Assembly: GCA_030431475.1 (NCBI GenBank)
Contig: JAUIJD010000003.1
Span: 62,001 to 126,000 of the forward strand
DNA length: 64,000 bases
Origin: Verrucomicrobiia bacterium
GTDB lineage: Bacteria; Verrucomicrobiota; Verrucomicrobiia; Verrucomicrobiales; Akkermansiaceae
Direction of reading: 5' to 3'
A program made the translations under genes and the position numbers. Below, one piece after another: positions 1 through 64,000 of the stretch; the stretch's first letter is position 1; each line of letters begins with the position of its first letter. Below the pieces are notes generated by a model that was not told the DNA's origin, ran no database searches, and worked only from the letters and a program-made list of their open reading frames with translations.

Positions 1-660
1 GACCGGCTTGATCAGCTCCATGATCTGATCCTTGTCCTGCGGCCGCAGGTAGCGGAGCTGGTAGCTGTACTGGGTGCTCGGAAGCTGGCTGAGCTGCGCC
101 TGGGTGAGGGCGTAGACGGTGTTGCCCTTGGTGTAGAGCATGAGGCCGTACATGAACGCCAGTTCCTCCATCTGCTGGAGCGGGTTGCCGTCGTTGAGGT
201 GACCGGTGACGCGGTACTCGGGCGTCGCGATCTTGATGTTGTGGAAGTACTGGCGGCCGGCCTGCTTGGCGAGGAACTGGAAGATGTCGTTCAGGGCGGC
301 GTCCTTGATCAGGTAGCCCTCGTCGGATTCGAGGATGGGCTGCTCGATGCTGGCGCCGGGAAGCGGTTGCTCCTCGGGCGGTGTCACGGGTTCGACCGGA
401 GGCTGGCCTCCGTCCGTGGCGGGCGCCGGCGGAGGTTCGGAAAGTCCGGTGGCGGGACCGGGGCCGAGATCCGGAAGCCCGGCGGGATCGGCGGGCAGAT
501 CGGCGGGATCGGCAGGCAGGTCGGCGGGAGCGGGCGGGAGATCGGGAACGGCGGTTTCCTCGACCGCAGCGGGCGGTGCGCCGGGGTCGTCCTGGCCGTA
601 CGAGGTCGTCGTGGCGAGCAGGGCGATCGTGCTGAGCAGTATGGTGGTTTTCATGGCCAT
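1..660 (-). CDS. Secretin (GspD/PilQ family), N-terminal part, cut by window edge
   Basis: The N-terminal 220 residues are visible; the rest lies left of the window. A signal peptide (MKTTILLSTIALLATTTSYGQ) is followed by a Pro/Ala-rich linker with repeated PADPADLP units to about residue 90. Next comes a secretin N-terminal domain with the stretch DIFQFLAKQAGRQYFHNIKI, then a second small N-domain starting near YQLRYLRPQDKDQIM. Secretins form the outer-membrane gate of type II secretion and type IV pili. It is the last gene of the leftward pilus block, 17 bases after the PilP-like gene. An ATG at 660 preceded by ACC is chosen; an in-frame ATG at 654 (MKTT) is equally possible. The C-terminal secretin barrel cannot be checked here. 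Confidence 0.8.
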   Translation of the reverse strand, partial: MAMKTTILLSTIALLATTTSYGQDDPGAPPAAVEETAVPDLPPAPADLPADPADLPADPAGLPDLGPGPATGLSEPPPAPATDGGQPPVEPVTPPEEQPLPGASIEQPILESDEGYLIKDAALNDIFQFLAKQAGRQYFHNIKIATPEYRVTGHLNDGNPLQQMEELAFMYGLMLYTKGNTVYALTQAQLSQLPSTQYSYQLRYLRPQDKDQIMELIKPV

Positions 661-677
661 GGTGGCGTTTTTTTGGA

Positions 678-1349
678 TTAGCGGCGGGAGGAAAGGGAAT
701 TGGGGCTGGCGCCCGAGAGATCAATGGTGTCGTTGGAGTCGGCCGGCAGCACGCCGTCGGGGCGTGAGTCTCCGCCGCCGCGCTGCATGCCGCCGGGAAG
801 GAGCTTGAGCACGTGGGCCGCGGTTTCATTCGTGACGCCGTGGCGGAAGAGCACACGGTTGGAGTCGATCGCCACGACGTGGACGGTGAGGTTCTTGTCC
901 TTGCCGGTGTTGAGCGTGAGGCGGGCGCCGACGCTGTAGGAGTTGCCGCCGACGAGGAACTTCTCCTGTGAGGGGATGATGGCGGTGATCGGGATCATCT
1001 CGACGATGTCGGAGAACGGGGTGACCGGCTCCGGCTTGTACTTCGCCAGCTGCTTCTTCCGGACGACCGGTTCCGGCGGACGATATTCCGGGTCCTGGTG
1101 GCGGCCGAAGGGATCGCGGGCGCGTCCCCGCATCTCGAAGGATGAAAGCATCGCCTGGATGTAGGCTTCGCTGTCGATGCCGACGTAGCGCGAGGGGAGC
1201 GAGATGAGCTCCGCCTTCTTGTCGTCGTCGACCTCCGGGGTGCGGGTTTCGTCCGTGCCGGCGGGAGCGGCCGGGTCGAGTTCCTCGAACGACTGGGCGG
1301 CGGCCGGCAAGGCGAGGGCGAGGGTGAGAATGGTGGTGATGGTCTTCAT
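678..1349 (-). CDS. Periplasmic pilus-assembly protein, PilP-like position
   Basis: A 223-residue exported protein with signal peptide MKTITTILTLALALPAAAQ. The middle is acidic and proline-rich. The C-terminal third holds a beta-rich stretch (IIPSQEKFLVGGNSYSVGARL, then LTVHVVAIDSNRVLF) reminiscent of the PilP/GspC domain that docks on secretin. Its ATG overlaps the stop of the PilO-like gene by four bases (ATGA), so the two are translationally coupled. It lies directly upstream of the secretin gene, where PilP sits in pil operons and Amuc_1099 sits in Akkermansia. The family assignment is by position and general features only; no diagnostic motif was recognised. Confidence 0.65.
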   Translation of the reverse strand: MKTITTILTLALALPAAAQSFEELDPAAPAGTDETRTPEVDDDKKAELISLPSRYVGIDSEAYIQAMLSSFEMRGRARDPFGRHQDPEYRPPEPVVRKKQLAKYKPEPVTPFSDIVEMIPITAIIPSQEKFLVGGNSYSVGARLTLNTGKDKNLTVHVVAIDSNRVLFRHGVTNETAAHVLKLLPGGMQRGGGDSRPDGVLPADSNDTIDLSGASPNSLSSRR

Positions 1350-1879
1350 TGCTCCCATGCGGTGTAGTTGACCTCGAAGTTGAGGCTGCTCGCGTTGTTG
1401 CTGGGGTTTATCCTCAGCTCCTGAAGCTGGAGCTGGGGCATGACGGTCTCCAGCTCGAGCAGCGCACGCTGCATCGAGCGGTAGGTGGCGCGGAAAGCGA
1501 GACGGACCTGGGCCGAGCGCTGGCCGGAAACGGACGCGAATCCGGCGCGAGCCGTGGGAAACTGCTGCCCGGTGATCTGGAACTCCTTGCCGGGAAGCTT
1601 CTCCTCCACGGTGCGCAGGTTCGAGCTGATGGCGCTGGCGGTCTCCTTGCCGACGAGCTCCTCCCAGTAGGCGATGTGCTGGCGCTTCTTGCTGATGTCG
1701 GCCTCGAGGCCGAGGGCGTCGATCTTGTTCTGCTTGAAGCCGGCGAAGTGGGTGCACTTCTCGTCGAACGAGGTCTTGATCCTGCCCTTGATCGTGAGTC
1801 CGACGGCGATGACGGCGGCACCGATCACCACCGGAACGATGAAGCCGAAGAGGGCGATGGCCTGGCGGTAAAGATTCAT
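1346..1879 (-). CDS. PilO/GspM-like inner-membrane assembly protein
   Basis: A 177-residue protein with one N-terminal transmembrane helix (about residues 8-29, FGFIVPVVIGAAVIAVGLTI). A charged helical, probably coiled-coil segment follows (about 30-95), then a C-terminal alpha/beta domain. This is the PilO/GspM architecture: an inner-membrane protein that pairs with PilN/GspL and links the cytoplasmic platform to the secretin. The start overlaps the end of the PilM-like gene by four bases and the stop overlaps the next start by four. The position corresponds to Amuc_1100 of Akkermansia, but this protein is much shorter than the roughly 317 residues I recall for Amuc_1100. Family call is from architecture and neighbours. 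Confidence 0.7.
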   Translation of the reverse strand: MNLYRQAIALFGFIVPVVIGAAVIAVGLTIKGRIKTSFDEKCTHFAGFKQNKIDALGLEADISKKRQHIAYWEELVGKETASAISSNLRTVEEKLPGKEFQITGQQFPTARAGFASVSGQRSAQVRLAFRATYRSMQRALLELETVMPQLQLQELRINPSNNASSLNFEVNYTAWEQ

Positions 1880-3660
1880 GGCGTGGTGAAGGAAGTGATG
1901 GCCAGCGGGTCGTCGGCTTCGAAGCGCTGGGTGATGGTCAGGTCGAAAATGAAGGGGTAGGTCGTCTCGTCGCGCATCGTGACCTCCTCCGGAGGCTTCG
2001 GCTTGTAGCCCGCGTTCTCGAGGGTCTTGATGTTGACGATGATGCTGCGCGTCTTCAGGTCCGTGCGGAACGCCTGGTTTCCGGTGATGCGAGCGATTTC
2101 GGCGAAGGCCGCGGAGATGCCCTCACGGGTGTTGAGGTCGGCGAGCGTCTCGAGGGAGTCCTCGCGGGCGAGGCCGTTGATGCGCCACTGCTTGACGAAG
2201 CCGAGCTTGGCCTGTCCCGGCACGCTTTCCGGATTGGCCGAGTGGTGGAAGGTGCGGACCAGGAAGCCCGAACGCTCGGGGAAGAAGCGGGCGAGCATCT
2301 CCATCGAGGCCCAGCCCTTCGAGCGGTCTTCGAGGAGGTTGTCCCAGTGGCCGATCCGTTGCTTCTCCTTGCGCAGGGCGGAGAGCTTGCCGTTGACGAC
2401 CTGGGCCTCCTGCGGCTTGAAGGTCCACTCGGGCTTGCGGACCATGTCGAGCAGTTGAAGGCCGATCCAGCCGAAGCAGAGGAGGACGGCGCCGATCGTA
2501 CCGAGGCGCACCCAACGGGCGGCGCGGAGCATCTTCATCTCGCCCCGGCCGGGGTAGACCTCCGCGGTCTCGGTCGGAATCGGCAGGAAGTCCTGGGTGG
2601 CCCACCCCTCCGTGCGGAGGGTGCTGAAGGTGTGCGACTCGGCGAGCGGGCTCTCGATCTCGTCGCGATGTTTCGCGGCGATGACCATCTCGGGAGAGAT
2701 GCCCGGCTCGGGGCTGCGGTAGTCGGTGTCCTCCCAGTCGATCTCGCGGATGCGGCTGTTCTCGAAGACCACCTCGAGGTCGGAGGAAAGCTGCGGGTCC
2801 GGTTCGCCGGCGAGGGGCAGCACGAAGATGTCGGGCCCGGCCAACTCGAGGGCGGCGGCGGTGGTCGACGCGGCGTGCCTGAGGTTCGACGGCCGGCGCT
2901 GGCCACGGTGCTGCAGGGTTCGCAGGAGCAGCAGATCACCGTGTTCGTTGAAGAAGGCGAGGACGGTGAAGAGTTCGTACGGAAGGACCGCGATGAAGGG
3001 GCGCTCGAGCGCCTCGCGATGGATGCCCGGCAGGGAGAGCAGGGCGACCAGCGGGGCGCTGATCGAGAGGGTGACGATGGGGAAATTCTTGGCGATGCCG
3101 TACTCACGGAGGGCCTCGATGAAGGGGGCCGCATGCCGGGAGAGGGTCACCGCGGTGGCGATCGTCTCGCTTCCGGCCGCGGGGTAGGGGATGAGCCGCC
3201 ACGAGTGGTCGGCGGTCGAGAGCGAGGAGTCGTCCAGCACCTCGTTGGGCGTGAGCACGATGGTTTCGCGCAATTCGCCGAGGGCTCCGGGGTTGTCGAG
3301 CTCGGGCTTGAGCTCGGTGGTCGCGAACTCGTCGGCGACGTGAAGGATCACGCCGAGGGCGTTCGCTCCGGACTTGCGGGCGATCGCGAGCAGTTGCTCG
3401 GCGTAGGAAGAAAGCTCGGAAGGCTCGCGGATGTGCTCTTCATTCAGCTCCGGGCCGGCTTTCCAGGTGCCGGTCGGGGAGTGGAAGAGACGGGACTCCA
3501 CGCGGGCCCCGTCGACCCTCACATGAAGCTGGAGGTCGAGGTCAAGGGGGTTGCTGTACCAGCCGTCATTCGACGCGCGGCTGGTTCCGCGCAGGATGGC
3601 TGAGGCCTGGCGGTAGAGCTGGAGCGGATTGAGCTCCGAGGGATGTTGGTAGGCGACCAA
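1876..3660 (-). CDS. GspL/PilM-PilN-like pilus assembly protein
   Basis: A 594-residue protein. A large N-terminal cytoplasmic region (to about residue 375) has the length and alternating strand pattern of an actin-like PilM/GspL domain, though classical nucleotide motifs are not obvious. One transmembrane helix follows (about 385-405, TIGAVLLCFGWIGLQLLDM), then a periplasmic domain starting with a helical segment like PilN. The protein therefore looks like PilM and PilN joined, the GspL arrangement. The start must be TTG at 3660: an in-frame TGA lies just upstream and the first in-frame ATG is far downstream. Its end overlaps the PilO-like gene by four bases. Position matches Amuc_1101 of Akkermansia. 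Confidence 0.7.
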   Translation of the reverse strand: MVAYQHPSELNPLQLYRQASAILRGTSRASNDGWYSNPLDLDLQLHVRVDGARVESRLFHSPTGTWKAGPELNEEHIREPSELSSYAEQLLAIARKSGANALGVILHVADEFATTELKPELDNPGALGELRETIVLTPNEVLDDSSLSTADHSWRLIPYPAAGSETIATAVTLSRHAAPFIEALREYGIAKNFPIVTLSISAPLVALLSLPGIHREALERPFIAVLPYELFTVLAFFNEHGDLLLLRTLQHRGQRRPSNLRHAASTTAAALELAGPDIFVLPLAGEPDPQLSSDLEVVFENSRIREIDWEDTDYRSPEPGISPEMVIAAKHRDEIESPLAESHTFSTLRTEGWATQDFLPIPTETAEVYPGRGEMKMLRAARWVRLGTIGAVLLCFGWIGLQLLDMVRKPEWTFKPQEAQVVNGKLSALRKEKQRIGHWDNLLEDRSKGWASMEMLARFFPERSGFLVRTFHHSANPESVPGQAKLGFVKQWRINGLAREDSLETLADLNTREGISAAFAEIARITGNQAFRTDLKTRSIIVNIKTLENAGYKPKPPEEVTMRDETTYPFIFDLTITQRFEADDPLAITSFTTP

Positions 3661-3721
3661 GGTGGGACGGGGCGTAAGGGTTCATCGGGTGGGGGAGATG
3701 GGAGAGTGGGAAGGGGAGAGA

Positions 3722-3754
3722 AGGCCTCCCGCCCCGCAAGGGAGCGGGAGGCCT
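3722..3754 (-). terminator. Hairpin after the pilin-like gene
   Basis: An 11-bp perfect stem (AGGCCTCCCGC, 3722-3732, with GCGGGAGGCCT, 3744-3754) and an 11-base loop. Read on the minus strand it follows the pilin stop at 3792 and is followed by a pyrimidine-rich run (TTCTCTCCCC). It could end or attenuate transcription, so that the abundant pilin-like protein is made in excess of the downstream assembly proteins. Confidence 0.6.
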
Positions 3755-3791
3755 GATGAATACGGACGCGCAGGGCGTCCGGGGAAGCGGC

Positions 3792-4187
3792 TTACCAGCC
3801 GGCGATGGAGGCCGGAACGTGGCCTTCCGAGCCCGCGAGCGAGCAGGTCATCACCAGGGTGCCGACATCCGGCACGGCGGTGGCGATGGTGTAGCTGCCG
3901 GCGCCGGGGCAAACCGGGTCGGTTTCCACGAACAGGCCGGTGCCGATGATGTCGTCGGTGAGGACGTAGGTATCGGCGACGTTCTTGGCGTTCATGTTCT
4001 GCCAGGAGCGCACGGCTTGTTGCACGTTCCGGATGTTCATGATGCAGCCGGCCTTGTCGGAACCCTTCTTCCAGGCGCGGGCGCCGATGAAGAGGATCGA
4101 GATAAGCGAAAGAAGGACGAGGATGACGACGGTCAGCTCGAGCAGCGTCATGCCCTTCGCGCGCTTGGTGTTGTTGGTCAGTTTCAT
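3792..4187 (-). CDS. Type IV pilin / type II pseudopilin-like protein
   Basis: A 131-residue prepilin. The leader MKLTNNTKRAKG ends in Gly before the cleavage point; the mature protein begins MTLLELTVVI with Glu at position +5, as prepilin peptidase substrates require. A hydrophobic helix of about 20 residues follows. The small globular domain contains three cysteines (in AGCIM, PVCPG and MTCSL), so a disulfide is possible. It is small, the size of minor pilins or GspG-like pseudopilins. The gene is set off by about 100 bases of A/C-rich leader (minus-strand sense) on one side and a hairpin on the other, suggesting separate expression within the block. The position matches Amuc_1102 of Akkermansia. 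Confidence 0.85.
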   Translation of the reverse strand: MKLTNNTKRAKGMTLLELTVVILVLLSLISILFIGARAWKKGSDKAGCIMNIRNVQQAVRSWQNMNAKNVADTYVLTDDIIGTGLFVETDPVCPGAGSYTIATAVPDVGTLVMTCSLAGSEGHVPASIAGW

Positions 4188-4289
4188 GTGTAGGTGTGTG
4201 TGTTTGGTGTGTGTTTTGTTGTCTTTGGCGGGAGATCCCGTTGGTCGGAGCGCAAGGCGCCGGCTTCCCGGGTTCTCGAAAGTGTCGTT
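4188..4289 (-). promoter_or_regulatory. A/C-rich leader of the pilin-like gene
   Basis: About 100 bases separate the ATPase stop from the pilin start. In the sense strand the last 40 bases are almost only A and C, with repeated ACACAC, and contain no Shine-Dalgarno sequence before the ATG. An unstructured leader of this sort could help an abundantly expressed gene. No convincing -35/-10 pair was found. Confidence 0.35.
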
Positions 4290-5582
4290 CTAGAGAAGGT
4301 CGGATTCGTCGTCGCGGTTCATGCGGGCGTTCTCCATGGTGGCCGCGTCGATGAGTCCCTGGTTGAGGAGTCGTTTCAGGTTGCTATCCCACTCGATATT
4401 TCCGGCTCTGCGTATTACGTCTTCAAGTGATCTGGCGCCGCCGTCGTAGTTGGCGATGGCCGAGGATACGGCGTCGTCGTTGTTCTGCAGGAACTCGTAG
4501 GTGAGGACCCGGCGGTTGACGCCGTTGAGCAGGCCCTGCGAGTGGATGAAGACGAGGATCTCCGCGAGGCGGTTGAGCACGGCGGCGTGGCTCTCGCGGG
4601 GGTAGAGCTCGAGAATCCGGCCGATGGTCTTGACCGCGCCGGTGGTGTGGAGGGTGGACAGCACGAGGTGACCGGTCTGGGCCGCCTCCATGCAGGTCTC
4701 CATGGCCTCGCGGTCGCGGATCTCGCCGAGGAGGATGACGTGCGGGGCTTTCCGCAGCACGTCCTTGAGGCCCTGGCGGTAGGAATGGACGTCGCGTCCG
4801 ACCTCCTGCTGGGTGACGATCGAGGGCGAGGCCGTGCGTCGACCCTTGAACTCGGGGTCCTCCATGTCGTCCGGATACTGATACTCGATCGGATCCTCGA
4901 CGGTGACGATGTGCTTGAGGTGGTTGCGGCGCAGCCAGTCGATGAGGGCGGCCAGCGTGGTCGACTTACCGGAGCCCGTCGGGCCGGTGACGAGACAGAG
5001 TCCGGCCCGCTTCTGCACCGCCTGCCGCAGGGTGGTGGTGGTGTCGGGGTCGATCCCGAGGCTTTCGAGTTCGGGAATGAAGTCGTTGAGGATCCGGCAG
5101 GTCACCCCGAGGCCGGAAGAGCTGAGGTGGGCCTGGATCCGCAGGCGGCCGGAGCGCTCGCCGTTCTCCCCCATGGGAATGCCGTCGCAGGAGAAGTCGG
5201 CGACCTTGCGTTCGGAGAAATCGCGCACGGCGTGGGCGATCTTGTCCTCGACCCGGGTGTCGATGTTGCTTTCCTCGCCGAATCCGTGGCTGCCGCTCTC
5301 GCGGTTGCGGATGAGTTCCTTGAGGACCTCGTCCATGTGGGCCGGCGTGAGGATGCCGAGGTGCTCGAGCTTCTCGACGCCCTTGTTGGTGTGGATGTAG
5401 ACCGGGCGGTCGGCACGCATCTGGATGTCCGAGACGCGCAGCTCCTTGCAGACCCGGAAGATGATCCCGAGCAGCTGGTTGCCGGTCATGCCGGGGGCGA
5501 AGCACAGGGGTGCCTGCGGCACGCCCGGGTTCTGGGCCGGGAGCGGCGGAGGATTGTCGTGAACAGCGGTGAAGACACTCAT
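4290..5582 (-). CDS. PilT/GspE-family secretion ATPase
   Basis: A 430-residue hexameric motor ATPase of the type II/IV secretion superfamily. An N-terminal PAS-like N-domain precedes the RecA-like core. The core shows Walker A GPTGSGKST (about 198-206), an Asp box (VTVEDPIEYQYPDD), Walker B VILLGEIRD (about 280-288) and a His box (GHLVLSTLHTTGA). There are no zinc-type paired cysteines as in GspE/PilB, and its size fits the PilT/PilU side, so pilus retraction is the more likely role. The extra proline-rich N-terminus (NPPPLPAQNPG) and a C-terminal tail rich in Asp/Arg are atypical. It overlaps the upstream His-rich gene by four bases (ATGA), so the two are co-translated. Confidence 0.9.
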   Translation of the reverse strand: MSVFTAVHDNPPPLPAQNPGVPQAPLCFAPGMTGNQLLGIIFRVCKELRVSDIQMRADRPVYIHTNKGVEKLEHLGILTPAHMDEVLKELIRNRESGSHGFGEESNIDTRVEDKIAHAVRDFSERKVADFSCDGIPMGENGERSGRLRIQAHLSSSGLGVTCRILNDFIPELESLGIDPDTTTTLRQAVQKRAGLCLVTGPTGSGKSTTLAALIDWLRRNHLKHIVTVEDPIEYQYPDDMEDPEFKGRRTASPSIVTQQEVGRDVHSYRQGLKDVLRKAPHVILLGEIRDREAMETCMEAAQTGHLVLSTLHTTGAVKTIGRILELYPRESHAAVLNRLAEILVFIHSQGLLNGVNRRVLTYEFLQNNDDAVSSAIANYDGGARSLEDVIRRAGNIEWDSNLKRLLNQGLIDAATMENARMNRDDESDLL

Positions 5583-6559
5583 GACCCGTGGTGGCTGGCG
5601 GTGGATTGCTGGTCGGACACGCGTCGGTGAATCGCCGCGGCGGCGGATTCACGCAGCTTGCGGGTGAAGGTGGAGCGGTCGAGAAGCTCGGCCTGGCGCT
5701 GGGGTGAAAGCAGCTCGAGCTGGCCGCTCCGCACGGCGGCTTCGAGCAGCTCGATGTGGCGCTTGATGCAGAAATCGATCACGCCGAGTTGCTCGGCCAT
5801 CTCTTCGAGGGAGAAGGCCTCCTCGTCGGCAAGCAGCATCTGCTCGAGCACGTTGTAGGCCGCGGAAGCCGCGGTGAGGGCCGGACGAGGATCGCTCGAC
5901 TCGCGGAGGCAGTAACGGACGGTGTGGTCGGCGAGATCGAACGCGGCCTCGCGGGCCGACTCCGCCGAGTTGTGCCGGGTGCCCAGCTGCCGTTGGGTGA
6001 GGAACAGGTGATAGCTGTTGTAGTTCGCGAAGTGCGAAGGATCCAACTCGTAGGCAAACCGCAGCTTCTTCTCGATCTCGCGACGGAGGTAGAGCTGGTG
6101 GCCCGCGGTCGGCGGGTTGGGGTTGGTGCGCTGGCTGACGGCAAGGGTCAGGTGATCCAGAAGGGTGTCATCGGCGGTGGGCTTGTGGCCATGGCAACCG
6201 TGCCCGCAGGCTTCGGGATCGCCGTGGTCGTGCTCGCAAACGCCGTGGCCGTGATCGTGGCTGCAGCCCTCGTGGTGATCGTGCGGGTCGGCGATGACGG
6301 GCTCCGCATGATGGTTGCAGGATCCGCAGCTTCCGCCGTGGGCTTGATCGTGGACTTCGAGCCCGCCGTGCCAGTCGCCGTCGATCGGGGTCTGGATGGC
6401 CATGGCGAGCACCTGGCCGTAGGGGCTGCGCTTGATGCCGAGGGGGTTGGGCTGGCACTCGAAGTGTCCCCCCTGCTCCAGGTTGCTCCCGGCCGCATAC
6501 CACATGCCGGCGCCGGCGAGGGCGATCGCGGCGGTCGTGATGTGGGTGCGGGCGTTCAT
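5579..6559 (-). CDS. Membrane-anchored His/Cys-rich putative metal-binding protein
   Basis: A 326-residue protein of no family I recognise. One hydrophobic N-terminal segment (about residues 7-24) acts as signal or anchor. Between residues 64 and 125 there are 16 histidines and 6 cysteines, many in HDH, HGH and HxC patterns, typical of metal-binding or metal-storing tails. A helical domain follows from about 130 to 326, with no metal motif. The ATG at 6559 is the only reasonable start and lies 31 bases after the ABC permease. The stop overlaps the PilT-like ATPase start by four bases. Metal binding is inferred from composition; the metal and the link to pili are unknown. Confidence 0.75.
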   Translation of the reverse strand: MNARTHITTAAIALAGAGMWYAAGSNLEQGGHFECQPNPLGIKRSPYGQVLAMAIQTPIDGDWHGGLEVHDQAHGGSCGSCNHHAEPVIADPHDHHEGCSHDHGHGVCEHDHGDPEACGHGCHGHKPTADDTLLDHLTLAVSQRTNPNPPTAGHQLYLRREIEKKLRFAYELDPSHFANYNSYHLFLTQRQLGTRHNSAESAREAAFDLADHTVRYCLRESSDPRPALTAASAAYNVLEQMLLADEEAFSLEEMAEQLGVIDFCIKRHIELLEAAVRSGQLELLSPQRQAELLDRSTFTRKLRESAAAAIHRRVSDQQSTASHHGS

Positions 6560-6590
6560 GGTGGGACAGCGGTGGGATGGAGAGGCGAAT

Positions 6591-7358
6591 TCAGGCGGCG
6601 GCCTTGACGCGGAAAAGGAGGCGGGAGGCGGCGATGTAGAGAAGCGCGATGCCGGTGAAGTAGGCCACGAGAAGGGGGAACTGGCTCCATTCGATGGCGC
6701 CGAGCTTGTAGCGGAGTCGCTCGGTGGGATCCGCGAAGTGATAGTGCGGCGAGGCACTCCAGATCCAGGTGAGGAGGGGGTTCCCCTCGACGCTGAGGAG
6801 CAGCTTCAGGTAGCCGACGCCGTAGAGGCCGTAGAAGGTCAGGCCTCCCGAAACCACGAACCCGGTGAGGTTTCCGAAACGGGTCGAAAGGGCGATCGCG
6901 AGGGCGACCAGCGGCGCGACGACCAGAGCGAACAGCAGCGCATACTGGAAATTGGTCGCGATCCACATGGCGCTTTCATCCGGGGCGGCGGGGCTGGCGG
7001 CGAAGATGCTGACCAGGGCCGCGGCGAGCCCGAGGGGAGCGATGTAGATCATGAGGGCCGCCCAGGTCTCGAGGAGCTGACGGGTGGCGGACAGGCCGCT
7101 GGAGTGGAAATATTCCCCGAGGCCGGAGCGCGAGAGTCGGTCCCCGATGCGGGAGGCGGCGAAGAATCCCCAGAAGACCGCGCTCAGCCAGGCCATGCCC
7201 CACGCCGCCTGCGCCAGCGCCGGCTTGAGCAGGGCCGGGTTTTCGGTCCCGCTCGACATCTTCGGGAGCAGGAACGGCATCACCAGCACCACGAAGGCGC
7301 AGACCGCCCACGCCTTGCGGCGAAAGATGGTGCTGAGGGTGAGGCGGAAGAGAGACAT
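6591..7358 (-). CDS. ABC-2-type transporter permease
   Basis: A 255-residue hydrophobic protein with about six membrane segments, for example VCAFVVLVMPFLLP near 19-32, AWLSAVFWGFFAA near 56-68, and a final helix LLVAYFTGIALLYIA. This is the layout of ABC-2 export permeases such as NosY or GldF. It starts 9 bases after the ATPase gene stop, so the two are a transporter pair. The substrate cannot be read from the sequence; the downstream His/Cys-rich gene hints at metal or heme handling, but that is only context. Confidence 0.75.
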   Translation of the reverse strand: MSLFRLTLSTIFRRKAWAVCAFVVLVMPFLLPKMSSGTENPALLKPALAQAAWGMAWLSAVFWGFFAASRIGDRLSRSGLGEYFHSSGLSATRQLLETWAALMIYIAPLGLAAALVSIFAASPAAPDESAMWIATNFQYALLFALVVAPLVALAIALSTRFGNLTGFVVSGGLTFYGLYGVGYLKLLLSVEGNPLLTWIWSASPHYHFADPTERLRYKLGAIEWSQFPLLVAYFTGIALLYIAASRLLFRVKAAA

Positions 7359-7367
7359 GGCGGGAGA

Positions 7368-8018
7368 TCAGTTGAGGAGGGACTTCAGTTGGCTCCAGGT
7401 CTGGTCCTGATCGAGGGTGTGGAGAATCCGGTCGCCCTGAATCACCAGCGCACTCGGCATCTCCATCGAGTCGTAGTCCGGGTGGCAGCTCACCAGGCGC
7501 AGCGTGTTGCCGCCGCGATCGGCCCAGATCTCCTCGAACTGCTGTCGCGCGTAGGCGTCGAGGCCGCTGAGGGGCTCGTCGAGGAGCAGGATGTTGGGCT
7601 GCCTGGGGTCGAGGGAGAACTCGGCGACGATGAGGTTCGTCTTGCGGCGGTTGCCGGTGGAGAGCTTGCGATAGGGTTTGCGCGCATCGAGCTCGATGCG
7701 CTCCGCGAGATCGAGGGCCTTCTGGAGCCGCTGGCGGGGAATCAGCGCGGTGAAGATCGCCCGGGCGTTGAGCTCGTCATCGAATCCGAGATCCTCGGGG
7801 ATGTAGCGCACGCGCCCGCTGCGGGAGATCTCTCCTCCCAGCTCGCGGAGCGACCTGGCGACGGTCCGCAGCAGCGTGGTTTTGCCCCGACCGTTGCGCC
7901 CGAGAAGGAAGTGGGTCCCACGGCCGAGCGTGATGCCGGATTCGGTCCGAGCCAGTGGAGCACGGTAACCGATCGTCAGGCCGGGACTGAGTTCAAGTTG
8001 GGGAGAGGCGTTCGACAT
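7368..8018 (-). CDS. ABC transporter ATP-binding protein
   Basis: A 216-residue ATPase. Walker A is GRNGRGKTT, the signature is LSTGNRRKT (a variant of LSGGQ), Walker B is ILLLDEPLSGLD, and the switch His lies in VSCHPD. The unusual LSTGN signature is also seen in some ABC-2 exporters. The ATG at 8018 (MSNASPQ) is preferred over an in-frame upstream start 13 codons earlier, which would add a tail unlike other ATPases. It is the first gene of the leftward block and faces purM across an A/T-rich spacer. Confidence 0.85.
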   Translation of the reverse strand: MSNASPQLELSPGLTIGYRAPLARTESGITLGRGTHFLLGRNGRGKTTLLRTVARSLRELGGEISRSGRVRYIPEDLGFDDELNARAIFTALIPRQRLQKALDLAERIELDARKPYRKLSTGNRRKTNLIVAEFSLDPRQPNILLLDEPLSGLDAYARQQFEEIWADRGGNTLRLVSCHPDYDSMEMPSALVIQGDRILHTLDQDQTWSQLKSLLN

Positions 8019-8382
8019 GAGGGTCGATTGAAACGGTGGCTTGGTTTTAGGGAACAAATCCTGATATTCAAGATTTATTGAATGATCGTTTCGGCGTTCG
8101 ATTTAGGTTTTATAAATATCTGCCTAGATTTGCAATATTTTTTTGAACATCCCGACAATTCGTGGGTCCAAGCCCCGGGTGAAGAGCTCTAGTTTTACTG
8201 ATAATCGTATTTTCTAAACTGCATTTTCAAACATTCGTGCCAGAGCGATCGAGCGGGAGTGGGGCGGAGGTGGATCGTGGGAGGCGGGTCCCGCCGGCGG
8301 GTGAGGCGAATCCGGCCTGGGCGCCCTTTTCTGCGTGACCCCCGGGGGCGGGCTGTTACAACCCGGCCACAGCAGCGAGCGC
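8019..8382. promoter_or_regulatory. Divergent A/T-rich promoter region between the ABC/pilus block and purM
   Basis: A 364-base gene-free spacer; 8040-8240 is much richer in A/T than its surroundings. On the minus strand a possible promoter is TTGCAA (8130-8135) and TAAAAC (8107-8112) with a 17-base spacer, about 90 bases before the ABC gene. On the plus strand TTTACT (8194-8199) and TAAACT (8215-8220) are 15 bases apart, a weaker match. No riboswitch or operator was recognised. The last 150 bases before purM return to high G+C. Confidence 0.4.
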
Positions 8383-9378
8383 ATGGCAGGAAAACTGACC
8401 TACCAGCAGGCGGGGGTGGACACGCGAAGGGCCGCGGCCCTCGTCGGCGACATCCGGGACCACGTCGGCCGAACCCAGAAGCAACGGCAGTTGATGGGCG
8501 CCTTCGGGCTGTTCGCGGCTGCCTACGACCTGAGTGACTACCGGGAGCCGGTGATCGTGACGGGCTGCGACGGGGTCGGCACGAAACTGGAGCTTCTTCT
8601 GGCGAGGGACATGCTCGAAACCGCGGGCAAGGACCTGGTGGCCATGAGTGTGAACGACATCCTGACCACGGGCGGGGATCCCCTTCTTTTCCTCGACTAC
8701 ATCGGCATCGCGGCGCTGGACGAGGCCCGGATCACCCGCCTGGTGGGGGGGATGGCGGACCACCTCGAGGCCTGCGGTTGCATTCTCGCCGGAGGCGAAA
8801 CCGCGGAAATGCCGGGGATCGTGCCCGAAGACGTGGTCGAGCTCTCCGGCTTTTGCATCGGCTGCGTCGAAAAGTCGGAAATGATCGACCCGTCGACCGT
8901 GGGGGTCGGCGATGTGCTGGTCGGATACGCCTCCGACAGCATCCACGCCAACGGCTTCAGCCTGGTCCGCCGGGTGCTCGCCGAGTTCCCCGGGGAGCTC
9001 GACGACGCCGAGCTCGAGGCCCTGCTTCGCCCGACGCGCCTTTATCACGACGTGGTCGCCGGACTGCGCGCCGCGTCGGTGCGGCCGAAAGCGATGGCCC
9101 ACATCACCGGCGGCGGCCTGCCCGAGAACCTCGAGCGCCTGTTCCGGGGCTGCGGGGCGGATCTCGAGATTCCGAAGTGGGAATTGCCGGGGATCGACAA
9201 GCTGCTCGCGCACGTCGATTCGGCCGATCGCTTCCACACCTTCAACATGGGAATCGGCTGGGTGGCGATCGTGGCCGCCGAGGATGCCGCGAAGGCGGTC
9301 GCCGCCGGGCCCGGTGGCGTGGTGATCGGCGAAATGGTGCCGGAAGAGGGAGTTCGCGTGAAAGTCAGCGGCGAATAA
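8383..9378 (+). CDS. purM: Phosphoribosylformylglycinamidine cyclo-ligase (AIR synthetase)
   Basis: PurM closes the imidazole ring in the fifth step of purine synthesis, making AIR from FGAM with ATP. The 331 residues begin MAGKLTYQQAGVD, the usual PurM start (YxxAGVD). They contain the family motifs GCDGVGTK, MSVNDILTTGGDPLLFLDY, LAGGETAEMPG, YASDSIHANGFSLVRR and AHITGGGLPEN. Length matches the family. The ATG at 8383 has no clear Shine-Dalgarno. It lies 7 bases upstream of purF, so the two purine genes form one unit. Confidence 0.95.
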   Translation: MAGKLTYQQAGVDTRRAAALVGDIRDHVGRTQKQRQLMGAFGLFAAAYDLSDYREPVIVTGCDGVGTKLELLLARDMLETAGKDLVAMSVNDILTTGGDPLLFLDYIGIAALDEARITRLVGGMADHLEACGCILAGGETAEMPGIVPEDVVELSGFCIGCVEKSEMIDPSTVGVGDVLVGYASDSIHANGFSLVRRVLAEFPGELDDAELEALLRPTRLYHDVVAGLRAASVRPKAMAHITGGGLPENLERLFRGCGADLEIPKWELPGIDKLLAHVDSADRFHTFNMGIGWVAIVAAEDAAKAVAAGPGGVVIGEMVPEEGVRVKVSGE

Positions 9379-9385
9379 CCGGACG

Positions 9386-11311
9386 ATGAGCGACTTCCTG
9401 ACCCACGAGTGCGGCATCGCGGCGGTGCGACTGCGCAAGCCGCTGGAGTACTACTACGACCGCTACGGCACGGCGTTGTGGGGCTTCAACAAGCTGTTCC
9501 TCCTGATGGAGAAGCAGCACAACCGCGGTCAGGACGGCATCGGCATCGGTTGCGCCAAGCTGGGCATGCCGCTGGGTGATCCCTACATCCATCGCCGCCG
9601 CAGCGGTGAGCGCGATGCCCTCTCGAACGTGTTCCGCAAGGAGATCAAGCGCTTCCACAAGATGGCGCGCAAGGGCCAGCTCGATCCCGCGAGTCCCTCC
9701 GACATCAAGAAGAACTTCGATTTCGGCGGCGAGGTTCTGATCGGTCACCTGCGCTACGGAACCTCCGGGGCCTTCGACGAGGGCTCCTGCCACCCCTACC
9801 TGCGCCGGAGCAACTGGCCGACCCGCACGCTCATGGTCATGGGCAATTTCAACATGACCAACACCGGCGAGCTGAACCGGGTGCTCATCGAGCGCGGACA
9901 GCATCCGGTGTTCGGGACCGATACCCAGACGGTGCTCGAGGAGATCGGCTTCCACCTCGACGAGGCACACACCGATCTCTACCGGCAGCTCCGCGACGCG
10001 GGATTGGCCGGGACGCGGATTCCGGACGAGATCTCCGAGCAGCTCAATCTCGAGGAGCTGATCCGCCAGGCGGCGGCCTTCTGGGACGGGGGCTACTCGA
10101 TCTGCGGGGTCATCGGCAACGGGGACATGTTCGTGATGCGCGATCCCCACGGCATCCGCCCCTGCCACATGCTGGTCAACGACGAGGTCATCGCCTTCGC
10201 CTCCGAGCGCGTGCCCCTGATGACGGTCTTCGAGGCCGACCAGGATGAGATCGAATCGATCGAGCCGGGGGCGGTGCTGACGATCAAGTCGGACGGTTCG
10301 TTCCACCGCGGGCGGTTCGCCGACCGGGTCGATCCGACGCCCTGTTCCTTCGAGCGGATCTATTTCTCCCGCGGCAATGATCCGGACATCTACCGCGAAC
10401 GGAAGGCGATGGGGGCGGCCCTGGTGCCGCAGGTCGTCGAGGCGATCGACGGGCCGGTGGAGGACGCCGTCTTCTCCTTCATCCCGAACACCGCGGAGAC
10501 CGCCTGGTACGGACTCATGGACGGCCTGCGCCTGCGTCGCCGGGCCGAGGTGCGCGAGGCTTTGCTCAAGTCGATGCGGGAGGGCCGCCTCGACGAGGCG
10601 GCGCTCGACCGCCTGATCATGGACAACTGGCCGCGGGGCGAGAAGATCGCGCACAAGGACATCAAGATGCGGACCTTCATCGCCCAGGAGAAGGGGCGCG
10701 ACCAGCTGGTGTCCCACGTCTACGACATCACCTACGGGATGGTGCGCGAGGGCGATGCGCTGGTGGCGCTTGACGACTCCATCGTCCGCGGGACGACGCT
10801 CAAGAAGTCCATCCTCAAGATCCTCGCCCGCACCTCGCCGCGGAAGATCGTGATCTGTTCCACCGCGCCCCAGATCCGCTACCCGGACTGCTACGGCATC
10901 GACATGGCCGAGCTCGGCAAGTTCATCGCGTTCCAGGCGGCGATCAACATCCGCCGCCGCAACGGCGAGCAATCGGTGCTCGACCGTGTCTACGATGAAT
11001 GCCGTAGCGAACTCTCGAAGCCCTACCGCGACATGCGCAACAAGGTGAAGGGGGTCTACGAGGGACTGACGCCCGAGGAGATCTCCGCCGAGATCAGTCG
11101 CATGGTCCGGCCCGAGGACACCGAGTGGGACGGCGAGGTGGACGTGGTGTTCCAGACCATCGAGAACCTGCACGCGTCGATCGAGGGGCCGGTGGGTGAC
11201 TGGTACTTCACCGGCGACTATCCGACCGCCGGCGGCTACGCCGCGGTGAACGCCGCCTACGTCAACTGGTTCGACGGTGTGGGAGGGCGCAGCTACGACC
11301 TGCCCCTCTAG
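9386..11311 (+). CDS. purF: Amidophosphoribosyltransferase, long form
   Basis: PurF makes phosphoribosylamine from PRPP and glutamine, the first step of purine synthesis. The N-terminal Ntn glutaminase domain has its nucleophile at Cys9 (HECGIAA), so eight residues must be removed. RGQDGIG, GHLRYGTSG and NFNMTN follow. The PRPP loop VALDDSIVRGTT lies near 460-471. At 641 residues it is over 100 longer than E. coli PurF. Extra sequence lies between the glutaminase and PRPP motifs, and a C-terminal tail (after about 590) ends in a region rich in Gly, Tyr and Asp. Long PurF forms of this size are known in Bacteroidetes. The family call is sure; the role of the extra parts is unknown. Confidence 0.92.
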   Translation: MSDFLTHECGIAAVRLRKPLEYYYDRYGTALWGFNKLFLLMEKQHNRGQDGIGIGCAKLGMPLGDPYIHRRRSGERDALSNVFRKEIKRFHKMARKGQLDPASPSDIKKNFDFGGEVLIGHLRYGTSGAFDEGSCHPYLRRSNWPTRTLMVMGNFNMTNTGELNRVLIERGQHPVFGTDTQTVLEEIGFHLDEAHTDLYRQLRDAGLAGTRIPDEISEQLNLEELIRQAAAFWDGGYSICGVIGNGDMFVMRDPHGIRPCHMLVNDEVIAFASERVPLMTVFEADQDEIESIEPGAVLTIKSDGSFHRGRFADRVDPTPCSFERIYFSRGNDPDIYRERKAMGAALVPQVVEAIDGPVEDAVFSFIPNTAETAWYGLMDGLRLRRRAEVREALLKSMREGRLDEAALDRLIMDNWPRGEKIAHKDIKMRTFIAQEKGRDQLVSHVYDITYGMVREGDALVALDDSIVRGTTLKKSILKILARTSPRKIVICSTAPQIRYPDCYGIDMAELGKFIAFQAAINIRRRNGEQSVLDRVYDECRSELSKPYRDMRNKVKGVYEGLTPEEISAEISRMVRPEDTEWDGEVDVVFQTIENLHASIEGPVGDWYFTGDYPTAGGYAAVNAAYVNWFDGVGGRSYDLPL

Positions 11312-11676
11312 CAGCTTGCAGCTTGTTGAAATACCCGGTGATGCCCCGCGGGGCTCCTTGAGAAGGCTGGGAAGGCGCGACGAGGGAGTGGATCCCGATT
11401 TGCGACCAAGGAACAACGCAGCCGTTGGGAGAAAGATCCGCGAGCCACTCAGCGACCGAGCGCAGCGAGCTGATTTCAAACTAACTCCCATCATCTCGAA
11501 AGGTGACGACCTTGGCGCGCGCGGCCCGAGCGGGCGGCTGTTTCAAACACCGCGGAACACCGGTCGGGTGCGCGTGCCTTCTGAAAGCGTGTGCGTGGAT
11601 TTTCGGCGCACGGTGGGTTCTTGAACGTCGGGGTGCCAGGCATCATAGCGGGCGGGTTTCACACCCGTCCGTTCCC
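11312..11676. other. Gene-free 365-base spacer with a possible degenerate mobile remnant
   Basis: No convincing gene on either strand. It opens with two copies of CAGCTTG (11312-11325). A 7-bp inverted pair TTGAAAT (11326-11332) and ATTTCAA (11473-11479) bounds about 154 bases that could be the remains of a small repeat or miniature element. The distal part, 11480-11676, is G+C-rich leader of the next gene with no clear promoter. It could equally be an ordinary unannotated spacer. Confidence 0.3.
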
Positions 11677-14358
11677 ATGAGCATCCGCAATCTCGACAAG
11701 ATCCTCAATCCGAAGCGCGTCGCGGTGATCGGCGCAAGCAACCGGCCCGGCGGGGTCGGTCACACGGTGCTGCGGAACCTCCTGAGCGGGGGCTTCTCCG
11801 GGGTCGTCTATCCGGTGAATCCGAAGAGTGAGTCGGTGCAGGGGGTGCAGGCCTATCCGGCGGTCGCCGATCTGCCGAAGCCCGCCGACCTGGCGGTCAT
11901 CTGCACGCCGGCTCCGACCGTGCCCGACCTGGTCGAGCAGTGCGGGAAGGCGGGCACCCGCGGCATCGCGATCCTGTCGGCCGGCTTCCGCGAGACCGGC
12001 CGGGAGGGCGTGAAGCTGGAGAACCGGATCAAGCGCATCGCGAAAAAATACGACGGCATGCGGATCGTCGGGCCGAACAGCCTCGGTGTCATCGTGCCGC
12101 GCATCGGTCTCAATGCGAGCTTCGCGGCGAGCATGCCGCGACCCGGACGCCTGGCGTTCATTTCCCAATCCGGTGCGCTGTGCACGAGTGTGCTCGACTG
12201 GGCCGAGCAGCAGAACGTCGGGTTCTCCTACTTCGTGTCGATCGGCAACATGCTCGATGTCAGTTTCGCCCACCTGATCGACTACGCCGCGGAGAGTGGC
12301 AACACCAAGGCGGTGATGCTCTACGTCGAGTCCATCCCCGAGGCCCGGCTCTTCACCTCGGCGGCGCGCGCCTACGCGAGGACCATGCCGCTGGTCGCCT
12401 ACAAGGCCGGGCGATTCGCGGAGTCGGCCGCGGCGGCGAGTTCCCACACCGGCGCCCTCGCGGGAGAGGACGATGTCTACGACGCCGCCTTCCAGCGGGC
12501 CGGGGTCGAGCGCGTGTATGACGTCGACGACCTCTTCGACTGCGCCGGCCTGCTCTCGCAGAACCGCCTGCCGGGCGGGGGGCGCCTGGCGATCGTGACC
12601 AATGCCGGCGGTCCCGGCGTGATGGCGACCGACTCGTTGATCTCGCTCGGGGGGACGCTGGCTTCGCTTTCACGCAAGACGATCCGCCGGCTCAACGAGG
12701 TGCTGCCGTCGGCGTGGTCACACGGCAACCCGGTGGACGTCCTCGGCGATGCGCCGCCGGACCGCTACGCGCAGGCCACCGAGATCGTCCTCGGCGATGA
12801 CGGGGTCGATGCCGTGCTCGCGATCCTTACGCCCCAGGCGATGACCGATCCGACCGGCACCGCCACCGCCCTGGTCGAGCTGGCGAAGAAGTCCGACAAG
12901 CTGGTGCTCGCGGCCTGGATGGGGGGCGTGTCGATGGCCGAGGGGCTGCGCCTGATGAACCGCGACGGGCTCGTGGCCTACCCGAGTCCGGACAACGCGG
13001 TGCGCGCCTTCATGCATCTCGTTTCCTACAGCCGCAACCTGCGGGTCCTGCAGGAGACACCGATGGAGGTGCCGCTGGACTTCGGGCTCGACCGCAAGGA
13101 GCGCATCGCCTCGTCGCGCCGGATCATCGCCGAATCGTCGGCGACGATGGCGTCCAGCGAGGCGAAGGAGTTGCTGGAGGTCTATGGCATTCCATCGGCG
13201 CGGGCGGTCGAGGCCCGCTCGCCGGCCGCGGCGGTCAAGGCGGCGAAGAAATGCGGCTATCCGGTGGTGCTGAAGGTCCTGTCGCCCCAGATCACCCACA
13301 AGACCGACGTCGGTGGTGTGGAGCTCAACGTCCACGACGAGGCCCAGGTGCGGGCCGCGTTCCGGCGGATCAAGCGCGATGCGAAACGGCATTGTCCCGA
13401 CGCCGAGGTCCAGGGGGTCACCGTCGAGCCGATGGTTTCCCAGAACAACGGCCATGAGCTGATCATCGGCGTGAAACGTGACCCGACCTTCGGGTCGGTG
13501 ATCGTGGTCGGCACGGGGGGGACCGCCGCCGAGGTGATCCGGGACCGGGTGCTCGGGCTGCCTCCGCTCAACGAGCGCCTTGCCCGCCGGATGCTGCACA
13601 GCCTCCGGGTGTGGCCGTTGCTGGAAGGCTATCGCGGGAGGCCGGGGGTGGATGTCGACAAGCTGATCGAGATCCTCATCCGGTTCTCGTATCTCGTGGC
13701 CGATCACCCGGAGGTGGCGGAGTTCGACATCAATCCGCTGCTCGCCACGCCCGACGGTGCCATCGCGCTCGATGCCCGGGCGATGATCCGGAAGGTCCGC
13801 GGCGGTGGCAAGGGAGCCTACCCCCACCTGGCGATCCGCCCGTATCCCGAGCAGTATGTTTCGACGGCGCGCACGATCGACGACCGGGAGCTGACCATCC
13901 GTCCCATCAAGCCCGAGGACGAGATGATGTGGCTCGAGATGCTTCACGCCTGCTCGGCGGAGTCCATCCACATGCGCTTCTTCTCGCTGATCAGCGACTT
14001 CACCCATGAGATGGCGGTGCGTTATTGCGTGTGCGACTACGACCGTGAGCTGGCGCTCGTCGCCGAGCTCGAGCATGCCGGGGAACGCCGGCTCGTCGGG
14101 ATCGGGCGGCTGGTTTCCGATCCGGTCCACGACACCGCCGAGTTCGCGGTGATCGTGCCCGACGCCTGGCAGGACCGGGGCATCGGCCGCACCCTGACCG
14201 ATGCCTGCATGCGCGTCGCGAAGGACTGGGGCGTGCGGGAAGTCACGGCCACCACACTGAGGGAGAATTCACGCATGATCTCCATCTTCCGCCACCGCGG
14301 CTTCAAGGTTGGAAGCGATCCCGACGATGATACGGTCGTGGCGGCCAAGAAGCTCTGA
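11677..14358 (+). CDS. NDP-forming acyl-CoA synthetase fused to GNAT acetyltransferase
   Basis: An 893-residue fusion. In order: a CoA-binding Rossmann domain (RVAVIGASNRPGGVG, about 13-27), a succinyl-CoA-synthetase-like domain carrying SHTGALAG with His257, an ATP-grasp domain (about 490-720, GYPVVLKVLSPQITHKTDVG), and a C-terminal GNAT domain (about 740-893, WQDRGIGRTL). The architecture is that of PatZ/Pat protein acetyltransferases and of bifunctional acetate-CoA ligases. The His in SHTG is the residue phosphorylated in ADP-forming acetyl-CoA synthetases. As I recall, it is lost in enterobacterial Pat, so ligase activity may be retained here. Either acetate activation coupled to ATP, or lysine acetylation control, or both. 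The ATG at 11677 puts the start at the CoA-binding domain. Confidence 0.9.
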   Translation: MSIRNLDKILNPKRVAVIGASNRPGGVGHTVLRNLLSGGFSGVVYPVNPKSESVQGVQAYPAVADLPKPADLAVICTPAPTVPDLVEQCGKAGTRGIAILSAGFRETGREGVKLENRIKRIAKKYDGMRIVGPNSLGVIVPRIGLNASFAASMPRPGRLAFISQSGALCTSVLDWAEQQNVGFSYFVSIGNMLDVSFAHLIDYAAESGNTKAVMLYVESIPEARLFTSAARAYARTMPLVAYKAGRFAESAAAASSHTGALAGEDDVYDAAFQRAGVERVYDVDDLFDCAGLLSQNRLPGGGRLAIVTNAGGPGVMATDSLISLGGTLASLSRKTIRRLNEVLPSAWSHGNPVDVLGDAPPDRYAQATEIVLGDDGVDAVLAILTPQAMTDPTGTATALVELAKKSDKLVLAAWMGGVSMAEGLRLMNRDGLVAYPSPDNAVRAFMHLVSYSRNLRVLQETPMEVPLDFGLDRKERIASSRRIIAESSATMASSEAKELLEVYGIPSARAVEARSPAAAVKAAKKCGYPVVLKVLSPQITHKTDVGGVELNVHDEAQVRAAFRRIKRDAKRHCPDAEVQGVTVEPMVSQNNGHELIIGVKRDPTFGSVIVVGTGGTAAEVIRDRVLGLPPLNERLARRMLHSLRVWPLLEGYRGRPGVDVDKLIEILIRFSYLVADHPEVAEFDINPLLATPDGAIALDARAMIRKVRGGGKGAYPHLAIRPYPEQYVSTARTIDDRELTIRPIKPEDEMMWLEMLHACSAESIHMRFFSLISDFTHEMAVRYCVCDYDRELALVAELEHAGERRLVGIGRLVSDPVHDTAEFAVIVPDAWQDRGIGRTLTDACMRVAKDWGVREVTATTLRENSRMISIFRHRGFKVGSDPDDDTVVAAKKL

Positions 14359-14383
14359 CGACCCGGCGACGGCGACGAAATCC

Positions 14384-15343
14384 ATGCGAATGCGACCCAT
14401 CTACGACCCGGTGTGCCTGGAGCACGAGACCGGGGCTCATCCCGAGTGCGCGCGGCGGTTGGCGGGGGCGGGTTTCGACGAGGAGCGGGTGGCTCCCGCC
14501 GAGGACTCGCTGGAGCTGGTGCATACCGGAGGGCACGTGGATCGGGTCCGGGAGGCCTGTGCGAGGGGCGGCATGCTGGATGCCGACACGGTGGTCTCCA
14601 CCGGTTCGTGGGAAGCGGCGGTGAGGGCGGTCGGGGCGACGCTCCAGGCAGCGGAGGAGGGGGGCTTCGCGATCACGCGTCCGCCGGGCCACCACGCGGC
14701 GGCGGACCGGTCCGCCGGCTTCTGCCTGTTCAACAACGTGGCCATCGCGGCCCGCCGGTTGGCGAATGCCGGCAAGAAGGTCCTGATCTTCGATTTCGAC
14801 GGACATCTGGGCGACGGCACCTCGGCGATTTTCGAGGAGGAGGACCAGGTGCTCTACTGGTCCATCCACCAGCACCCGGCCTATCCGGGTGGGGGTGGGG
14901 AAACGGAGATCGGCCGCGGGCGGGGCGAAGGGTTCACCGTCAACGTGCCGCTGCCGCCGGGGAGTGGCGACGATCTGTTTCTCCAGGGGGTGCGGCATAC
15001 CCTTCCGGTGGCGAGGGCCTTCGCGCCGGACGTGGTCGCGGTTTCGGCGGGGTTCGACGCCCACCGGGCGGATCCGCTGCTTGATCTGAACGTGACGACC
15101 CATGCGTTCCACCGGGTCGGTCGCCTGCTGGCCGGGGAGTTCGAGAACGTGTTCGCCACGCTTGAAGGGGGCTACGAGCCCGCCGCCCTGCAACGCTCGA
15201 TCCGGGCCTTCCTCGACGGCTTCAACGGGGGGGCGGGCGAGGCGCTAGAGAAGGCCACCGATTCGTCGTTCAAGCTGCACGACGAGTTCGACATGCGCCT
15301 CTGCCACCTCGAGGAGTGCCTGGCCCCGCACTGGAGGCTCTGA
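14384..15343 (+). CDS. Histone deacetylase family (acetoin utilisation AcuC-like) amidohydrolase
   Basis: A 319-residue zinc hydrolase of the arginase/deacetylase fold. The active-site pair His103-His104 lies in RPPGHHAAAD. Zinc ligands are Asp139 and His141 in DFDGH (usually DxDxH) and the Asp of SAGFDAH. The transition-state Tyr is in LEGGYE. Bacterial members remove acetyl groups from acetylated lysines, polyamines or other amides. It follows the acyl-CoA synthetase/GNAT gene by 25 bases, so acetylation and deacetylation enzymes may be co-expressed, as acuA and acuC are in Bacillus. Starts at 14384 (MRMRP) or 14390 (MRP) are both possible. Confidence 0.88.
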   Translation: MRMRPIYDPVCLEHETGAHPECARRLAGAGFDEERVAPAEDSLELVHTGGHVDRVREACARGGMLDADTVVSTGSWEAAVRAVGATLQAAEEGGFAITRPPGHHAAADRSAGFCLFNNVAIAARRLANAGKKVLIFDFDGHLGDGTSAIFEEEDQVLYWSIHQHPAYPGGGGETEIGRGRGEGFTVNVPLPPGSGDDLFLQGVRHTLPVARAFAPDVVAVSAGFDAHRADPLLDLNVTTHAFHRVGRLLAGEFENVFATLEGGYEPAALQRSIRAFLDGFNGGAGEALEKATDSSFKLHDEFDMRLCHLEECLAPHWRL

Positions 15344-15432
15344 GGCCGCGGATGGGCGTATTCCGGCGACTGCTGCGCATCTTCTCGCATCATGGCAGGT
15401 TCTGCTTGAGGCCCCTCCGGCGACGGCGTTAC

Positions 15433-15437
15433 GGAGG
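15433..15437 (+). promoter_or_regulatory. Strong Shine-Dalgarno of the oadG-like gene
   Basis: GGAGG, six bases before the GTG at 15444. It decides the non-ATG start and contrasts with the near absence of such sites in the ribosomal operon. Confidence 0.75.
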
Positions 15438-15443
15438 ACTGTT

Positions 15444-15656
15444 GTGAATCTGATAGAGGTCTGCCTCGTTGCGTTCCTGACGGTCATGGGGGTGCTCTCC
15501 GTCCTCGCGCTTTCGATCCGTCTGCTGACCCGGTTTGCCCCGGTGCCGGCGGATCCGGAGGAGGTCGTCGATCCGGCCATGGTCGCGGCGGTCCAGGCGT
15601 CCCTGCAGCGCATCGTGCCCGGCGCCCGGTTGATCCGGATGGAAAGGCGCGACTGA
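15444..15656 (+). CDS. oadG: Small membrane subunit, oxaloacetate decarboxylase gamma-like
   Basis: A 70-residue protein with one N-terminal transmembrane helix (about residues 5-27, VCLVAFLTVMGVLSVLALSI) and a charged C-terminal tail. This is the layout of OadG, the small subunit that anchors the alpha subunit to the membrane pump and helps bind zinc. The start is GTG at 15444 behind GGAGG. It is directly upstream of the alpha and beta subunit genes, in gamma-alpha-beta order as in Klebsiella. Sequence similarity alone would be too weak; the call rests on size, topology and context. Confidence 0.75.
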   Translation: MNLIEVCLVAFLTVMGVLSVLALSIRLLTRFAPVPADPEEVVDPAMVAAVQASLQRIVPGARLIRMERRD

Positions 15657-15692
15657 ACCCTTCTCGTTTCCCAATCCCAACCCCGACCCGAC

Positions 15693-17546
15693 GTGATCTA
15701 CACCGCCAAACCCAAGACCATCCGCGTGATGTTCACTCCGTTCCGCGACGGGCTGCAGAGCCTGTTCGGCGGCAAGGCGCGGACCGACGACCTCATCCCG
15801 TCCCTCGAGGCCTCCGCCGCGGCGGGCATCCGGCATTTCGAGTTTGGTGGAGGTGCCCGCTACCAGGCGCCGTACTTCTACTGCGGCGAGGACCCCTTCG
15901 AGTGCATGGACAAGATCCGTGCGGCGGTGGGCCCGGAGGCCGATCTCCAGATCCTCACCCGTTCGGTTTCCGGGGTGACGCTGACCACCCAGCGCCTCGA
16001 GGCGCTCTCGCTGCAGGCCAGGATGATGGCCAAGCACGGCACCACCTGGGACCGGAACTTCGACTACATGAACGACGTCGACAACCTGGTCGCCACCGGC
16101 AAGCCCATCATCGAGGCCGGCATGCACCACCAGGTGGTTGTCGCCCTGATGGGGCTGCCCTTCCAGTCGAACAAGGTGCATACGCCGGCGTTCTACATCG
16201 ACGTCGTGAGGCGCCTGCTCGAGCGCGACATCCGGGTCGATTCGATCTGCATGAAGGATGCCTCGGGAACCACCGACCCGAAGACCGTTTACGAAACCGC
16301 CAAGGGGATCCGCAAGCTGCTGCCCGAGGGCACGCCGCTGTGGTTCCACACCCACGACACCGCCTCGATGGCGGTGGCCTGCTACATGGCGGCGATCGAG
16401 GGCGGGGCCGACGGGATCGACCTCGCGGTGCGGCCGATGGCCTCCGGCACGTCGCAGCCCGACGTGCGTTCGATGTGGCATGCGCTGAAGGGCACCGGCT
16501 ACTCGCTCGATGTCGATCACACCAAGATGGACGAGATCGAGTCGCTGCTCACCGAGGGGCTCAAGGACTACAAGTTCAACCCGGTCACGACCACGCCCGA
16601 CGCCCGGGTGGTGAACTTCCCGATGCCCGGCGGCGCGATCGGTCCGAACGTCCACATGATGGACCAGGCCGGGATCCTCGACAAATACGGCGACGTGCTG
16701 GCCGAGTTCCCGGTGGTGGTCGAGGCCGGGGGCGCCTGGACCAGCGTCACCCCCGGCAGCCAGCAATACTGGCTCCAGGCCTTCAACAACGTCCTGCACG
16801 GTCGCTGGAAGAAGATCGAGGCCGGCTACGGCAAGGCGGTGCTCGGCTACTTCGGGCGCCCGCCGCTCGACCCGGATCCCGAGGTGGTGAAGGTCGCCTC
16901 CGAGCAGCTGGAGATGCCGCCCTTCGACGGTGACCCGCTGGAAGCCGCACCCGACAGCCTGGGGCCGGCGAAGAAGGCGCTGGAGGAGCGCAATCTTCCC
17001 GTGACCGACGAGAACATCTTCCTGGTCGCCGCCGCCATCGTGCCGGGCAAGGACATGGAGCTCAACGAAGGCATTCGCCTCCTGACCGGCCGCCCGAAGA
17101 TCGCGCTGCCGATCAAGGAGAAGGAAGCCCCCGTCGAACCGAAGGCCGCAGCGCCGGCGCCCGCCGCCGCGCCCGGGGTGCTGACCTCACCGGTGACCAC
17201 CGAGTGCGAGGTCGTCGAAGGGGGAGTGAAGCGGCGTTTCAAGATCACCGTGGGCCCTCCCGGCGGCGCCGAGGTGCCGGCGCCCGCGCCCGCGCCGGCG
17301 ACTCCGGCCGCAACCGGTGGCGAGGCCGTTCCGGTCTGCTCGCCCTTCGAGGGCAAGGTCGAGGTCGTCGAGATCAAGGTGAAGGTCGGCGATCCGGTGA
17401 CCTCCGGCGACGTGGTCGCGGCGGTCGAGGCCATGAAGGCCAAGCACGATGTCAAAGCCCCGGCGACCGGCAAGGTCGCCACCGTGGAAGTGTCCCTGGG
17501 CGCCGAGGTGTCCGGCGCGGATCCTCTTCTCACCATCCGTCCCTGA
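15693..17546 (+). CDS. oadA: Oxaloacetate decarboxylase alpha subunit (biotin carboxyltransferase)
   Basis: 617 residues. The carboxyltransferase TIM barrel (about 1-470) has TPFRDGLQS with a metal Asp, CMKDASGT with the catalytic Lys, and HTHDTAS with metal-binding His residues. An Ala/Pro-rich linker (about 475-545) leads to the C-terminal biotinyl domain, in which Lys582 of VEAMKAKH is the biotin site. It transfers carboxyl from a keto acid, most likely oxaloacetate, to biotin; the beta subunit then releases CO2 and pumps sodium. The start is GTG at 15693 without a strong SD. Could also serve as the carboxyltransferase part of a pyruvate carboxylase, but the adjacent beta pump subunit argues for a decarboxylase. 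Confidence 0.9.
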   Translation: MIYTAKPKTIRVMFTPFRDGLQSLFGGKARTDDLIPSLEASAAAGIRHFEFGGGARYQAPYFYCGEDPFECMDKIRAAVGPEADLQILTRSVSGVTLTTQRLEALSLQARMMAKHGTTWDRNFDYMNDVDNLVATGKPIIEAGMHHQVVVALMGLPFQSNKVHTPAFYIDVVRRLLERDIRVDSICMKDASGTTDPKTVYETAKGIRKLLPEGTPLWFHTHDTASMAVACYMAAIEGGADGIDLAVRPMASGTSQPDVRSMWHALKGTGYSLDVDHTKMDEIESLLTEGLKDYKFNPVTTTPDARVVNFPMPGGAIGPNVHMMDQAGILDKYGDVLAEFPVVVEAGGAWTSVTPGSQQYWLQAFNNVLHGRWKKIEAGYGKAVLGYFGRPPLDPDPEVVKVASEQLEMPPFDGDPLEAAPDSLGPAKKALEERNLPVTDENIFLVAAAIVPGKDMELNEGIRLLTGRPKIALPIKEKEAPVEPKAAAPAPAAAPGVLTSPVTTECEVVEGGVKRRFKITVGPPGGAEVPAPAPAPATPAATGGEAVPVCSPFEGKVEVVEIKVKVGDPVTSGDVVAAVEAMKAKHDVKAPATGKVATVEVSLGAEVSGADPLLTIRP

Positions 17547-17549
17547 ACC

Positions 17550-18707
17550 GTGGAGGTCTTCAAGATATTGCAGGAACAGTCCGGGCTGTTCTCGCTGGAG
17601 TGGCAGAACTTCGTGATGTTCGCCATCGGGGGCGTGCTCATCTTTCTCGCCATCCGCAAGAACTTCGAGCCGTTGCTGCTGGTCCCCATCGGCTTCGGCG
17701 CGATCCTCGGCAATCTGCCGCTGGCGGAAATGAGCGCCTCGAGCGCGGCCGCCGGCCAGCACCTCGACCACATCCCGCTCCTCCAGCTGATCTACAACAG
17801 CGGCATCAAGACTGAGCTGCTGCCGCCCATCATCTTCCTCGGGGTGGGGGCGTTGACGGATTTCCGCCCGCTGCTGGCCCGACCGATCACCTTCCTGCTC
17901 GGCGCCTCGGCCCAGCTCGGGATCTTCATCGCCGCGCTGGCGGCCCACTACCTCTTCGGGTTCACCCTGAAGGAAGCGGGCTCGATCGGCATCATCGGCG
18001 GCGCCGACGGGCCGACCTCGATCTTCCTCACCGCCAAGATGGCCCCGCACCTGCTCGGGGCCGTGGCGGTGGCGGCCTACAGCTACATGGCGCTGGTGCC
18101 GGTCATCTTCCCGCCCATCCTGAGGGTGCTGACGACCCGGGACGAGCGCCACATCGAGGTGCGCCAGGCCAAACCGGTATCCAAGACCGCGGTGATCCTG
18201 TTCCCGGTGATCTCCTGCGTGCTGGCCTGCCTCTTCATCCCGTCGGCCGCGCCGCTGCTGGGGATGCTGATGTTCGGCAACCTGCTACGTGAATCCGGCG
18301 TGACCGACCGCCTGAGCAATACCGCCTCCGGAGCGCTGATCAACATCGTCACCATCTTTCTCGGTCTGGTCGTCGGCGCGACCATGGAGGGGACCGCCTT
18401 CCTGCAACCGAGGACGATCTTCATCCTGGTGCTCGGAATCGTCGCCTTCTCGTTCAGCACGGCGGGCGGGGTGCTCTTCGCGAAGTTGCTCAACCTGATC
18501 CTGCCCAGGGAGAAGCGGATCAACCCATGCCTGGGCGCTGCCGGGGTTTCGGCCGTGCCGATGGCGGCGAGGGTGGTGCAGAGCTTCGTCTCGAAGGAGA
18601 CCGACGGCAAGGTGAACCCACTGATGGCGGCGATGGGGCCGAACGTGGCCGGGGTCATCGGTTCGGCGATGGCCGCCGGGGTGTTCCTGGCCCTGCTCGG
18701 CGGTTGA
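17550..18707 (+). CDS. oadB: Sodium-translocating decarboxylase beta subunit
   Basis: A 385-residue integral membrane protein with about ten helices. It has the family motif GGADGPTSIF (near residue 150), whose Asp takes part in sodium binding, and a second conserved Asn/Gly region near VPMAARVVQ. It is the pump subunit of oxaloacetate, methylmalonyl-CoA and glutaconyl-CoA decarboxylases. The start is GTG, three bases after the alpha stop. With the gamma and alpha genes it forms a full Na-pumping decarboxylase that couples keto-acid breakdown to a sodium gradient. Confidence 0.9.
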   Translation: MEVFKILQEQSGLFSLEWQNFVMFAIGGVLIFLAIRKNFEPLLLVPIGFGAILGNLPLAEMSASSAAAGQHLDHIPLLQLIYNSGIKTELLPPIIFLGVGALTDFRPLLARPITFLLGASAQLGIFIAALAAHYLFGFTLKEAGSIGIIGGADGPTSIFLTAKMAPHLLGAVAVAAYSYMALVPVIFPPILRVLTTRDERHIEVRQAKPVSKTAVILFPVISCVLACLFIPSAAPLLGMLMFGNLLRESGVTDRLSNTASGALINIVTIFLGLVVGATMEGTAFLQPRTIFILVLGIVAFSFSTAGGVLFAKLLNLILPREKRINPCLGAAGVSAVPMAARVVQSFVSKETDGKVNPLMAAMGPNVAGVIGSAMAAGVFLALLGG

Positions 18708-18742
18708 GACTTGGCAAATCGAGCATTCGGGGGGATTTTTGG

Positions 18743-18771
18743 TTGTCAGCCGCGTGTGCCGGCGGTAATCA
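18743..18771 (+). promoter_or_regulatory. Promoter of the tRNA gene
   Basis: TTGTCA (18743-18748) and TAATCA (18766-18771) with the ideal 17-base spacer, about 28 bases before the tRNA. It is the best sigma70-type match in the window. Confidence 0.55.
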
Positions 18772-18799
18772 CGCCGCCCGTTTCCACGGCGGATCCAAC

Positions 18800-18874
<75 letters not shown>

Positions 18875-19014
18875 GTTTCCGACCATGGCCCGGCACCGCC
18901 GCCGGCAGTTTCGTGGGCACGGCGGTTGCGGGGTCATCGCGACACGATGGGCGCGGCCTGTCGGAAAGTGTTTCCTTTCCGGTGACCGAGGCGTGACGGA
19001 GGCTGTGGTTCTTC

Positions 19015-22008
19015 ATGAAGCCTGCGTTCCTGTCGCTCGTCCTCCTCTCGCCCCTGATCGCCCGGGAAGTGATCCCCCTGGAGACCGGCTGGCGCTTCCA
19101 TCTCGGTGAGGCCGAGGGTGCCGAGACCCCCGCTTTCGAGGACTCGGGGTGGAGGGAGCTTTCGCTGCCCCACGACTGGGCCTTCGAGGCCGACTACGCC
19201 CGCGGTGCCGGGCAGGCCGACAAGGGCGGCTACAAGCCGGGCGGGATCGGCTGGTACCGCCGCGACTTTGAAATGCCCGCCGACTTCGAGGACAAACTCC
19301 TGCGCGTTGAATTCGACGCCGCCTACATGAACAGTGAGGTCTGGATCAACGGCCACCCCCTCGGCAGGCGGCCGTATGGCTACATCTCCTTCGGCTACGA
19401 CCTCACTCCGCATCTGGTTCCGGGCACCAACACCCTCGCCGTCCGCCTCGACAATTCCCTCGAGCCCTCTGCGCGCTGGTATCATGGCTGCGGACTCTAC
19501 GCGCCCGTTCGTCTCGTCGCCACCGCCCCCGACCGCGTCGCGCCCGACGGCGTCCAGGTCACCACGCCGCGGGTGGCCGATGACGAAGCGACGATCGAGG
19601 TTCACACCGATTGGGTTCGCGGCAGCTCCGGTGAATCGCTGTCGCTGAAAAGCACCCTCATCCACCCCGACGGCCAGCCGGTGGCCGAGACGAGCACCGC
19701 CCTCGAGGGGGATGCGGGGACGGTTGGCCAGACCCTCGAGATCACCGATCCGCTGCGCTGGGACCTCGACACGCCGCGGCTCTACCAGGTGGTCAGCCAG
19801 GTCTATCGGGGAAGGGCGGCGGTGGACGAGGTGGTCACCCGTTTCGGCATCCGCACCACCCGCTGGGAGGCGGACACGGGCTTCTGGCTCAATGGTCGCA
19901 AGGTGAAACTTCTCGGCGTCTGCGACCACCTCGAGGCCGGCCCGGTCGGCGCCGCCTATCCGGAAGAACTGCTGCGCTGGAAGCTGCAGTTGCTCAAGGA
20001 CATGGGCTGCAACGCTATCCGCGTCGCTCACAACCCGCAGGTCCCCGCCTTCTACGACCTGTGCGACGAGATGGGCCTGCTGGTGATGGACGAGATCTTT
20101 GACGGCTGGTCGCGCAAGGCCCCGCAGGACTACGGCAAGCAGGCCTTCGACGAGTGGTGGGAGCGCGACCTGCGGGCCTGGCTCAAGCGCGACCGCAACC
20201 ACCCGAGTGTGATCCTCTGGAGCCTCGGCAACGAAACCCGCGGTCCGATCGCGGAAAAACTGGTCGCGGTGTGCCACGAGATGGATCCGACGCGTCCGAC
20301 CACCTCCGGGCATTCCGGTAGCCAGCACATGGACGTGCTGGGTATCAACGGCCACAGCGAGAAGAAGCACTTCTTCGACAAGCCGCCCGGCCGGCCCTTC
20401 GTCTCGACCGAGGCGCCTCACACCTGGCAGGTGCGCGATTTCTACCGGACGATGACCTGGTTCCGCGACGGCTATCCGAACAAGCGCCAGGATCCGTTTC
20501 CATGCCCTGACCTCACCGAACGCGAGATCTTCACCTACGACTGGTGCCCTCCCTCCGAGAAGGCCAACCGCAAGCAGGTCTTCAACTCGTCCTACGACAA
20601 CGCCATGGTGCGGATCACCGCGCGCAGGAACTGGGAACTCATGCGCGACCTGCCGTGGCATGCCGGGCACTTCCGCTGGACCGGCTTCGACTACCTCGGC
20701 GAGGCCGGCTATGTCCACGGCGGCTGGCCCTTCCGCGCCTTCATGGGCGGGGCGCTCGACCTTGCCGGCTTCGAGAAGGACCTCTACCATTTCTACCGCA
20801 GCCAGTGGACGGAGGAGCCGATGGTCCACCTCCTCCCGCACTGGACCCATCCGAGGATGGAGTCCGGCACCGGGATCCCGGTGTGGGTCTATTCGAACTG
20901 CGACGAGGTCGAGCTCTTCCTCGACGGACGCTCGCTCGGCATCGACCGGCCGGGCATCGCCTGGAACGAGATGCAGTGCGAGTGGATGGTCCCGTGGGCG
21001 CCCGGCGAACTGACGGCGATCGGTCGCCGGGACGGTCGCGATGTCGCCCGCATGACCCACCGAACGGCCGGCGCGCCAAGCGGGTTGGAGATCCATTCCG
21101 AAGGAAACAAGTGCCCCATCGTCACCGTCACGCACATCGACGGGAACGGTGAGCGCAACCCCTACGCCGACAACCGCGTGCACTACCATCTCGACGGCCC
21201 CCTGCGTCTCCTTTCGCTCGAAAGCGGCAACCCGGTGAATACCGAGAACAATGTCACGGGGAGTTCGCGTCGCACCTTCTTCGGCAAGGGGCGGGCCTTC
21301 CTCCAGCACACCTTGCCCAAGGGCAACTCCTCGCTGGTCGTCGCCGCGATCGGGGGCGACCGCAAGCTGATGAGCTCCAAGCAGATCTCCATCACCGCGG
21401 ACGTCCACCCGGTGCGCGGCGGGCCGCTTTCCACGCCCCTCGACATCCGCTACTCCATCGATGGATCCGAGCCCGACCAGGCCTACTCCGGGCCCTTCGA
21501 GGTGGAACCCGGGACCATGGTGAAGGCCGTGGTCCGCCGCGACGGCCAGAACCTGATCGAGATGGAGGAGCGTTTCGGTCCCGAGGAAAGCCTCTACTGG
21601 GGCGAGGCCGGCGCGAGCGCGGTGGCCGGCGGCGACCAGGCCGAGGACGCGAAGTTCGAAGGCGCGCGCGTCCTCGACAGCGGCAGGGATTTCCACGGCC
21701 ACGGCTACCTCGACTTCGGCCCGCGCAAGGGAGCCTGGGTCGAGTGGTATCAGGAGAACGACGGCAGTGCTGGCGCGGCGACCCTTTCCATCCGCTACAG
21801 CGGCAACCCGAGAGGGCGCACGAGCCGCGGGATGCGACTCACCGTCAATGGCAGGTCGCGCCCGATCGAGTTGCCCGCCACCGCCGGCTACGGCACCGAC
21901 TGGAAAACGCTCGAGGTCCCGATCCGCATCCGCACCGGCGCCAACACGATCCGCCTCACCACCACCGAGAATGGCGGCATGAACATCGACGAGATCTCGG
22001 TGAGGTAG
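19015..22008 (+). CDS. Secreted glycoside hydrolase family 2 (beta-galactosidase-like)
   Basis: 997 residues with signal peptide MKPAFLSLVLLSPLIA. The N-terminal sugar-binding jelly roll (about 20-160), the Ig-like domain and the TIM barrel (about 270-560) follow the GH2 plan. The acid/base is Glu407 in WSLGNE and the probable nucleophile Glu466 in FVSTEAP. The barrel carries the typical RVAHNPQVPAFYDLCDEMG. After the barrel come further beta domains and a C-terminal carbohydrate-binding-like module (about 860-997, YLDFG to INIDEISVR-type ending). The exact linkage (galactoside, glucuronide, mannoside) is not readable. It lies 141 bases after the tRNA; a weak start context with ATG at 19015. 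Confidence 0.9.
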   Translation: MKPAFLSLVLLSPLIAREVIPLETGWRFHLGEAEGAETPAFEDSGWRELSLPHDWAFEADYARGAGQADKGGYKPGGIGWYRRDFEMPADFEDKLLRVEFDAAYMNSEVWINGHPLGRRPYGYISFGYDLTPHLVPGTNTLAVRLDNSLEPSARWYHGCGLYAPVRLVATAPDRVAPDGVQVTTPRVADDEATIEVHTDWVRGSSGESLSLKSTLIHPDGQPVAETSTALEGDAGTVGQTLEITDPLRWDLDTPRLYQVVSQVYRGRAAVDEVVTRFGIRTTRWEADTGFWLNGRKVKLLGVCDHLEAGPVGAAYPEELLRWKLQLLKDMGCNAIRVAHNPQVPAFYDLCDEMGLLVMDEIFDGWSRKAPQDYGKQAFDEWWERDLRAWLKRDRNHPSVILWSLGNETRGPIAEKLVAVCHEMDPTRPTTSGHSGSQHMDVLGINGHSEKKHFFDKPPGRPFVSTEAPHTWQVRDFYRTMTWFRDGYPNKRQDPFPCPDLTEREIFTYDWCPPSEKANRKQVFNSSYDNAMVRITARRNWELMRDLPWHAGHFRWTGFDYLGEAGYVHGGWPFRAFMGGALDLAGFEKDLYHFYRSQWTEEPMVHLLPHWTHPRMESGTGIPVWVYSNCDEVELFLDGRSLGIDRPGIAWNEMQCEWMVPWAPGELTAIGRRDGRDVARMTHRTAGAPSGLEIHSEGNKCPIVTVTHIDGNGERNPYADNRVHYHLDGPLRLLSLESGNPVNTENNVTGSSRRTFFGKGRAFLQHTLPKGNSSLVVAAIGGDRKLMSSKQISITADVHPVRGGPLSTPLDIRYSIDGSEPDQAYSGPFEVEPGTMVKAVVRRDGQNLIEMEERFGPEESLYWGEAGASAVAGGDQAEDAKFEGARVLDSGRDFHGHGYLDFGPRKGAWVEWYQENDGSAGAATLSIRYSGNPRGRTSRGMRLTVNGRSRPIELPATAGYGTDWKTLEVPIRIRTGANTIRLTTTENGGMNIDEISVR

Positions 22009-22037
22009 AGGTCCGCGGCGAGCGGAGACGATGGATC

Positions 22038-23273
22038 TCAGTCGCTCTCGTCCTGCATGTCGCGCAGTTCAATGCCGGCCATGATGAAGGGGCCGACGCC
22101 TTTGGGGTCGTTGTTGATGACGGGCTCCGAGATGTAGTAGTCGAAGCTTCCGTCGCGCGGGATTCCGTCCCGGTTGGTGAAGCCGAGACCGGCGACCTCG
22201 CAGCACTTCGTGAGGCGGATGTGACCCTCGTCATCCTCGCGGATCAGGTCGCGGACGATGCCTTCGTAGCCTTTGAGCACGGTCGGTTGGTAGGTCTCCC
22301 GGGGCAGCCAGCCGTGGTTGAGGGCTTTTGCCAGGGCGTAAACATACATCGAGGAGCAGGTGGCTTCGAGGTAGTTGCCCTCGCGCTCGCCCTGGTCGAG
22401 GACCTGCCACCAGAGGCCGCTGTCTTTGTCCTGCCAGCGGACGATGCCATCGGCGATGCGGATGAGGATTTCGCGCAGTTTCGGTGTGCCGGGATGGTCC
22501 TCGGGGAGGAACTCGAGGGTATCGACGATGGCCATCGCCCACCAGCCCACGGCGCGGCCCCAGAAGTTCGCCGAGAGCCCGGTGCTCCGGTCGGCCCAGT
22601 CCTGTTTCCGGGCCTCGTCCCAGCCGTGGAACCAGAGGCCGCTTTCCTTGTCGTAGGCAACCTTGTCCATCAGCAAGGCCTGCCGGACGACTTCGTCGTA
22701 GAGCGCCGGTTCGTCGAAGACCCTGCCGTACTGCGCGAGGAAGGGGGAGGCCATGAAAAGGCCGTCGAGCCACATCTGGTGCGGATACCGCTTCTTGTGC
22801 CAGAAGCCGCCCTCTTTCGTCCGCGGGTGTTCGCGCATCTGGCGGCGGAGGGTTTCCAGGGCGAGGCGGTGCTTTTCGGGGCGGACGCCGTTTTCCCAGC
22901 GATGGAGGAGCACCTTGCCGGGCGCGACGAGGTCGATGTTGTAGTCCTCGAGCTTGTAGTCGGCGATCGAGCCATCGTCGCCGATGAAGCTCTCCGCCGT
23001 CCGCGCTCCGAACTCGGCGTAGTTTTTTTCATCGGTGACCTCGGCGAGTTTGAGGAGGGCGAGGCCGACCAGCGTGCGGTCGTAGGTCCAGCGGGCCTTG
23101 TCGGACTCGCCGTGGAACCACGACTGGTCGAGGCGCGCCATCTCGGAGTCGGCGAGGCGTTTCGACCATTCGAGGGGAGGATCCCCCGAGAACTCTTCGG
23201 GAAGGGGGGTGCCCATCGCGGTGATGGCGAGCAGGGGAAGGGCGAGGAGGGCATTCGAGGCGCGCATCGGCAT
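22038..23273 (-). CDS. Glycoside hydrolase family 105/88-like unsaturated uronyl hydrolase
   Basis: An (alpha/alpha)6-barrel enzyme of about 411 residues with signal peptide (MRASNALLALPLLAITAMG). Family hallmarks are RYPHQMWLDGLFMASPF with the catalytic Asp, FWGRAVGWWAMA, and LEATCSSMYVYALAK. Such enzymes remove unsaturated uronic acids from the ends of pectin or glycosaminoglycan fragments made by lyases. The start is taken at ATG 23273; ATG 23267 or TTG 23285 are alternatives. It is convergent with the GH2 gene (29-base gap) and divergent from the sialidase-like gene. A PL9-like lyase elsewhere in the window could supply its substrate. Confidence 0.88.
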   Translation of the reverse strand: MPMRASNALLALPLLAITAMGTPLPEEFSGDPPLEWSKRLADSEMARLDQSWFHGESDKARWTYDRTLVGLALLKLAEVTDEKNYAEFGARTAESFIGDDGSIADYKLEDYNIDLVAPGKVLLHRWENGVRPEKHRLALETLRRQMREHPRTKEGGFWHKKRYPHQMWLDGLFMASPFLAQYGRVFDEPALYDEVVRQALLMDKVAYDKESGLWFHGWDEARKQDWADRSTGLSANFWGRAVGWWAMAIVDTLEFLPEDHPGTPKLREILIRIADGIVRWQDKDSGLWWQVLDQGEREGNYLEATCSSMYVYALAKALNHGWLPRETYQPTVLKGYEGIVRDLIREDDEGHIRLTKCCEVAGLGFTNRDGIPRDGSFDYYISEPVINNDPKGVGPFIMAGIELRDMQDESD

Positions 23274-23373
23274 CGAGCATTCCAAGTGCCGGAGGTGGGG
23301 GAAAGGTCCACGTTCGGGTTAACGGTCCGACCGGCTTTGCCCGGAGGGGGTATTGACCGGGTGCAGGACCGCC

Positions 23374-23381
23374 GGGGAAGG
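23374..23381 (+). promoter_or_regulatory. Shine-Dalgarno of the sialidase-like gene
   Basis: GGGGAAGG, eight bases before ATG 23390. It argues against the GTG at 23381, which overlaps it. Confidence 0.6.
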
Positions 23382-23389
23382 TGGCAGCG

Positions 23390-24445
23390 ATGAGCTTCGT
23401 GCGATGGATGTGGCTGCTGGTTTCGGGCGTCGGCCCGCTCGTCGCGGGCGAGGACTCGGTCCCCGGTCGCATCGCGATGCACGTGGTCAACGACAGCGCG
23501 CCCTACCCGCAGTGCCATGCCTCGACCCTTGCCGAGGTGGCGCCGGGTCACCTGGTGGCGGCTTGGTTCGGCGGGACGCACGAGCGGCATCCGGATGTGT
23601 GCATCTGGCTGGCGCACTTCCGGGAGGGCCGGTGGAGGAACGCGGTGAGGGTCGCCGATGGCGTGCAGGCCGACGGCAGTCGGATGCCGACGTGGAATCC
23701 GGTTCTGTTCCAGCCCGACGGGGGCGTGCTGCATCTGTTCTACAAGGTGGGTCCGAATCCGCGGCAGTGGTGGGGCGAGGTGAAGACCTCCGCCGACGGC
23801 GGCGAGACGTGGAGCGAGGCCCGGCGCCTGCCGGAAGGGCTCCTCGGCCCGATCAAGAACAAGCCGGTGGTGCTGGATGACGGAAGGTGGCTGGCACCGT
23901 CGAGCCGTGAGGGAGACGGGGATGGCTGGCGGGTGCACTTCGAGGTTTCCGACGATGGAGGGCGAACCTGGCGGAGGTCGGAGTCGCCGGGCAGGGGCGC
24001 GGGATTCGACGCGATCCAGCCGAGCGTGCTTCGTCATCCCGGCGGGCGGCTCCAGGCGCTGTGCCGCAGCAAGCAGGGCGTGGTGGCAATGACCTGGTCG
24101 GAGGATGGCGGGGAGAGCTGGAGTCCGCTGGCGGCGACCACCCTGCCGAACCCAAATTCGGGGACCGATGCGCTGACGCTGGCCGACGGGCGTCATCTCG
24201 TCGTTTTCAATCCCACCGCGCACCGGCCGGACCACTCGGGCAAGGGCGATCGCCACCCCCTGGCCGTCGCCGTCTCCAACGACGGCCTGGCGTGGCAGAG
24301 GGTGGCGACGCTCGAGCACGAACCGCGTCCGGCGGGCTACGCCTACCCGGCGGTGATCCAATCCCGCGATGGCCGGGTGCACGTCTCCTACACCTGGGAC
24401 CGCCGGCGAATCCGCCACGTCATCCTCGATCCCACCGCCTGGTAG
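23390..24445 (+). CDS. Secreted sialidase-like (BNR/Asp-box) protein
   Basis: 351 residues with a signal peptide (MSFVRWMWLLVSGVGPLVAG). Four Asp-box repeats are visible: SADGGETWSEA, SDDGGRTWRRS, SEDGGESWSPL and a shorter SNDGLAWQRV. These mark six-bladed sialidase propellers. Similar proteins act as exo-sialidases or as rhamnogalacturonan-related hydrolases, so the substrate is uncertain. The start is fixed by GGGGAAGG. Divergent from the GH105-like gene, with a 116-base shared upstream region that has no clear promoter. Confidence 0.8.
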   Translation: MSFVRWMWLLVSGVGPLVAGEDSVPGRIAMHVVNDSAPYPQCHASTLAEVAPGHLVAAWFGGTHERHPDVCIWLAHFREGRWRNAVRVADGVQADGSRMPTWNPVLFQPDGGVLHLFYKVGPNPRQWWGEVKTSADGGETWSEARRLPEGLLGPIKNKPVVLDDGRWLAPSSREGDGDGWRVHFEVSDDGGRTWRRSESPGRGAGFDAIQPSVLRHPGGRLQALCRSKQGVVAMTWSEDGGESWSPLAATTLPNPNSGTDALTLADGRHLVVFNPTAHRPDHSGKGDRHPLAVAVSNDGLAWQRVATLEHEPRPAGYAYPAVIQSRDGRVHVSYTWDRRRIRHVILDPTAW

Positions 24446-24881
24446 CGACCGTCCTTCGTCGCCGCGCGATCGCCCCCGGATCCATGAATGAGGCACGGCT
24501 CGGGGGGGGCTGCCGCTGGCGCCCGAGGAGGGCCCGACCTGATCTCGGCAGGGCCCGGAACATCCTGAGCGGGAAGGGCGGCGGAGCTTCTCGCCGCGCG
24601 AGGCTTCGGAGTGGGGGAGAGGGGGCGGATTTCCCCGAAAACAGCTGAAAATCAGGGGATTTTGACGAATTTGAAAATCTTCAAGATAGGGCTTGCCAGG
24701 CGGGCTTTCGTGGATAGTCTCGCCGCCCCCAACAGCGTGCCCTGCCATCGCCTTGCGAGGCCGGTCACTACGGAAATCTCCAAAACTATCGGGTGCAGCA
24801 CCGGACAATTGGCTCCTGCGAGGGAATCTCGCCGGTGCTCGGTGCGCTCCTCAAGCAACTACCGAAACCCCGCAGGAATCT
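24446..24881 (+). promoter_or_regulatory. Leader and promoter region of the ribosomal operon
   Basis: 436 bases without a supported gene. A run from 24655 to 24690 is A/T-rich. The best promoter candidate is TTGCCA (24693-24698) and TAGTCT (24715-24720) with a 16-base spacer, which would give a leader of about 155 bases before rpsL. A second, weaker TTGACG lies at 24662-24667. No L4- or S7-type leader structure was recognised by eye. The first 200 bases are G+C-rich and show nothing. Confidence 0.4.
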
Positions 24882-25256
24882 ATGCCGACCATCAACCAGC
24901 TTGTCCGCAAGGGACGTCACGTGCCGGGCGAGAAATCGAAATCGCCGGCCATGGCGAATTGCCCGCAGCGTCGCGGTGTCTGCCTTCAGGTGATGACCCG
25001 CACGCCGAAGAAGCCGAACTCGGCGCTCCGCAAGGTCGCCAAGGTGCGCCTGACCAACGGTCACGAGGTGATCGCCTACATCGGAGGTGAGGGCCACAAC
25101 CTTCAGGAACACTCGATCGTGCTCGTGCGCGGTGGCCGGGTGAAGGACCTGCCGGGTGTGCGTTACCACATCGTCCGCGGTGCCCTCGATACCCTCGGCG
25201 TCGAGAAGCGTCGTCAGGGCCGCTCCAAGTACGGCGCCAAGCGTCCGAAGGGCTAA
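24882..25256 (+). CDS. rpsL: Ribosomal protein S12
   Basis: A 124-residue S12 starting [12 protein letters not shown], with the decoding-centre motifs [11 protein letters not shown] and [13 protein letters not shown]. The Lys residues whose change gives streptomycin resistance are wild type. First gene of the str-S10-spc cluster. AGGA lies only four bases before the ATG, one of the few SD-like sites in the operon. Full length for the family. Confidence 0.97.
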
Positions 25257-25288
25257 GTCATTTCTGAAACGTCCAACCTGATTTCATC

Positions 25289-25762
25289 ATGTCCCGCCGC
25301 AAGCGAGTCTTCCACAAGCCCGACCGTCGTGATTCGCGTTACGACAGCTCCCTCGTCGGTCACCTCATTTCGAAGGTGATGCGCGATGGCAAGCGTTCCC
25401 TCGCGGAGCGCATCGTCTACGCCGCCATCGACAAGGCCAACGAAGGGGTCGACACCGTCGATCCGCTCGAGGTCGTCACCCGTGCCATCGAGAACGCCAA
25501 GCCGCGCGTCGAGGTCAAGAGCCGCCGCGTCGGTGGTGCGACCTACCAGGTGCCGCTCGAGGTCGCCTCCGACCGCTCCGAGTCGCTGGCTCTGCGCTGG
25601 ATCGTCGGCTTCGCCCGCGGCCGCAAGGGCACCCCGATGCACGTCGCCCTCGCCAACGAGATCAAGGACGCCGCCAACAACCAGGGCAGCTCCGTCCGCA
25701 AGCGCGACGACGTCCACAAGATGGCCCAGGCCAACCGCGCCTTCGCCCACTTCCGCTGGTAA
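25289..25762 (+). CDS. rpsG: Ribosomal protein S7
   Basis: 157 residues, [15 protein letters not shown], with the family stretches [16 protein letters not shown] and [12 protein letters not shown]7 nucleates assembly of the 30S head and contacts E-site tRNA. It follows rpsL by 32 bases with no Shine-Dalgarno before ATG. The C-terminus ([15 protein letters not shown]) is full length. In E. coli S7 represses its own operon; no such leader is visible here. Confidence 0.97.
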
Positions 25763-25798
25763 TCCCTTTCCCTCCGATTCTCGAACCGTCCGCTTCCG

Positions 25799-27940
25799 AT
25801 GAGCGCCTCCGTCAATCATTCCGATCGCCCGTTTCCGCTTGAGCGGACTCGGAACATCGGGATTGCGGCGCACATCGATGCCGGCAAGACGACGCTCACC
25901 GAGCGGATCTTGTTCTACACGGGGATGATCCACAAGATCGGCGAGGTGCACGATGGTGCCGCCACGACCGACTGGATGGAGCAGGAGCGCGAGCGGGGGA
26001 TCACCATCACCTCCGCCGCCGTCACCGCCGAGTGGTGGCAGCGCGAGGAAAACGAGGTCTACAAGGCCTTCGAGGAGGAACGGCAGCGGATCAACATCAT
26101 CGACACCCCCGGTCACGTCGACTTCACCGCCGAGGTGGAGCGCTCGCTGCGGGTGCTCGACGGCGCGATCGTCGTCTTCTGCGCGGTCGCCGGTGTCCAG
26201 CCGCAGACCGAAACGGTCTGGCGTCAGGCTTCCAAATACAAGGTCCCGCGCATCATCTTCGTCAACAAGATGGACCGCGTCGGTGCCGAGTTCGACCGCG
26301 TGGTCGCCGAGGTGAAGGAGAAGCTGGGCGCGAATGCCGTCCGGGTTCTCATTCCGATCGGTTCCGAGGAGAATCTCCGGGGCCAGATCGATGTGGTGAA
26401 CCAGAAGGCCGTCATCTACGTCGACGACGAGACCTTCGGATCGACCTACGAGGTCAGGGAACTCGACGGCGAGCTCAAGGAGACCGCCGAGTTCGCCTAC
26501 CAGGAGCTGCTCGAAGCCGTTGCCGGCGTCGACGACGAGCTGGCCGAGAAGTTCCTGATGGAGGAGCCGATCGACAAGGCCGATCTCAAGGCCGCGATCC
26601 GGCGCGCCACCATCGCCAACAAGATCGTTCCCGTCACCGGCGGCTCGGCGTTCAAGAACAAGGGGGTCCAGTATCTCCTCGACGCCGTCATCGACTACCT
26701 TCCGAGCCCGCTCGACGTCCAGTCGGCGGTCGGGATGAACCCGGACGATACCGAGGAGGAGATTGTGGTCGCCACCGGTGACGACGGCAAGTTCTGCTCC
26801 CTCGCGTTCAAGCTCTGGGCCGACAAGTTCGTCGGGAAGCTGGTCTTTTTCCGCGTTTACTCCGGTGTCATTCGAAAGGGTGACACCGTTTTCAATCCCC
26901 GCACCCGCAAGAGCGAGCGCGTCGGCCGCCTGATCCGCATCCAGTCGGACCAGCACACCGACATCGACGCCTGCTACGCCGGGGACATCGCCGCCATGGT
27001 CGGCGTCAAGAACGTCCAGACCGGCGACACGCTCGCGGCGCCGGGCTACGAGGTCGTTCTCGAACCGCCGTCGTTCCCGGAGCCGGTCATCTCGATGGCC
27101 GTCGAGCCGAAGACGAAGGCCGACCAGGAGAAACTCGCCAACGCGCTCGTCCGCCTCGCCGAGGAGGATCCGACCTTCACGGTGAAGACCGACGAGGAGA
27201 CCGGCCAGACCATCATCTCCGGGATGGGGGAGCTGCACCTCGAGATCATCGTCGACCGCCTGCGTCGCGAGTTCAAGGTGGAGGCCAACACCGGCGCGCC
27301 GCAGATCGCCTACCGCGAAACCATCACGGGCGATGCCGATGGTGAAGGGAAGCTGGTCAAGCAGTCCGGCGGCCGGGGCCAGTATGGTCACGTGCGGCTC
27401 CGCATGCGCCCGAACGAGAAGGGCAAGGGACTGACCATCGACAACCAGATCGTGGGAGGCGAGATCCCCAAGGACTTCCACAATGCCTGCATGAAGGGCA
27501 TCCAGGACGCGATGACCAACGGCATCGTCGCCGGCTACCCGGTCGTCGATGTCCACGTCGACCTGCTCGGAGGGTCCTTCCACGAGGTCGACTCCAACGA
27601 GAACGCCTTCACCATGGCGGCCATTTTCGCCATGCGCGATGCCTTCAAGAAGGCCTCGCCCATCCTCCTCGAGCCCATCATGGGGGTCGAGATCTCGACC
27701 CCCGACGACTATCAGGGCGACGTGATGGGCGACCTTTCCCGCCGCCGCGGCCAGATCGGCGAGATGGAATCCAAGGGCAAGCTGGCGGTCATCCACGCCA
27801 ACGTGCCTCTCAAGGAGATGTTCGGCTACTCGACCGCCGTCCGAACCCTCTCGTCCGGCCGTGCCTCCTACTCGATGACCCCGTCGCACTTCGAGGAAGT
27901 GCCGGCGAACATCGTCGAACAGATCATCAACGAACGCTGA
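25799..27940 (+). CDS. fusA: Elongation factor G
   Basis: 713 residues, the translocation GTPase. G1 is [10 protein letters not shown]2 [11 protein letters not shown]3 DTPGHVDF and G4 NKMDR. Domain IV loop residues and the C-terminal domain V are present, ending in VEQIINER. Length is typical. Upstream is CT-rich leader without SD. Unlike E. coli, tuf does not follow; the next gene, 37 bases on, is rpsJ. Confidence 0.97.
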
Positions 27941-27977
27941 ACCCAGCTTTACCCAACCGACCACCCCTTCCGACGCC

Positions 27978-28286
27978 ATGGAAAACCAGAAGATCCGCAT
28001 CCGCCTCCGGGCTTTCGACCACCGTGCGATCGACCGCTCCGCCCTGGAGATCGTCGAAACCGCCAAGCGCACCGGCGCCAAGGTGGCCGGCCCGATCCCG
28101 CTTCCGACCCGTATCGAGAAGTTCAGCGTCAACCGCTCGGTGCACGTGAACAAGAAGTCGGCCGAACAGTTCGAGATCCGCACCCACAAGCGCGTGCTCG
28201 ACATCGTCGATCCGACCGCCCGCACGGTGGACGAGCTGAAGAAGCTCAACCTGCCCGCCGGTGTCGACATCGCGATCCGCATCTGA
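27978..28286 (+). CDS. rpsJ: Ribosomal protein S10
   Basis: 102 residues with [17 protein letters not shown] at the start and the loop that also binds NusB in antitermination. First gene of the S10 part of the cluster. It directly follows fusA, with tuf missing from the gap. No SD before the ATG (CCGACGCC precedes it). Confidence 0.97.
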
Positions 28287-28342
28287 CGGCTGCACGACGT
28301 TCCGAACCTCCCAATCCCTTAATTTCCAATCTCTCAAGCACC

Positions 28343-28987
28343 ATGTCCCTCGGACTTCTAGGCAAGAAACTCGGCATGACCCGTCTCTTTGATGAAGAGA
28401 CGCAGTCGATGATCCCCGTCACCGTCGTCGAAGTCGGCGGCAACACCATCGTTCAGCGCAAGACCGTCGACAGCGACGGCTACAACGCCGTCCAGGTGGG
28501 TTACGACGACAAGAAGGAGCAACGCACGACCAAGCCGGAGCTCGGCCACTTCAAGAAGCACGGCTCCGACGCCAAGTACGTCGTTCAGGAATTCCGCTTC
28601 GGCAATGACGAGGAAGTTCCGGAGGAGCATCCCGGTGCCGAGCTGTTCAGCGCCGGCCAGTGGGTCGATGTGATCGGCACCACCAAGGGCCGCGGCTTCC
28701 AGGGTGCCGTCCGCCGCTACGGTTTCGGCGGCCTCAAGCAGACCCACGGTTCCATGATGCACCGCCGGACCGGCGCCATCGGCGCGGGCTCCACCCCGGG
28801 CCGCGTCTGGAAGAACCAGCAGATGCCCGGTCACATGGGCACCGACAGCCGCACCGTGCAGAACCTCAAGGTCGTTGCCGTCCGTCCGGAAGACAACGTG
28901 ATCCTCATCTCGGGTGCCGTTCCCGGTCACAAGAACGGCTACCTGACGATCCGCCCCGCCAAGAAGAAGCCGGCTCCGACCGCCTGA
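28343..28987 (+). CDS. rplC: Ribosomal protein L3
   Basis: 214 residues, MSLGLLGKKLGMTRLF, with the conserved core GRGFQGAVRRYGFGGLKQTHG and the peptidyl-transferase-approaching loop GRVWKNQQMPGHMG. Early 50S assembly protein. Ends in a short Lys/Pro tail. The leader before ATG is C/T/A-rich without SD. Length is typical. Confidence 0.97.
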   Translation: MSLGLLGKKLGMTRLFDEETQSMIPVTVVEVGGNTIVQRKTVDSDGYNAVQVGYDDKKEQRTTKPELGHFKKHGSDAKYVVQEFRFGNDEEVPEEHPGAELFSAGQWVDVIGTTKGRGFQGAVRRYGFGGLKQTHGSMMHRRTGAIGAGSTPGRVWKNQQMPGHMGTDSRTVQNLKVVAVRPEDNVILISGAVPGHKNGYLTIRPAKKKPAPTA

Positions 28988-29019
28988 GCCGGCACCGAAC
29001 CTGAAAACGATTTCCGACC

Positions 29020-29628
29020 ATGTCCGCGAAAACATTCACCGCCGAGGATGCCAAGGCCGCCAACATCGTGCTGGCCGAGGAAGGCAAGGGCTCGCAGGCC
29101 GTCCATGATCTGGTGACCGCCTACCGCGCCAACCGCCGCACCGGCTCCGCCAACACCAAGACCCGCGGCGAGATCCGGGGCAACAACAAGAAGATGTACC
29201 GCCAGAAGGGCACCGGCAATGCCCGTCACGGCACCAGCAAGGCCCCGATCTTCGTCGGTGGCGGTGTGGCCCACGGGCCGCGCCCCCGCGACTACTCGAA
29301 GAAGGTGACCAAGAGCACCCGCCGTCTCGCGCTTCGCCGCGTGCTGGCCGACGTGATCGAAAGCGGTGCCCTCAAGGTGCTGCCCTCCTTCCAGATCAGC
29401 GAGCCGAGAACCAAGGCCTTCATCGCCGCGGTGACCTCGGAAACCGAGCCCAAGAAGGTCCTCATCGTCGCCAAGAGCTTCGACGAGAACACCTACCTGG
29501 CCGCCCGCAACGTCAAGTGGGCCGAGCTTCGGACCGCCGACAGCGTCAATATCGAGGAACTCCTCCACGCCAACACCGTGTTGCTGGTCGAGGACGCCCT
29601 TGAAACCCTTGCCACCCGCACGGCTTGA
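29020..29628 (+). CDS. rplD: Ribosomal protein L4
   Basis: 202 residues. The extended loop that lines the exit tunnel is present ([25 protein letters not shown], macrolide-site region, quoted here by its first residues only as [10 protein letters not shown]). The globular part follows with [15 protein letters not shown]. In E. coli L4 represses the S10 operon through its leader; no such leader is seen upstream of rpsJ here. ATG preceded by TTCCGACC, no SD. Confidence 0.96.
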
Positions 29629-29650
29629 ACCCCGAACCGAACCCGGAACC

Positions 29651-29935
29651 ATGAAGGATCTCTACCAAGTCATCAAGAACGTCCGCGTCTCGGAGAAGGC
29701 GACCATGCTCAACGAGCTCAACAACGAGGTCGTCCTCGAGGTCGACCGCCGTGCCAACAAGCTCGAGATCAAGCGCGCCGTCGAGGCCCTGCTTGGCAAG
29801 AAGGTCGAGGGTGTCCGCACTCTCAACCAGGCCGGCAAGACCAAGCGCAAGCGCCGTGCCGACCAAGGCCGCACCGCCCACTGGAAGAAGGCCATCGTCC
29901 GCCTCAAGGAGGGCGAGAACCTCGATCTCGTCTAA
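29651..29935 (+). CDS. rplW: Ribosomal protein L23
   Basis: 94 residues, MKDLYQVIKNVRVSEKA, with the family stretch VVLEVDRRANKLEIKRAVE and a basic loop KTKRKRRADQGR. L23 sits at the exit of the peptide tunnel and binds trigger factor and SRP. The ATG at 29651 is the standard start; an in-frame upstream extension would overlap rplD. No SD. Confidence 0.95.
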   Translation: MKDLYQVIKNVRVSEKATMLNELNNEVVLEVDRRANKLEIKRAVEALLGKKVEGVRTLNQAGKTKRKRRADQGRTAHWKKAIVRLKEGENLDLV

Positions 29936-29977
29936 GACCCGAACCCCTTTTCCTGAATCCCAACCCTTTCGCGAGCC

Positions 29978-30820
29978 ATGCCTCTCAAAGAGTTCAAACC
30001 GCTCACGCCGCCCCAGCGCTACAAGGCGCTGCCGACCTTCGAAGAAATCACGAAGAAGAAGCCGGAGAAGTCGCTGCTTTCGCCCCTCAAGAAGAGTGGC
30101 GGACGCAACAACACCGGCCGCATCACGACCCGTCACATCGGTGGCGGTCACAAGCGTCACTACCGCCTCGTTGATTTCAAGCGCCGCAAACACGACGTGC
30201 CGGCGGAGGTCATCGGCATCGAGTACGATCCCAACCGCACCTGCCGCATCGCGCTGATCCAGTACGAGGACGGCCAGAAGAGCTACATCCTCGCCCCGGT
30301 CGGCCTCAAGGTCGGCGCCAAGGTGGTGGCGGGTGAGTCGGCCGCCCCGAAGCCGGGCAACGCGCTGCCGCTCAGCAAGGTGCCGCTCGGCACCGCCGTT
30401 CACAACATCGAGCTCATCCCGGGCAACGGCGGCAAGGTCGCCCGCGCCGCCGGTCAGCAGGCCATCCTCTCCAACCGTGACGGCGAGTGGGCCCTGGTCA
30501 AGATGCCTTCCGGTGAGATCCGCCGCTTCAACGCCCGGTGCTTCTGCACCATCGGCCAGGTCGGCAACCGCGACCACATGAACGAGATCTCGGGCAAGGC
30601 CGGCCGCACGCGCTGGCAGGGCAAGCGCCCGACCGTGCGCGGCATGTGCATGAACCCCGTCGACCACCCGAACGGTGGTGGTGAGGGCAAGTCGAAGTCC
30701 GGTGGTGGCCGACAGCACCTCTTGTCCCCGTGGGGTCACGCCAAGGGCGAGAAGACCCGCAAGCACAAGAAGCCGACCAACACCTTCATCGTCGAGCGCC
30801 GCAAGAACAAGAAGCGCTAA
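29978..30820 (+). CDS. rplB: Ribosomal protein L2
   Basis: 280 residues. RNA-binding stretch [18 protein letters not shown] near the N-terminus and the C-terminal [10 protein letters not shown]-type region (here [17 protein letters not shown]) with the conserved His needed for subunit association. Full length. The leader ends in CGCGAGCC before ATG, no SD. Confidence 0.97.
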
Positions 30821-30841
30821 CCTCCAACGATTCCCAGCATC

Positions 30842-31111
30842 ATGTCACGTTCCCTGAAAAAAGGTCCGTTCGTCGATCAGAAGCTCCTCGTCAAGATCGA
30901 CAAGGCGATCGAGACGAACGACAAGAAACCGATCAAGACCTGGAGCCGCAAGTCGATGATCACGCCCGACTTCGTCGGCCTCAACTTCGCGGTCCACAAC
31001 GGCAAGACCTTCGTTCCGGTGTATGTCACCGAGAACATGGTCGGCCACAAACTCGGGGAATTCGCCCCGACCCGCATCTTCCGCGCCCACGGCGGCATCG
31101 GTAAGAAGTAA
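30842..31111 (+). CDS. rpsS: Ribosomal protein S19
   Basis: 89 residues, [16 protein letters not shown], with the conserved [14 protein letters not shown] and the C-terminal [13 protein letters not shown]. Binds S13 in the 30S head. Start ATG after CAGCATC with no SD. The expected next gene is rplV, but an exported-protein gene intervenes. Confidence 0.97.
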
Positions 31112-31131
31112 CCGTCCGAACGCTCCGCCTC

Positions 31132-31854
31132 ATGTCCCTCGCCCGTGTCATCCACCGACCGACCGCCGCCCTCCTCGGGCTGTGGATCGCCGTCGGGGTG
31201 TGCCCGGGCCAGACGACCCCGGCGGAGATGTCCGAACTCCAGCGCGAGGTGGCCGACCTGCGCGTCCGCAACCGGGTGCTGGAGCAGGGGATCGCCGAAG
31301 CCAATCGTGCCGAAAAGCAGGCGTCCGAGCAACTCGCCCAGGTCCGCGAGCGGCTTGAGGCGCTCGGCCGCGACCTGCTGGATGGCGGCGACGAGCGCCT
31401 GATCCAGGCCACCGCGGACATCCAGATCCTCAACGAGCGGATCGAATTGCTCGAAGGCAGCGCGATGCGGCTTTCGGGCATGGTGTCCGAGTTCCTGCGG
31501 ACCTCGGTCGCCTCCGACCCCGATTCGCGGCTTCGTGTCGAATCCGCCATGCGAGAGCTTGACTCGGTCCTCGGACTGAGGCAGAAGCCCGCCCCCACCG
31601 CTCAGACCTCGGTTTCGCCCCGCCGGGCCAAGGTCCTGAGCATCGATTCCGAGAGCGGTCTGCTGGTCCTCAACATTGGCGAGCAGCAGGACGTGCGGAT
31701 CGGATCGACCTACCGCCTCTACCGGGGCGACCAACCCTACGGCACCGCCATCATCGCCGACGTCCGTCGGCGAATCAGCGGTGCCTTCGTCGAGTCCAGG
31801 GAGTCCGATGCTCCCGTGCGCCTCGGCGATCTCGCCCTTCTCGAAACCGAATAA
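31132..31854 (+). CDS. Exported coiled-coil protein inserted between rpsS and rplV
   Basis: 240 residues, not a ribosomal protein. A signal peptide (hydrophobic core ALLGLWIAVGVC, about 13-24, cleavage near PGQ) is followed by a long heptad-patterned coiled coil (about 32-110, with ELQREVADLRVRNRVLEQ). A Pro/Ala linker leads to a C-terminal beta domain (about 162-240, VLSIDSESGLLVLNIGEQQ then VRIGSTYRLYRGDQP). That domain resembles small beta-barrels in flagellar FlgT-like or envelope proteins, but I assign no function. It is in the same orientation, 20 bases after rpsS and 36 before rplV, without SD like its neighbours, so it is co-transcribed with the ribosomal genes. Base composition does not differ visibly. 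Confidence 0.85.
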   Translation: MSLARVIHRPTAALLGLWIAVGVCPGQTTPAEMSELQREVADLRVRNRVLEQGIAEANRAEKQASEQLAQVRERLEALGRDLLDGGDERLIQATADIQILNERIELLEGSAMRLSGMVSEFLRTSVASDPDSRLRVESAMRELDSVLGLRQKPAPTAQTSVSPRRAKVLSIDSESGLLVLNIGEQQDVRIGSTYRLYRGDQPYGTAIIADVRRRISGAFVESRESDAPVRLGDLALLETE

Positions 31855-31890
31855 ATCTCCGTTTTCTCCAACCCCTCATCCCACCGTCCG

Positions 31891-32280
31891 ATGGAAGTCA
31901 AGAGCACCACCAAGTTCGTCCGCCTGTCGCCGAAGAAGGCGCGCGACGTCGCCCGCGAGATCCAGGGTCTGCCGGTTTCCGCCGCGCTGGATATTCTCGC
32001 CTTCACGCCCAAGAAGGCCGCCTACCTGATCAACAAGACCCTCAAGACGGCGATTGCCGACGCGGAGAACAACTTCGCGCTCGATGCGGACAGCCTCTAC
32101 GTGAAGGAAGCCGTGATCGGTGCCGGTCCGACCATCCGTCGCTACAAGCCTCGCGCCCGCGGTTCCGCCGGCCCGATCCTCAAGCGCACCAGCCACATTT
32201 TCGTCACCCTCGCGGAAGCGCCCGACGAGGAGGATGCCAAGCCGAAGAAGCGCCACCTTTCCAAGAAGGCCGAAGCCTGA
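31891..32280 (+). CDS. rplV: Ribosomal protein L22
   Basis: 129 residues starting MEVKSTTKFVRLSPKKARDV. The long beta-hairpin that reaches into the exit tunnel is seen in GPTIRRYKPRARGSAGPI. It has an acidic then basic C-terminal tail (DEEDAKPKKRHLSKKAEA) not found in E. coli L22. No SD; leader CATCCCACCGTCCG. Confidence 0.96.
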   Translation: MEVKSTTKFVRLSPKKARDVAREIQGLPVSAALDILAFTPKKAAYLINKTLKTAIADAENNFALDADSLYVKEAVIGAGPTIRRYKPRARGSAGPILKRTSHIFVTLAEAPDEEDAKPKKRHLSKKAEA

Positions 32281-32305
32281 TCTCCCACTCCAAACGCATT
32301 TCATC

Positions 32306-33022
32306 ATGGGCCAGAAAGTCAACCCCATCGGATTCCGTCTCGCCGTCAACAAGGACTGGCGCTCGAAGTGGTATGCCTCCGGCAAGGACTACGCCGACAA
32401 CCTCCACGAAGACCTCCGGATCCGGAAGTACCTGAGCGGACGTCTCCAGTTCGCCGCTCTCTCGAAGGTGATCATCGAGCGCGCCTGGGGCAGCGTTCGC
32501 GTCACGCTCCACACCTCCCGCCCCGGCCTCATCATCGGCCGCAAGGGCTCGGAGATCGAGCGCATGACCAAGGATCTCGCCAAGATCTGCGACAACGCCA
32601 ACGTCAAGATCGACATCGTCGAGATCCGCAAGCCGGAGCTCGACGCCCAACTCGTCGCCGAGCAGGTGGCGGTCCAGCTCGAGCGCCGGATCTCCTTCCG
32701 CCGCGCCATGAAGCGGGCCGTCCAGACCACCATGGACTTCGGGGCCGACGGCATCCGGATCCGTTGCGGCGGCCGCCTCGGCGGTGCCGACATCGCCCGT
32801 GCCGAATGGTATCGCGAGGGCAAGGTGCCGCTTCAGACGCTCCGTGTGCCGCTCGACTACGGCTTCGCCGAGGCCCGCACCGTTTACGGCGTGATCGGCG
32901 TGAAGTGCTGGGTCAACAAGAAGGAGGACGCCGACAAGGGTCCGTCGCCGCAGGGCGCCGAGCGCCGTCCGCGCCGTCCGCGCAACAACAACCAGCCCGC
33001 TCCGGCCGCTCCCTCGGCCTGA
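32306..33022 (+). CDS. rpsC: Ribosomal protein S3
   Basis: 238 residues, MGQKVNPIGFRLAVNKDW. The KH domain is marked by GLIIGRKGSEIERM, and the C-terminal half by RGRLGGADIARAEWY-type sequence (here CGGRLGGADIARAEWYREG). It lines the mRNA entry channel. A Pro/Arg/Asn tail of about 35 residues (PRRPRNNNQPAPAAPSA) is extra compared with E. coli. ATG after TTTCATC, no SD. Confidence 0.97.
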   Translation: MGQKVNPIGFRLAVNKDWRSKWYASGKDYADNLHEDLRIRKYLSGRLQFAALSKVIIERAWGSVRVTLHTSRPGLIIGRKGSEIERMTKDLAKICDNANVKIDIVEIRKPELDAQLVAEQVAVQLERRISFRRAMKRAVQTTMDFGADGIRIRCGGRLGGADIARAEWYREGKVPLQTLRVPLDYGFAEARTVYGVIGVKCWVNKKEDADKGPSPQGAERRPRRPRNNNQPAPAAPSA

Positions 33023-33073
33023 ACCGCGAATTCTCCCGCAACCCGCCATTTTTAACCCCAGCAGGACCAAGCC

Positions 33074-33493
33074 ATGCCTTTGATGCCCAAACGCACGAAG
33101 TTCCGGAAGTCGCACCGCGGCTCCCGCGCCGGTAACGCCCAGCGCGGCACCACCGTCGCTTTCGGTGACTTCGGACTCCAATGCCTCGGCCGCGGATGGA
33201 TGACCAACCGCCAGATCGAAGCCTGCCGTATCGCGATCAACCGCTACCTCAAGCGTAAAGGGAAAGTCTGGATCCGGATCTTCCCCCACAAGTCGATCAC
33301 CCGCCGTCCCCCGGAAACCCGGATGGGTAAGGGTAAGGGTGCCGTCGACGCCTGGGTGGCCGTCGTGCGCCCCGGCAACATGCTCTTCGAAGTCTCCGGC
33401 GTGCCGGAATCCCAGGCCCGCGAAGCCATGCGCCTCGCCTCCTACAAGCTCGGCGTGCCGACCCGCTTCGTCGTCCGCAACCAGCATTCCTGA
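33074..33493 (+). CDS. rplP: Ribosomal protein L16
   Basis: 139 residues, [16 protein letters not shown]. The second Met (residue 4) is the position where many L16 start, so translation may begin there too. Conserved [22 protein letters not shown]. It helps form the A-site of the 50S subunit. AGGA lies seven bases before the ATG, one of three SD-like sites in this operon. Confidence 0.96.
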
Positions 33494-33516
33494 AACCTTC
33501 CAACCGACCTCCGATC

Positions 33517-33720
33517 ATGGCTTCGACCAAGACCAACGAATTTGCCGAACTCACGGCCAAGGAACTTGAGGCCCGCATCCGCGACCTCAAGGAAGAGGCA
33601 TTCAACCTCCGCCTCCAGCAGGCGACCGGCCAGCTCGAGAATTCGGCCCGCATCCGCCAGGTCCGCCGCGACACCGCTCGCGCCATGACCTACCTCAACG
33701 CCCGCCGCCGCGAGGACTGA
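33517..33720 (+). CDS. rpmC: Ribosomal protein L29
   Basis: 67 residues of two helices, with [19 protein letters not shown] and the family end [18 protein letters not shown]. It lies at the tunnel exit next to L23. Typical length. Leader CCTCCGATC before ATG, no SD. Confidence 0.94.
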
Positions 33721-33754
33721 ACCCCCGTTTCATCACGATTCCCATTCTCCAGCC

Positions 33755-34024
33755 ATGAGCGAGACCCAGCAGGACTCCCGTCCGAACCTCCGCAAGACCC
33801 GCGTCGGCGTGGTCGTGTCCGACAAGATGAACAAGACCATCGTCGTCGAACACATCGCCCGCGTGCCTCACCCGGACTTCAAGAAGATCGTCAAGAAGTC
33901 GAAGAAGTACTACGTCCACGACGAGAAGGGCGAGGCGACGATCGGCGACAAGGTGCGGATCGTCGAAACCAAGCCGATCTCCAAGTCCAAGTGCTGGGCG
34001 CTCGAGGAGATCATCAGCCACTAA
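33755..34024 (+). CDS. rpsQ: Ribosomal protein S17
   Basis: 89 residues. OB-fold with NLRKTRVGVVVSDKMNKTIV and KKYYVHDEKGEATIGDKVRI. Binds helices of 16S rRNA early in assembly. Ends at 34024; an unusual 113-base spacer with octamer repeats follows before rplN. ATG after TCCAGCC, no SD. Confidence 0.96.
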   Translation: MSETQQDSRPNLRKTRVGVVVSDKMNKTIVVEHIARVPHPDFKKIVKKSKKYYVHDEKGEATIGDKVRIVETKPISKSKCWALEEIISH

Positions 34025-34041
34025 CGAATCCAAGCCGAGAC

Positions 34042-34121
34042 GCTGAAACACTGGAACGCTGAGGTCCATCAGCACCGCAGTCACTCCACCTTTCAGCTTT
34101 TCAGCAGTTCAGAATTTCAGC
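34042..34121. repeat. Octamer repeat element with inverted copies, between rpsQ and rplN
   Basis: Three tandem octamers (GCTGAAAC, ACTGGAAC, GCTGAGGT; 34042-34065) face four octamers in the opposite orientation (CTTTCAGC, TTTTCAGC, AGTTCAGA, ATTTCAGC; 34090-34121) across a 24-base spacer. The transcript could fold into a long imperfect hairpin. It has the same build as the decamer element at 55458-55594. Confidence 0.7.
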
Positions 34122-34137
34122 CTTTACCACCACCGTC

Positions 34138-34503
34138 ATGCTCCAGATGGAATCCCTTGTTTCGGTCGCCGACAACACCGGCGCCCGTACCGCCAAGATG
34201 ATCGGCGTTCTCGGCAAGCGCTCGCGCAGCGCCGATGTCGGCGACATCATCACCGCCCACGTTCGCGACGCGATCCCGACCGCTTCGATCAAGAAGGGCA
34301 CGGTGGTCAAGGCCGTGGTCGTCCGCACCGCTGCTCCGATCCGCCGCTCCGACGGTTCGATCCTGCGCTTCGACAACAACGCCATCGTCGTCATCGACAA
34401 GGACAACAATCCCCGCGGCACCCGGATCTTCGGTCCGGTCGCCCGTGAGCTTCGCGAGAAGCAGTTCATGAAGATCGTCTCCCTCGCTCCCGAGGTCCTC
34501 TAA
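34138..34503 (+). CDS. rplN: Ribosomal protein L14
   Basis: 121 residues, [17 protein letters not shown], with [18 protein letters not shown] and [16 protein letters not shown]. It binds L19 and forms an intersubunit bridge. Typical L14 starts MIQxxS, which this matches. No SD (CACCACCGTC precedes the ATG). It stands alone after the repeat-bearing spacer. Confidence 0.97.
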
Positions 34504-34527
34504 ACCAAATTTTTCCAACCGTTTCCC

Positions 34528-34752
34528 ATGAAGACGCACGTCAAGAAAGGCGACGAAGTCGAAGTGATCGCCGGCAACCACAAGGGCAAGCGCGGCACCG
34601 TGCTGCTGGTCAATGCCTCCAAGGGGCAGGTGGTCGTCGAAGGCGCCCGCAAGATCAAGAAGGCCGTCCGCCGCTCCGAGACCCAACCCGACGGTGGCAT
34701 CATCGAGGAAGACGGTCCGATCCACATCTCCAACGTCAAGAAACTGGGCTGA
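34528..34752 (+). CDS. rplX: Ribosomal protein L24, short form
   Basis: 74 residues, shorter than the 104 of E. coli. The KOW motif is clear ([21 protein letters not shown]). It keeps [15 protein letters not shown] and [16 protein letters not shown] but lacks the C-terminal extension and zinc-like region of longer L24. One of the two initiators of 50S assembly. No SD; leader CCGTTTCCC. Confidence 0.94.
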
Positions 34753-34812
34753 CTTCCCCGGAAGTCCGCCCGCGCTTAAGCGCAACCTACCAAGCGCTGA
34801 CCCGCTGAAACC

Positions 34813-35391
34813 ATGAGCACCCCGCTACTGAAACAACACTACCTGGAAAAGGTGGTCCCGGCTCTCAAGGAGAAGCTCGGCTACACCAATCCGCACCAGG
34901 TTCCGCAGATCGAGAAGGTCGTCATGACGACCTGTCTGGGCAACGAACCCGACCGCAAGGTCGCCGTGGACGACGCGGTGATCGAGATCGCCAAGATCAC
35001 CGGTCAGAAGCCCTCGATCACCTACTCGAAGAAGGCCGTCGCGAACTTCAAGCTGCGCGCCGGTGAACCCCTCGGTGCCCGCGTGACCCTGCGCGGCGAC
35101 CGCATGTGGGAGTTCCTCTACCGCTTCATCAACATCACCGCGCCGAACATCCGCGACTTCCGCGGCATCAGCCCGAGGGGCTTCGACGGACGCGGCAACT
35201 ACGCCGTCGGCATCCCCGACCAGTCGATCTTCCCGGAGATCGAGCTCGACAAGATCAAGCGGCAGATCGGTTTCGACCTGATCGTCGTGACCACGGCCAA
35301 GACCGATGACGAGGGCCGCGCCCTGCTCAAGGAGGTCGGCATGCCGTTCCGCGAAGTCTCCAAACCGACCGAAGAAGGCGCTGCTGCCTGA
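34813..35391 (+). CDS. rplE: Ribosomal protein L5
   Basis: 192 residues with NPHQVPQIEKVVMTTC near the start and the P-loop-like region FRGISPRGFDGRGNYAVG. Binds 5S rRNA and P-site tRNA. The C-terminal tail (SKPTEEGAAA) is a little longer than usual. ATG after CTGAAACC, no SD. rpsN, expected next, is absent. Confidence 0.96.
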   Translation: MSTPLLKQHYLEKVVPALKEKLGYTNPHQVPQIEKVVMTTCLGNEPDRKVAVDDAVIEIAKITGQKPSITYSKKAVANFKLRAGEPLGARVTLRGDRMWEFLYRFINITAPNIRDFRGISPRGFDGRGNYAVGIPDQSIFPEIELDKIKRQIGFDLIVVTTAKTDDEGRALLKEVGMPFREVSKPTEEGAAA

Positions 35392-35422
35392 GGCCCCGAG
35401 TTCAATTCAAGCTTACGAGAAA

Positions 35423-35821
35423 ATGGCAGTTCTTACCGATCCCATCTCCGACTTCCTGACCCGCTTCAAAAACTGCTGCCGGGCCGGCAACGAGGAGTTC
35501 ACCGCGCCGTATTCGCGCATCAAGGCCGACATCGCCAAGATCCTCCAGGACGAGGGCTACATCTGGGGCTACGAGGTCGTGACCACCGAGAAGTTTCCGG
35601 AAATCAAGGTCAAGGCCCGCTACGTCGACGGCCGTGCCGTGCTCACCGACCTGAAACGGGTCTCGAAGCCCGGGCGCCGCGTCTACGCCGGTGCCGACGA
35701 CATCCCCCGCGTCCTCAACGGACTCGGCATCGCGATCGTCTCGACCTCGAAGGGCGTGATGTCCGGTGCCAACGCCAAGCGCAAGCGCCTTGGCGGAGAA
35801 ATCCTCGCCAACGTTTGGTAA
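35423..35821 (+). CDS. rpsH: Ribosomal protein S8
   Basis: 132 residues, MAVLTDPISDFLTRFKN, ending in the family signature ISTSKGVM-type sequence (here IVSTSKGVMSGANAKRK) and GGEILANVW. In E. coli S8 represses the spc operon. It directly follows rplE by 31 bases; the ATG is preceded by ACGAGAAA, no clear SD. Confidence 0.97.
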   Translation: MAVLTDPISDFLTRFKNCCRAGNEEFTAPYSRIKADIAKILQDEGYIWGYEVVTTEKFPEIKVKARYVDGRAVLTDLKRVSKPGRRVYAGADDIPRVLNGLGIAIVSTSKGVMSGANAKRKRLGGEILANVW

Positions 35822-35849
35822 ACCCCGACCCGAGAAAGGAACAGAAACC

Positions 35850-36389
35850 ATGTCACGAGTTGGATCCAAACCAATCGCCTTGCCCGACAAGGTGAAGCTC
35901 AACGTCAGCAACGGCTCCGTCGCCATCGAGGGACCCAAGGGGAAGTTGGACTTCTCCCTTCCCCGCGGCGTCACCGTCGCCGAGGAGGACGGCCAGGTGG
36001 TCGTCTCCCGCGCGTCCGAACTCCGCGAGCACCGCGCCCTCCACGGCACCGTCCGCAGCATCGTCAGCAACATGATCACCGGGGTGACCGAAGGCTTCGT
36101 CAAGGAGCTTGAGATCCAGGGGGTCGGCATGCGCGCGGCGGTCAAGGGCAAGGACCTCGACCTGTCGCTCGGCAAGTCGCACCCGATCCTGCACCCGATC
36201 CCGTCGGACCTGACCGTCAGCGTCGCCGAAAACACCAAGATCAAGGTGGAAGGCATCGACAAGCAGAAGGTCGGCCAGTTCGCCGCCGAGGTGCGCAGCT
36301 ACTACCCGCCGGAGCCGTACAAGGGCAAGGGCGTCCGCTACGCCGGCGAGCGCGTCCGCCGCAAGGAAGGCAAGAGCGTCGCGAAATAA
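35850..36389 (+). CDS. rplF: Ribosomal protein L6
   Basis: 179 residues, [17 protein letters not shown], two related alpha/beta domains, and the C-terminal signature [23 protein letters not shown]. Located near the factor-binding site. AAGGA lies about nine bases before the ATG, one of three SD-like sites in this operon. Typical length. Confidence 0.97.
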
Positions 36390-36409
36390 CCCGCAACCAT
36401 CCACGAATC

Positions 36410-36766
36410 ATGAGCCAATTGAATCGCAAGGAAGTGCGCCGCCGGATCCACAAGCGGATCCGTCGCAAGGTCGCGGGCACCGCCGATCGCCCCCGTCTCG
36501 CGGTCCACTATTCCAATCAGCACATCTACGCCCAGGTGATCGACGACGAGTCCGGCAAGACGCTTGCCCAGGCCTCGACGCTCGACAAATCGATCGAGAA
36601 ATCGGCATCGAATGTTGCCTGTGCGTCCACTGTCGGTCAGCTTCTCGCCGAGCGCGCGAAGGCGGCCGATGTCGACGCCGTGGTCTTCGACCGGGGTGGT
36701 CATCTCTATCACGGCAAAATCAAAGCCCTGGCCGACGCCGCTCGCGAAGCCGGCCTCAAGTTCTAA
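36410..36766 (+). CDS. rplR: Ribosomal protein L18
   Basis: 118 residues, basic N-terminus [20 protein letters not shown] that binds 5S rRNA and a core with [19 protein letters not shown]. The C-terminus contains [23 protein letters not shown], the family ending. No SD; leader CCACGAATC. Confidence 0.96.
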
Positions 36767-36791
36767 TCCCGACACGCGCATTTCTATCGTC

Positions 36792-37424
36792 ATGGTGACC
36801 ACCAACGAAACACCCCCCGCCTCTTCTCCCAAGTCCGGCACGGACGCCAACTCCGGGGCGGACGCCGCCAAGTCGGGACCGCCTCCACGCGGGCGGGGCC
36901 GCGGCCGCGGACCCCGTCGCGAGGAACGCCAGCCGGCGATGGTCGACGGCAAGGAAGTGACCGAGAAGGTCGTCTTCATCAACCGTTGCGCCAAGGTCGT
37001 GAAGGGCGGCCGTCGCTTCAGCTTCTCGGCCCTCGTGGTCGTCGGAGACAAGGAAGGCAAGGTCGGACTCGGATTCGGCAAGGCCAACGAAGTGGCGGAC
37101 TCGATCCGCAAGGCCAGCGAGGCCGGGCGCAAGTCGCTCGTCCCGATGAATCTCGCCGACGGCACGATTCCCCACGAAAGCTACGCCGAGTATGGCGGCG
37201 GCAAGGTGCTCCTGAAGCCCGCCTCCCCCGGTACCGGGATCATCGCCGGCGGTGGCGTGCGTGCGGTCTGCGAGGCCGTGGGCATCCGCGACGTGCTGGC
37301 CAAGTCCCTCGGTTCGGCCAACCACGCAAACGTGGTCAAGGCCACCCTCAAGGCTCTTTCGCAGCTCCGCACCCGCGATCAAGTCTTCGCGGCGCGCGGC
37401 AAGGGCAAGAAGGAGTCGATCTAA
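36792..37424 (+). CDS. rpsE: Ribosomal protein S5 with N-terminal extension
   Basis: 210 residues, about 45 longer than E. coli S5. The first 50 or so are low-complexity: Ser/Pro/Ala/Gly, then an [14 protein letters not shown] stretch. The core has [34 protein letters not shown] and [15 protein letters not shown]5 affects decoding accuracy. ATG after CTATCGTC, no SD. rpmD (L30), expected next, is absent; rplO follows after heptamer repeats. Confidence 0.95.
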
Positions 37425-37458
37425 TCGAACCTCGAACTTCGAATATCGAACGTCGAAT
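37424..37458 (+). repeat. Five tandem heptamers between rpsE and rplO
   Basis: ATCGAAC, CTCGAAC, TTCGAAT, ATCGAAC, GTCGAAT (consensus NTCGAAY), starting on the last base of the rpsE stop codon and ending one base before the rplO ATG. The whole spacer is made of this repeat, so it is also the rplO leader. No SD is possible within it. Confidence 0.75.
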
Positions 37459-37459
37459 C

Positions 37460-37915
37460 ATGAAATTGCACACTCTCAAGCCCAACAAGGGCTCCAAGCA
37501 TCGGGTCAAGCGCCTGGGTGCGGGTGAAAGCTCCGGCCGGGGCAAGACCTCCGGCAAGGGCCACAAGGGTCAGAAGGCCCGTTCCGGCGGCTCCGTCCGT
37601 CCGGGTTTCGAAGGCGGCCAGATGCCCCTTCACCGCCGCCTTCCGAAGAAGGGCTTCAACAACGCCGACTTCAAGACCAAGGTCTCGGTGGTGAACCTCG
37701 CCAAGCTCGAGCGATTCTTCGAGGATGGTGACACGGTCAACGAGGAGAGCCTCCGCGCCAAGGGACTCGTCAGTCGCAAGTGCGACATCGTCAAGGTCCT
37801 CGGCCAGGGTCAGCTGAGCAAGAAGCTGACCATCTCGGTCGACGCCGCGAGTGCCTCGGCCAAGGAGAAAATCGAGAAGGCGGGCGGCACGCTCGAGCTT
37901 CCCTCCGTCGGTTGA
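37460..37915 (+). CDS. rplO: Ribosomal protein L15
   Basis: 151 residues, with the Gly-rich N-terminus GRGKTSGKGHKGQKARSGG and the family stretch RRLPKKGFNNADFKTKV. A late 50S assembly protein. It follows rpsE with rpmD missing. The ATG directly follows heptamer repeats with no SD. Confidence 0.96.
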   Translation: MKLHTLKPNKGSKHRVKRLGAGESSGRGKTSGKGHKGQKARSGGSVRPGFEGGQMPLHRRLPKKGFNNADFKTKVSVVNLAKLERFFEDGDTVNEESLRAKGLVSRKCDIVKVLGQGQLSKKLTISVDAASASAKEKIEKAGGTLELPSVG

Positions 37916-37948
37916 TTGCGGCTCCGGCCGACATCATGATTCCGAATC

Positions 37949-37978
37949 GTTGAGGAAGCGCTTGCCCGCTTCCTCAAC
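37949..37978 (+). terminator. Perfect 12-bp hairpin between rplO and secY
   Basis: GTTGAGGAAGCG (37949-37960), loop CTTGCC, and CGCTTCCTCAAC (37967-37978). It is followed by GCGTTTAAAAG rather than a long T run, so it may be an attenuator or an RNA processing or stability element that lowers secY relative to the ribosomal genes, rather than a full terminator. Confidence 0.55.
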
Positions 37979-38020
37979 GCGTTTAAAAGAGCGCCCGTTT
38001 TTCCGACCGTTTCCACACCC

Positions 38021-39532
38021 ATGATCTCCGCATTCGCGAACACCTGGAAGGTTCCCGAGCTCCGCGACCGCATTCTCTTCACCCTCGCCATGATCGTGAT
38101 CGTGCGCCTCGGCGTGCACGTCACCCTGCCCGGCGTCGATGCCACGGTCATCGACGAGTGGATGCAGGACGCGAAAGAGAAGAGCGACGCGACCACCGCC
38201 GGCGGTCTGCAGGCCATCCTCGGAATCTTCTCCGGGGGAGCGCTGCAGCAGGCCGGTGTCTTTGCGCTCGGGATCATGCCCTACATCTCGGCATCGATCA
38301 TGATGCAGCTGATGTCGGCGGTCGTTCCGAAGCTCTCGCGGCTCCGTCGCGAGGACGGGGGTCAGCAGAAAATCACGCAGTACACGCGTTACCTGACGAT
38401 CGCCATCGCCCTGGTTCAGGGGTTCTTCGTGGCCAAGGCGCTCATGGCTCCCGAGAGCAACCCGCTGATGGGAGGCATCGGTGACACCATCAACCGTCTG
38501 GGCCGCGAGCTCGTGCCCGAGCCGACCGTGGCCTGGCAGGCGCTGACCGTCCTCACCATCGTTGCCGGCACCCTGCTGCTGATGTGGATCGGCGACCAGA
38601 TGACCGAGCGTGGCATCGGCAACGGCACCTCCATCATCATCACCGTCAACATCATCGCCGCGCTCCCGGGCGCGATGTTCCAGACCTGGCAGTATTTCGT
38701 GGCCCGTGAGGGGGCGACCACCTTCGAGGTGATGATGCTGGTCGTGATGATCGCCATGCTGCTGCTGGTGATTGCGGGGACCATCGCCATCACCCAGGCC
38801 CAGCGGCGGATTGCGATCCAGTACGCCAAGCGCGTCGTCGGCCGCAAGCAGTTCGGCGGTCAGACCCAGTATCTGCCCCTCAAGGTGAACTATGCCGGCG
38901 TGATGCCGATCATCTTCGCCACGGCCGTGCTGTCGCTGCCGACCATCATCCTGACCCAGATCTTTCCCGACGCCAGCTGGTCCCGCAGCCTGCAGGACGC
39001 GCTGCTCGGCGGCACCTGGTACTACGTGCTCGGCGCGATCTTCATCTTCTTCTTCTCCTACTTCTGGGTGGCGACCATGTTCCAGCCGTCGCAGATCTCC
39101 GAGGACCTGAAGCGCAACGGCGGCTACATCCCGGGCGTGCGCCCCGGCAAGCCGACCGCCGACTTCCTCGATTTCACCATGACGCGACTGACCTTCGCGG
39201 GTGCGATCTTCCTGACCCTCATCTTCGTCCTGCCGGTGGCGATCGGCAAGATCGTCGGCCTGCCTCCCGGATCGATGGTGCTGCAGTTCTTCGGCGGCAC
39301 CAGCCTGCTGATTCTCGTGGGGGTGATTCTCGACGTGATGCGCCAGGTGGAGACCCACCTCCTCCAGCGCCACTACGACGGCTTCCTCCGCAAGGGCAAG
39401 CTGAAGGGGCGCTACGACCGCCTCTCGCAATCGACCAGCGGCTCGACCGCCGGCACGGCGATTGTCTACCTGTGGGCCTTCATCGGCCTGCTGCTGGTGA
39501 TCGGTGCGGTGGCCTGGATCGCGAAGGGCTGA
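38021..39532 (+). CDS. secY: Protein translocase subunit SecY
   Basis: 503 residues with ten membrane helices, starting MISAFANTWKVPELRDRILF. Conserved plug and loop motifs GIMPYISASIMMQL and, near the C-terminus, RHYDGFLRKGKLKGRY, which contacts SecA and the ribosome. Somewhat longer than E. coli SecY (443), with extra sequence in the early periplasmic loops (VIDEWMQDAKEKSDATTAGG). It is separated from rplO by a hairpin. Overlaps nothing; adk begins 7 bases after its stop. Confidence 0.96.
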   Translation: MISAFANTWKVPELRDRILFTLAMIVIVRLGVHVTLPGVDATVIDEWMQDAKEKSDATTAGGLQAILGIFSGGALQQAGVFALGIMPYISASIMMQLMSAVVPKLSRLRREDGGQQKITQYTRYLTIAIALVQGFFVAKALMAPESNPLMGGIGDTINRLGRELVPEPTVAWQALTVLTIVAGTLLLMWIGDQMTERGIGNGTSIIITVNIIAALPGAMFQTWQYFVAREGATTFEVMMLVVMIAMLLLVIAGTIAITQAQRRIAIQYAKRVVGRKQFGGQTQYLPLKVNYAGVMPIIFATAVLSLPTIILTQIFPDASWSRSLQDALLGGTWYYVLGAIFIFFFSYFWVATMFQPSQISEDLKRNGGYIPGVRPGKPTADFLDFTMTRLTFAGAIFLTLIFVLPVAIGKIVGLPPGSMVLQFFGGTSLLILVGVILDVMRQVETHLLQRHYDGFLRKGKLKGRYDRLSQSTSGSTAGTAIVYLWAFIGLLLVIGAVAWIAKG

Positions 39533-39539
39533 CCCGGTC

Positions 39540-40202
39540 ATGGCGCTGCAGGTCGTCCTCCTCGGGCCTCCCGCTTCCGGGAAAGGGACCCAGGGTCGAC
39601 GACTCGCGGAGGCGCTGTCGGTGGACTACCTCGGGACCGGGGCCCTGCTGCGCGAGCTCCTGGAGAACGGAGGGGCTCAGGCCGACGAGATCCGTCCCAT
39701 CCTGGCCCGCGGTGGGTATCTCCCGGACGGGTTGATGTGCGGCATCATGGCCGAATGGCTCGCAGGCCACCGGCGGGGCTGGGTGCTCGACGGTTTTCCC
39801 CGGAGCGTCGATCAGGCGGGTTTCCTGGACTCGTGGCTCGGTGACCGGGGCGAGGCCCTGGACGCCGCGGTTCTGCTGGACGTGCCGAAGCCGGAGCTGG
39901 TGGCGCGCATCGACCAGCGTGTCGAATGTCCGTCGTGCCGATGGTCCGGGCGGGCGGACGACCGGCGTGACGGAGCCCGCTGTCCGGACTGTGGAGGACG
40001 GGCCGGGCGCCGCGCCGACGACCGCCTTGAGAATTTTCTTTCCCGATACGGGGAATACCAGCGACACACGGTCCCGACGATCGACGTGTACTCGGCGGCG
40101 GGAGTGCTGCTCCGCTGCGAGGCGAGCGATCGGATGGATCGGGTCGCCGAGCGGCTCGAGCGAGAAGTTCGAAACCTGACCAGTCATGGCCAAGCGACAT
40201 AA
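39540..40202 (+). CDS. adk: Adenylate kinase, zinc-type LID
   Basis: 220 residues catalysing ATP + AMP to 2 ADP. P-loop GPPASGKGTQ near residue 9. DGFPRSVDQA is the family signature. The LID carries Cys130, Cys133, Cys148 and Cys151 (CPSC and CPDC), the structural-zinc type found in Gram-positives and some others. The middle (ARGGYLPDGLM) and the R-rich active site (RADDRLENF) are normal. It ends 17 bases inside map, so the two are coupled. Confidence 0.92.
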   Translation: MALQVVLLGPPASGKGTQGRRLAEALSVDYLGTGALLRELLENGGAQADEIRPILARGGYLPDGLMCGIMAEWLAGHRRGWVLDGFPRSVDQAGFLDSWLGDRGEALDAAVLLDVPKPELVARIDQRVECPSCRWSGRADDRRDGARCPDCGGRAGRRADDRLENFLSRYGEYQRHTVPTIDVYSAAGVLLRCEASDRMDRVAERLEREVRNLTSHGQAT

Positions 40203-40980
40203 GATTCGGATCAAGAATGCCCGTGAAATCGACCACATGCGGGTGGCGGGGCGCACCGCGAGTGAGATCCTCCAGGAAGTGGTGGCGGCGGTGAAGCCCG
40301 GCGTGACCACCCGGGAGATCGACGAGCATGCGGCCGCGCTGATGAAGCGCGAGAACTGCAAGAGCGCGTTCCTCGGCTACCGAGGATTTCCCGGCTACAC
40401 CTGCATCTCGGTGAACGAGGAGGTGGTCCACGGAATCGGTGGCCCACGCGTGGTGCATCCGGGGGATATCCTCAAGATCGACGTCGGGATCGTGAAGAAC
40501 GGGTGGATCGGCGACAACGCGACGACCGTCGCGGTCGGAGAGATCCCGGACTCGACCAAACGCCTTCTGGCGGCGACCGAACAGTCGCTCTACGAGGCGA
40601 TCGACAAGGCGCGGGCTGGCCTTCGGCTGGCGGAGCTTTGCGGTGCCGTCGAGGAGTACGTCGAGCCGCTCGGGTTCTCGGTGGTCCGGGAGTTCGTCGG
40701 GCACGGGGTGGGCCGCGAGCTTCACGAGGAGCCCCAGGTCCCGAACTACCGGCCGGGCGGGAAAACCCCCATCCTCGAGCCCGGGATGATCCTCGCGATC
40801 GAGCCGATGGTCAACGAGGGGACCCCCCATGTGAGGATTCTCGACGACGGCTGGACCGTGATCACGGCGGATCGCAAGGCCTCGGCGCATTTCGAGCACA
40901 CGGTGCTCGTCACCGACGGGGATCCGGAGTTGCTCACCGACCGACCCCGGATCGCGACCCCGGAGTTGCTGGGAATCTGA
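40186..40980 (+). CDS. map: Methionine aminopeptidase
   Basis: 264 residues, type I. Metal ligands are the two Asp of KIDVGIVKNGWIGDNAT, His of GHGVGRELHEEP, Glu of AIEPMVNEG and Glu of HFEHTVLVT. Removes the initiator Met from new proteins, hence its place beside secY and ribosomal genes. The N-terminus overlaps adk by 17 bases. No infA, rpsM or rpoA follow: the cluster ends here. Confidence 0.95.
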   Translation: MAKRHKIRIKNAREIDHMRVAGRTASEILQEVVAAVKPGVTTREIDEHAAALMKRENCKSAFLGYRGFPGYTCISVNEEVVHGIGGPRVVHPGDILKIDVGIVKNGWIGDNATTVAVGEIPDSTKRLLAATEQSLYEAIDKARAGLRLAELCGAVEEYVEPLGFSVVREFVGHGVGRELHEEPQVPNYRPGGKTPILEPGMILAIEPMVNEGTPHVRILDDGWTVITADRKASAHFEHTVLVTDGDPELLTDRPRIATPELLGI

Positions 40981-41048
40981 CGCGGCGTCGTCGCCGCCTC
41001 ATGCAACTCGCGGAATCAATCCCGGCCCGAGAGAGCGCCCCGGCCGTT

Positions 41049-41084
41049 CCACCAACAACGTGGCTCGTTCGTGGGTGTTGGTGG
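41049..41084. terminator. Hairpin between convergent map and VCBS-repeat gene
   Basis: Nine-base arms CCACCAACA (41049-41057) and TGTTGGTGG (41076-41084) with an 18-base loop. It lies in the 106-base gap between map (plus) and the VCBS-repeat gene (minus) and could act on both strands. A smaller hairpin GCGGCG/CGCCGC sits at 40982-40997. No T run is seen. Confidence 0.35.
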
Positions 41085-41086
41085 CG

Positions 41087-43645
41087 TCACGGGGTGTAGT
41101 CCACCATCAGGCGGGCGAAGTTTCGCGAGAGCCCGGGGAGGGTCGGGAAGGTGATTGTCACCCGCTGGTAGTCGGGAGAGAAGTTGGTGGTGGAGAAACC
41201 GGGACTCGCCGGCGGGGAAAACACCACGAGGTTGGGGGACATCTGGGCCGTGTAGGTGAGGAAGGGCGCGTTCCGGCGGCGGATGGCGATGATCTCGAAT
41301 TGCCCGAGCGTCGGGTTGTATTCCAGGCGGGGAAGTCCGGACGTTCCGCCCGGAGGAAGGGGATTCGCATCCGCCAGATCGGGATTCAGGTTGTAGGCCA
41401 TCTCGAGGAAGTTGGGGATGTTGTCGCCATCCGGGTCGGAATGCGGCAGCTGGTCGTCGCCGAGGAGTCCGAAGGTGCCCGCCCAGAGCGAGACCGGGGA
41501 GACGTCGGCCGCCCAGAGCTGGTGGTCGCTTTTGGCGCTGGCGATGAAGGCGTCATCGCTGCCATCGCCGGTGAAATCGCCGATCACGACCGCGCTCGTC
41601 GCGACATTGCCATAGTCGGAAGGGCCGAAGGAAAAGCTGCCCGTGCCGTCGTTGACCATGATCCGGTCGGGAGCGGCGGAAATGCCGCCGTAGCCGATCC
41701 AGAGGTCCAGGTCGCCATCGCCGTCATAGTCGTAGGGCCGGGCGGTCGAGGCGAACGAAGGGCCGATGCCGACGCCGCTGTCGGTGAAGGTGCCGGAGCC
41801 GTCGTTCAGCCACAGGCGGTTGCCTCCGACCGCGTTCACGCAGAACACGTCGGTGTCGGTATCCCCGTCGAAGTCGGCGACCGCCAGGGCGAAGGGCGAG
41901 CCGGTGCCCAGCGACTGGCCCGAGTCGGTGAATCCGCCCGTGCCGTTGTTCAACCAGATCGTGTCGGCGATGCCGGCCCCGCCGACGAAGGCATCGAGGT
42001 CGCCGTCCGTATCGACGTCGATGAGGGCGAGGGTCCGCTGGCTTCCGATGCCGAGAGCGTCCGACCGGGTGAAGGTGCCGGAGCCGTTGTTGACGAACAC
42101 GCTGTTCTGCCCGTCGAAGCCGAAGCTCTCCATGTTGACCGTGACGATGTCGAGGTCCGTGTCGCCGTCGATGTCCCCGATCTTCAGGGTGCCGCCGCCC
42201 GCGGAGTCGAGGATCTGGGGCGACTCGGTGAAGCCACCGCCACCGTTGTTCAGCCAGATCCGGTCCCGCCCGTCGGAGTTGCCGCTGTAGGTGGAGCAGA
42301 AGACGGCCAGATCGGGGCCGTTCACCCCGTCGAGATCGCCGATCTCGATGGTCTCGATGTTGTTGCCCGGCGGATTGGGGAGGACGGTGCCGGGGTCGGA
42401 AAAGTCGCCGCTGCCGTCATTCACGAGGAAGGTGATCGAGCCCGCGATGTTGCCGAGGACGACGTCGAGGTCGCCGTCGTTGTTGAAATCAGCGGCCAAC
42501 GCGTCGTTCGCGGCGCTGCCGGCGAACGGCGCGGTCTCCACCAAGGTGGCCCCCGGACCCCTCAGCAGAGCGCGCGGCGGCGTGGTGTCGGTGGGGAGGA
42601 TGAAGTCGGTGTCGGTATCACCGTCGATGTCTCCCGCTCCGATCCGGAACGAACCGCCGGGGCCGGCCGCCGTGCCGGAGAGGCTGAAGAGCCCGGATCC
42701 GTCGTTGAGCCAGATCTGGTTGAGCTGGCCCCGGTTCCGGGACACCAGCGCGTCGATGTCGCCATCGCCGTCGAGATCGTCCAATGCGACGGCGGTGTGG
42801 TAGTCGCTGGAGAAGGAGGGTTGGGCGAGGTTGGTGAAGATTCCCGACCCGTCGTTGAGGTGGACCTGGTTGGCCTGACCGCCGATCGAGCCGTTCGCGA
42901 CGAAGGCGTCGAGATCCGAGTCGCCGTCGAGGTCCGCGAGACCGATGCCGAAGGTGGTGCCCGTGAGGGGAAGGCTCGTGCCGGGAGTGAACGTCCCGGA
43001 GCCGTCGTTGATCCAGACCGTGTTGACCCCGTTGTTGCCCATGATCAGGTCCGGATCGCTGTCGCCGTCGAGGTCGCCGACGGCGGCGCAGATCGTGAAG
43101 AAGTTCCCGAGGTTCTGTCCCGAGTCGGTGAAGGTGCCGGAGCCGTCGTTGATCCAGATCTCGTTCGGTTTGCTGCTGTCGTCGGACGGCAGGACGAGGT
43201 CGAGGTCGGAGTCGCTGTCCAGATCCACGAGGTGGACCTCGCCGCGGATGGCGGACTGTCCCACCGATTGGCCGGAGTCGGTGAAGGCGCCGAAGCCGTC
43301 GTTGAGGTAGACCGAGCAGGGGTCGAAATAGTCGGCGGTGACGAGGTCGAGATCACCGTCGCCATCGAGGTCGCCCCATGCGCCCTGGCCGCCGCTGGCG
43401 AACTCCGGTTGGACGGAGAGCAGGGAGAACATCCCCGATCCGTCGTTGAGGAGGAGGACGCCCGAGGCGCTGAAGTTGCTGAGGAAGAGATCCCGATCGC
43501 CGTCCCCGTCGAGATCGCCGAGGGCGGCCCCGCTCACCGACGACGCGGGGATGGGCAGGTTCCACACCAGCTCGAGCTGGGCGGCGGCGGGAAGAACGAG
43601 GAGGGGGACGAGCAGGCCGAGGTGGGAGGGGGCATTCACCTTCAT
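41087..43645 (-). CDS. Secreted VCBS/FG-GAP repeat protein
   Basis: 852 residues with a signal peptide (HLGLLVPLLVLPAAAQ). Most of it is 15 or more repeats of a unit built as DLDGDGDxD...NDGSGxFTDSGQ. Each resembles a calcium-binding blade of an FG-GAP/integrin-like beta-propeller. A TSP3-like motif DPDGDNIPNFLEMAYNLNP (near 740) and a C-terminal beta domain follow. Such repeats serve in surface adhesion or as scaffold; no enzymatic motif is seen. Its long repeats also produce long open frames on the other strand, which are artefacts. Start ATG 43645. Confidence 0.9.
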   Translation of the reverse strand: MKVNAPSHLGLLVPLLVLPAAAQLELVWNLPIPASSVSGAALGDLDGDGDRDLFLSNFSASGVLLLNDGSGMFSLLSVQPEFASGGQGAWGDLDGDGDLDLVTADYFDPCSVYLNDGFGAFTDSGQSVGQSAIRGEVHLVDLDSDSDLDLVLPSDDSSKPNEIWINDGSGTFTDSGQNLGNFFTICAAVGDLDGDSDPDLIMGNNGVNTVWINDGSGTFTPGTSLPLTGTTFGIGLADLDGDSDLDAFVANGSIGGQANQVHLNDGSGIFTNLAQPSFSSDYHTAVALDDLDGDGDIDALVSRNRGQLNQIWLNDGSGLFSLSGTAAGPGGSFRIGAGDIDGDTDTDFILPTDTTPPRALLRGPGATLVETAPFAGSAANDALAADFNNDGDLDVVLGNIAGSITFLVNDGSGDFSDPGTVLPNPPGNNIETIEIGDLDGVNGPDLAVFCSTYSGNSDGRDRIWLNNGGGGFTESPQILDSAGGGTLKIGDIDGDTDLDIVTVNMESFGFDGQNSVFVNNGSGTFTRSDALGIGSQRTLALIDVDTDGDLDAFVGGAGIADTIWLNNGTGGFTDSGQSLGTGSPFALAVADFDGDTDTDVFCVNAVGGNRLWLNDGSGTFTDSGVGIGPSFASTARPYDYDGDGDLDLWIGYGGISAAPDRIMVNDGTGSFSFGPSDYGNVATSAVVIGDFTGDGSDDAFIASAKSDHQLWAADVSPVSLWAGTFGLLGDDQLPHSDPDGDNIPNFLEMAYNLNPDLADANPLPPGGTSGLPRLEYNPTLGQFEIIAIRRRNAPFLTYTAQMSPNLVVFSPPASPGFSTTNFSPDYQRVTITFPTLPGLSRNFARLMVDYTP

Positions 43646-43676
43646 ATCGGCAACTAAGCACCCGTGTGATTTCCGT

Positions 43677-43695
43677 GGAAGCCCAAAAGGCTTCC
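43677..43695 (-). terminator. Small hairpin between the amidase and VCBS-repeat genes
   Basis: GGAAGCC (43677-43683), loop CAAAA, GGCTTCC (43689-43695), downstream of the amidase stop and upstream of the next minus-strand start. No T run follows on the minus strand, so termination is doubtful. Confidence 0.3.
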
Positions 43696-43727
43696 GGGAA
43701 CGTCAGCCGCTCCTGGGGCTCGGGGCC

Positions 43728-44825
43728 TCAGTTCGTCTGCATCCGTCCCCGCTGGCTGGAGGAGCCGGGGGTGGCCGCCTTGGCGGCGGCACCGCTGACG
43801 GCGACGCGGTACTTGTGAATGCCGTACGCGATCGACTTCGCTAGGGTGCGCTGGTAGCCGGAGTCGTTGATCAGGCGGGCCTCGTAGGAATGGGTCATGA
43901 AACCGCATTCGGCGAGGACGGAGGGGTGCTTGACGCCGCTCAACACGCTGAACCGGGCCCGCTTGATACCGCGGTCGAGGGTATAGGGCTTCCTGGTTTC
44001 CGGATGCTTGAGCGTCTTGAGGAGCGTGCCGTGGATCGCGGTGGCAAGGGCGACGTTGGCCGAATCCTGATGGTTGCCGGTCTTGGGGCTGAAGTCGCTG
44101 GCCTTGAGTCCCCGTCCGTAGTGCGAGACGCCGACCGGGGAGAGGGTGAAGGTTTCGATGCCACGGGCGGCCGAGCGGCCGGAATTGTGGTGGACGGAGA
44201 CGAAGACGGCGTTCTCCCGGACGCGGTTGGCGAAATCGACCCGTTGCTGCAGGGAGAGGTAGCGGTTGTCGTCCCGGGTCATGAGGACCTTGTACTTCGG
44301 ATTGAGGGCCCGCAGAGGATCGTTCGGTTTCAGGTAGTCCCCGGTCTCGAGAAACCGCTTGAGGTGCTTGGAGACCGCCAGGTTGTAACGGGCCTCGGTG
44401 CCGAGGGAATTGGTCGCACCGGGGTCCTTGCCGCCGTGCCCGGGGTCGATGATCACGGTCCGGAAACTCCCCGCGTTTTCGATGATGCTCGGGCGGAGCA
44501 CCGGGTGGACGAGCTTCATGAGGTCGATCTTCGACAGCCAGGCACGCCCTCCGGAGACCTCGACCGGATAGCTGAAGATGAACTTCACGCCGTTCATGAG
44601 GCATTCGTGGGAGTTGGTGCGCATCTGCACCTCCACGCGGTCGTCCTCGAGCACGATGCGTTTTCCCTCCTGCTGCATCTTCTTGAAGCTGTAGTAGTCC
44701 TTTACCGAGCGGAGGCTGACGTACCCGCGCCCGTGGAGCGTGCGCTCTTCCCATCCCGCCCGGGCCATCAGCGTGCCGGCGAGGACCAGGAGGAGAATCC
44801 GGAGGGAAACGGGGAGACGGGTCAT
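43728..44825 (-). CDS. N-acetylmuramoyl-L-alanine amidase (Amidase_3)
   Basis: 365 residues with a signal peptide (MTRLPVSLRILLLVLAGTLMARA). The N-terminal 100 residues form a domain of beta pattern (YVSLRSVKDYYSFKKM) similar to copper-amine-oxidase-like N-domains in other cell-wall amidases. The catalytic part starts with VIIDPGHGGKDPGA (zinc His), then TEARYN (Glu), VSVHHNS (His) and LAECGFM (Glu). It cuts peptidoglycan between sugar and peptide in the periplasm. The C-terminal tail is Ala/Ser rich. The ATG at 44825 is chosen because it begins the signal peptide. Confidence 0.88.
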   Translation of the reverse strand: MTRLPVSLRILLLVLAGTLMARAGWEERTLHGRGYVSLRSVKDYYSFKKMQQEGKRIVLEDDRVEVQMRTNSHECLMNGVKFIFSYPVEVSGGRAWLSKIDLMKLVHPVLRPSIIENAGSFRTVIIDPGHGGKDPGATNSLGTEARYNLAVSKHLKRFLETGDYLKPNDPLRALNPKYKVLMTRDDNRYLSLQQRVDFANRVRENAVFVSVHHNSGRSAARGIETFTLSPVGVSHYGRGLKASDFSPKTGNHQDSANVALATAIHGTLLKTLKHPETRKPYTLDRGIKRARFSVLSGVKHPSVLAECGFMTHSYEARLINDSGYQRTLAKSIAYGIHKYRVAVSGAAAKAATPGSSSQRGRMQTN

Positions 44826-44975
44826 GGGTGGATCGTAGCGCCTTCGCGGATGGTTACCGGGAGAACGGGGGGATGACAAATGCGTTTTCACCGGCGGGAA
44901 CCGGCTTCGCCCGGCGGTTTCCGTGAAAATCCGGTGAAACCCGCCTCCCGCCTTGCCGTCCGAGGACATTCGTGG

Positions 44976-44980
44976 GGAGG
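44976..44980 (+). promoter_or_regulatory. Shine-Dalgarno deciding a GTG start
   Basis: GGAGG within GTGGGGAGG, eight bases before the GTG at 44989. The ATG immediately after it (44981) is in another frame and runs into a stop within eight codons. Confidence 0.6.
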
Positions 44981-44988
44981 ATGATCGG

Positions 44989-46080
44989 GTGGAAGCGGTG
45001 TTGAAACACGACCTGCCGGACCGGTTCGGTTCGATGCTGGTCAAGGAGATGCGCCAGAACATGCGGCGTGGCAGCTTCGTCATCCCGTTTCTCGCCGTCC
45101 ACGCGCTGGCTGTGGCGGCGGTGATCATCGAGTTCCAGACCGGGGCGACCGAAGGCTTTTCCGAGATGGTCGGCATGATGAACGTCGCGCTGCTCGGCAC
45201 TTCGGGCCCCCTGTGGCTGGCGATTTCACTCGTCTGCGTGGTGATCATGCCGCTCGGCGGGCTGGTGCTGATGGGTCAGGAACTGGAGGAGGGAAACCAC
45301 GAACTGCTGCTGCTGACCAAGCTGAGCCGGTGGAAGGTCGTCCGCGGGAAGTTCTTCAGCCTGTGGTCGCTCTGCGTGCTCACCCTCGTCTCCCTGCTTC
45401 CCTACGTGCTCGTGAGGTATCAGATCGGCGGGATCGAACTCGTGCGAGACCTCGCGTGCACCCTCACCGTACTCGGTCTTTCCGGGGTCGTCTGTGCCGG
45501 GGCCATCGGGGCCTCTTCCTTTCGTGGCCTGGGGGGAAGAATGGCGGTGATGCTGCTGTTCCTCGGATCGGCCCTGGCGTCCGGCGGCGTCGCCCTCGCG
45601 GCGTGTGGCGCGCAGACCGACGGTGCCGGGGTCTTCTGGCATCTCAACGCCTTCGCGGCGACCGCCTGCTTCATCATGATGGGACTCGGCCTCGCCCGGT
45701 CGCGCCTGCGTCTCGTGGTGCACGCCTACGAGGTGAAACCGAGTTTCATGGTGGTCGGGCTGTTGTTCTTCACGCCGTTCGTGGTCGGGATGACGACGGC
45801 GATGACGGCGGGCTTCGCCGGCCTGGTCGGCCTGGTCGGCATGGGGCTGGTGGCGGTGTATGCCGACGTTACGCCCAAGGCTCCATCCTGGGTCAAGGCG
45901 CCGGAGGCCAACGTGCCCGGCGCGGCTTCGCCGGTGCCGACGGCAGCCGAGGCCCCGAAGGGACCGGCCGTCGCGCAGGGAGGGCCTCCGCCGGTGGTGC
46001 AGGCGGTGAATCCGCCGCTGCCCGGTCAGGACGCGACCGCTGCGGACGGTGCTTCCGGGGAGTCGGAGGACGGGCGGTAG
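44989..46080 (+). CDS. Multi-pass membrane protein, ABC-2-permease-like
   Basis: 363 residues with about eight hydrophobic segments in the first 290 (for example VIPFLAVHALAVAAVIIE, LWLAISLVCVVIMPLGGLVL, MVVGLLFFTPFVVGM). A cytoplasmic loop EEGNHELLLLTKLSRWKVVRGK resembles the first loop of ABC-2 permeases (the EREKGTLELLLT pattern). A Pro/Ala/Gly-rich tail ends it. No ATPase gene is adjacent, so the partner would be elsewhere. The start is GTG 44989, fixed by a GGAGG eight bases away; a TTG at 44953 without SD is less likely. Convergent with the next gene by three bases. Confidence 0.65.
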   Translation: MEAVLKHDLPDRFGSMLVKEMRQNMRRGSFVIPFLAVHALAVAAVIIEFQTGATEGFSEMVGMMNVALLGTSGPLWLAISLVCVVIMPLGGLVLMGQELEEGNHELLLLTKLSRWKVVRGKFFSLWSLCVLTLVSLLPYVLVRYQIGGIELVRDLACTLTVLGLSGVVCAGAIGASSFRGLGGRMAVMLLFLGSALASGGVALAACGAQTDGAGVFWHLNAFAATACFIMMGLGLARSRLRLVVHAYEVKPSFMVVGLLFFTPFVVGMTTAMTAGFAGLVGLVGMGLVAVYADVTPKAPSWVKAPEANVPGAASPVPTAAEAPKGPAVAQGGPPPVVQAVNPPLPGQDATAADGASGESEDGR

Positions 46081-46083
46081 GCG

Positions 46084-46965
46084 CTACCGCATGCCGGCGA
46101 ACCGCTGGCGCAGCAGATCCTTCTCCGAGAGGTCGGGGGCCTTGGCCCGGGCCTCCTCGACCCACTCGAGTTCGAGTTCGTTCTTGGTCGGTTTGCGGTC
46201 CTCGAAGTAGACGCCGAAGCGGCCGGGAAACTCTTCCTCGGCGAGCGCCATGGCGGCGGCGGTGGATTTGAGATCCTGGGTGGATTCGTCGACGAGGTCG
46301 AAGCGACCGCCTTTGCGCGGGTTGCCGGCATCGAAGGCACCGGGAAAGAACATGGTGCACTCGGAGAGCGTCTCGACGACCGCGAAGCCGGGGTGGAGGA
46401 TGGCGCGCTCGAACATCTCGTTCATGTGCTTCACCTGGGCGGCATGCGTGCGAGCGATGAAGGTCGCGCCGCTGGCCACGAGCTGGGCCATCGGATTGAT
46501 CGGCCGGTCGATCGCCCCGCGGGGGTCGGTCTTGGACCGACGCCCGACCGGTGTGGTCGGCGAGGTCTGGTTCTTGGTCAGCCCGTAGACCTGATTGTCC
46601 ATGATCACGTACGACAGGTTGACGTTCTTCCGGGCCGCGTGGGTGAGGTGGTTTCCGCCGATCGAGTAGCCGTCGCCGTCGCCGCCGAAGACGAAGACAT
46701 GGAGGTCGGGACGGGACAGCGAGATCCCGGTGGCCAGCGGCAGGGCACGGCCGTGGATGAAGTGGATCCCGTGGGCATTGACGAAGTAGGGGAAGCGCGA
46801 GGAGCAGCCGATGCCGGCGACACAGACGATCTTCTCGTGCGGGATGCCGAGCTTCTGGACGACGTTGAAGAAGGAGGCGAGCACGGCGAAGTCGCCGCAG
46901 GCGGGGCACCAGGTCGGGTGGTCGGCCTTGAGCTGCTTCTTGGTGAGTTTCTCGGTGGTGGCCAT
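46084..46965 (-). CDS. korB: 2-oxoacid:ferredoxin oxidoreductase beta subunit (KorB)
   Basis: 293 residues. TPP-binding motif GGDGDGYSIGGNH, and Cys for the 4Fe-4S cluster in WCPACGD and GIGCSSR. Together with the alpha subunit it oxidises 2-oxoglutarate (or another 2-oxoacid) to the acyl-CoA with reduction of ferredoxin, in place of or alongside the NAD-linked dehydrogenase. It follows the alpha gene by 34 bases in the same leftward unit. The ATG at 46965 (MATTEKLTKK) is standard. The substrate is not certain from sequence. Confidence 0.9.
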   Translation of the reverse strand: MATTEKLTKKQLKADHPTWCPACGDFAVLASFFNVVQKLGIPHEKIVCVAGIGCSSRFPYFVNAHGIHFIHGRALPLATGISLSRPDLHVFVFGGDGDGYSIGGNHLTHAARKNVNLSYVIMDNQVYGLTKNQTSPTTPVGRRSKTDPRGAIDRPINPMAQLVASGATFIARTHAAQVKHMNEMFERAILHPGFAVVETLSECTMFFPGAFDAGNPRKGGRFDLVDESTQDLKSTAAAMALAEEEFPGRFGVYFEDRKPTKNELELEWVEEARAKAPDLSEKDLLRQRFAGMR

Positions 46966-46999
46966 GGGTTCGGAAAGGCTGGGGCTGGGTCGGGGGGGA

Positions 47000-48775
47000 T
47001 CAGTTCTGGTCGAGGACTTCGATGGCGCCGTCGTAGATCTCCCGCACGCGGAAGGTCAGGCCCTGGATCTTGTTGAGGGAGCGGATGTTCGGGTTGCACG
47101 TCACCGACCGGAGCAGGGTGGCGAGCTGGCCGAAGCCGTAGATCCCGGGGTCGTTCATCTCCGGGACGATCACGTGCTTGAAGCGGCGGAACATCGTGCC
47201 GAGTCCGTTGCGCAGCGGGTGGATGTTGCGGAGGTGGATGGAGCCGACCTTGTAGCCGTCCTTGCGAAGGCGCTCGGCGGCTTCCTTGATCGGTCCGTAG
47301 GTGGAGCCCCAGCCGACGAACAACAGGTCGCCCTGCTCGTCGCCGAAGAAGTCGGGGGCGGGGAGTGAGTTGGCGAGGGTGATGAGCTTGGCCCGCCGTT
47401 TGGCGGACATCTTCTCATGCATCTCGGGATTGGCGGACGGGTGGCCCCACTCATCGTGCTCGAGACCCGTGACCACCGGGTATTTCCCGTCGGGCGACGG
47501 GCAGCCGGGCGGGGCGTGCCGGGTGATCCGGTCGAGCGGGTAGGGCTTGCAGTCGGCCGGGCAGGTGGACAGGTCGAGCATCGGTTCGCTCCAATGCTCC
47601 TCGAGGTCGGGCTCGGGGAAGGCTTCGATGCGGGTGGCGATGGCCTGGTCGGAGAGGATGATGACCGGAGTCGAGTAGTCGCGGGCGATCCGGCAGGCCC
47701 GCAGGGCGGTGTAGAAGCAGTCCTCGACGTCACGGGGGGCCAGCACCACGCGCGGCGAGTCACCGTGGGACCCGTAGATCGCCTGCATCAGGTCGGACTG
47801 TTCGACTGAAGTCGGCATGCCGGTCGAGGGGCCGCCGCGCTGGATGTTCACCACCACCAGGGGCAGTTCGGCCATGGTGGCGTAGCCGATCGCCTCGGAT
47901 TTGAGCGACAGCCCGGGGCCGGAGGAGCCGGTGACGGCGAGGTGGCCGGCGTACGAGGCCCCGATGGCGAGTGCGACCGCGGCCAGCTCGTCCTCGCACT
48001 GGATGAACATGCCGCCGTACTTCGGCAATTCGGAGCGGAGCTGCTCCATGATGCTGGACCACGGGGTGATCGGGTAGCCGGCACCGTAGCGGCACCCGCC
48101 GGCGATGAGGCCGAGGGTGAGCATGGTGTTGCCGTCGGCCGAGATCCGGTTCGCCTCCGCGTTCTCACCCGGGGCGAAGGGCATGTGATGGATGTCGTGG
48201 ACCGGATAGGAATACCCGGCGTCGAAGGCGAGCATCGCGTTGCGGAGCACGTCCTCGGATTTCCGGCCGAACTTGCGGCTGATGATCTCCGTGAGCTTTT
48301 CGCGGTCGAGTTTGTAGACCGCACAGAGCATCCCGAGGACGAAGATGTTCTTGCCGCGGTCCTTGGCCGAGCCGCCGATGGCCTCGATGGTGGCGGAGGT
48401 GAAGGGAACGCCGATGTGGCGGATGTTCCGTTCCTCCCGGAGGTCGGTCACCTGGTCGCTGTCGTAGAAGCAGATGCCTCCCTCGCGCAGCGAGCTCAGA
48501 TGGTTCTCGTAGGAGTCCTGGTAGAAAGCGACGAGCGTGTCGGCCTCATCGCCGGGGTGGAGCACCTCGCCGGACCCGAGGTGGACCTGGAAGATGCTGG
48601 GGCCTCCGGAGATCGTGCTCGGGATGGTCATGTAGGTCATGACGTCCTGGGCGGTGGAGCCGGCGAGTTGGGCGAGGAAACCTCCGACGGACTGGATGCC
48701 ATCCTGGGAGTGACCGGCGAGGCGGATGACGGCGTTGCGGAGCTCGGGCGACGCAGAAGCGGGAGCTTGAGACAT
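47000..48775 (-). CDS. korA: 2-oxoacid:ferredoxin oxidoreductase alpha subunit with fused gamma domain (KorA)
   Basis: 591 residues. The N-terminal 190 are the gamma domain (VIRLAGHSQDGIQSVGGF, YMTIPSTISGGP). The remainder is the alpha domain with the pyrimidine-binding part (YPITPWSSIMEQLRSELP, GSSGPGLSLKSEA). This fused layout is the common KorA type. Start at ATG 48775 (MSQAPASAS); longer in-frame upstream sequence would run into the rpmB region and has no family likeness. With KorB it forms the functional enzyme, linking to ferredoxin-dependent metabolism. Confidence 0.9.
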   Translation of the reverse strand: MSQAPASASPELRNAVIRLAGHSQDGIQSVGGFLAQLAGSTAQDVMTYMTIPSTISGGPSIFQVHLGSGEVLHPGDEADTLVAFYQDSYENHLSSLREGGICFYDSDQVTDLREERNIRHIGVPFTSATIEAIGGSAKDRGKNIFVLGMLCAVYKLDREKLTEIISRKFGRKSEDVLRNAMLAFDAGYSYPVHDIHHMPFAPGENAEANRISADGNTMLTLGLIAGGCRYGAGYPITPWSSIMEQLRSELPKYGGMFIQCEDELAAVALAIGASYAGHLAVTGSSGPGLSLKSEAIGYATMAELPLVVVNIQRGGPSTGMPTSVEQSDLMQAIYGSHGDSPRVVLAPRDVEDCFYTALRACRIARDYSTPVIILSDQAIATRIEAFPEPDLEEHWSEPMLDLSTCPADCKPYPLDRITRHAPPGCPSPDGKYPVVTGLEHDEWGHPSANPEMHEKMSAKRRAKLITLANSLPAPDFFGDEQGDLLFVGWGSTYGPIKEAAERLRKDGYKVGSIHLRNIHPLRNGLGTMFRRFKHVIVPEMNDPGIYGFGQLATLLRSVTCNPNIRSLNKIQGLTFRVREIYDGAIEVLDQN

Positions 48776-48863
48776 GAATGCAGGGTTTAGTGTCTGCCTG
48801 TCTAGGCTTTCCGGAAGTGCGAGGAAAGCAAAAGTGGTGCGGGTTTCGTCAGCATGGGTACGC

Positions 48864-48890
48864 AAAAAGGCCCGGAGAATCCTCCGGGCC
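48864..48890 (-). terminator. Rho-independent terminator of rpmB
   Basis: Nine-base perfect stem GGCCCGGAG (48869-48877) and CTCCGGGCC (48882-48890), loop of four, followed on the minus strand by TTTTT (48864-48868) and then GCG. It stands 27 bases after the rpmB stop, the clearest terminator in the window. Confidence 0.85.
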
Positions 48891-48917
48891 TCTTCGGAAA
48901 GGATCTGGCGCGGGACC

Positions 48918-49181
48918 TCAGATGAGGCCGGCCTTCTTGAGAGTCACGTAGGCGCCGTTCTTGTTGACGGTCTTGAGCGCACGGCAGGAGAGCTTCACGC
49001 GGACCCAGCGGCCGAGTTCGGGGACCCAGATGCGCTTGTTCTGGAGGTTGGGCGCAACCTTGCGCTTCACCACTTTGGTGACGTGACGGCCGATGCCGCC
49101 CTTTTTCTTGGCGAGACCGGAACGGTTGATCTTACCGCCGGAGCGGACTCGGCTTCCTCGAATGCTGCAGACACGTGCCAT
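48918..49181 (-). CDS. rpmB: Ribosomal protein L28
   Basis: 87 residues, basic, starting MARVCSIRGSRVRSGGKI, with the family stretch HVTKVVKRKVAPNLQNKRI and the C-terminal LSCRALKTVNKNGAY. A lone ribosomal protein gene away from the main cluster. It is monocistronic, ended by a strong hairpin. No SD precedes the ATG (CCCTTTCCCACC), like the genes of the big operon. Confidence 0.95.
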   Translation of the reverse strand: MARVCSIRGSRVRSGGKINRSGLAKKKGGIGRHVTKVVKRKVAPNLQNKRIWVPELGRWVRVKLSCRALKTVNKNGAYVTLKKAGLI

Positions 49182-49259
49182 GGTGGGAAAGGGGTCGGTT
49201 GAAGGGGCGCGAAGGATGCACGGCGGCCCGGAGGGGTCAAGGGAAATCGCAGAGGCAAT

Positions 49260-51590
49260 TCAGCGCACCCTTCCGCCGCTCGCCGGGTCGATGACCACCG
49301 GCCATCCGGGGTAGGGGCTGTTGTCGGGGGAGGCCTTCGCGGGGGAGGCCCAGTAGGGCCAGTTTTCGAGGGAAACGTGGCCCGACGAGGTGTCGAAGGT
49401 GACCACCGCGTAGCCCACGGCCCGGTCGAAGAGGCGTCCGGGTTCCCGGTCGATGTCGTGGGGGTTGGCGACCGCGTGGAGGGTGAAGTGGTTGCCGAAG
49501 GCGTCGTCGAAGTCGCCGAGCCACTTCGGATCGCCCGGGCGGCGGTTCTTTCCTTCCTCGGCGGGCATCCAACGACGGGGCCAGATGTTGGCGATGGCGG
49601 GGGTGGAGATCCACCACGAGCCGTCCCTCCAGTTCTCGATCCCGTAGCGGCCGGTGGTGCCGAGGTGCTGATCGCCGGTGATGTGCACGGCCTTGGCCTC
49701 GGCCAGCAGCTTGAGGGCGAGGTTCCTCTTCTCCTGCGGCCAGCCGTTGGTGTCGAAGTCCGGCTTCGGCTCGTCGTCGGGCGCATAGTCGCCCGGCTTG
49801 TAGACGGGCAGCGAGGGCACGTGCTTGTCGTGGTGGATGTCCTTGGGGAGCGTCTGGGGGGCGACCCAGGGGGATTGGGAAATGGCGACGCGGAAGCGGG
49901 TGTTGTCCGCCGGATTGCGGCTCCAGCGGCGCAGGAAGGCCTCCTGGCGCGGGCCGAGCAATTCGGCCTCGGGATGGGCGGCCTCCGTCACGGGGTCCCA
50001 GCGAAGGTTGGCCGGCCAGCCATTCTCGATCTCGGCCTCCGGCAGGAGGTCCCGCGGGGCCGACTTGAACTGGCGGTCGGCCAGCACGGCGATGTCGAGG
50101 GGGCCGTAGGCGTAGCGGGTGAAATAGACGCTCATCCCGCTGCGGCAGGGTGCGGGGTCCGCCGGCTCGGGGAGATTCGCGGTCTGGGTCCGGTGGACCG
50201 CATTGACGAACTCGGTCGACATCTTGTAGCCGCCCGAGTCCTGCGCGGTGTTGCCGAAGCCCTGGCTGACGTCGGACGGCTCGCCACCCGCGCCCCAGAG
50301 GTTGCCGTGGAAGACGTCGTGGTCGTCGGGAATGGTGATCGAGGGTCGGTCGCGCAGCAGCTCGCGCCAGGTCCAGCCGTGCATCGCGTACTTGCGGAGA
50401 TAGGAAACGAGCGCTCGGTCGTTCGGCTTCTGGTCGTAGATGAGGCCGTAGCCGCCGATCGCCTCGTAGATCTGGTCGCCGTGGAAGGTGATGAGGTCCG
50501 GCTCGTGGGCGGCGACGTTGGCGACGAGGTCGGGGTGGGGGAAGCCGGTGGCGTCGTTGCACGACAGCGAGGCGATCTTGATCTTGCCCGACCGCGGGAT
50601 GGCGCGCACCGAGCCCTCCCAGTCGGAGCCCGCCAGGCTGACCTTGAAGGGCGTCGTCTGGTCCGTGGGCAGGTTGCGGACGCGGAACAGCGCCGTGCGC
50701 GAGTTCGGCTCGATGTCGGCCACGATGGGCTGGCGTCCCGGGAGCTGGAGCGTCGCCTCCAGCCGGGCCTTGCGGCTGAAGGGAGCAGCCTGAACGAGGA
50801 GTCGCAGCACCCCGGCGTTGTCGAGGGTGTAGGTGGTCCAGAGGATGGGGCCGAAGGCTCGCTCGGGACGGGCGATGACGCGGCCTCCGCTGAAGTCGAC
50901 GGAGGAAAAGGCGAAGCGGCCTTCGTCACCCCGCTGCTGGGGAATCGGGCGCTGGTTGGCGGGACGGGGCGTCGAGGGGTCCATCTTCGCCGGGAGCCGG
51001 GTGGTGGCCATCAACGCGACCAGTCCCTCAAGACGGCTGGAATGCACGGAGGCGGCGACCTTGCCCAGCAGTTGGCCGCTGACGTCGCTGGCGCGAAGCG
51101 TGCACCGATAAAGGTTCCCGGCGGCGGGTTCCCCCTTCAACTCGAGCTGGATGTTCCGCAACGGCATCTTGAGGGGGTTGCCCTCCTCGGCGCGGGCGCC
51201 GATGAAGAGCCGCCCGTCGAATCCGACCCCGACCGGAAGGCCCGCCCCGTTGATCGCGGAATCGCGGAAGTCGTTGAAGCGACCCCGGCGTCCGACTTCG
51301 AAGCCGACGTAGCCCTCGCCCCGCGTCTCGAAGGAGATCTGGTCGATCGTGGTGCGGAGCGTGAAGGGTTCGGGCGCCGATCCGAGTTCGGCGGTCAGCA
51401 CCACCAGATTGCGGGCGCCGCCGGAGAACCGGTTCTCAAGCCGGCCGTTGTTGAGCTCCCAGTCTTCGGCGGGATTCGGCCAGAAATCCGCGCCGGGCCA
51501 GGGGCGCTCGACCTGGGGGGCGATGGCGGGCGTGACCCGGTCGGACCATCCGGTCGCGGTCAGGAGAAGCAGGAGGGCGAAAGCTTTCAC
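49260..51590 (-). CDS. PhoD-like secreted phosphatase / metallophosphatase
   Basis: 776 residues with a signal peptide (MKAFALLLLLTATGWSD). The first 330 residues are beta-rich, of unknown role. From about 340 the metallophosphatase part begins, with ASLSCNDATG, FHGDQIYEAIGGYG, ITIPDDHDVFHGN, and later VHITGDQHLG. This matches the PhoD-like family (phosphodiesterase/alkaline phosphatase D, binding iron and calcium). The conserved Asp and His ligands can be followed. Secreted or periplasmic phosphate release is likely. It lies upstream of rpmB with a 78-base gap. Confidence 0.85.
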   Translation of the reverse strand: MKAFALLLLLTATGWSDRVTPAIAPQVERPWPGADFWPNPAEDWELNNGRLENRFSGGARNLVVLTAELGSAPEPFTLRTTIDQISFETRGEGYVGFEVGRRGRFNDFRDSAINGAGLPVGVGFDGRLFIGARAEEGNPLKMPLRNIQLELKGEPAAGNLYRCTLRASDVSGQLLGKVAASVHSSRLEGLVALMATTRLPAKMDPSTPRPANQRPIPQQRGDEGRFAFSSVDFSGGRVIARPERAFGPILWTTYTLDNAGVLRLLVQAAPFSRKARLEATLQLPGRQPIVADIEPNSRTALFRVRNLPTDQTTPFKVSLAGSDWEGSVRAIPRSGKIKIASLSCNDATGFPHPDLVANVAAHEPDLITFHGDQIYEAIGGYGLIYDQKPNDRALVSYLRKYAMHGWTWRELLRDRPSITIPDDHDVFHGNLWGAGGEPSDVSQGFGNTAQDSGGYKMSTEFVNAVHRTQTANLPEPADPAPCRSGMSVYFTRYAYGPLDIAVLADRQFKSAPRDLLPEAEIENGWPANLRWDPVTEAAHPEAELLGPRQEAFLRRWSRNPADNTRFRVAISQSPWVAPQTLPKDIHHDKHVPSLPVYKPGDYAPDDEPKPDFDTNGWPQEKRNLALKLLAEAKAVHITGDQHLGTTGRYGIENWRDGSWWISTPAIANIWPRRWMPAEEGKNRRPGDPKWLGDFDDAFGNHFTLHAVANPHDIDREPGRLFDRAVGYAVVTFDTSSGHVSLENWPYWASPAKASPDNSPYPGWPVVIDPASGGRVR

Positions 51591-51852
51591 GCCGGGAGCT
51601 TGGAAGCCCGGGAATCGCTTGGCAATCCCTCGAATGCGAGGGTGAGGAAAGGATTCTTGGTAATCTGTGAAAACAAATAGTTAAGAAGACAAAAGTATCT
51701 AAATATCAGCGATTTATGGCTTGCATGGATATGTGGATAAGTTTTTGATCAACCCCGTTCACCCGCACCCGCAAGGCTGCTGAGCCCGTGCCCCCCAGGG
51801 AACGAGCCGGACGGGAGTCGAGGTTCTCACCCAACCCCAACTTCCCACCATC
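51591..51852 (+). promoter_or_regulatory. A/T-rich promoter region upstream of the small ORF and sigma factor genes
   Basis: About 260 bases with no gene. From 51640 to 51760 it is strikingly A/T-rich compared with its surroundings. Candidate elements are TTGGTA near 51656 and TAGTTA about 15 bases on, and TTGCAT at 51721-51726, none convincing. A region of this kind could serve both the PhoD-like gene (minus) and the sigma unit (plus). Confidence 0.35.
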
Positions 51853-52044
51853 ATGAGCCGAGAGGCTGTCAAACGAGTCGCCTTCCTCGGGAAGGCCCCA
51901 CAAAACCGTGGCGAGCTGCATCGAATCCTGCAGCTGGCCGATCGTCTCTCCGAGCGGCGTGTGCCTCGCCCGGAGCTGATGCCTGCCAATGTGATTCCCT
52001 TCCCGGTTCCTCGCGGACGCGAGCGGGATTTTTCTTGGGAATAG
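51853..52044 (+). CDS. Small hypothetical protein ahead of the sigma factor
   Basis: A 63-residue open frame, MSREAVKRVAFLGKAPQNRG, basic, with the motif ANVIPFPVPRGRER near its end. No transmembrane or signal sequence. Codon third positions are G/C-rich like real genes here. Its leader CTTCCCACCATC before ATG fits the SD-less style of other genes. The stop is 31 bases before the sigma factor start, so it would be first in that unit. Function unknown; it could also be a spurious frame. Confidence 0.5.
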   Translation: MSREAVKRVAFLGKAPQNRGELHRILQLADRLSERRVPRPELMPANVIPFPVPRGRERDFSWE

Positions 52045-52075
52045 GATCGCCCGGGGGCATCTCCCAAGGGTGTCC

Positions 52076-52606
52076 ATGAGCGATTTCCAAGACCTGGTCG
52101 ACGCGCACTACGAGGCGCTGTATCGCTTCGCGTTCTCGATGTCGAAGAATCGCGAGACGGCGGCCGATCTGGTGCAGCAGACCTTCTGCATCTGGGCGCG
52201 GAAGGGGAGCCAGCTGCGGGATCGCTCCAAGGCCAAGACCTGGCTCTTCACGACGCTCCATCGGGAGTTCCTTTCGCACGCGCGGAAGGCCAAGCGGTTT
52301 TCCGACGAGGAGCTGACCGAGGCGGTCGCGGGGCGTCTCGAGGCGACCGAGGACGACACCGACCGCCAGCTCGACGCGCAGCGCGCGCTCGAGTTGCTCG
52401 GCGAGCTGGACGAGACCTTCCGGGCGCCGATCACCCTCTTTTATCTTCAGCAGCACAGCTACAAGGAGATTGCCGAGATCCTCGACGTGCCGATCGGCAC
52501 GGTGATGTCGCGCATTTCCCGGGCCAAGGCGATGCTGCGACGGCGGATGACGTCCGAGCCGTCGAGCGCGCCGAAGAACATCCTGCGCCTCCAGCGCGAA
52601 GCATGA
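52076..52606 (+). CDS. ECF-type RNA polymerase sigma factor
   Basis: 176 residues. Region 2 (about 1-75) includes LYRFAFSMSKNRETAADLVQQTF and FCIWARKGSQ, with the pattern of sigma2 that binds -10 DNA. Region 4 (about 110-165) is a helix-turn-helix with EIAEILDVPIGTVMSRISRAKAML. Small sigma factors of this class switch on envelope or stress regulons. AAGGG lies five bases before ATG 52076; GTG 52070 is an alternative start. It is immediately followed by a one-helix membrane protein, the usual place of an anti-sigma factor. Confidence 0.9.
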   Translation: MSDFQDLVDAHYEALYRFAFSMSKNRETAADLVQQTFCIWARKGSQLRDRSKAKTWLFTTLHREFLSHARKAKRFSDEELTEAVAGRLEATEDDTDRQLDAQRALELLGELDETFRAPITLFYLQQHSYKEIAEILDVPIGTVMSRISRAKAMLRRRMTSEPSSAPKNILRLQREA

Positions 52607-52615
52607 ATCACGACC

Positions 52616-53527
52616 ATGGATAAGCACGAAGCGAAGTTCATCCTGAGCAGTTTCCGGCCCGATGGCGCGGACGCCGGATCACCGGAATTTGCCGAAGCCC
52701 TGCGCATGGCGGTGGCGGATCGTGAGTTGGGGGAATGGCTGGCCGCGGAGCGGGCCATGGATGCCGGGTTCTCCGGAGCGCTGGCGAAGCTGTCGCTGCC
52801 CGACGACCTGAAGCAGGCGATCCTCGACTCGCTGGCTGTGGAGAGAGGCGAAACGCCGGAGCCCGACGCCCTCGACGCGGCCTTTGGTGACGCGCTTGAA
52901 GGGCTTCAACCGCCGCCGGCCCTGCGCGGCGAGATCCTGATGGCGATGAGGGAATCGGCACCTCGGAAGAACCGCTGGAAACTGGCCGTGCCGCTCGCGG
53001 CGGCGGCCGGCATCGCGCTGGCGCTGGTGATCACGCGCCCGGATTCGTCGAGCGATGCGTCCGATCAGATCGCAGATACCGTGCCGGTGGCCTCGCCGGT
53101 GGTCGCGGGAGCTGTTCCGGTCGCTCACATCGCGGACGAGGCGATTCGTTCGCTGACCTCGCCGGGCTTCACGCTCGACCTGAAGGATCCGGATCACGAG
53201 GCCTTGTTCCGCTTCATCCGCAAGCACGGTCGCGCCTGTCCGGCCGGTTGCGTGCCGAAGGGGCTTCGCGACGTGCCGGGCATCGGCTGCCGCAACATGG
53301 TGGTCGAAGGCAAGGCCGGGGCGATCGTGTGTTTCCGCCGTGGAGAGGACGATGTGGTGCACCTCGTGGTCTTCCGCAAGGAGGATGTCGAGGGCTGCGG
53401 CTCCGAGGGGAGCGAGCCGCGGATCGAACGCCGCGGGGATTGGGCGGTTGCCCGCTGGTCGGAGAAGGGCCGCGTCTTCCTGCTGATGGGGGCGACCGCG
53501 CCCGAGCAGCTCGGAGAGCTGTTCTGA
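52616..53527 (+). CDS. Putative membrane anti-sigma factor
   Basis: 303 residues. The N-terminal cytoplasmic part (about 1-120) is helical and acidic, as expected for a sigma-binding domain. One transmembrane helix spans about 124-141 (LAVPLAAAAGIALALVI). The periplasmic part contains Cys in HGRACPAGCVP, GIGCRN and VCFRRG, plus EGCGSEG, so disulfides are likely. No zinc HxxxCxxC anti-sigma motif is present. It starts 10 bases after the sigma gene. The role is inferred from position; the periplasmic Cys-rich domain could sense redox state or a ligand. Confidence 0.65.
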   Translation: MDKHEAKFILSSFRPDGADAGSPEFAEALRMAVADRELGEWLAAERAMDAGFSGALAKLSLPDDLKQAILDSLAVERGETPEPDALDAAFGDALEGLQPPPALRGEILMAMRESAPRKNRWKLAVPLAAAAGIALALVITRPDSSSDASDQIADTVPVASPVVAGAVPVAHIADEAIRSLTSPGFTLDLKDPDHEALFRFIRKHGRACPAGCVPKGLRDVPGIGCRNMVVEGKAGAIVCFRRGEDDVVHLVVFRKEDVEGCGSEGSEPRIERRGDWAVARWSEKGRVFLLMGATAPEQLGELF

Positions 53528-53542
53528 AGCGGCCGGCCCGGC

Positions 53543-55378
53543 TCAATCGACCGCCTGCACCGGGGCGGCGGCCGGGGTTTCCAGCACGCCTTTCGCCCGC
53601 CGCCAGGCGCCGAGCGCCTCGACCACGATCCACGCCTCGAGGGCGAGCGTGGCGATGCCGAAGGCACCGAGGAGGAGGTTCGGATCCTTCCCGGTGATCC
53701 ACGCGCCTTCGCCGACGAAGAGCTGCATTGCCATCGCCATCGCCGGCAGCCCGAGCATGAAGACGGCCGGGACGGCGACGAACCAAAGCGGCAGATTGCG
53801 GCGGTGGAGCCAGAACAGGATGACCAGGAAGGCGAGCCCGCCGAGGAGCTGGTTGGTCGCGCCGAAGAGCGGCCAGAGGATCATGCCGCCCTTGCCGAGG
53901 TTCGGCAGCTCCCAGGCATTGCCCGGAGCCGGCAGTGCGGCGATCGCTCCGGCGACGATGATGGCGAAGAGGGTGGCGGCGTGCTTGCCGCGCAGCGGCG
54001 ACACCCGGGTGGCGGCGGCGAGTTCCTGGGTCACGTAGCGCTGGAGGCGGCAGGCGGAGTCGAGCGTGGTGGCGGCGAAGGAGGCGACGAAGACTCCCAT
54101 CAGCGCGATCGCGAACTCCGGCCGGAGGCCGAGGGCCTGGAGAAAGTTGGCGCTGCCATCGACGAAGGCGCCGACCTTGGCCGGCAGTCCGCCGGCCGCC
54201 TGCCACGATCCGTAGCGCGCCTGATAGGCGGTTTCACCGGTGAGGATGGTGCCGGTCTTGGCGCCATCGATGATCTCGGGAGCGCCGAGTCCGAGCCCGG
54301 CGACGCAGGCGAGGATCACGAGCACGGCGAGGAAGCCCTCGGTGAGCATCGAACCGTAGCCGACGAACTGGGCGTCGGTCTCGGTCTTGAGTTGTTTCGA
54401 CGAGGTGCCCGACGAGACGAGGCAGTGGAAGCCCGAGATGGCGCCGCAGGCGATGGTGATGAAGAGGAACGGGAACATCATCGGCGCGCCGGTGGGTGCG
54501 TCGGCGCCGGTGCGCACGGCGGGGGCGACGATCTCCAGCGCCTGTTTCTGCTCCCCGAAGCCGAAGAGCGCGGCGACCAGCAGGCCGAGGATGACGAGCC
54601 CGAGGGCGGAGAGGAGCTGGAGCGAGTTGATGTAGTCGCGGGGCTGGAGCAGCACCCAGACCGGAAGCACCGAGGCGAGGTACGAGTAGAGCAGGAGGAG
54701 GCCGACCCAGGCGATGACGGGGAGCTCGGACAGCGTCTGGTTGAAGGCGTGGAGCGGTCCCCAGTCGCCGAACCAGACGGTGAGGTACATGATTCCCAGG
54801 GCGAGCAACGAGGGGAGGAGGATGGGAAGCCCGCGACGATGGAGGGCGAGGCCGATCCCCACCGCGATGGGAATCTGAATCAGGCAGGGGAAGATGGAGG
54901 CCGGGTAGATTCGGAACACGGCGGCGATCACCAGCCCGAAGATCGCCAGCACGATGGTCAGGGCGAGGAACAGGATGGAGAGGAACAGGATGCGGGCGCG
55001 TGGTGCGAGGACCCGGCCGGCGATGTCGCCGACCGTCTGGCCGCGGTTTCTCATCGAGACGACCAGCGAGCCGAAGTCGTGGACCGCGCCGATGAGGATG
55101 GAGCCGAAGAGGACCCACAGCAGGGCGGGAAGCCAGCCCCAGATGACGGCCAGCGCGGGGCCGACGATGGGGCCGGTGCCGGCGATCGAGGTGAAGTGGT
55201 GGCCGAAGACGACGCCCTTCGAGGTCGGCACGTAGTCATTGCCGTCCTCCAGCTCGATCGACGGCGGCACGCGGTTCGGATCGAGCCGGAAAATCCGCCG
55301 GGCCAGCCAGCGGCCGTAGGTGTGGTAGGCGACGAGGTAGAGGACCAGCGCGCCGAGCGCGATGAAGAGGGTGGCCAT
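53543..55378 (-). CDS. cstA: Carbon starvation protein CstA family (peptide/pyruvate transporter)
   Basis: 611 residues with many membrane helices, starting MATLFIALGALVLYLVAYHTYGRWLARRIF. Family motifs: GNDYVPTSKGVVFGHHFTSIAGTGPIVGPA, given here by its parts NDYVPTSK and FGHHFTSIAGTGPI, and FGSILIGAVHDFGSLV. Members import peptides or pyruvate under starvation. Shorter than E. coli CstA (701). Convergent with the anti-sigma gene (15-base gap). The next gene on its upstream side is separated by a decamer repeat element. Confidence 0.9.
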   Translation of the reverse strand: MATLFIALGALVLYLVAYHTYGRWLARRIFRLDPNRVPPSIELEDGNDYVPTSKGVVFGHHFTSIAGTGPIVGPALAVIWGWLPALLWVLFGSILIGAVHDFGSLVVSMRNRGQTVGDIAGRVLAPRARILFLSILFLALTIVLAIFGLVIAAVFRIYPASIFPCLIQIPIAVGIGLALHRRGLPILLPSLLALGIMYLTVWFGDWGPLHAFNQTLSELPVIAWVGLLLLYSYLASVLPVWVLLQPRDYINSLQLLSALGLVILGLLVAALFGFGEQKQALEIVAPAVRTGADAPTGAPMMFPFLFITIACGAISGFHCLVSSGTSSKQLKTETDAQFVGYGSMLTEGFLAVLVILACVAGLGLGAPEIIDGAKTGTILTGETAYQARYGSWQAAGGLPAKVGAFVDGSANFLQALGLRPEFAIALMGVFVASFAATTLDSACRLQRYVTQELAAATRVSPLRGKHAATLFAIIVAGAIAALPAPGNAWELPNLGKGGMILWPLFGATNQLLGGLAFLVILFWLHRRNLPLWFVAVPAVFMLGLPAMAMAMQLFVGEGAWITGKDPNLLLGAFGIATLALEAWIVVEALGAWRRAKGVLETPAAAPVQAVD

Positions 55379-55644
55379 GGGTTGCGATAGGAGTGTCGCA
55401 GGGCCCGCAAAGTGTCACGTTCGGAGTGTCAGGGCATCCAGATCAGGAGAAGTGAACCGCGAATGGACGCCAATTCACGCGAATGGATTCCGAGCTTCCG
55501 AGGGTGCCCGGCGATGTCACGGATTCCCGGACGCAATCCGTCTTTCGCCGGAGGTTTTCCGTCAAGGATTCGCGTCCATCTGCGTCCATTCGCGGTTTCC
55601 AATCTGAAATGGAGATGCCCCGCCCAAAGTGTGGGGGCGGGCCA
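55379..55644. other. Gene-free spacer carrying the decamer repeat element
   Basis: 266 bases between cstA and the Na/Pi cotransporter, both on the minus strand. The middle is the decamer repeat element described separately. Outside it, GTCACGTTCGGA at 55414-55425 recurs as GTCACATTCGGA near the start of the Na/Pi gene. No promoter or open frame of note. Confidence 0.5.
55458..55594. repeat. Decamer repeat element with inverted copies
   Basis: Three tandem decamers (CGCGAATGGA, CGCCAATTCA, CGCGAATGGA; 55458-55487) face three in the opposite orientation (AGGATTCGCG, TCCATCTGCG, TCCATTCGCG; 55565-55594). The outer arms form a perfect 16-base inverted repeat, AACCGCGAATGGACGC (55455-55470) and GCGTCCATTCGCGGTT (55582-55597). 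The 77 bases between are unique sequence. Confidence 0.8.
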
Positions 55645-57435
55645 CTACGGTGCGGCGCGCGCCTCGACGCCGTGGTCCTCGGAGCGCTCGGCGCTCTGGA
55701 TGATGTTGAGGGCGTGGTTGCCGGTCGCCTCGAGGTGGTTGTTGATCTCCGTGTAGAGCATTTCGGTCTGGACCGCGGCGCCGCTCTTCATCCGGCGGAC
55801 CGCGCCCTTGTTGTGCTTCTTGCGAAGCTCGTCGATGCGGTCCTCGATGCGCGTGGCGTTCTCGAGCAGTTCGCCGCTCACGCCGGAAAGCGAGTTCGCG
55901 CACAGATCGAGGATGGCGCGGACCTGCGAGCAGATCGCGGTCAGTTCCCGGTGCTGTTCCTCGGTGAAGTCGCGGCCCTTCTCGAACTTCCGCTGGACGA
56001 TCTTCACCAGCCGGTAGATCCGGTCGGTTGCTTCCTCGTGTTCGGAGACGACGCGCAGCATCGCCGTGATGCGCTCGGCGTTGTGGGCGCCGATCTCGTG
56101 CGAGGAGCACTCGATGAGGTAGGCGGTGATGTCGTGGAGCAGTTCGTCGCACTGGTCCTCCATCTCCTTGAGGGCCGCCACCTCGGCGGAAAGATCCTCG
56201 CCGGGATGGTTGAGCACCCGCACGAAGCCGTCGTACATGTCCGAGGTCAGCGTGCTCATCCGCCGGGTGGCGTTCTCGGCCTCGGCGAGATTGAGTTCGC
56301 CGAGGTCGACGAGTCCCTGCGAGATGTACTTCAGCCGCGGGGCGCCGGACTCCGGGCTCTGGTCGCGCACCCAGAACCGGACGAAGCGATCGATCTGGGG
56401 GACGAACCAGACCAGGACGAGGATGTTCGCGAGGTTGAAGGCGGAGTGGAAGATCGCCGTCGCGAAGGCGATTTCGGAGGTCTGGAAGCCCTTGGACGCG
56501 AGGCGCAGGCTCTCGGGCAGGGCGCCGGCGAGGGCCCAGGCCATGCGGGTGAAGGGAACGAAGAGGACCAGCATCCACAGGACCCCGATCACGTTGAAGG
56601 TGAAGTGCGCCCGGGCCGCCCGCTTGGCGTTGATGTTGGCGCCGAGGGAGGCCAGCCAGGCGGTGACGGTGGTCCCGATGTTTTCCCCGAGGACGATCGC
56701 GGCGGAATTCTGGAACACGGCCACGGGATCGGAAATGTCGCCGAGCCATCCGTTGAGGGCGCAGGTGATGGTGATCGCCATGGCCGCCGAGGAGGACTGG
56801 ACGAGCAGGGTCAGGATGATCCCGCCGACCAGATAGAGCAGGGTCGAGGCGAAGCCCCGGCCACCCATCCAGGTGACGATGTCGCGGATGGTGTCGGCGG
56901 TGTTGGGGTCGGTCTTCATCAACTCCCGCAGGTCGGGGACCGAGTCCTTGAGCAGGCCGAGTCCGAAGAACACCAGGCCGAAGCCCAGCAGGGTTTCGCC
57001 CCAGTTCCTTCCCTTCTCCTTGCCGATGAAGACGAAGGGCAGGCCGACCCCGATGAGCGGGAGCGCGATGCTCGAGACGCTGAACTTTCCGATCAGCGCC
57101 ACGATCCAGGCGGTGATCGTCGTGCCGAGGTTGGCGCCCATGATCACGCCGATCGACTGGATCAGGGTGAGGAGGCCGGCGTTGACGAAGGAAACCACCA
57201 GCACCGTGGTGGCCGAGGAGGACTGGACCAGCGTGGTGGTGAAGAAACCGGTGACGATGCCGCTGACGCGGTTGCCGGTGACCCCGGCGAGCGCCTGGCG
57301 CATGCGCTTGCCGGCGATCCGCTGGACGGCCTCCGACATGATCTTCATGCCGAAGAGGAACACGCCGAGGGCGCCGAGAACCTGGAGGAGACCGAAAAGA
57401 ACCGAGGTGGGAGAAAGCGAGGCAAGCAGCGGCAT
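55645..57435 (-). CDS. Na/phosphate cotransporter with C-terminal PhoU-like domain
   Basis: About 596 residues. Two inverted membrane repeats each carry the QSSSA signature (TTLVQSSSATTVL and TLLVQSSSAAMAI). From about 350 to the end the protein is cytoplasmic and helical with PhoU-like repeats (DRIYRLVKIVQRKFEKGRD). This is the NptA/YjbB type that takes up phosphate with sodium. ATG 57435 (MPLLASL) is chosen; GTG 57456 would add seven residues. The nearby PhoD-like phosphatase is not in the same unit, but both concern phosphate. Confidence 0.88.
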   Translation of the reverse strand: MPLLASLSPTSVLFGLLQVLGALGVFLFGMKIMSEAVQRIAGKRMRQALAGVTGNRVSGIVTGFFTTTLVQSSSATTVLVVSFVNAGLLTLIQSIGVIMGANLGTTITAWIVALIGKFSVSSIALPLIGVGLPFVFIGKEKGRNWGETLLGFGLVFFGLGLLKDSVPDLRELMKTDPNTADTIRDIVTWMGGRGFASTLLYLVGGIILTLLVQSSSAAMAITITCALNGWLGDISDPVAVFQNSAAIVLGENIGTTVTAWLASLGANINAKRAARAHFTFNVIGVLWMLVLFVPFTRMAWALAGALPESLRLASKGFQTSEIAFATAIFHSAFNLANILVLVWFVPQIDRFVRFWVRDQSPESGAPRLKYISQGLVDLGELNLAEAENATRRMSTLTSDMYDGFVRVLNHPGEDLSAEVAALKEMEDQCDELLHDITAYLIECSSHEIGAHNAERITAMLRVVSEHEEATDRIYRLVKIVQRKFEKGRDFTEEQHRELTAICSQVRAILDLCANSLSGVSGELLENATRIEDRIDELRKKHNKGAVRRMKSGAAVQTEMLYTEINNHLEATGNHALNIIQSAERSEDHGVEARAAP

Positions 57436-57542
57436 GGAATGTGTCGAAATCGTCACATTCGGACCCGGACTACGAGAAAATTCTCAGGGATCCGTCTCCG
57501 GGCGGGAGGACGGAGCGGAAGGGCGGCGTCGATCGCCTTTCC

Positions 57543-58034
57543 TCACTCGCCGAGCTGCGTCCCGAGCGCCTCGAACACCGGCGGCGGCACGTAGCGGCGG
57601 ACGGTGTCCTGCCAGCCGTCGGGACCGATGAGGTTCTTGACCATGCTGGACGAGACCTCGGCGATGTCGCGGGGCGGCATCAGGAAGACCGTGGTGATGT
57701 CGGGCGCGAGATCGTAGTTCACGTGGCGCATCATGCGCTCGTACTCGTAGTCGGCCTGGCTGCGGATCCCACGGAGGATGAACTTCGCGTCGTGGTCGAT
57801 CGCGTAGTCGACGAGGTAGCGGTTGTCGAAGTTGGAGACGATCAGCCGTTCGCTCGAGGGAATCGAGCGCCGCAGGAGGTCGAGGCGCTCGGGAATGGAG
57901 AAGGTGTAGCTCTTGGTGGGGTTGTCACCGATGGCGACCACCAGCCGGTCGAACATCTCGAGCCCGCGCTCGACCATCCACAGGTGTCCGTTGGTCGGGG
58001 GATCGAAGGAGCCGGCGTAGACGGCGGTGCGCAT
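57543..58034 (-). CDS. coaD: Phosphopantetheine adenylyltransferase
   Basis: 163 residues. N-terminal AVYAGSFDPPTNGHLWMVER carries the nucleotidyltransferase T/HxGH motif (TNGH). IGDNPTKSYTF and the C-terminal EVSSSMVKNLIGPDG complete the family pattern (usually ISSTxVR). Catalyses the fourth step of coenzyme A synthesis. The standard start is ATG 58034; longer reading in the same frame has no family likeness. It diverges from the YdjM-like gene with a 105-base gap. Confidence 0.93.
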   Translation of the reverse strand: MRTAVYAGSFDPPTNGHLWMVERGLEMFDRLVVAIGDNPTKSYTFSIPERLDLLRRSIPSSERLIVSNFDNRYLVDYAIDHDAKFILRGIRSQADYEYERMMRHVNYDLAPDITTVFLMPPRDIAEVSSSMVKNLIGPDGWQDTVRRYVPPPVFEALGTQLGE

Positions 58035-58139
58035 GGCCAGAGGCTGCGCCTCCGATGGGGAATGACAAATGCTAAATGCGGGAGGGCGGCAGGTTCGTTT
58101 TCGCTTGGCTGGGGGGACGGGACGGGGAGATTGGCCGCG

Positions 58140-59240
58140 GTGGACGTGATCACACAGACGGCGCTCGGCGCGGCGGTCGGGGCGCTGGTGCTCGGGCCCA
58201 AGCTCGGGCGCCCGGCGATCGGCTGGGGGGCGTTCTTCGGGGTGGTGCCGGATCTCGACGCCCTGCTGATGCCCTTCCTCGATACGGCCGTGGACCTCCA
58301 CCTGCACCGGGGTTTCAGCCATTCGCTGCTGATCATGCTGGCGGCCACCTTTGGTCTGGCGAAGCCGCTGGCGAAGCGATGGAAACGCCAGAAGGTCACC
58401 CCGCAGAGGGCGGGATGGTTCGTGTTCCTCGTGTGGTCGACGCACGTGCTGATCGATTGCTTCACCGTCTACGGGACGCAGGTCTTCTGGCCCTTCTGGC
58501 GGCACCCGGTCTCGTTCGACAACCTGTTCATCATCGATCCGCTGTTCACGCTGCCGCTGCTGGTGGCCGTGGTGTGGGGGCTGCGCATCGACGCCAAGCG
58601 GTGGAAGAAGCGCGAGGGTGTGAGGATGACCGCCATCTGCCTGGCGATCAGCAGCCTCTACGTCGGCCTGAGCTTCTGGGCCAAACATGCGGTGGCGTCG
58701 CGGGTGGCGGCCGACCTGGAGGCCCGGGGCATCGGGTGGGAGCGGAGAATGGAGGCACCGGCCCCGTTCTCCATCCTCCTCTGGCGGGCGGTGGTGGAGC
58801 GCGAGAATGAGTTCTGGGTCGGCTACCGCTCCCTGTTCGATGGGGAGACACCCATTCGGTGGACGATCTTCCCGAAGAAAGGAGAAATCCCGTCCGCGGT
58901 GTCGGATCACTTCGAGGTGCGCTCGGTGAGGCGCTTTTCGAACGAGTGGTGGCTCACCCGCGAGACGTCCCGCGGGGTGTGGATGATGGACCTCCGTTTC
59001 GGTGAGTATCGCGAATGGGACGAGCGGGGGCTCGAGTTGCGGCCGGTCTTCGCCTGGGACTATCAGGTGGATGGCCGCGGCGACCCCCTGAAGCGGCGGC
59101 TCAAGGAGGATCGGAACATGGGACCGATGATGCAGCGTCTTTGGGAACGGATCCTCGGGGATTCGGAGGGGTGGGAGGATCGACCGCGGTTGATCGGCAA
59201 CCCGGCGGTGTCGAGCGAAACGTTGCCGACGGTGCGGTGA
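58140..59240 (+). CDS. YdjM/DUF457-type membrane-bound metal-dependent hydrolase
   Basis: 366 residues, about five or six membrane helices in the first 190. Family motifs include FFGVVPDLDALL, HRGFSHSLL and WSTHVLIDCFTVYGTQVFWPF, whose Asp and His residues line a putative metal site. The C-terminal third is soluble and charged. GTG at 58140 is preferred, with GGGGAG (58124-58129) ten bases ahead. Members in E. coli (YdjM) respond to LexA; no LexA box is seen here. Function of the family is not firmly known. Confidence 0.85.
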   Translation: MDVITQTALGAAVGALVLGPKLGRPAIGWGAFFGVVPDLDALLMPFLDTAVDLHLHRGFSHSLLIMLAATFGLAKPLAKRWKRQKVTPQRAGWFVFLVWSTHVLIDCFTVYGTQVFWPFWRHPVSFDNLFIIDPLFTLPLLVAVVWGLRIDAKRWKKREGVRMTAICLAISSLYVGLSFWAKHAVASRVAADLEARGIGWERRMEAPAPFSILLWRAVVERENEFWVGYRSLFDGETPIRWTIFPKKGEIPSAVSDHFEVRSVRRFSNEWWLTRETSRGVWMMDLRFGEYREWDERGLELRPVFAWDYQVDGRGDPLKRRLKEDRNMGPMMQRLWERILGDSEGWEDRPRLIGNPAVSSETLPTVR

Positions 59241-59252
59241 GCGCGGCCGCGG

Positions 59253-62102
59253 TCACGGCAGGTCGAAGCGGACCCGGTAGAAGGCGGCGTCGGCGGGCGG
59301 CGAGGGATCGGTGAACCGGGTCACCGGCGTCTCGCCGGGAACGGTGGCGATCTCGCTCCAGCCATCGAGGGCGGTCGAGCGGTCGATGCGGAAGACCGTG
59401 CCGTCCGCACCGGGCCAGCTCAGCTCGCCATCGGATGCGATCGTCGTCCGGAAAGCCTCGCGGCCCGAGGTAGGGTTGATGCCGAGCCGTTCCTCGACGG
59501 CATTGCTGGAGGCATCGCGGTCGGGATCGTCGCTAGGCCCCTGCGTCAGGTCGCCGAACCAGGTGAACTCCCAGCCGTCGCCCAGGCCATCTCCATCGCG
59601 GTCCGAGGCATCGCCGACCCGGGTGATCCCGACCGAGGAAATCCGAATCTCGCCCGCCGATCCGGCGCCGGCCAGGCGGAGCCGGTGGCGGGGCGATCCG
59701 GCGCTGAAGGCGGCATCGAAGGCGAGCTCGCCATCCGAACCGGCGGTCCGGGTCCCCAGCGGATTGCCATCGATGAGCAACTCGAAGTCGGCGCTCGGCG
59801 TGGAGGCGCTGGCCCGGATCCGGACGTGATAGGTCTGGCCCGCGACGAAGCCGTCGAAGGCCTGCTCGATGGCGCCATTTCCCCCGAGGTAGGCGACCTG
59901 GCCGCCGCCGCTCGGACTCACTCCGGACCCCGGGGCGAAGTCCCACACCATCCCGCCGGGCCCCGGCCGCGTGCTGGAAACAAGCGGCTGCGAGAAGTCG
60001 AAGTTGCCGACCTCGATCGCATCCAACTCGAAGCAGCCGAGGTCCGGGGCGGTGCCGGCGAAGGGGATCCCCTCGTCGAGTCCGGCATCGACCAGGTCGC
60101 TTCCCGGGATCAGGCGCATCAGCGGCACCACCGGCAGCTTGCCGTCGGGCTGCCGCGGCGCCGACAGGAACGACTCGTCGAGGCTCTCGAAGTCCGCCGC
60201 GTCCACCGTCACCGGCAGGTCCCAGTGGTTGTGGCTGCTGTCGCAGGCGGCGAGGTCGACGTCGGTCAGTTCGGCGAGGGTGGCGTTGAGTCCGACGTTG
60301 TTGCGGAGGACATGGTCGTAGCCGGGGACGTCGTCCCCGACGGTCGTGCTCCAGTTGAGCATGTTGAAGTTGCGCTTGTTGCCCAGCGCCGTGTTGGCGA
60401 TGAAGTCGAGACCGCCGGGATGGTGGTTGGCGTAGAACCCGCTCTGCTTGTTGCCGACCGCCAGGCAGTCGCGCACGACGTGGCGCGGGACCGGGCTCGG
60501 GAGCGACCCCGGCGGCTTGCCATAGCCGCCGGCCTTGAACCCGTTGCCGTCGCCCCGGCTGACGAGGCTGCCGTCCTCCTCGCTGTAGCCATTGTAGGCG
60601 GCCCAGCAGTTCTCGATGACCACCGGGTGGTCGACGTTGATCAGGTCGAAGCCGTCGTCGCTGTTGAGCCAGGCCCGGCAGCCGCGGAAGACGTTGCCCT
60701 CGTCGGCGCTGCCGTGGCAGCCGAAGCCGTCGACGTTTCCGCCGACGCCGCCCTCCGAGGTGGAGTCCCAGTTGCGGTAGGCGTCGCAATTGAGCACCAG
60801 GTTGTGGCTGCCGTTGCCGATCCACATTCCGATCGCCTGGTTGTCGCGCATCACCAGACGCTCGTAGATGTTGTGGCTGCCCTCGTTGTCGAAGCAGATC
60901 GACTGCGTGTGGGTGGTGATGTTGACCTGCACGCCGGTCACGGTGAGCCCGCGGAAGTGGAGCCAGTTGGCGGTGACGTAGAAGGTGTAGATGCGGTAGC
61001 CGGCGGGGTTGACCGCGGTCATGTCGATGACCGGCTCTTCGCCCGGGTAGGCCCAGTAGCGGATCGGGCTCCCCGCGCTGCCGCTCTTGTTCATCAGGAA
61101 CACCCGCGCGAAGATGCTGGTGTATTCATCGACCTGGCCGACGTCGATCGGGTAGGTGCCGCCGCGGAAATAGACCGTGCTTCCCGGCGAGGCCGCCTGC
61201 TGGGCCCGGGCGATCGTCGCGAAAGGCTCGTCGATGGTTCCCGGATTCGCATCGCTGCCGCCGGGTGCCACGTAGAGGAAGTCCCCGCCGCCCGGGTAGG
61301 CCTGCGGGTCGTTGGGGTCGGTCGCCGCGCCCTCCTCGGCGGCGTTGTCGAAGCCGTCGCCGTCCGGGTCGCCGCCGCCGTCCTGCAGCGCCAGTTCGAT
61401 CGGCGTCGCCTCGCCATTGGCATCGCCGAAATGATCGTCCTCCCAGAGGTCGGGAAGTCCGTCCATGTCGTCGTCGGTCACCTCGCCCGGCGGCGTCCCG
61501 GAGATCGACACCCCGAGGTCGCGGGTCGTGTTCGGCGGGCCGCCCGAGCTGCCGGCATTGCCGGTTTCGGTGTAGTAGTTCCCCGGCGCGAACTCGTCGC
61601 TTCCGGTGTTCGAGTGGCGGACGGACCCGATCGCGCTCCCCGGTGCCTGGGTCAGTTCGATCCCGTAGCCCTGGTTGCCCGTGTCACGAGCCGGGAGCAC
61701 GAACCCATCGGCACCCGACAAGGCGAGATGGATGTTCGCGCTGCTGGACGTCCCACCGGTCGGCACGACCAGGGAACGAACCAGGTTTCCCGCCGACCAC
61801 GTTCCGGCGGTGACGTCGGCGAGCTCGTAGATCCTCACGATCAGGTCGCCCGCGGTGCCGTTCAGGCTGACCGAGATGGAGATCTCATCGACGTCGATGG
61901 CTTCGTTCAGTTGGAAGCTCTGCCGCAGCTCGCGGGTGTCGTTGATTCCGCGTCCCCCGGGGCTGTGCAGCTCCGGATCGAGGGTGAACACGGCGCCGTC
62001 CGTGTCGTAGCCGGCGTCCGCCAAAAGCGTGACCTCGGCAGTGACGGCCTCCGGAAGAACCGGGGCGAGGATGCCGATCAGGAATGCCAGGGGTTTCAAC
62101 AC
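59253..62102 (-). CDS. Secreted PL9-like pectate lyase with extra modules
   Basis: About 949 residues with a signal peptide (LKPLAFLIGILAPVLPEAV). N-terminal beta domain of about 210 residues, then a TSP3-like hinge with DGLPDLWEDDHFG. From about 245 a right-handed beta helix begins (YVAPGGSDANPGT, STVYFRGGTY), with the PL9-type stretches LNCDAYRNWD, NVFRGCRAWLNSDDGFDL and GGNVDGFGCHG. Then a carbohydrate-binding-like domain and another TSP3-like DRDGDGLGDGWEF and a small C-terminal domain. It likely cuts pectate or a related polyuronate outside the cell. Start GTG 62102, or TTG 62099. The GH105-like enzyme elsewhere could act on its products. Confidence 0.8.
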   Translation of the reverse strand: MLKPLAFLIGILAPVLPEAVTAEVTLLADAGYDTDGAVFTLDPELHSPGGRGINDTRELRQSFQLNEAIDVDEISISVSLNGTAGDLIVRIYELADVTAGTWSAGNLVRSLVVPTGGTSSSANIHLALSGADGFVLPARDTGNQGYGIELTQAPGSAIGSVRHSNTGSDEFAPGNYYTETGNAGSSGGPPNTTRDLGVSISGTPPGEVTDDDMDGLPDLWEDDHFGDANGEATPIELALQDGGGDPDGDGFDNAAEEGAATDPNDPQAYPGGGDFLYVAPGGSDANPGTIDEPFATIARAQQAASPGSTVYFRGGTYPIDVGQVDEYTSIFARVFLMNKSGSAGSPIRYWAYPGEEPVIDMTAVNPAGYRIYTFYVTANWLHFRGLTVTGVQVNITTHTQSICFDNEGSHNIYERLVMRDNQAIGMWIGNGSHNLVLNCDAYRNWDSTSEGGVGGNVDGFGCHGSADEGNVFRGCRAWLNSDDGFDLINVDHPVVIENCWAAYNGYSEEDGSLVSRGDGNGFKAGGYGKPPGSLPSPVPRHVVRDCLAVGNKQSGFYANHHPGGLDFIANTALGNKRNFNMLNWSTTVGDDVPGYDHVLRNNVGLNATLAELTDVDLAACDSSHNHWDLPVTVDAADFESLDESFLSAPRQPDGKLPVVPLMRLIPGSDLVDAGLDEGIPFAGTAPDLGCFELDAIEVGNFDFSQPLVSSTRPGPGGMVWDFAPGSGVSPSGGGQVAYLGGNGAIEQAFDGFVAGQTYHVRIRASASTPSADFELLIDGNPLGTRTAGSDGELAFDAAFSAGSPRHRLRLAGAGSAGEIRISSVGITRVGDASDRDGDGLGDGWEFTWFGDLTQGPSDDPDRDASSNAVEERLGINPTSGREAFRTTIASDGELSWPGADGTVFRIDRSTALDGWSEIATVPGETPVTRFTDPSPPADAAFYRVRFDLP

Positions 62103-62185
62103 GATCCGGTGGGGTCCCCCAGATCTTGATCGATTCCCCGCCGGAGTAAACCCATCGACGAATACCCCGGCTGGGGGAACAAGGG

Positions 62186-64000
62186 TCAACGGTAGCCCTT
62201 CAGCCACTCGACGAGGTCGGCGACGTCCTGCGCCGTCATCCCGAGTTGGTCGGCGTTGAGCATGAGCGAGCGCCCCATGTCGTGGCGGGACTTGATGCGG
62301 TTGCGCGGGATCATCTGGGTCAGGCCTCCGGTGGAAGTGGAGATCACCGGGTCGCCGTCGGAGATGATCATCCCGTCGACCCACTTGCCGTCCTTGAGCT
62401 GGATGGCGGTGCCCTCGTAGCCGTGGGCGATGTCGGCGTGGGGGTTGACGATCGCGCGGACGGTCATCGCCTCGCCCTGGCGGGCGGCCCAGCCGCGGAG
62501 ATCGGGGCCGTAGTGCGGGCCGGTGCCGTCGATGTGGTGGCACATCACGCATCGCATCGCGGCGTTCCTGCCACGGGCGGCGTCGCCCTCGAGGGCGAGA
62601 ACGTCCTCTTCCGAAAACTTGGTGGTCGCCGGTTTCCCCGGGACGATGCTCTCGCTGATCTCGATCTTCGACGGGTCGTAGATGCCGGTTTCCTTGAGAC
62701 GTTTCCGGAGGTCGTATTTCGCCCATGACCCGGTGCCTCGCTGCATCAGCCAGCCGACGGCGGCGTTCTTTGACGGAGCGTTCTTCTCGACGAGCTCGAA
62801 GAGCGCGTCCGCTGCGGCGGGGTCGTCGATGAATGACAGCGACTCGACGGCGAAATCGTGCTGGTCCTTGGTCAACTGCGGCGAGGCGGCGCGGGCCTTG
62901 AGGTCGGCGATGGCGGCGGTGGGCCACAGGCGCCAGGTGAGCCGGGCGAAGCGCTCGTCCCATTTCAGTGGATCGGTCATGTCAAACTCGGAACGGAGAT
63001 GGTTCCAGACGGCGTCCTCGTGCTTCTCGGCGCCGAGTCCAATGGCCTCGAGGTAGTTCTTGTCCTCGCCGTCCCAGCCTTTGGCGACGGTGGCGAGGAC
63101 CGGTGCGCTGGTTTCGGGGGCGAGCCCGCGCATCGCCAGCGCGGCGTCGCGGCGCAGGGCGGCGGACGCGTCCTTCGCGAGCGCGGCGGCCTCGGAGTGG
63201 AAATCCTGACCGGCCCGCCGAAGCGCCCGGAAGGCGACCAGGCGGTGCCGCTCGTTTCCGGAGGCGGTGAGCTCGCGGCAACGGGCGACGCCGTCGCTTC
63301 CAAGGTGGGGCAGAAGCCAGATCGCGCGCGCGGCGATCCAGGGGTTGGAGTCGGCGAGCACCTCAAGGACGGCCGGCAGGGCCGCGGCCCCCTGTTTTTT
63401 GAGGGCGTCGAAACCGGTCCAGCGGACGTTCACGGCCGGGCTGCGGAGGGCGGTGACGGCGCCCTCGATGGTGGCGAGGTCGATCGCCGGATTGGCCGGC
63501 TTGAAGCCCTTCGGCGCGATGCGGTAGATGGCGCCCGAGCAGGATTCGTCGAGGTCGGCGTGGCCGCCGACGCGCGGGTCGAACCAGTCGGCGACGTAGA
63601 GTGCGCCATCGGCCCCGACCACCACATCGGAGGGGCGGAACAGGACGGGGGCCTCCTTGCCCTCCCTGCCACCGGGCGTGACCTTCTGCTTCTTGCGGAC
63701 GCCGCCGGTGAAGTCGGCACCGTCGAACTCGCCCGTGGTGTTGGTGGTGAGCCAGTCGGTCCGCTCGAGCTTGTAGGTCGCTCCGTCGGGCTCGGGCTGG
63801 TAGCCGAAGATCACGTTGCGGGCTGCTTCGCAGCTGAGGAGCGTGCCGGCGTGCCCGGGACCGAGCGCGCCGTTCTCGTAGAAGGCGACGCCGGTGGGGG
63901 AGCCGCCGCCGTAGATGTCGCCGGCGTCGAAGGTGCCGGGGTCGTCCTGACGCCAGTGGGCGCGGCCGTGGTCCTGGCCGGGCCGCTTCACGGTGCGGTA
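62186..64000 (-). CDS. PVC-type HEAT-repeat and cytochrome c protein, C-terminal part
   Basis: The last 604 residues; the N-terminus lies beyond the right edge. The first 150 visible residues are the end of a beta-propeller of dehydrogenase type (VVVGADGALYVADWFDPRVGG). A HEAT-repeat array follows (about 170-400). The C-terminal 130 are a cytochrome c domain with heme motif CVMCHH, then ending KGYR. This propeller-HEAT-cytochrome layout is typical of Planctomycetes and Verrucomicrobia surface or periplasmic proteins linked to polysaccharide or sugar oxidation. The substrate is unknown. Confidence 0.85.
   Translation of the reverse strand, partial: YRTVKRPGQDHGRAHWRQDDPGTFDAGDIYGGGSPTGVAFYENGALGPGHAGTLLSCEAARNVIFGYQPEPDGATYKLERTDWLTTNTTGEFDGADFTGGVRKKQKVTPGGREGKEAPVLFRPSDVVVGADGALYVADWFDPRVGGHADLDESCSGAIYRIAPKGFKPANPAIDLATIEGAVTALRSPAVNVRWTGFDALKKQGAAALPAVLEVLADSNPWIAARAIWLLPHLGSDGVARCRELTASGNERHRLVAFRALRRAGQDFHSEAAALAKDASAALRRDAALAMRGLAPETSAPVLATVAKGWDGEDKNYLEAIGLGAEKHEDAVWNHLRSEFDMTDPLKWDERFARLTWRLWPTAAIADLKARAASPQLTKDQHDFAVESLSFIDDPAAADALFELVEKNAPSKNAAVGWLMQRGTGSWAKYDLRKRLKETGIYDPSKIEISESIVPGKPATTKFSEEDVLALEGDAARGRNAAMRCVMCHHIDGTGPHYGPDLRGWAARQGEAMTVRAIVNPHADIAHGYEGTAIQLKDGKWVDGMIISDGDPVISTSTGGLTQMIPRNRIKSRHDMGRSLMLNADQLGMTAQDVADLVEWLKGYR

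Follow-up and report, generated by a model that had tools for sequence, protein, structure and literature searches.

A conserved gene for a predicted exported protein in the S10 operon of Verrucomicrobiota

Introduction

Few bacterial gene orders are conserved as well as that of the S10 operon, where a gene for a non-ribosomal, predicted exported protein is unexpected. We observed such a gene between rpsS and rplV in a 64,000-nucleotide stretch of a Verrucomicrobiia genome, here called the window. Is it an accident of one genome or a lasting part of the operon, and what might an exported protein be doing there? A literature search, mostly outside subscription journals, returned no description of a gene at the rpsS-rplV position. 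We find a real, conserved S10-operon gene of Verrucomicrobiota that has apparently gone undescribed so far.

Results

An intact gene between rpsS and rplV

The following features of the window are relevant to the inserted gene:

30842 to 31111, + strand: rpsS (ribosomal protein S19), the upstream neighbor, from its ORF and translation
31132 to 31854, + strand: the inserted gene, encoding a predicted exported protein of 240 amino acids with a coiled coil and a C-terminal beta-barrel, from conserved position and HMM
31132 to 31212, + strand: signal-peptide-like N-terminus, approximately residues 1-27, from sequence, with the end point set by eye
31222 to 31572, + strand: long helical, probably coiled-coil region, residues 31-147, from the AlphaFold model
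31621 to 31851, + strand: C-terminal beta-barrel domain, residues 164-240, common to the whole family, from the model, a fold match, HMM and profile match
31891 to 32280, + strand: rplV (ribosomal protein L22), the downstream neighbor, from its ORF and translation
32306 to 33022, + strand: rpsC (ribosomal protein S3), next after rplV, from its ORF

According to the original prediction, rpsS and rplV are separated by a same-strand gene, at 20 and 36 bases from its neighbors, whose leader shows the style without Shine-Dalgarno motifs that is common to the operon. An intact ORF of 240 codons with an ATG start (31132-31854, +) is indeed found there, 20 bases after rpsS and 36 bases before rplV, and Shine-Dalgarno-like motifs were absent at the operon starts checked, including that of the inserted gene, with one weak exception. 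A consensus scan of positions 27900-34000 returned no promoter-like site and no terminator-like site on the + strand, and no Rfam family reached the gathering threshold over 24000-40000. As judged from the sequence, it is plausible that the gene shares its transcription with the ribosomal genes. On the opposite strand, an ORF of 285 codons (30877-31734, -) overlaps both rpsS and the inserted gene, probably as the shadow of a coding sequence with high G+C.

The gene recurs across the order, the class and the phylum

A protein search across the order found matches in 136 of 142 genomes. The best 30 matches, all from the window's family, have the gene order rplB-rpsS-gene-rplV-rpsC; Haloferula rosea and H. 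luteola are close named relatives. When 40 more regions of the order were fetched, four were copies elsewhere in the genome, and the others had the same gene order, in full or as far as the contig reached. Wherever a locus of the order had both rpsS and rplV, an ORF occupied the space between them (65/65). At the level of the class, a profile built from 21 members matched in 215 of 286 genomes. The inserted gene lay between rpsS and rplV in all 40 matched loci from other families, which were picked for having a profile match, independently of gene position. In some relatives (L030, L032 and others), the matches to rplV and rpsC are unusually far apart (up to ~430 bases), reflecting either an extended rplV tail or a further insertion.

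For the phylum, genomes were selected by rpsS and rplV alone, and the gap between these two genes was computed in the resulting 145 genomes. The two genes were close together in 90, and in 46 of these the gap was at least 360 bases; in the remaining close pairs, 24 to ~340 bases separate the rpsS and rplV matches, with no gene recognised inside. All of the newly fetched long gaps (22/22) encode a homolog recognised by an HMM of the C-terminal domain, whose training sequences came from the window's order only. Overall, this domain HMM recognises every one of the 138 proteins of at least 90 amino acids found between rpsS and rplV (weakest E-value 9.4e-8; best shuffled decoy 0.24), where 138 is a count of loci rather than species, since some loci were fetched twice. 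In other classes, the inserted ORF ranges from 129 to 321 amino acids. Confinement of the gene to this one genome would have spoken against the original prediction, and this is clearly not the case: searching the same position in other Verrucomicrobiota reveals a lineage-wide gene, and it was probably present early in the phylum.

The lasting linkage is to rplV

Outside the class, many families have rpsS and rplV on different contigs or far apart. In 30 of the 37 such genomes checked, the ORF immediately before rplV is a homolog, at a distance of 1-140 bases, with E-values of 2.9e-4 to 3.1e-18 against the HMM trained on the order only. Because the homolog adjoins rplV in so many split operons, it is the linkage to rplV that is durable. 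The prediction of a gene between rpsS and rplV is therefore borne out as to the position, which recurs, but the lasting association is with rplV and not with the rpsS-rplV pair. Being directly upstream of rplV and having a C-terminal match to the domain HMM, the inserted gene belongs to what we term the rplV-linked exported barrel family. The breakpoint itself is of note, as the S10 operon of many Verrucomicrobiota outside the class breaks between rpsS and rplV, the insertion site (G382, G387, G379, G456 and others, L155-L205; families f64, f69, f70, f74, f75, f80, f82, f86, f88-90 and f92), and where contigs are long, its two halves are seen to be widely separated (e.g. G382).

The gene is also missing from several lineages; the two shortest gaps read, in L150 and L151, measure only 9 and 20 bases. 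Lineages without the inserted gene still have rplV and rpsC in place. That many lineages are without it indicates that the phylum can do without the gene. Two genomes of 0.9 Mb (G157 and G165) have no matching ORF between rpsS and rplV, while G222, of the same genus, retains the gene. G157 may be a Xiphinematobacter endosymbiont. Loss in these two small genomes, with retention in a relative, is more in keeping with a role in the envelope than with one in the ribosome. Both small genomes retain approximately 150-310 bases between the two ribosomal genes (L142 in G165, L143 in G157), possibly a decayed copy.

The conserved core is a predicted exported barrel

The N-terminus of the window protein is hydrophobic, and a hydrophobic 11-mer within approximately the first 50 residues occurs in 96% of the 138 homologs, versus 53% in the rest of the longer proteins. 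The part of the original prediction that put a gene for a predicted exported protein in the S10 operon thus extends to the whole lineage. Its description of the protein as signal peptide, long coiled coil and C-terminal beta domain agrees with the layout predicted for the window protein, but the coiled coil is missing from short versions of ~110-130 amino acids in families f13, f17, f39, f47 and f50 (L134-L140), which consist of a signal-like N-terminus and the barrel. The family core would then be a predicted exported barrel, with the coiled coil as the part that is not conserved.

The AlphaFold model, built with five close sequences, is of moderate quality (mean pLDDT 70, pTM 0.33) and has helices at residues 31-82, 87-128 and 130-147 and strands from residue 165 onward. 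With this moderate model, Foldseek matched the barrel to the FlgT structure 3w1e at rank 5 (E-value 1.0e-3), and VIA-align matched residues 158-240 to F1-ATPase N-domains (Z ~10). A profile of the barrel domain matched TsaP (3jc8) with an E-value of 2.7e-4, and the FlgT_C HMM weakly matched 7 of the 22 domain sequences, at best with an E-value of 1.5e-4. The six-stranded barrel of FlgT_C (PF16538) is matched at the level of fold only, by a moderate model; nothing in the window genome scores above the Pfam gathering cut-off for this family (P0001 unmatched), and for the barrel, no model of Pfam or NCBIfam scores above its cut-off. As far as the model can be relied upon, the barrel has the same fold as FlgT_C, and we do not file it as a member.

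FlgT, of the Vibrio flagellar H-ring, is one of the closest comparisons. Its C-terminal domain is a six-stranded barrel of the F1-ATPase N-domain type, like that of the inserted protein, and FlgT is periplasmic, as is predicted for the inserted protein. However, the N and M domains of FlgT are not seen in the inserted protein, whose gene sits in a ribosomal operon rather than with flagellar genes. The likeness to TsaP, a pilus secretin-associated protein, consists of the profile match to its C-terminal domain; unlike TsaP, the inserted protein lacks a LysM domain, and its gene is not beside pilus genes. The rod-shape protein MreC (PF04085) has a similar layout of N-terminal membrane or signal segment, coiled coil and C-terminal beta domain, and its model gives marginal matches in one or two family members. 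We reject an identity with MreC because the genome has a separate MreC: the model finds only another gene (G000:C7, E-value 1.5e-35), and the inserted gene does not reach the Pfam gathering score in a search of its own genome. Look-alikes of YscO, ZapB and SMC, from single-sequence searches of Pfam, NCBIfam and the PDB, were weak coiled-coil matches below cut-off that we ascribe to composition. The PVC signature protein CT421.2 (~53 to over 80 amino acids; PMC3444138) does not agree with the inserted protein in length.

The window genome also encodes two paralogs on contig C50 (L162), in adjacent genes on the - strand (520-1335 and 1372-2256; 271 and 294 amino acids). They share the layout, in which a coiled coil follows an N-terminal membrane segment, and also the C-terminal domain (E-values 1.4e-4 and 5e-9). 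Unlike the inserted gene, these paralogs have no linkage to ribosomal genes, and they score weaker on the domain HMM than nearly all of the rplV-linked members.

Selection, co-evolution and codon usage

The inserted gene is under purifying selection, with dN/dS values of 0.21, 0.24 and 0.39 against three relatives, compared with 0.09-0.17 for rplV and 0.01-0.06 for rpsS. Distances between barrel domains correlate with rpsS/rplV distances across 130 loci (Mantel Spearman 0.54; highest value in 500 permutations 0.14), and the correlation between rpsS and rplV distances is equal to this (0.54). The inserted gene thus evolves in step with rpsS and rplV, which fits vertical descent with the operon.

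Expression at ribosomal-protein levels, which the original prediction expected, lacks support: by codon usage, an indirect measure, the inserted gene resembles ordinary genes, both in the window genome and in five relatives. In the window, its codon adaptation is 0.59-0.60, while ribosomal genes have a median of ~0.72 and other genes lie at 0.49-0.58, a range that comes from differing background sets. In the five measurable relatives, the inserted gene was always below the ribosomal median and fell between the 21st and 86th percentile of other genes; these values were computed on the window and 20 kb stretches, and some ribosomal gene starts in the codon sets are approximate, giving low outliers.

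Discussion

What could such a protein be for? Our best reading, held tentatively and at somewhat less than an even chance, is that of a growth-coupled periplasmic scaffold or tether. The product would be exported by the Sec pathway into the periplasm, where its core would be a small six-stranded beta-barrel of the FlgT_C type; in the window lineage, the N-terminal coiled coil that precedes the barrel probably makes the protein oligomeric. With the gene directly upstream of rplV and presumably co-transcribed as part of the S10 transcription unit, its mRNA should track growth rate alongside the ribosomal proteins. The most likely role would be that of an envelope structural or assembly factor (a scaffold, ring or tether) required in proportion to growth, supplied much as secY is provided from the neighboring spc operon. 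Ordinary codon usage argues against a very abundant structural protein, and the sequence indicates no partner or pathway.

The gene could instead be a passenger, encoding an unrelated minor exported protein; having entered the operon long ago, it would have been retained because operon-internal rearrangements are costly. The ordinary codon usage agrees with this, as do the several lineages without the gene, down to the gaps of 9 and 20 bases. Yet loss is clearly possible, and most of the class nevertheless retains the gene under purifying selection; the gene also remains with rplV after the operon has split. We regard a passenger as unlikely, although not negligibly so.

A second alternative, rather improbable in our view, is that the protein, instead of being a general envelope factor, serves as a part of one particular periplasmic machine (a flagellum or pilus-secretin ring, or an efflux assembly), in the manner of FlgT and TsaP. 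The FlgT_C-like fold of the barrel and the profile match to TsaP speak for such a part. The C-terminal domain of FlgT has been structurally linked to the N-domain of the F1-ATPase beta subunit, and its topology recurs in periplasmic adaptor barrels (PMC4446572). However, no machine genes adjoin the inserted gene, the fold is very common, and both the wide spread of the family and its placement among ribosomal genes fit housekeeping better than an optional machine.

Very unlikely, in our estimate, is a translation- or export-coupled regulator like SecM/secA, in which export efficiency tunes rplV, rpsC and further genes: as in SecM-type export sensors, the product looks exported and the gene is directly upstream of a translation-related gene, a linkage to rplV that survives operon breakage with the gene then preceding the rplV unit, but known arrest proteins have a conserved C-terminal arrest sequence, whereas the inserted protein has a predicted folded C-terminal domain followed, beyond the last barrel strand, by a tail of variable length and sequence, and rplV and rpsC stay in place in lineages without the gene.

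Returning to a periplasmic scaffold or tether, the coupling of envelope growth to ribosome synthesis is a step that we infer. That the gene stays before rplV even in broken operons is a hint of a link between making ribosomes and building the envelope. In its furthest form, such a link would be ancient, phylum-level, and both physical and regulatory, joining a periplasmic envelope factor with L22, and the synthesis or export of that factor would keep ribosome production and envelope growth in step; we think this fairly doubtful.

The gene persists beside rplV across very different families, including genomes that we take to be those of Akkermansia muciniphila (G057) and Verrucomicrobium spinosum (G049). 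For V. spinosum, a saturated transposon library and targeted mutagenesis exist (PMC12283558), putting a test within reach. The conserved position of this gene thereby turns into a testable question whether a component of the envelope may be tied to ribosome synthesis through shared transcription in Verrucomicrobiota.
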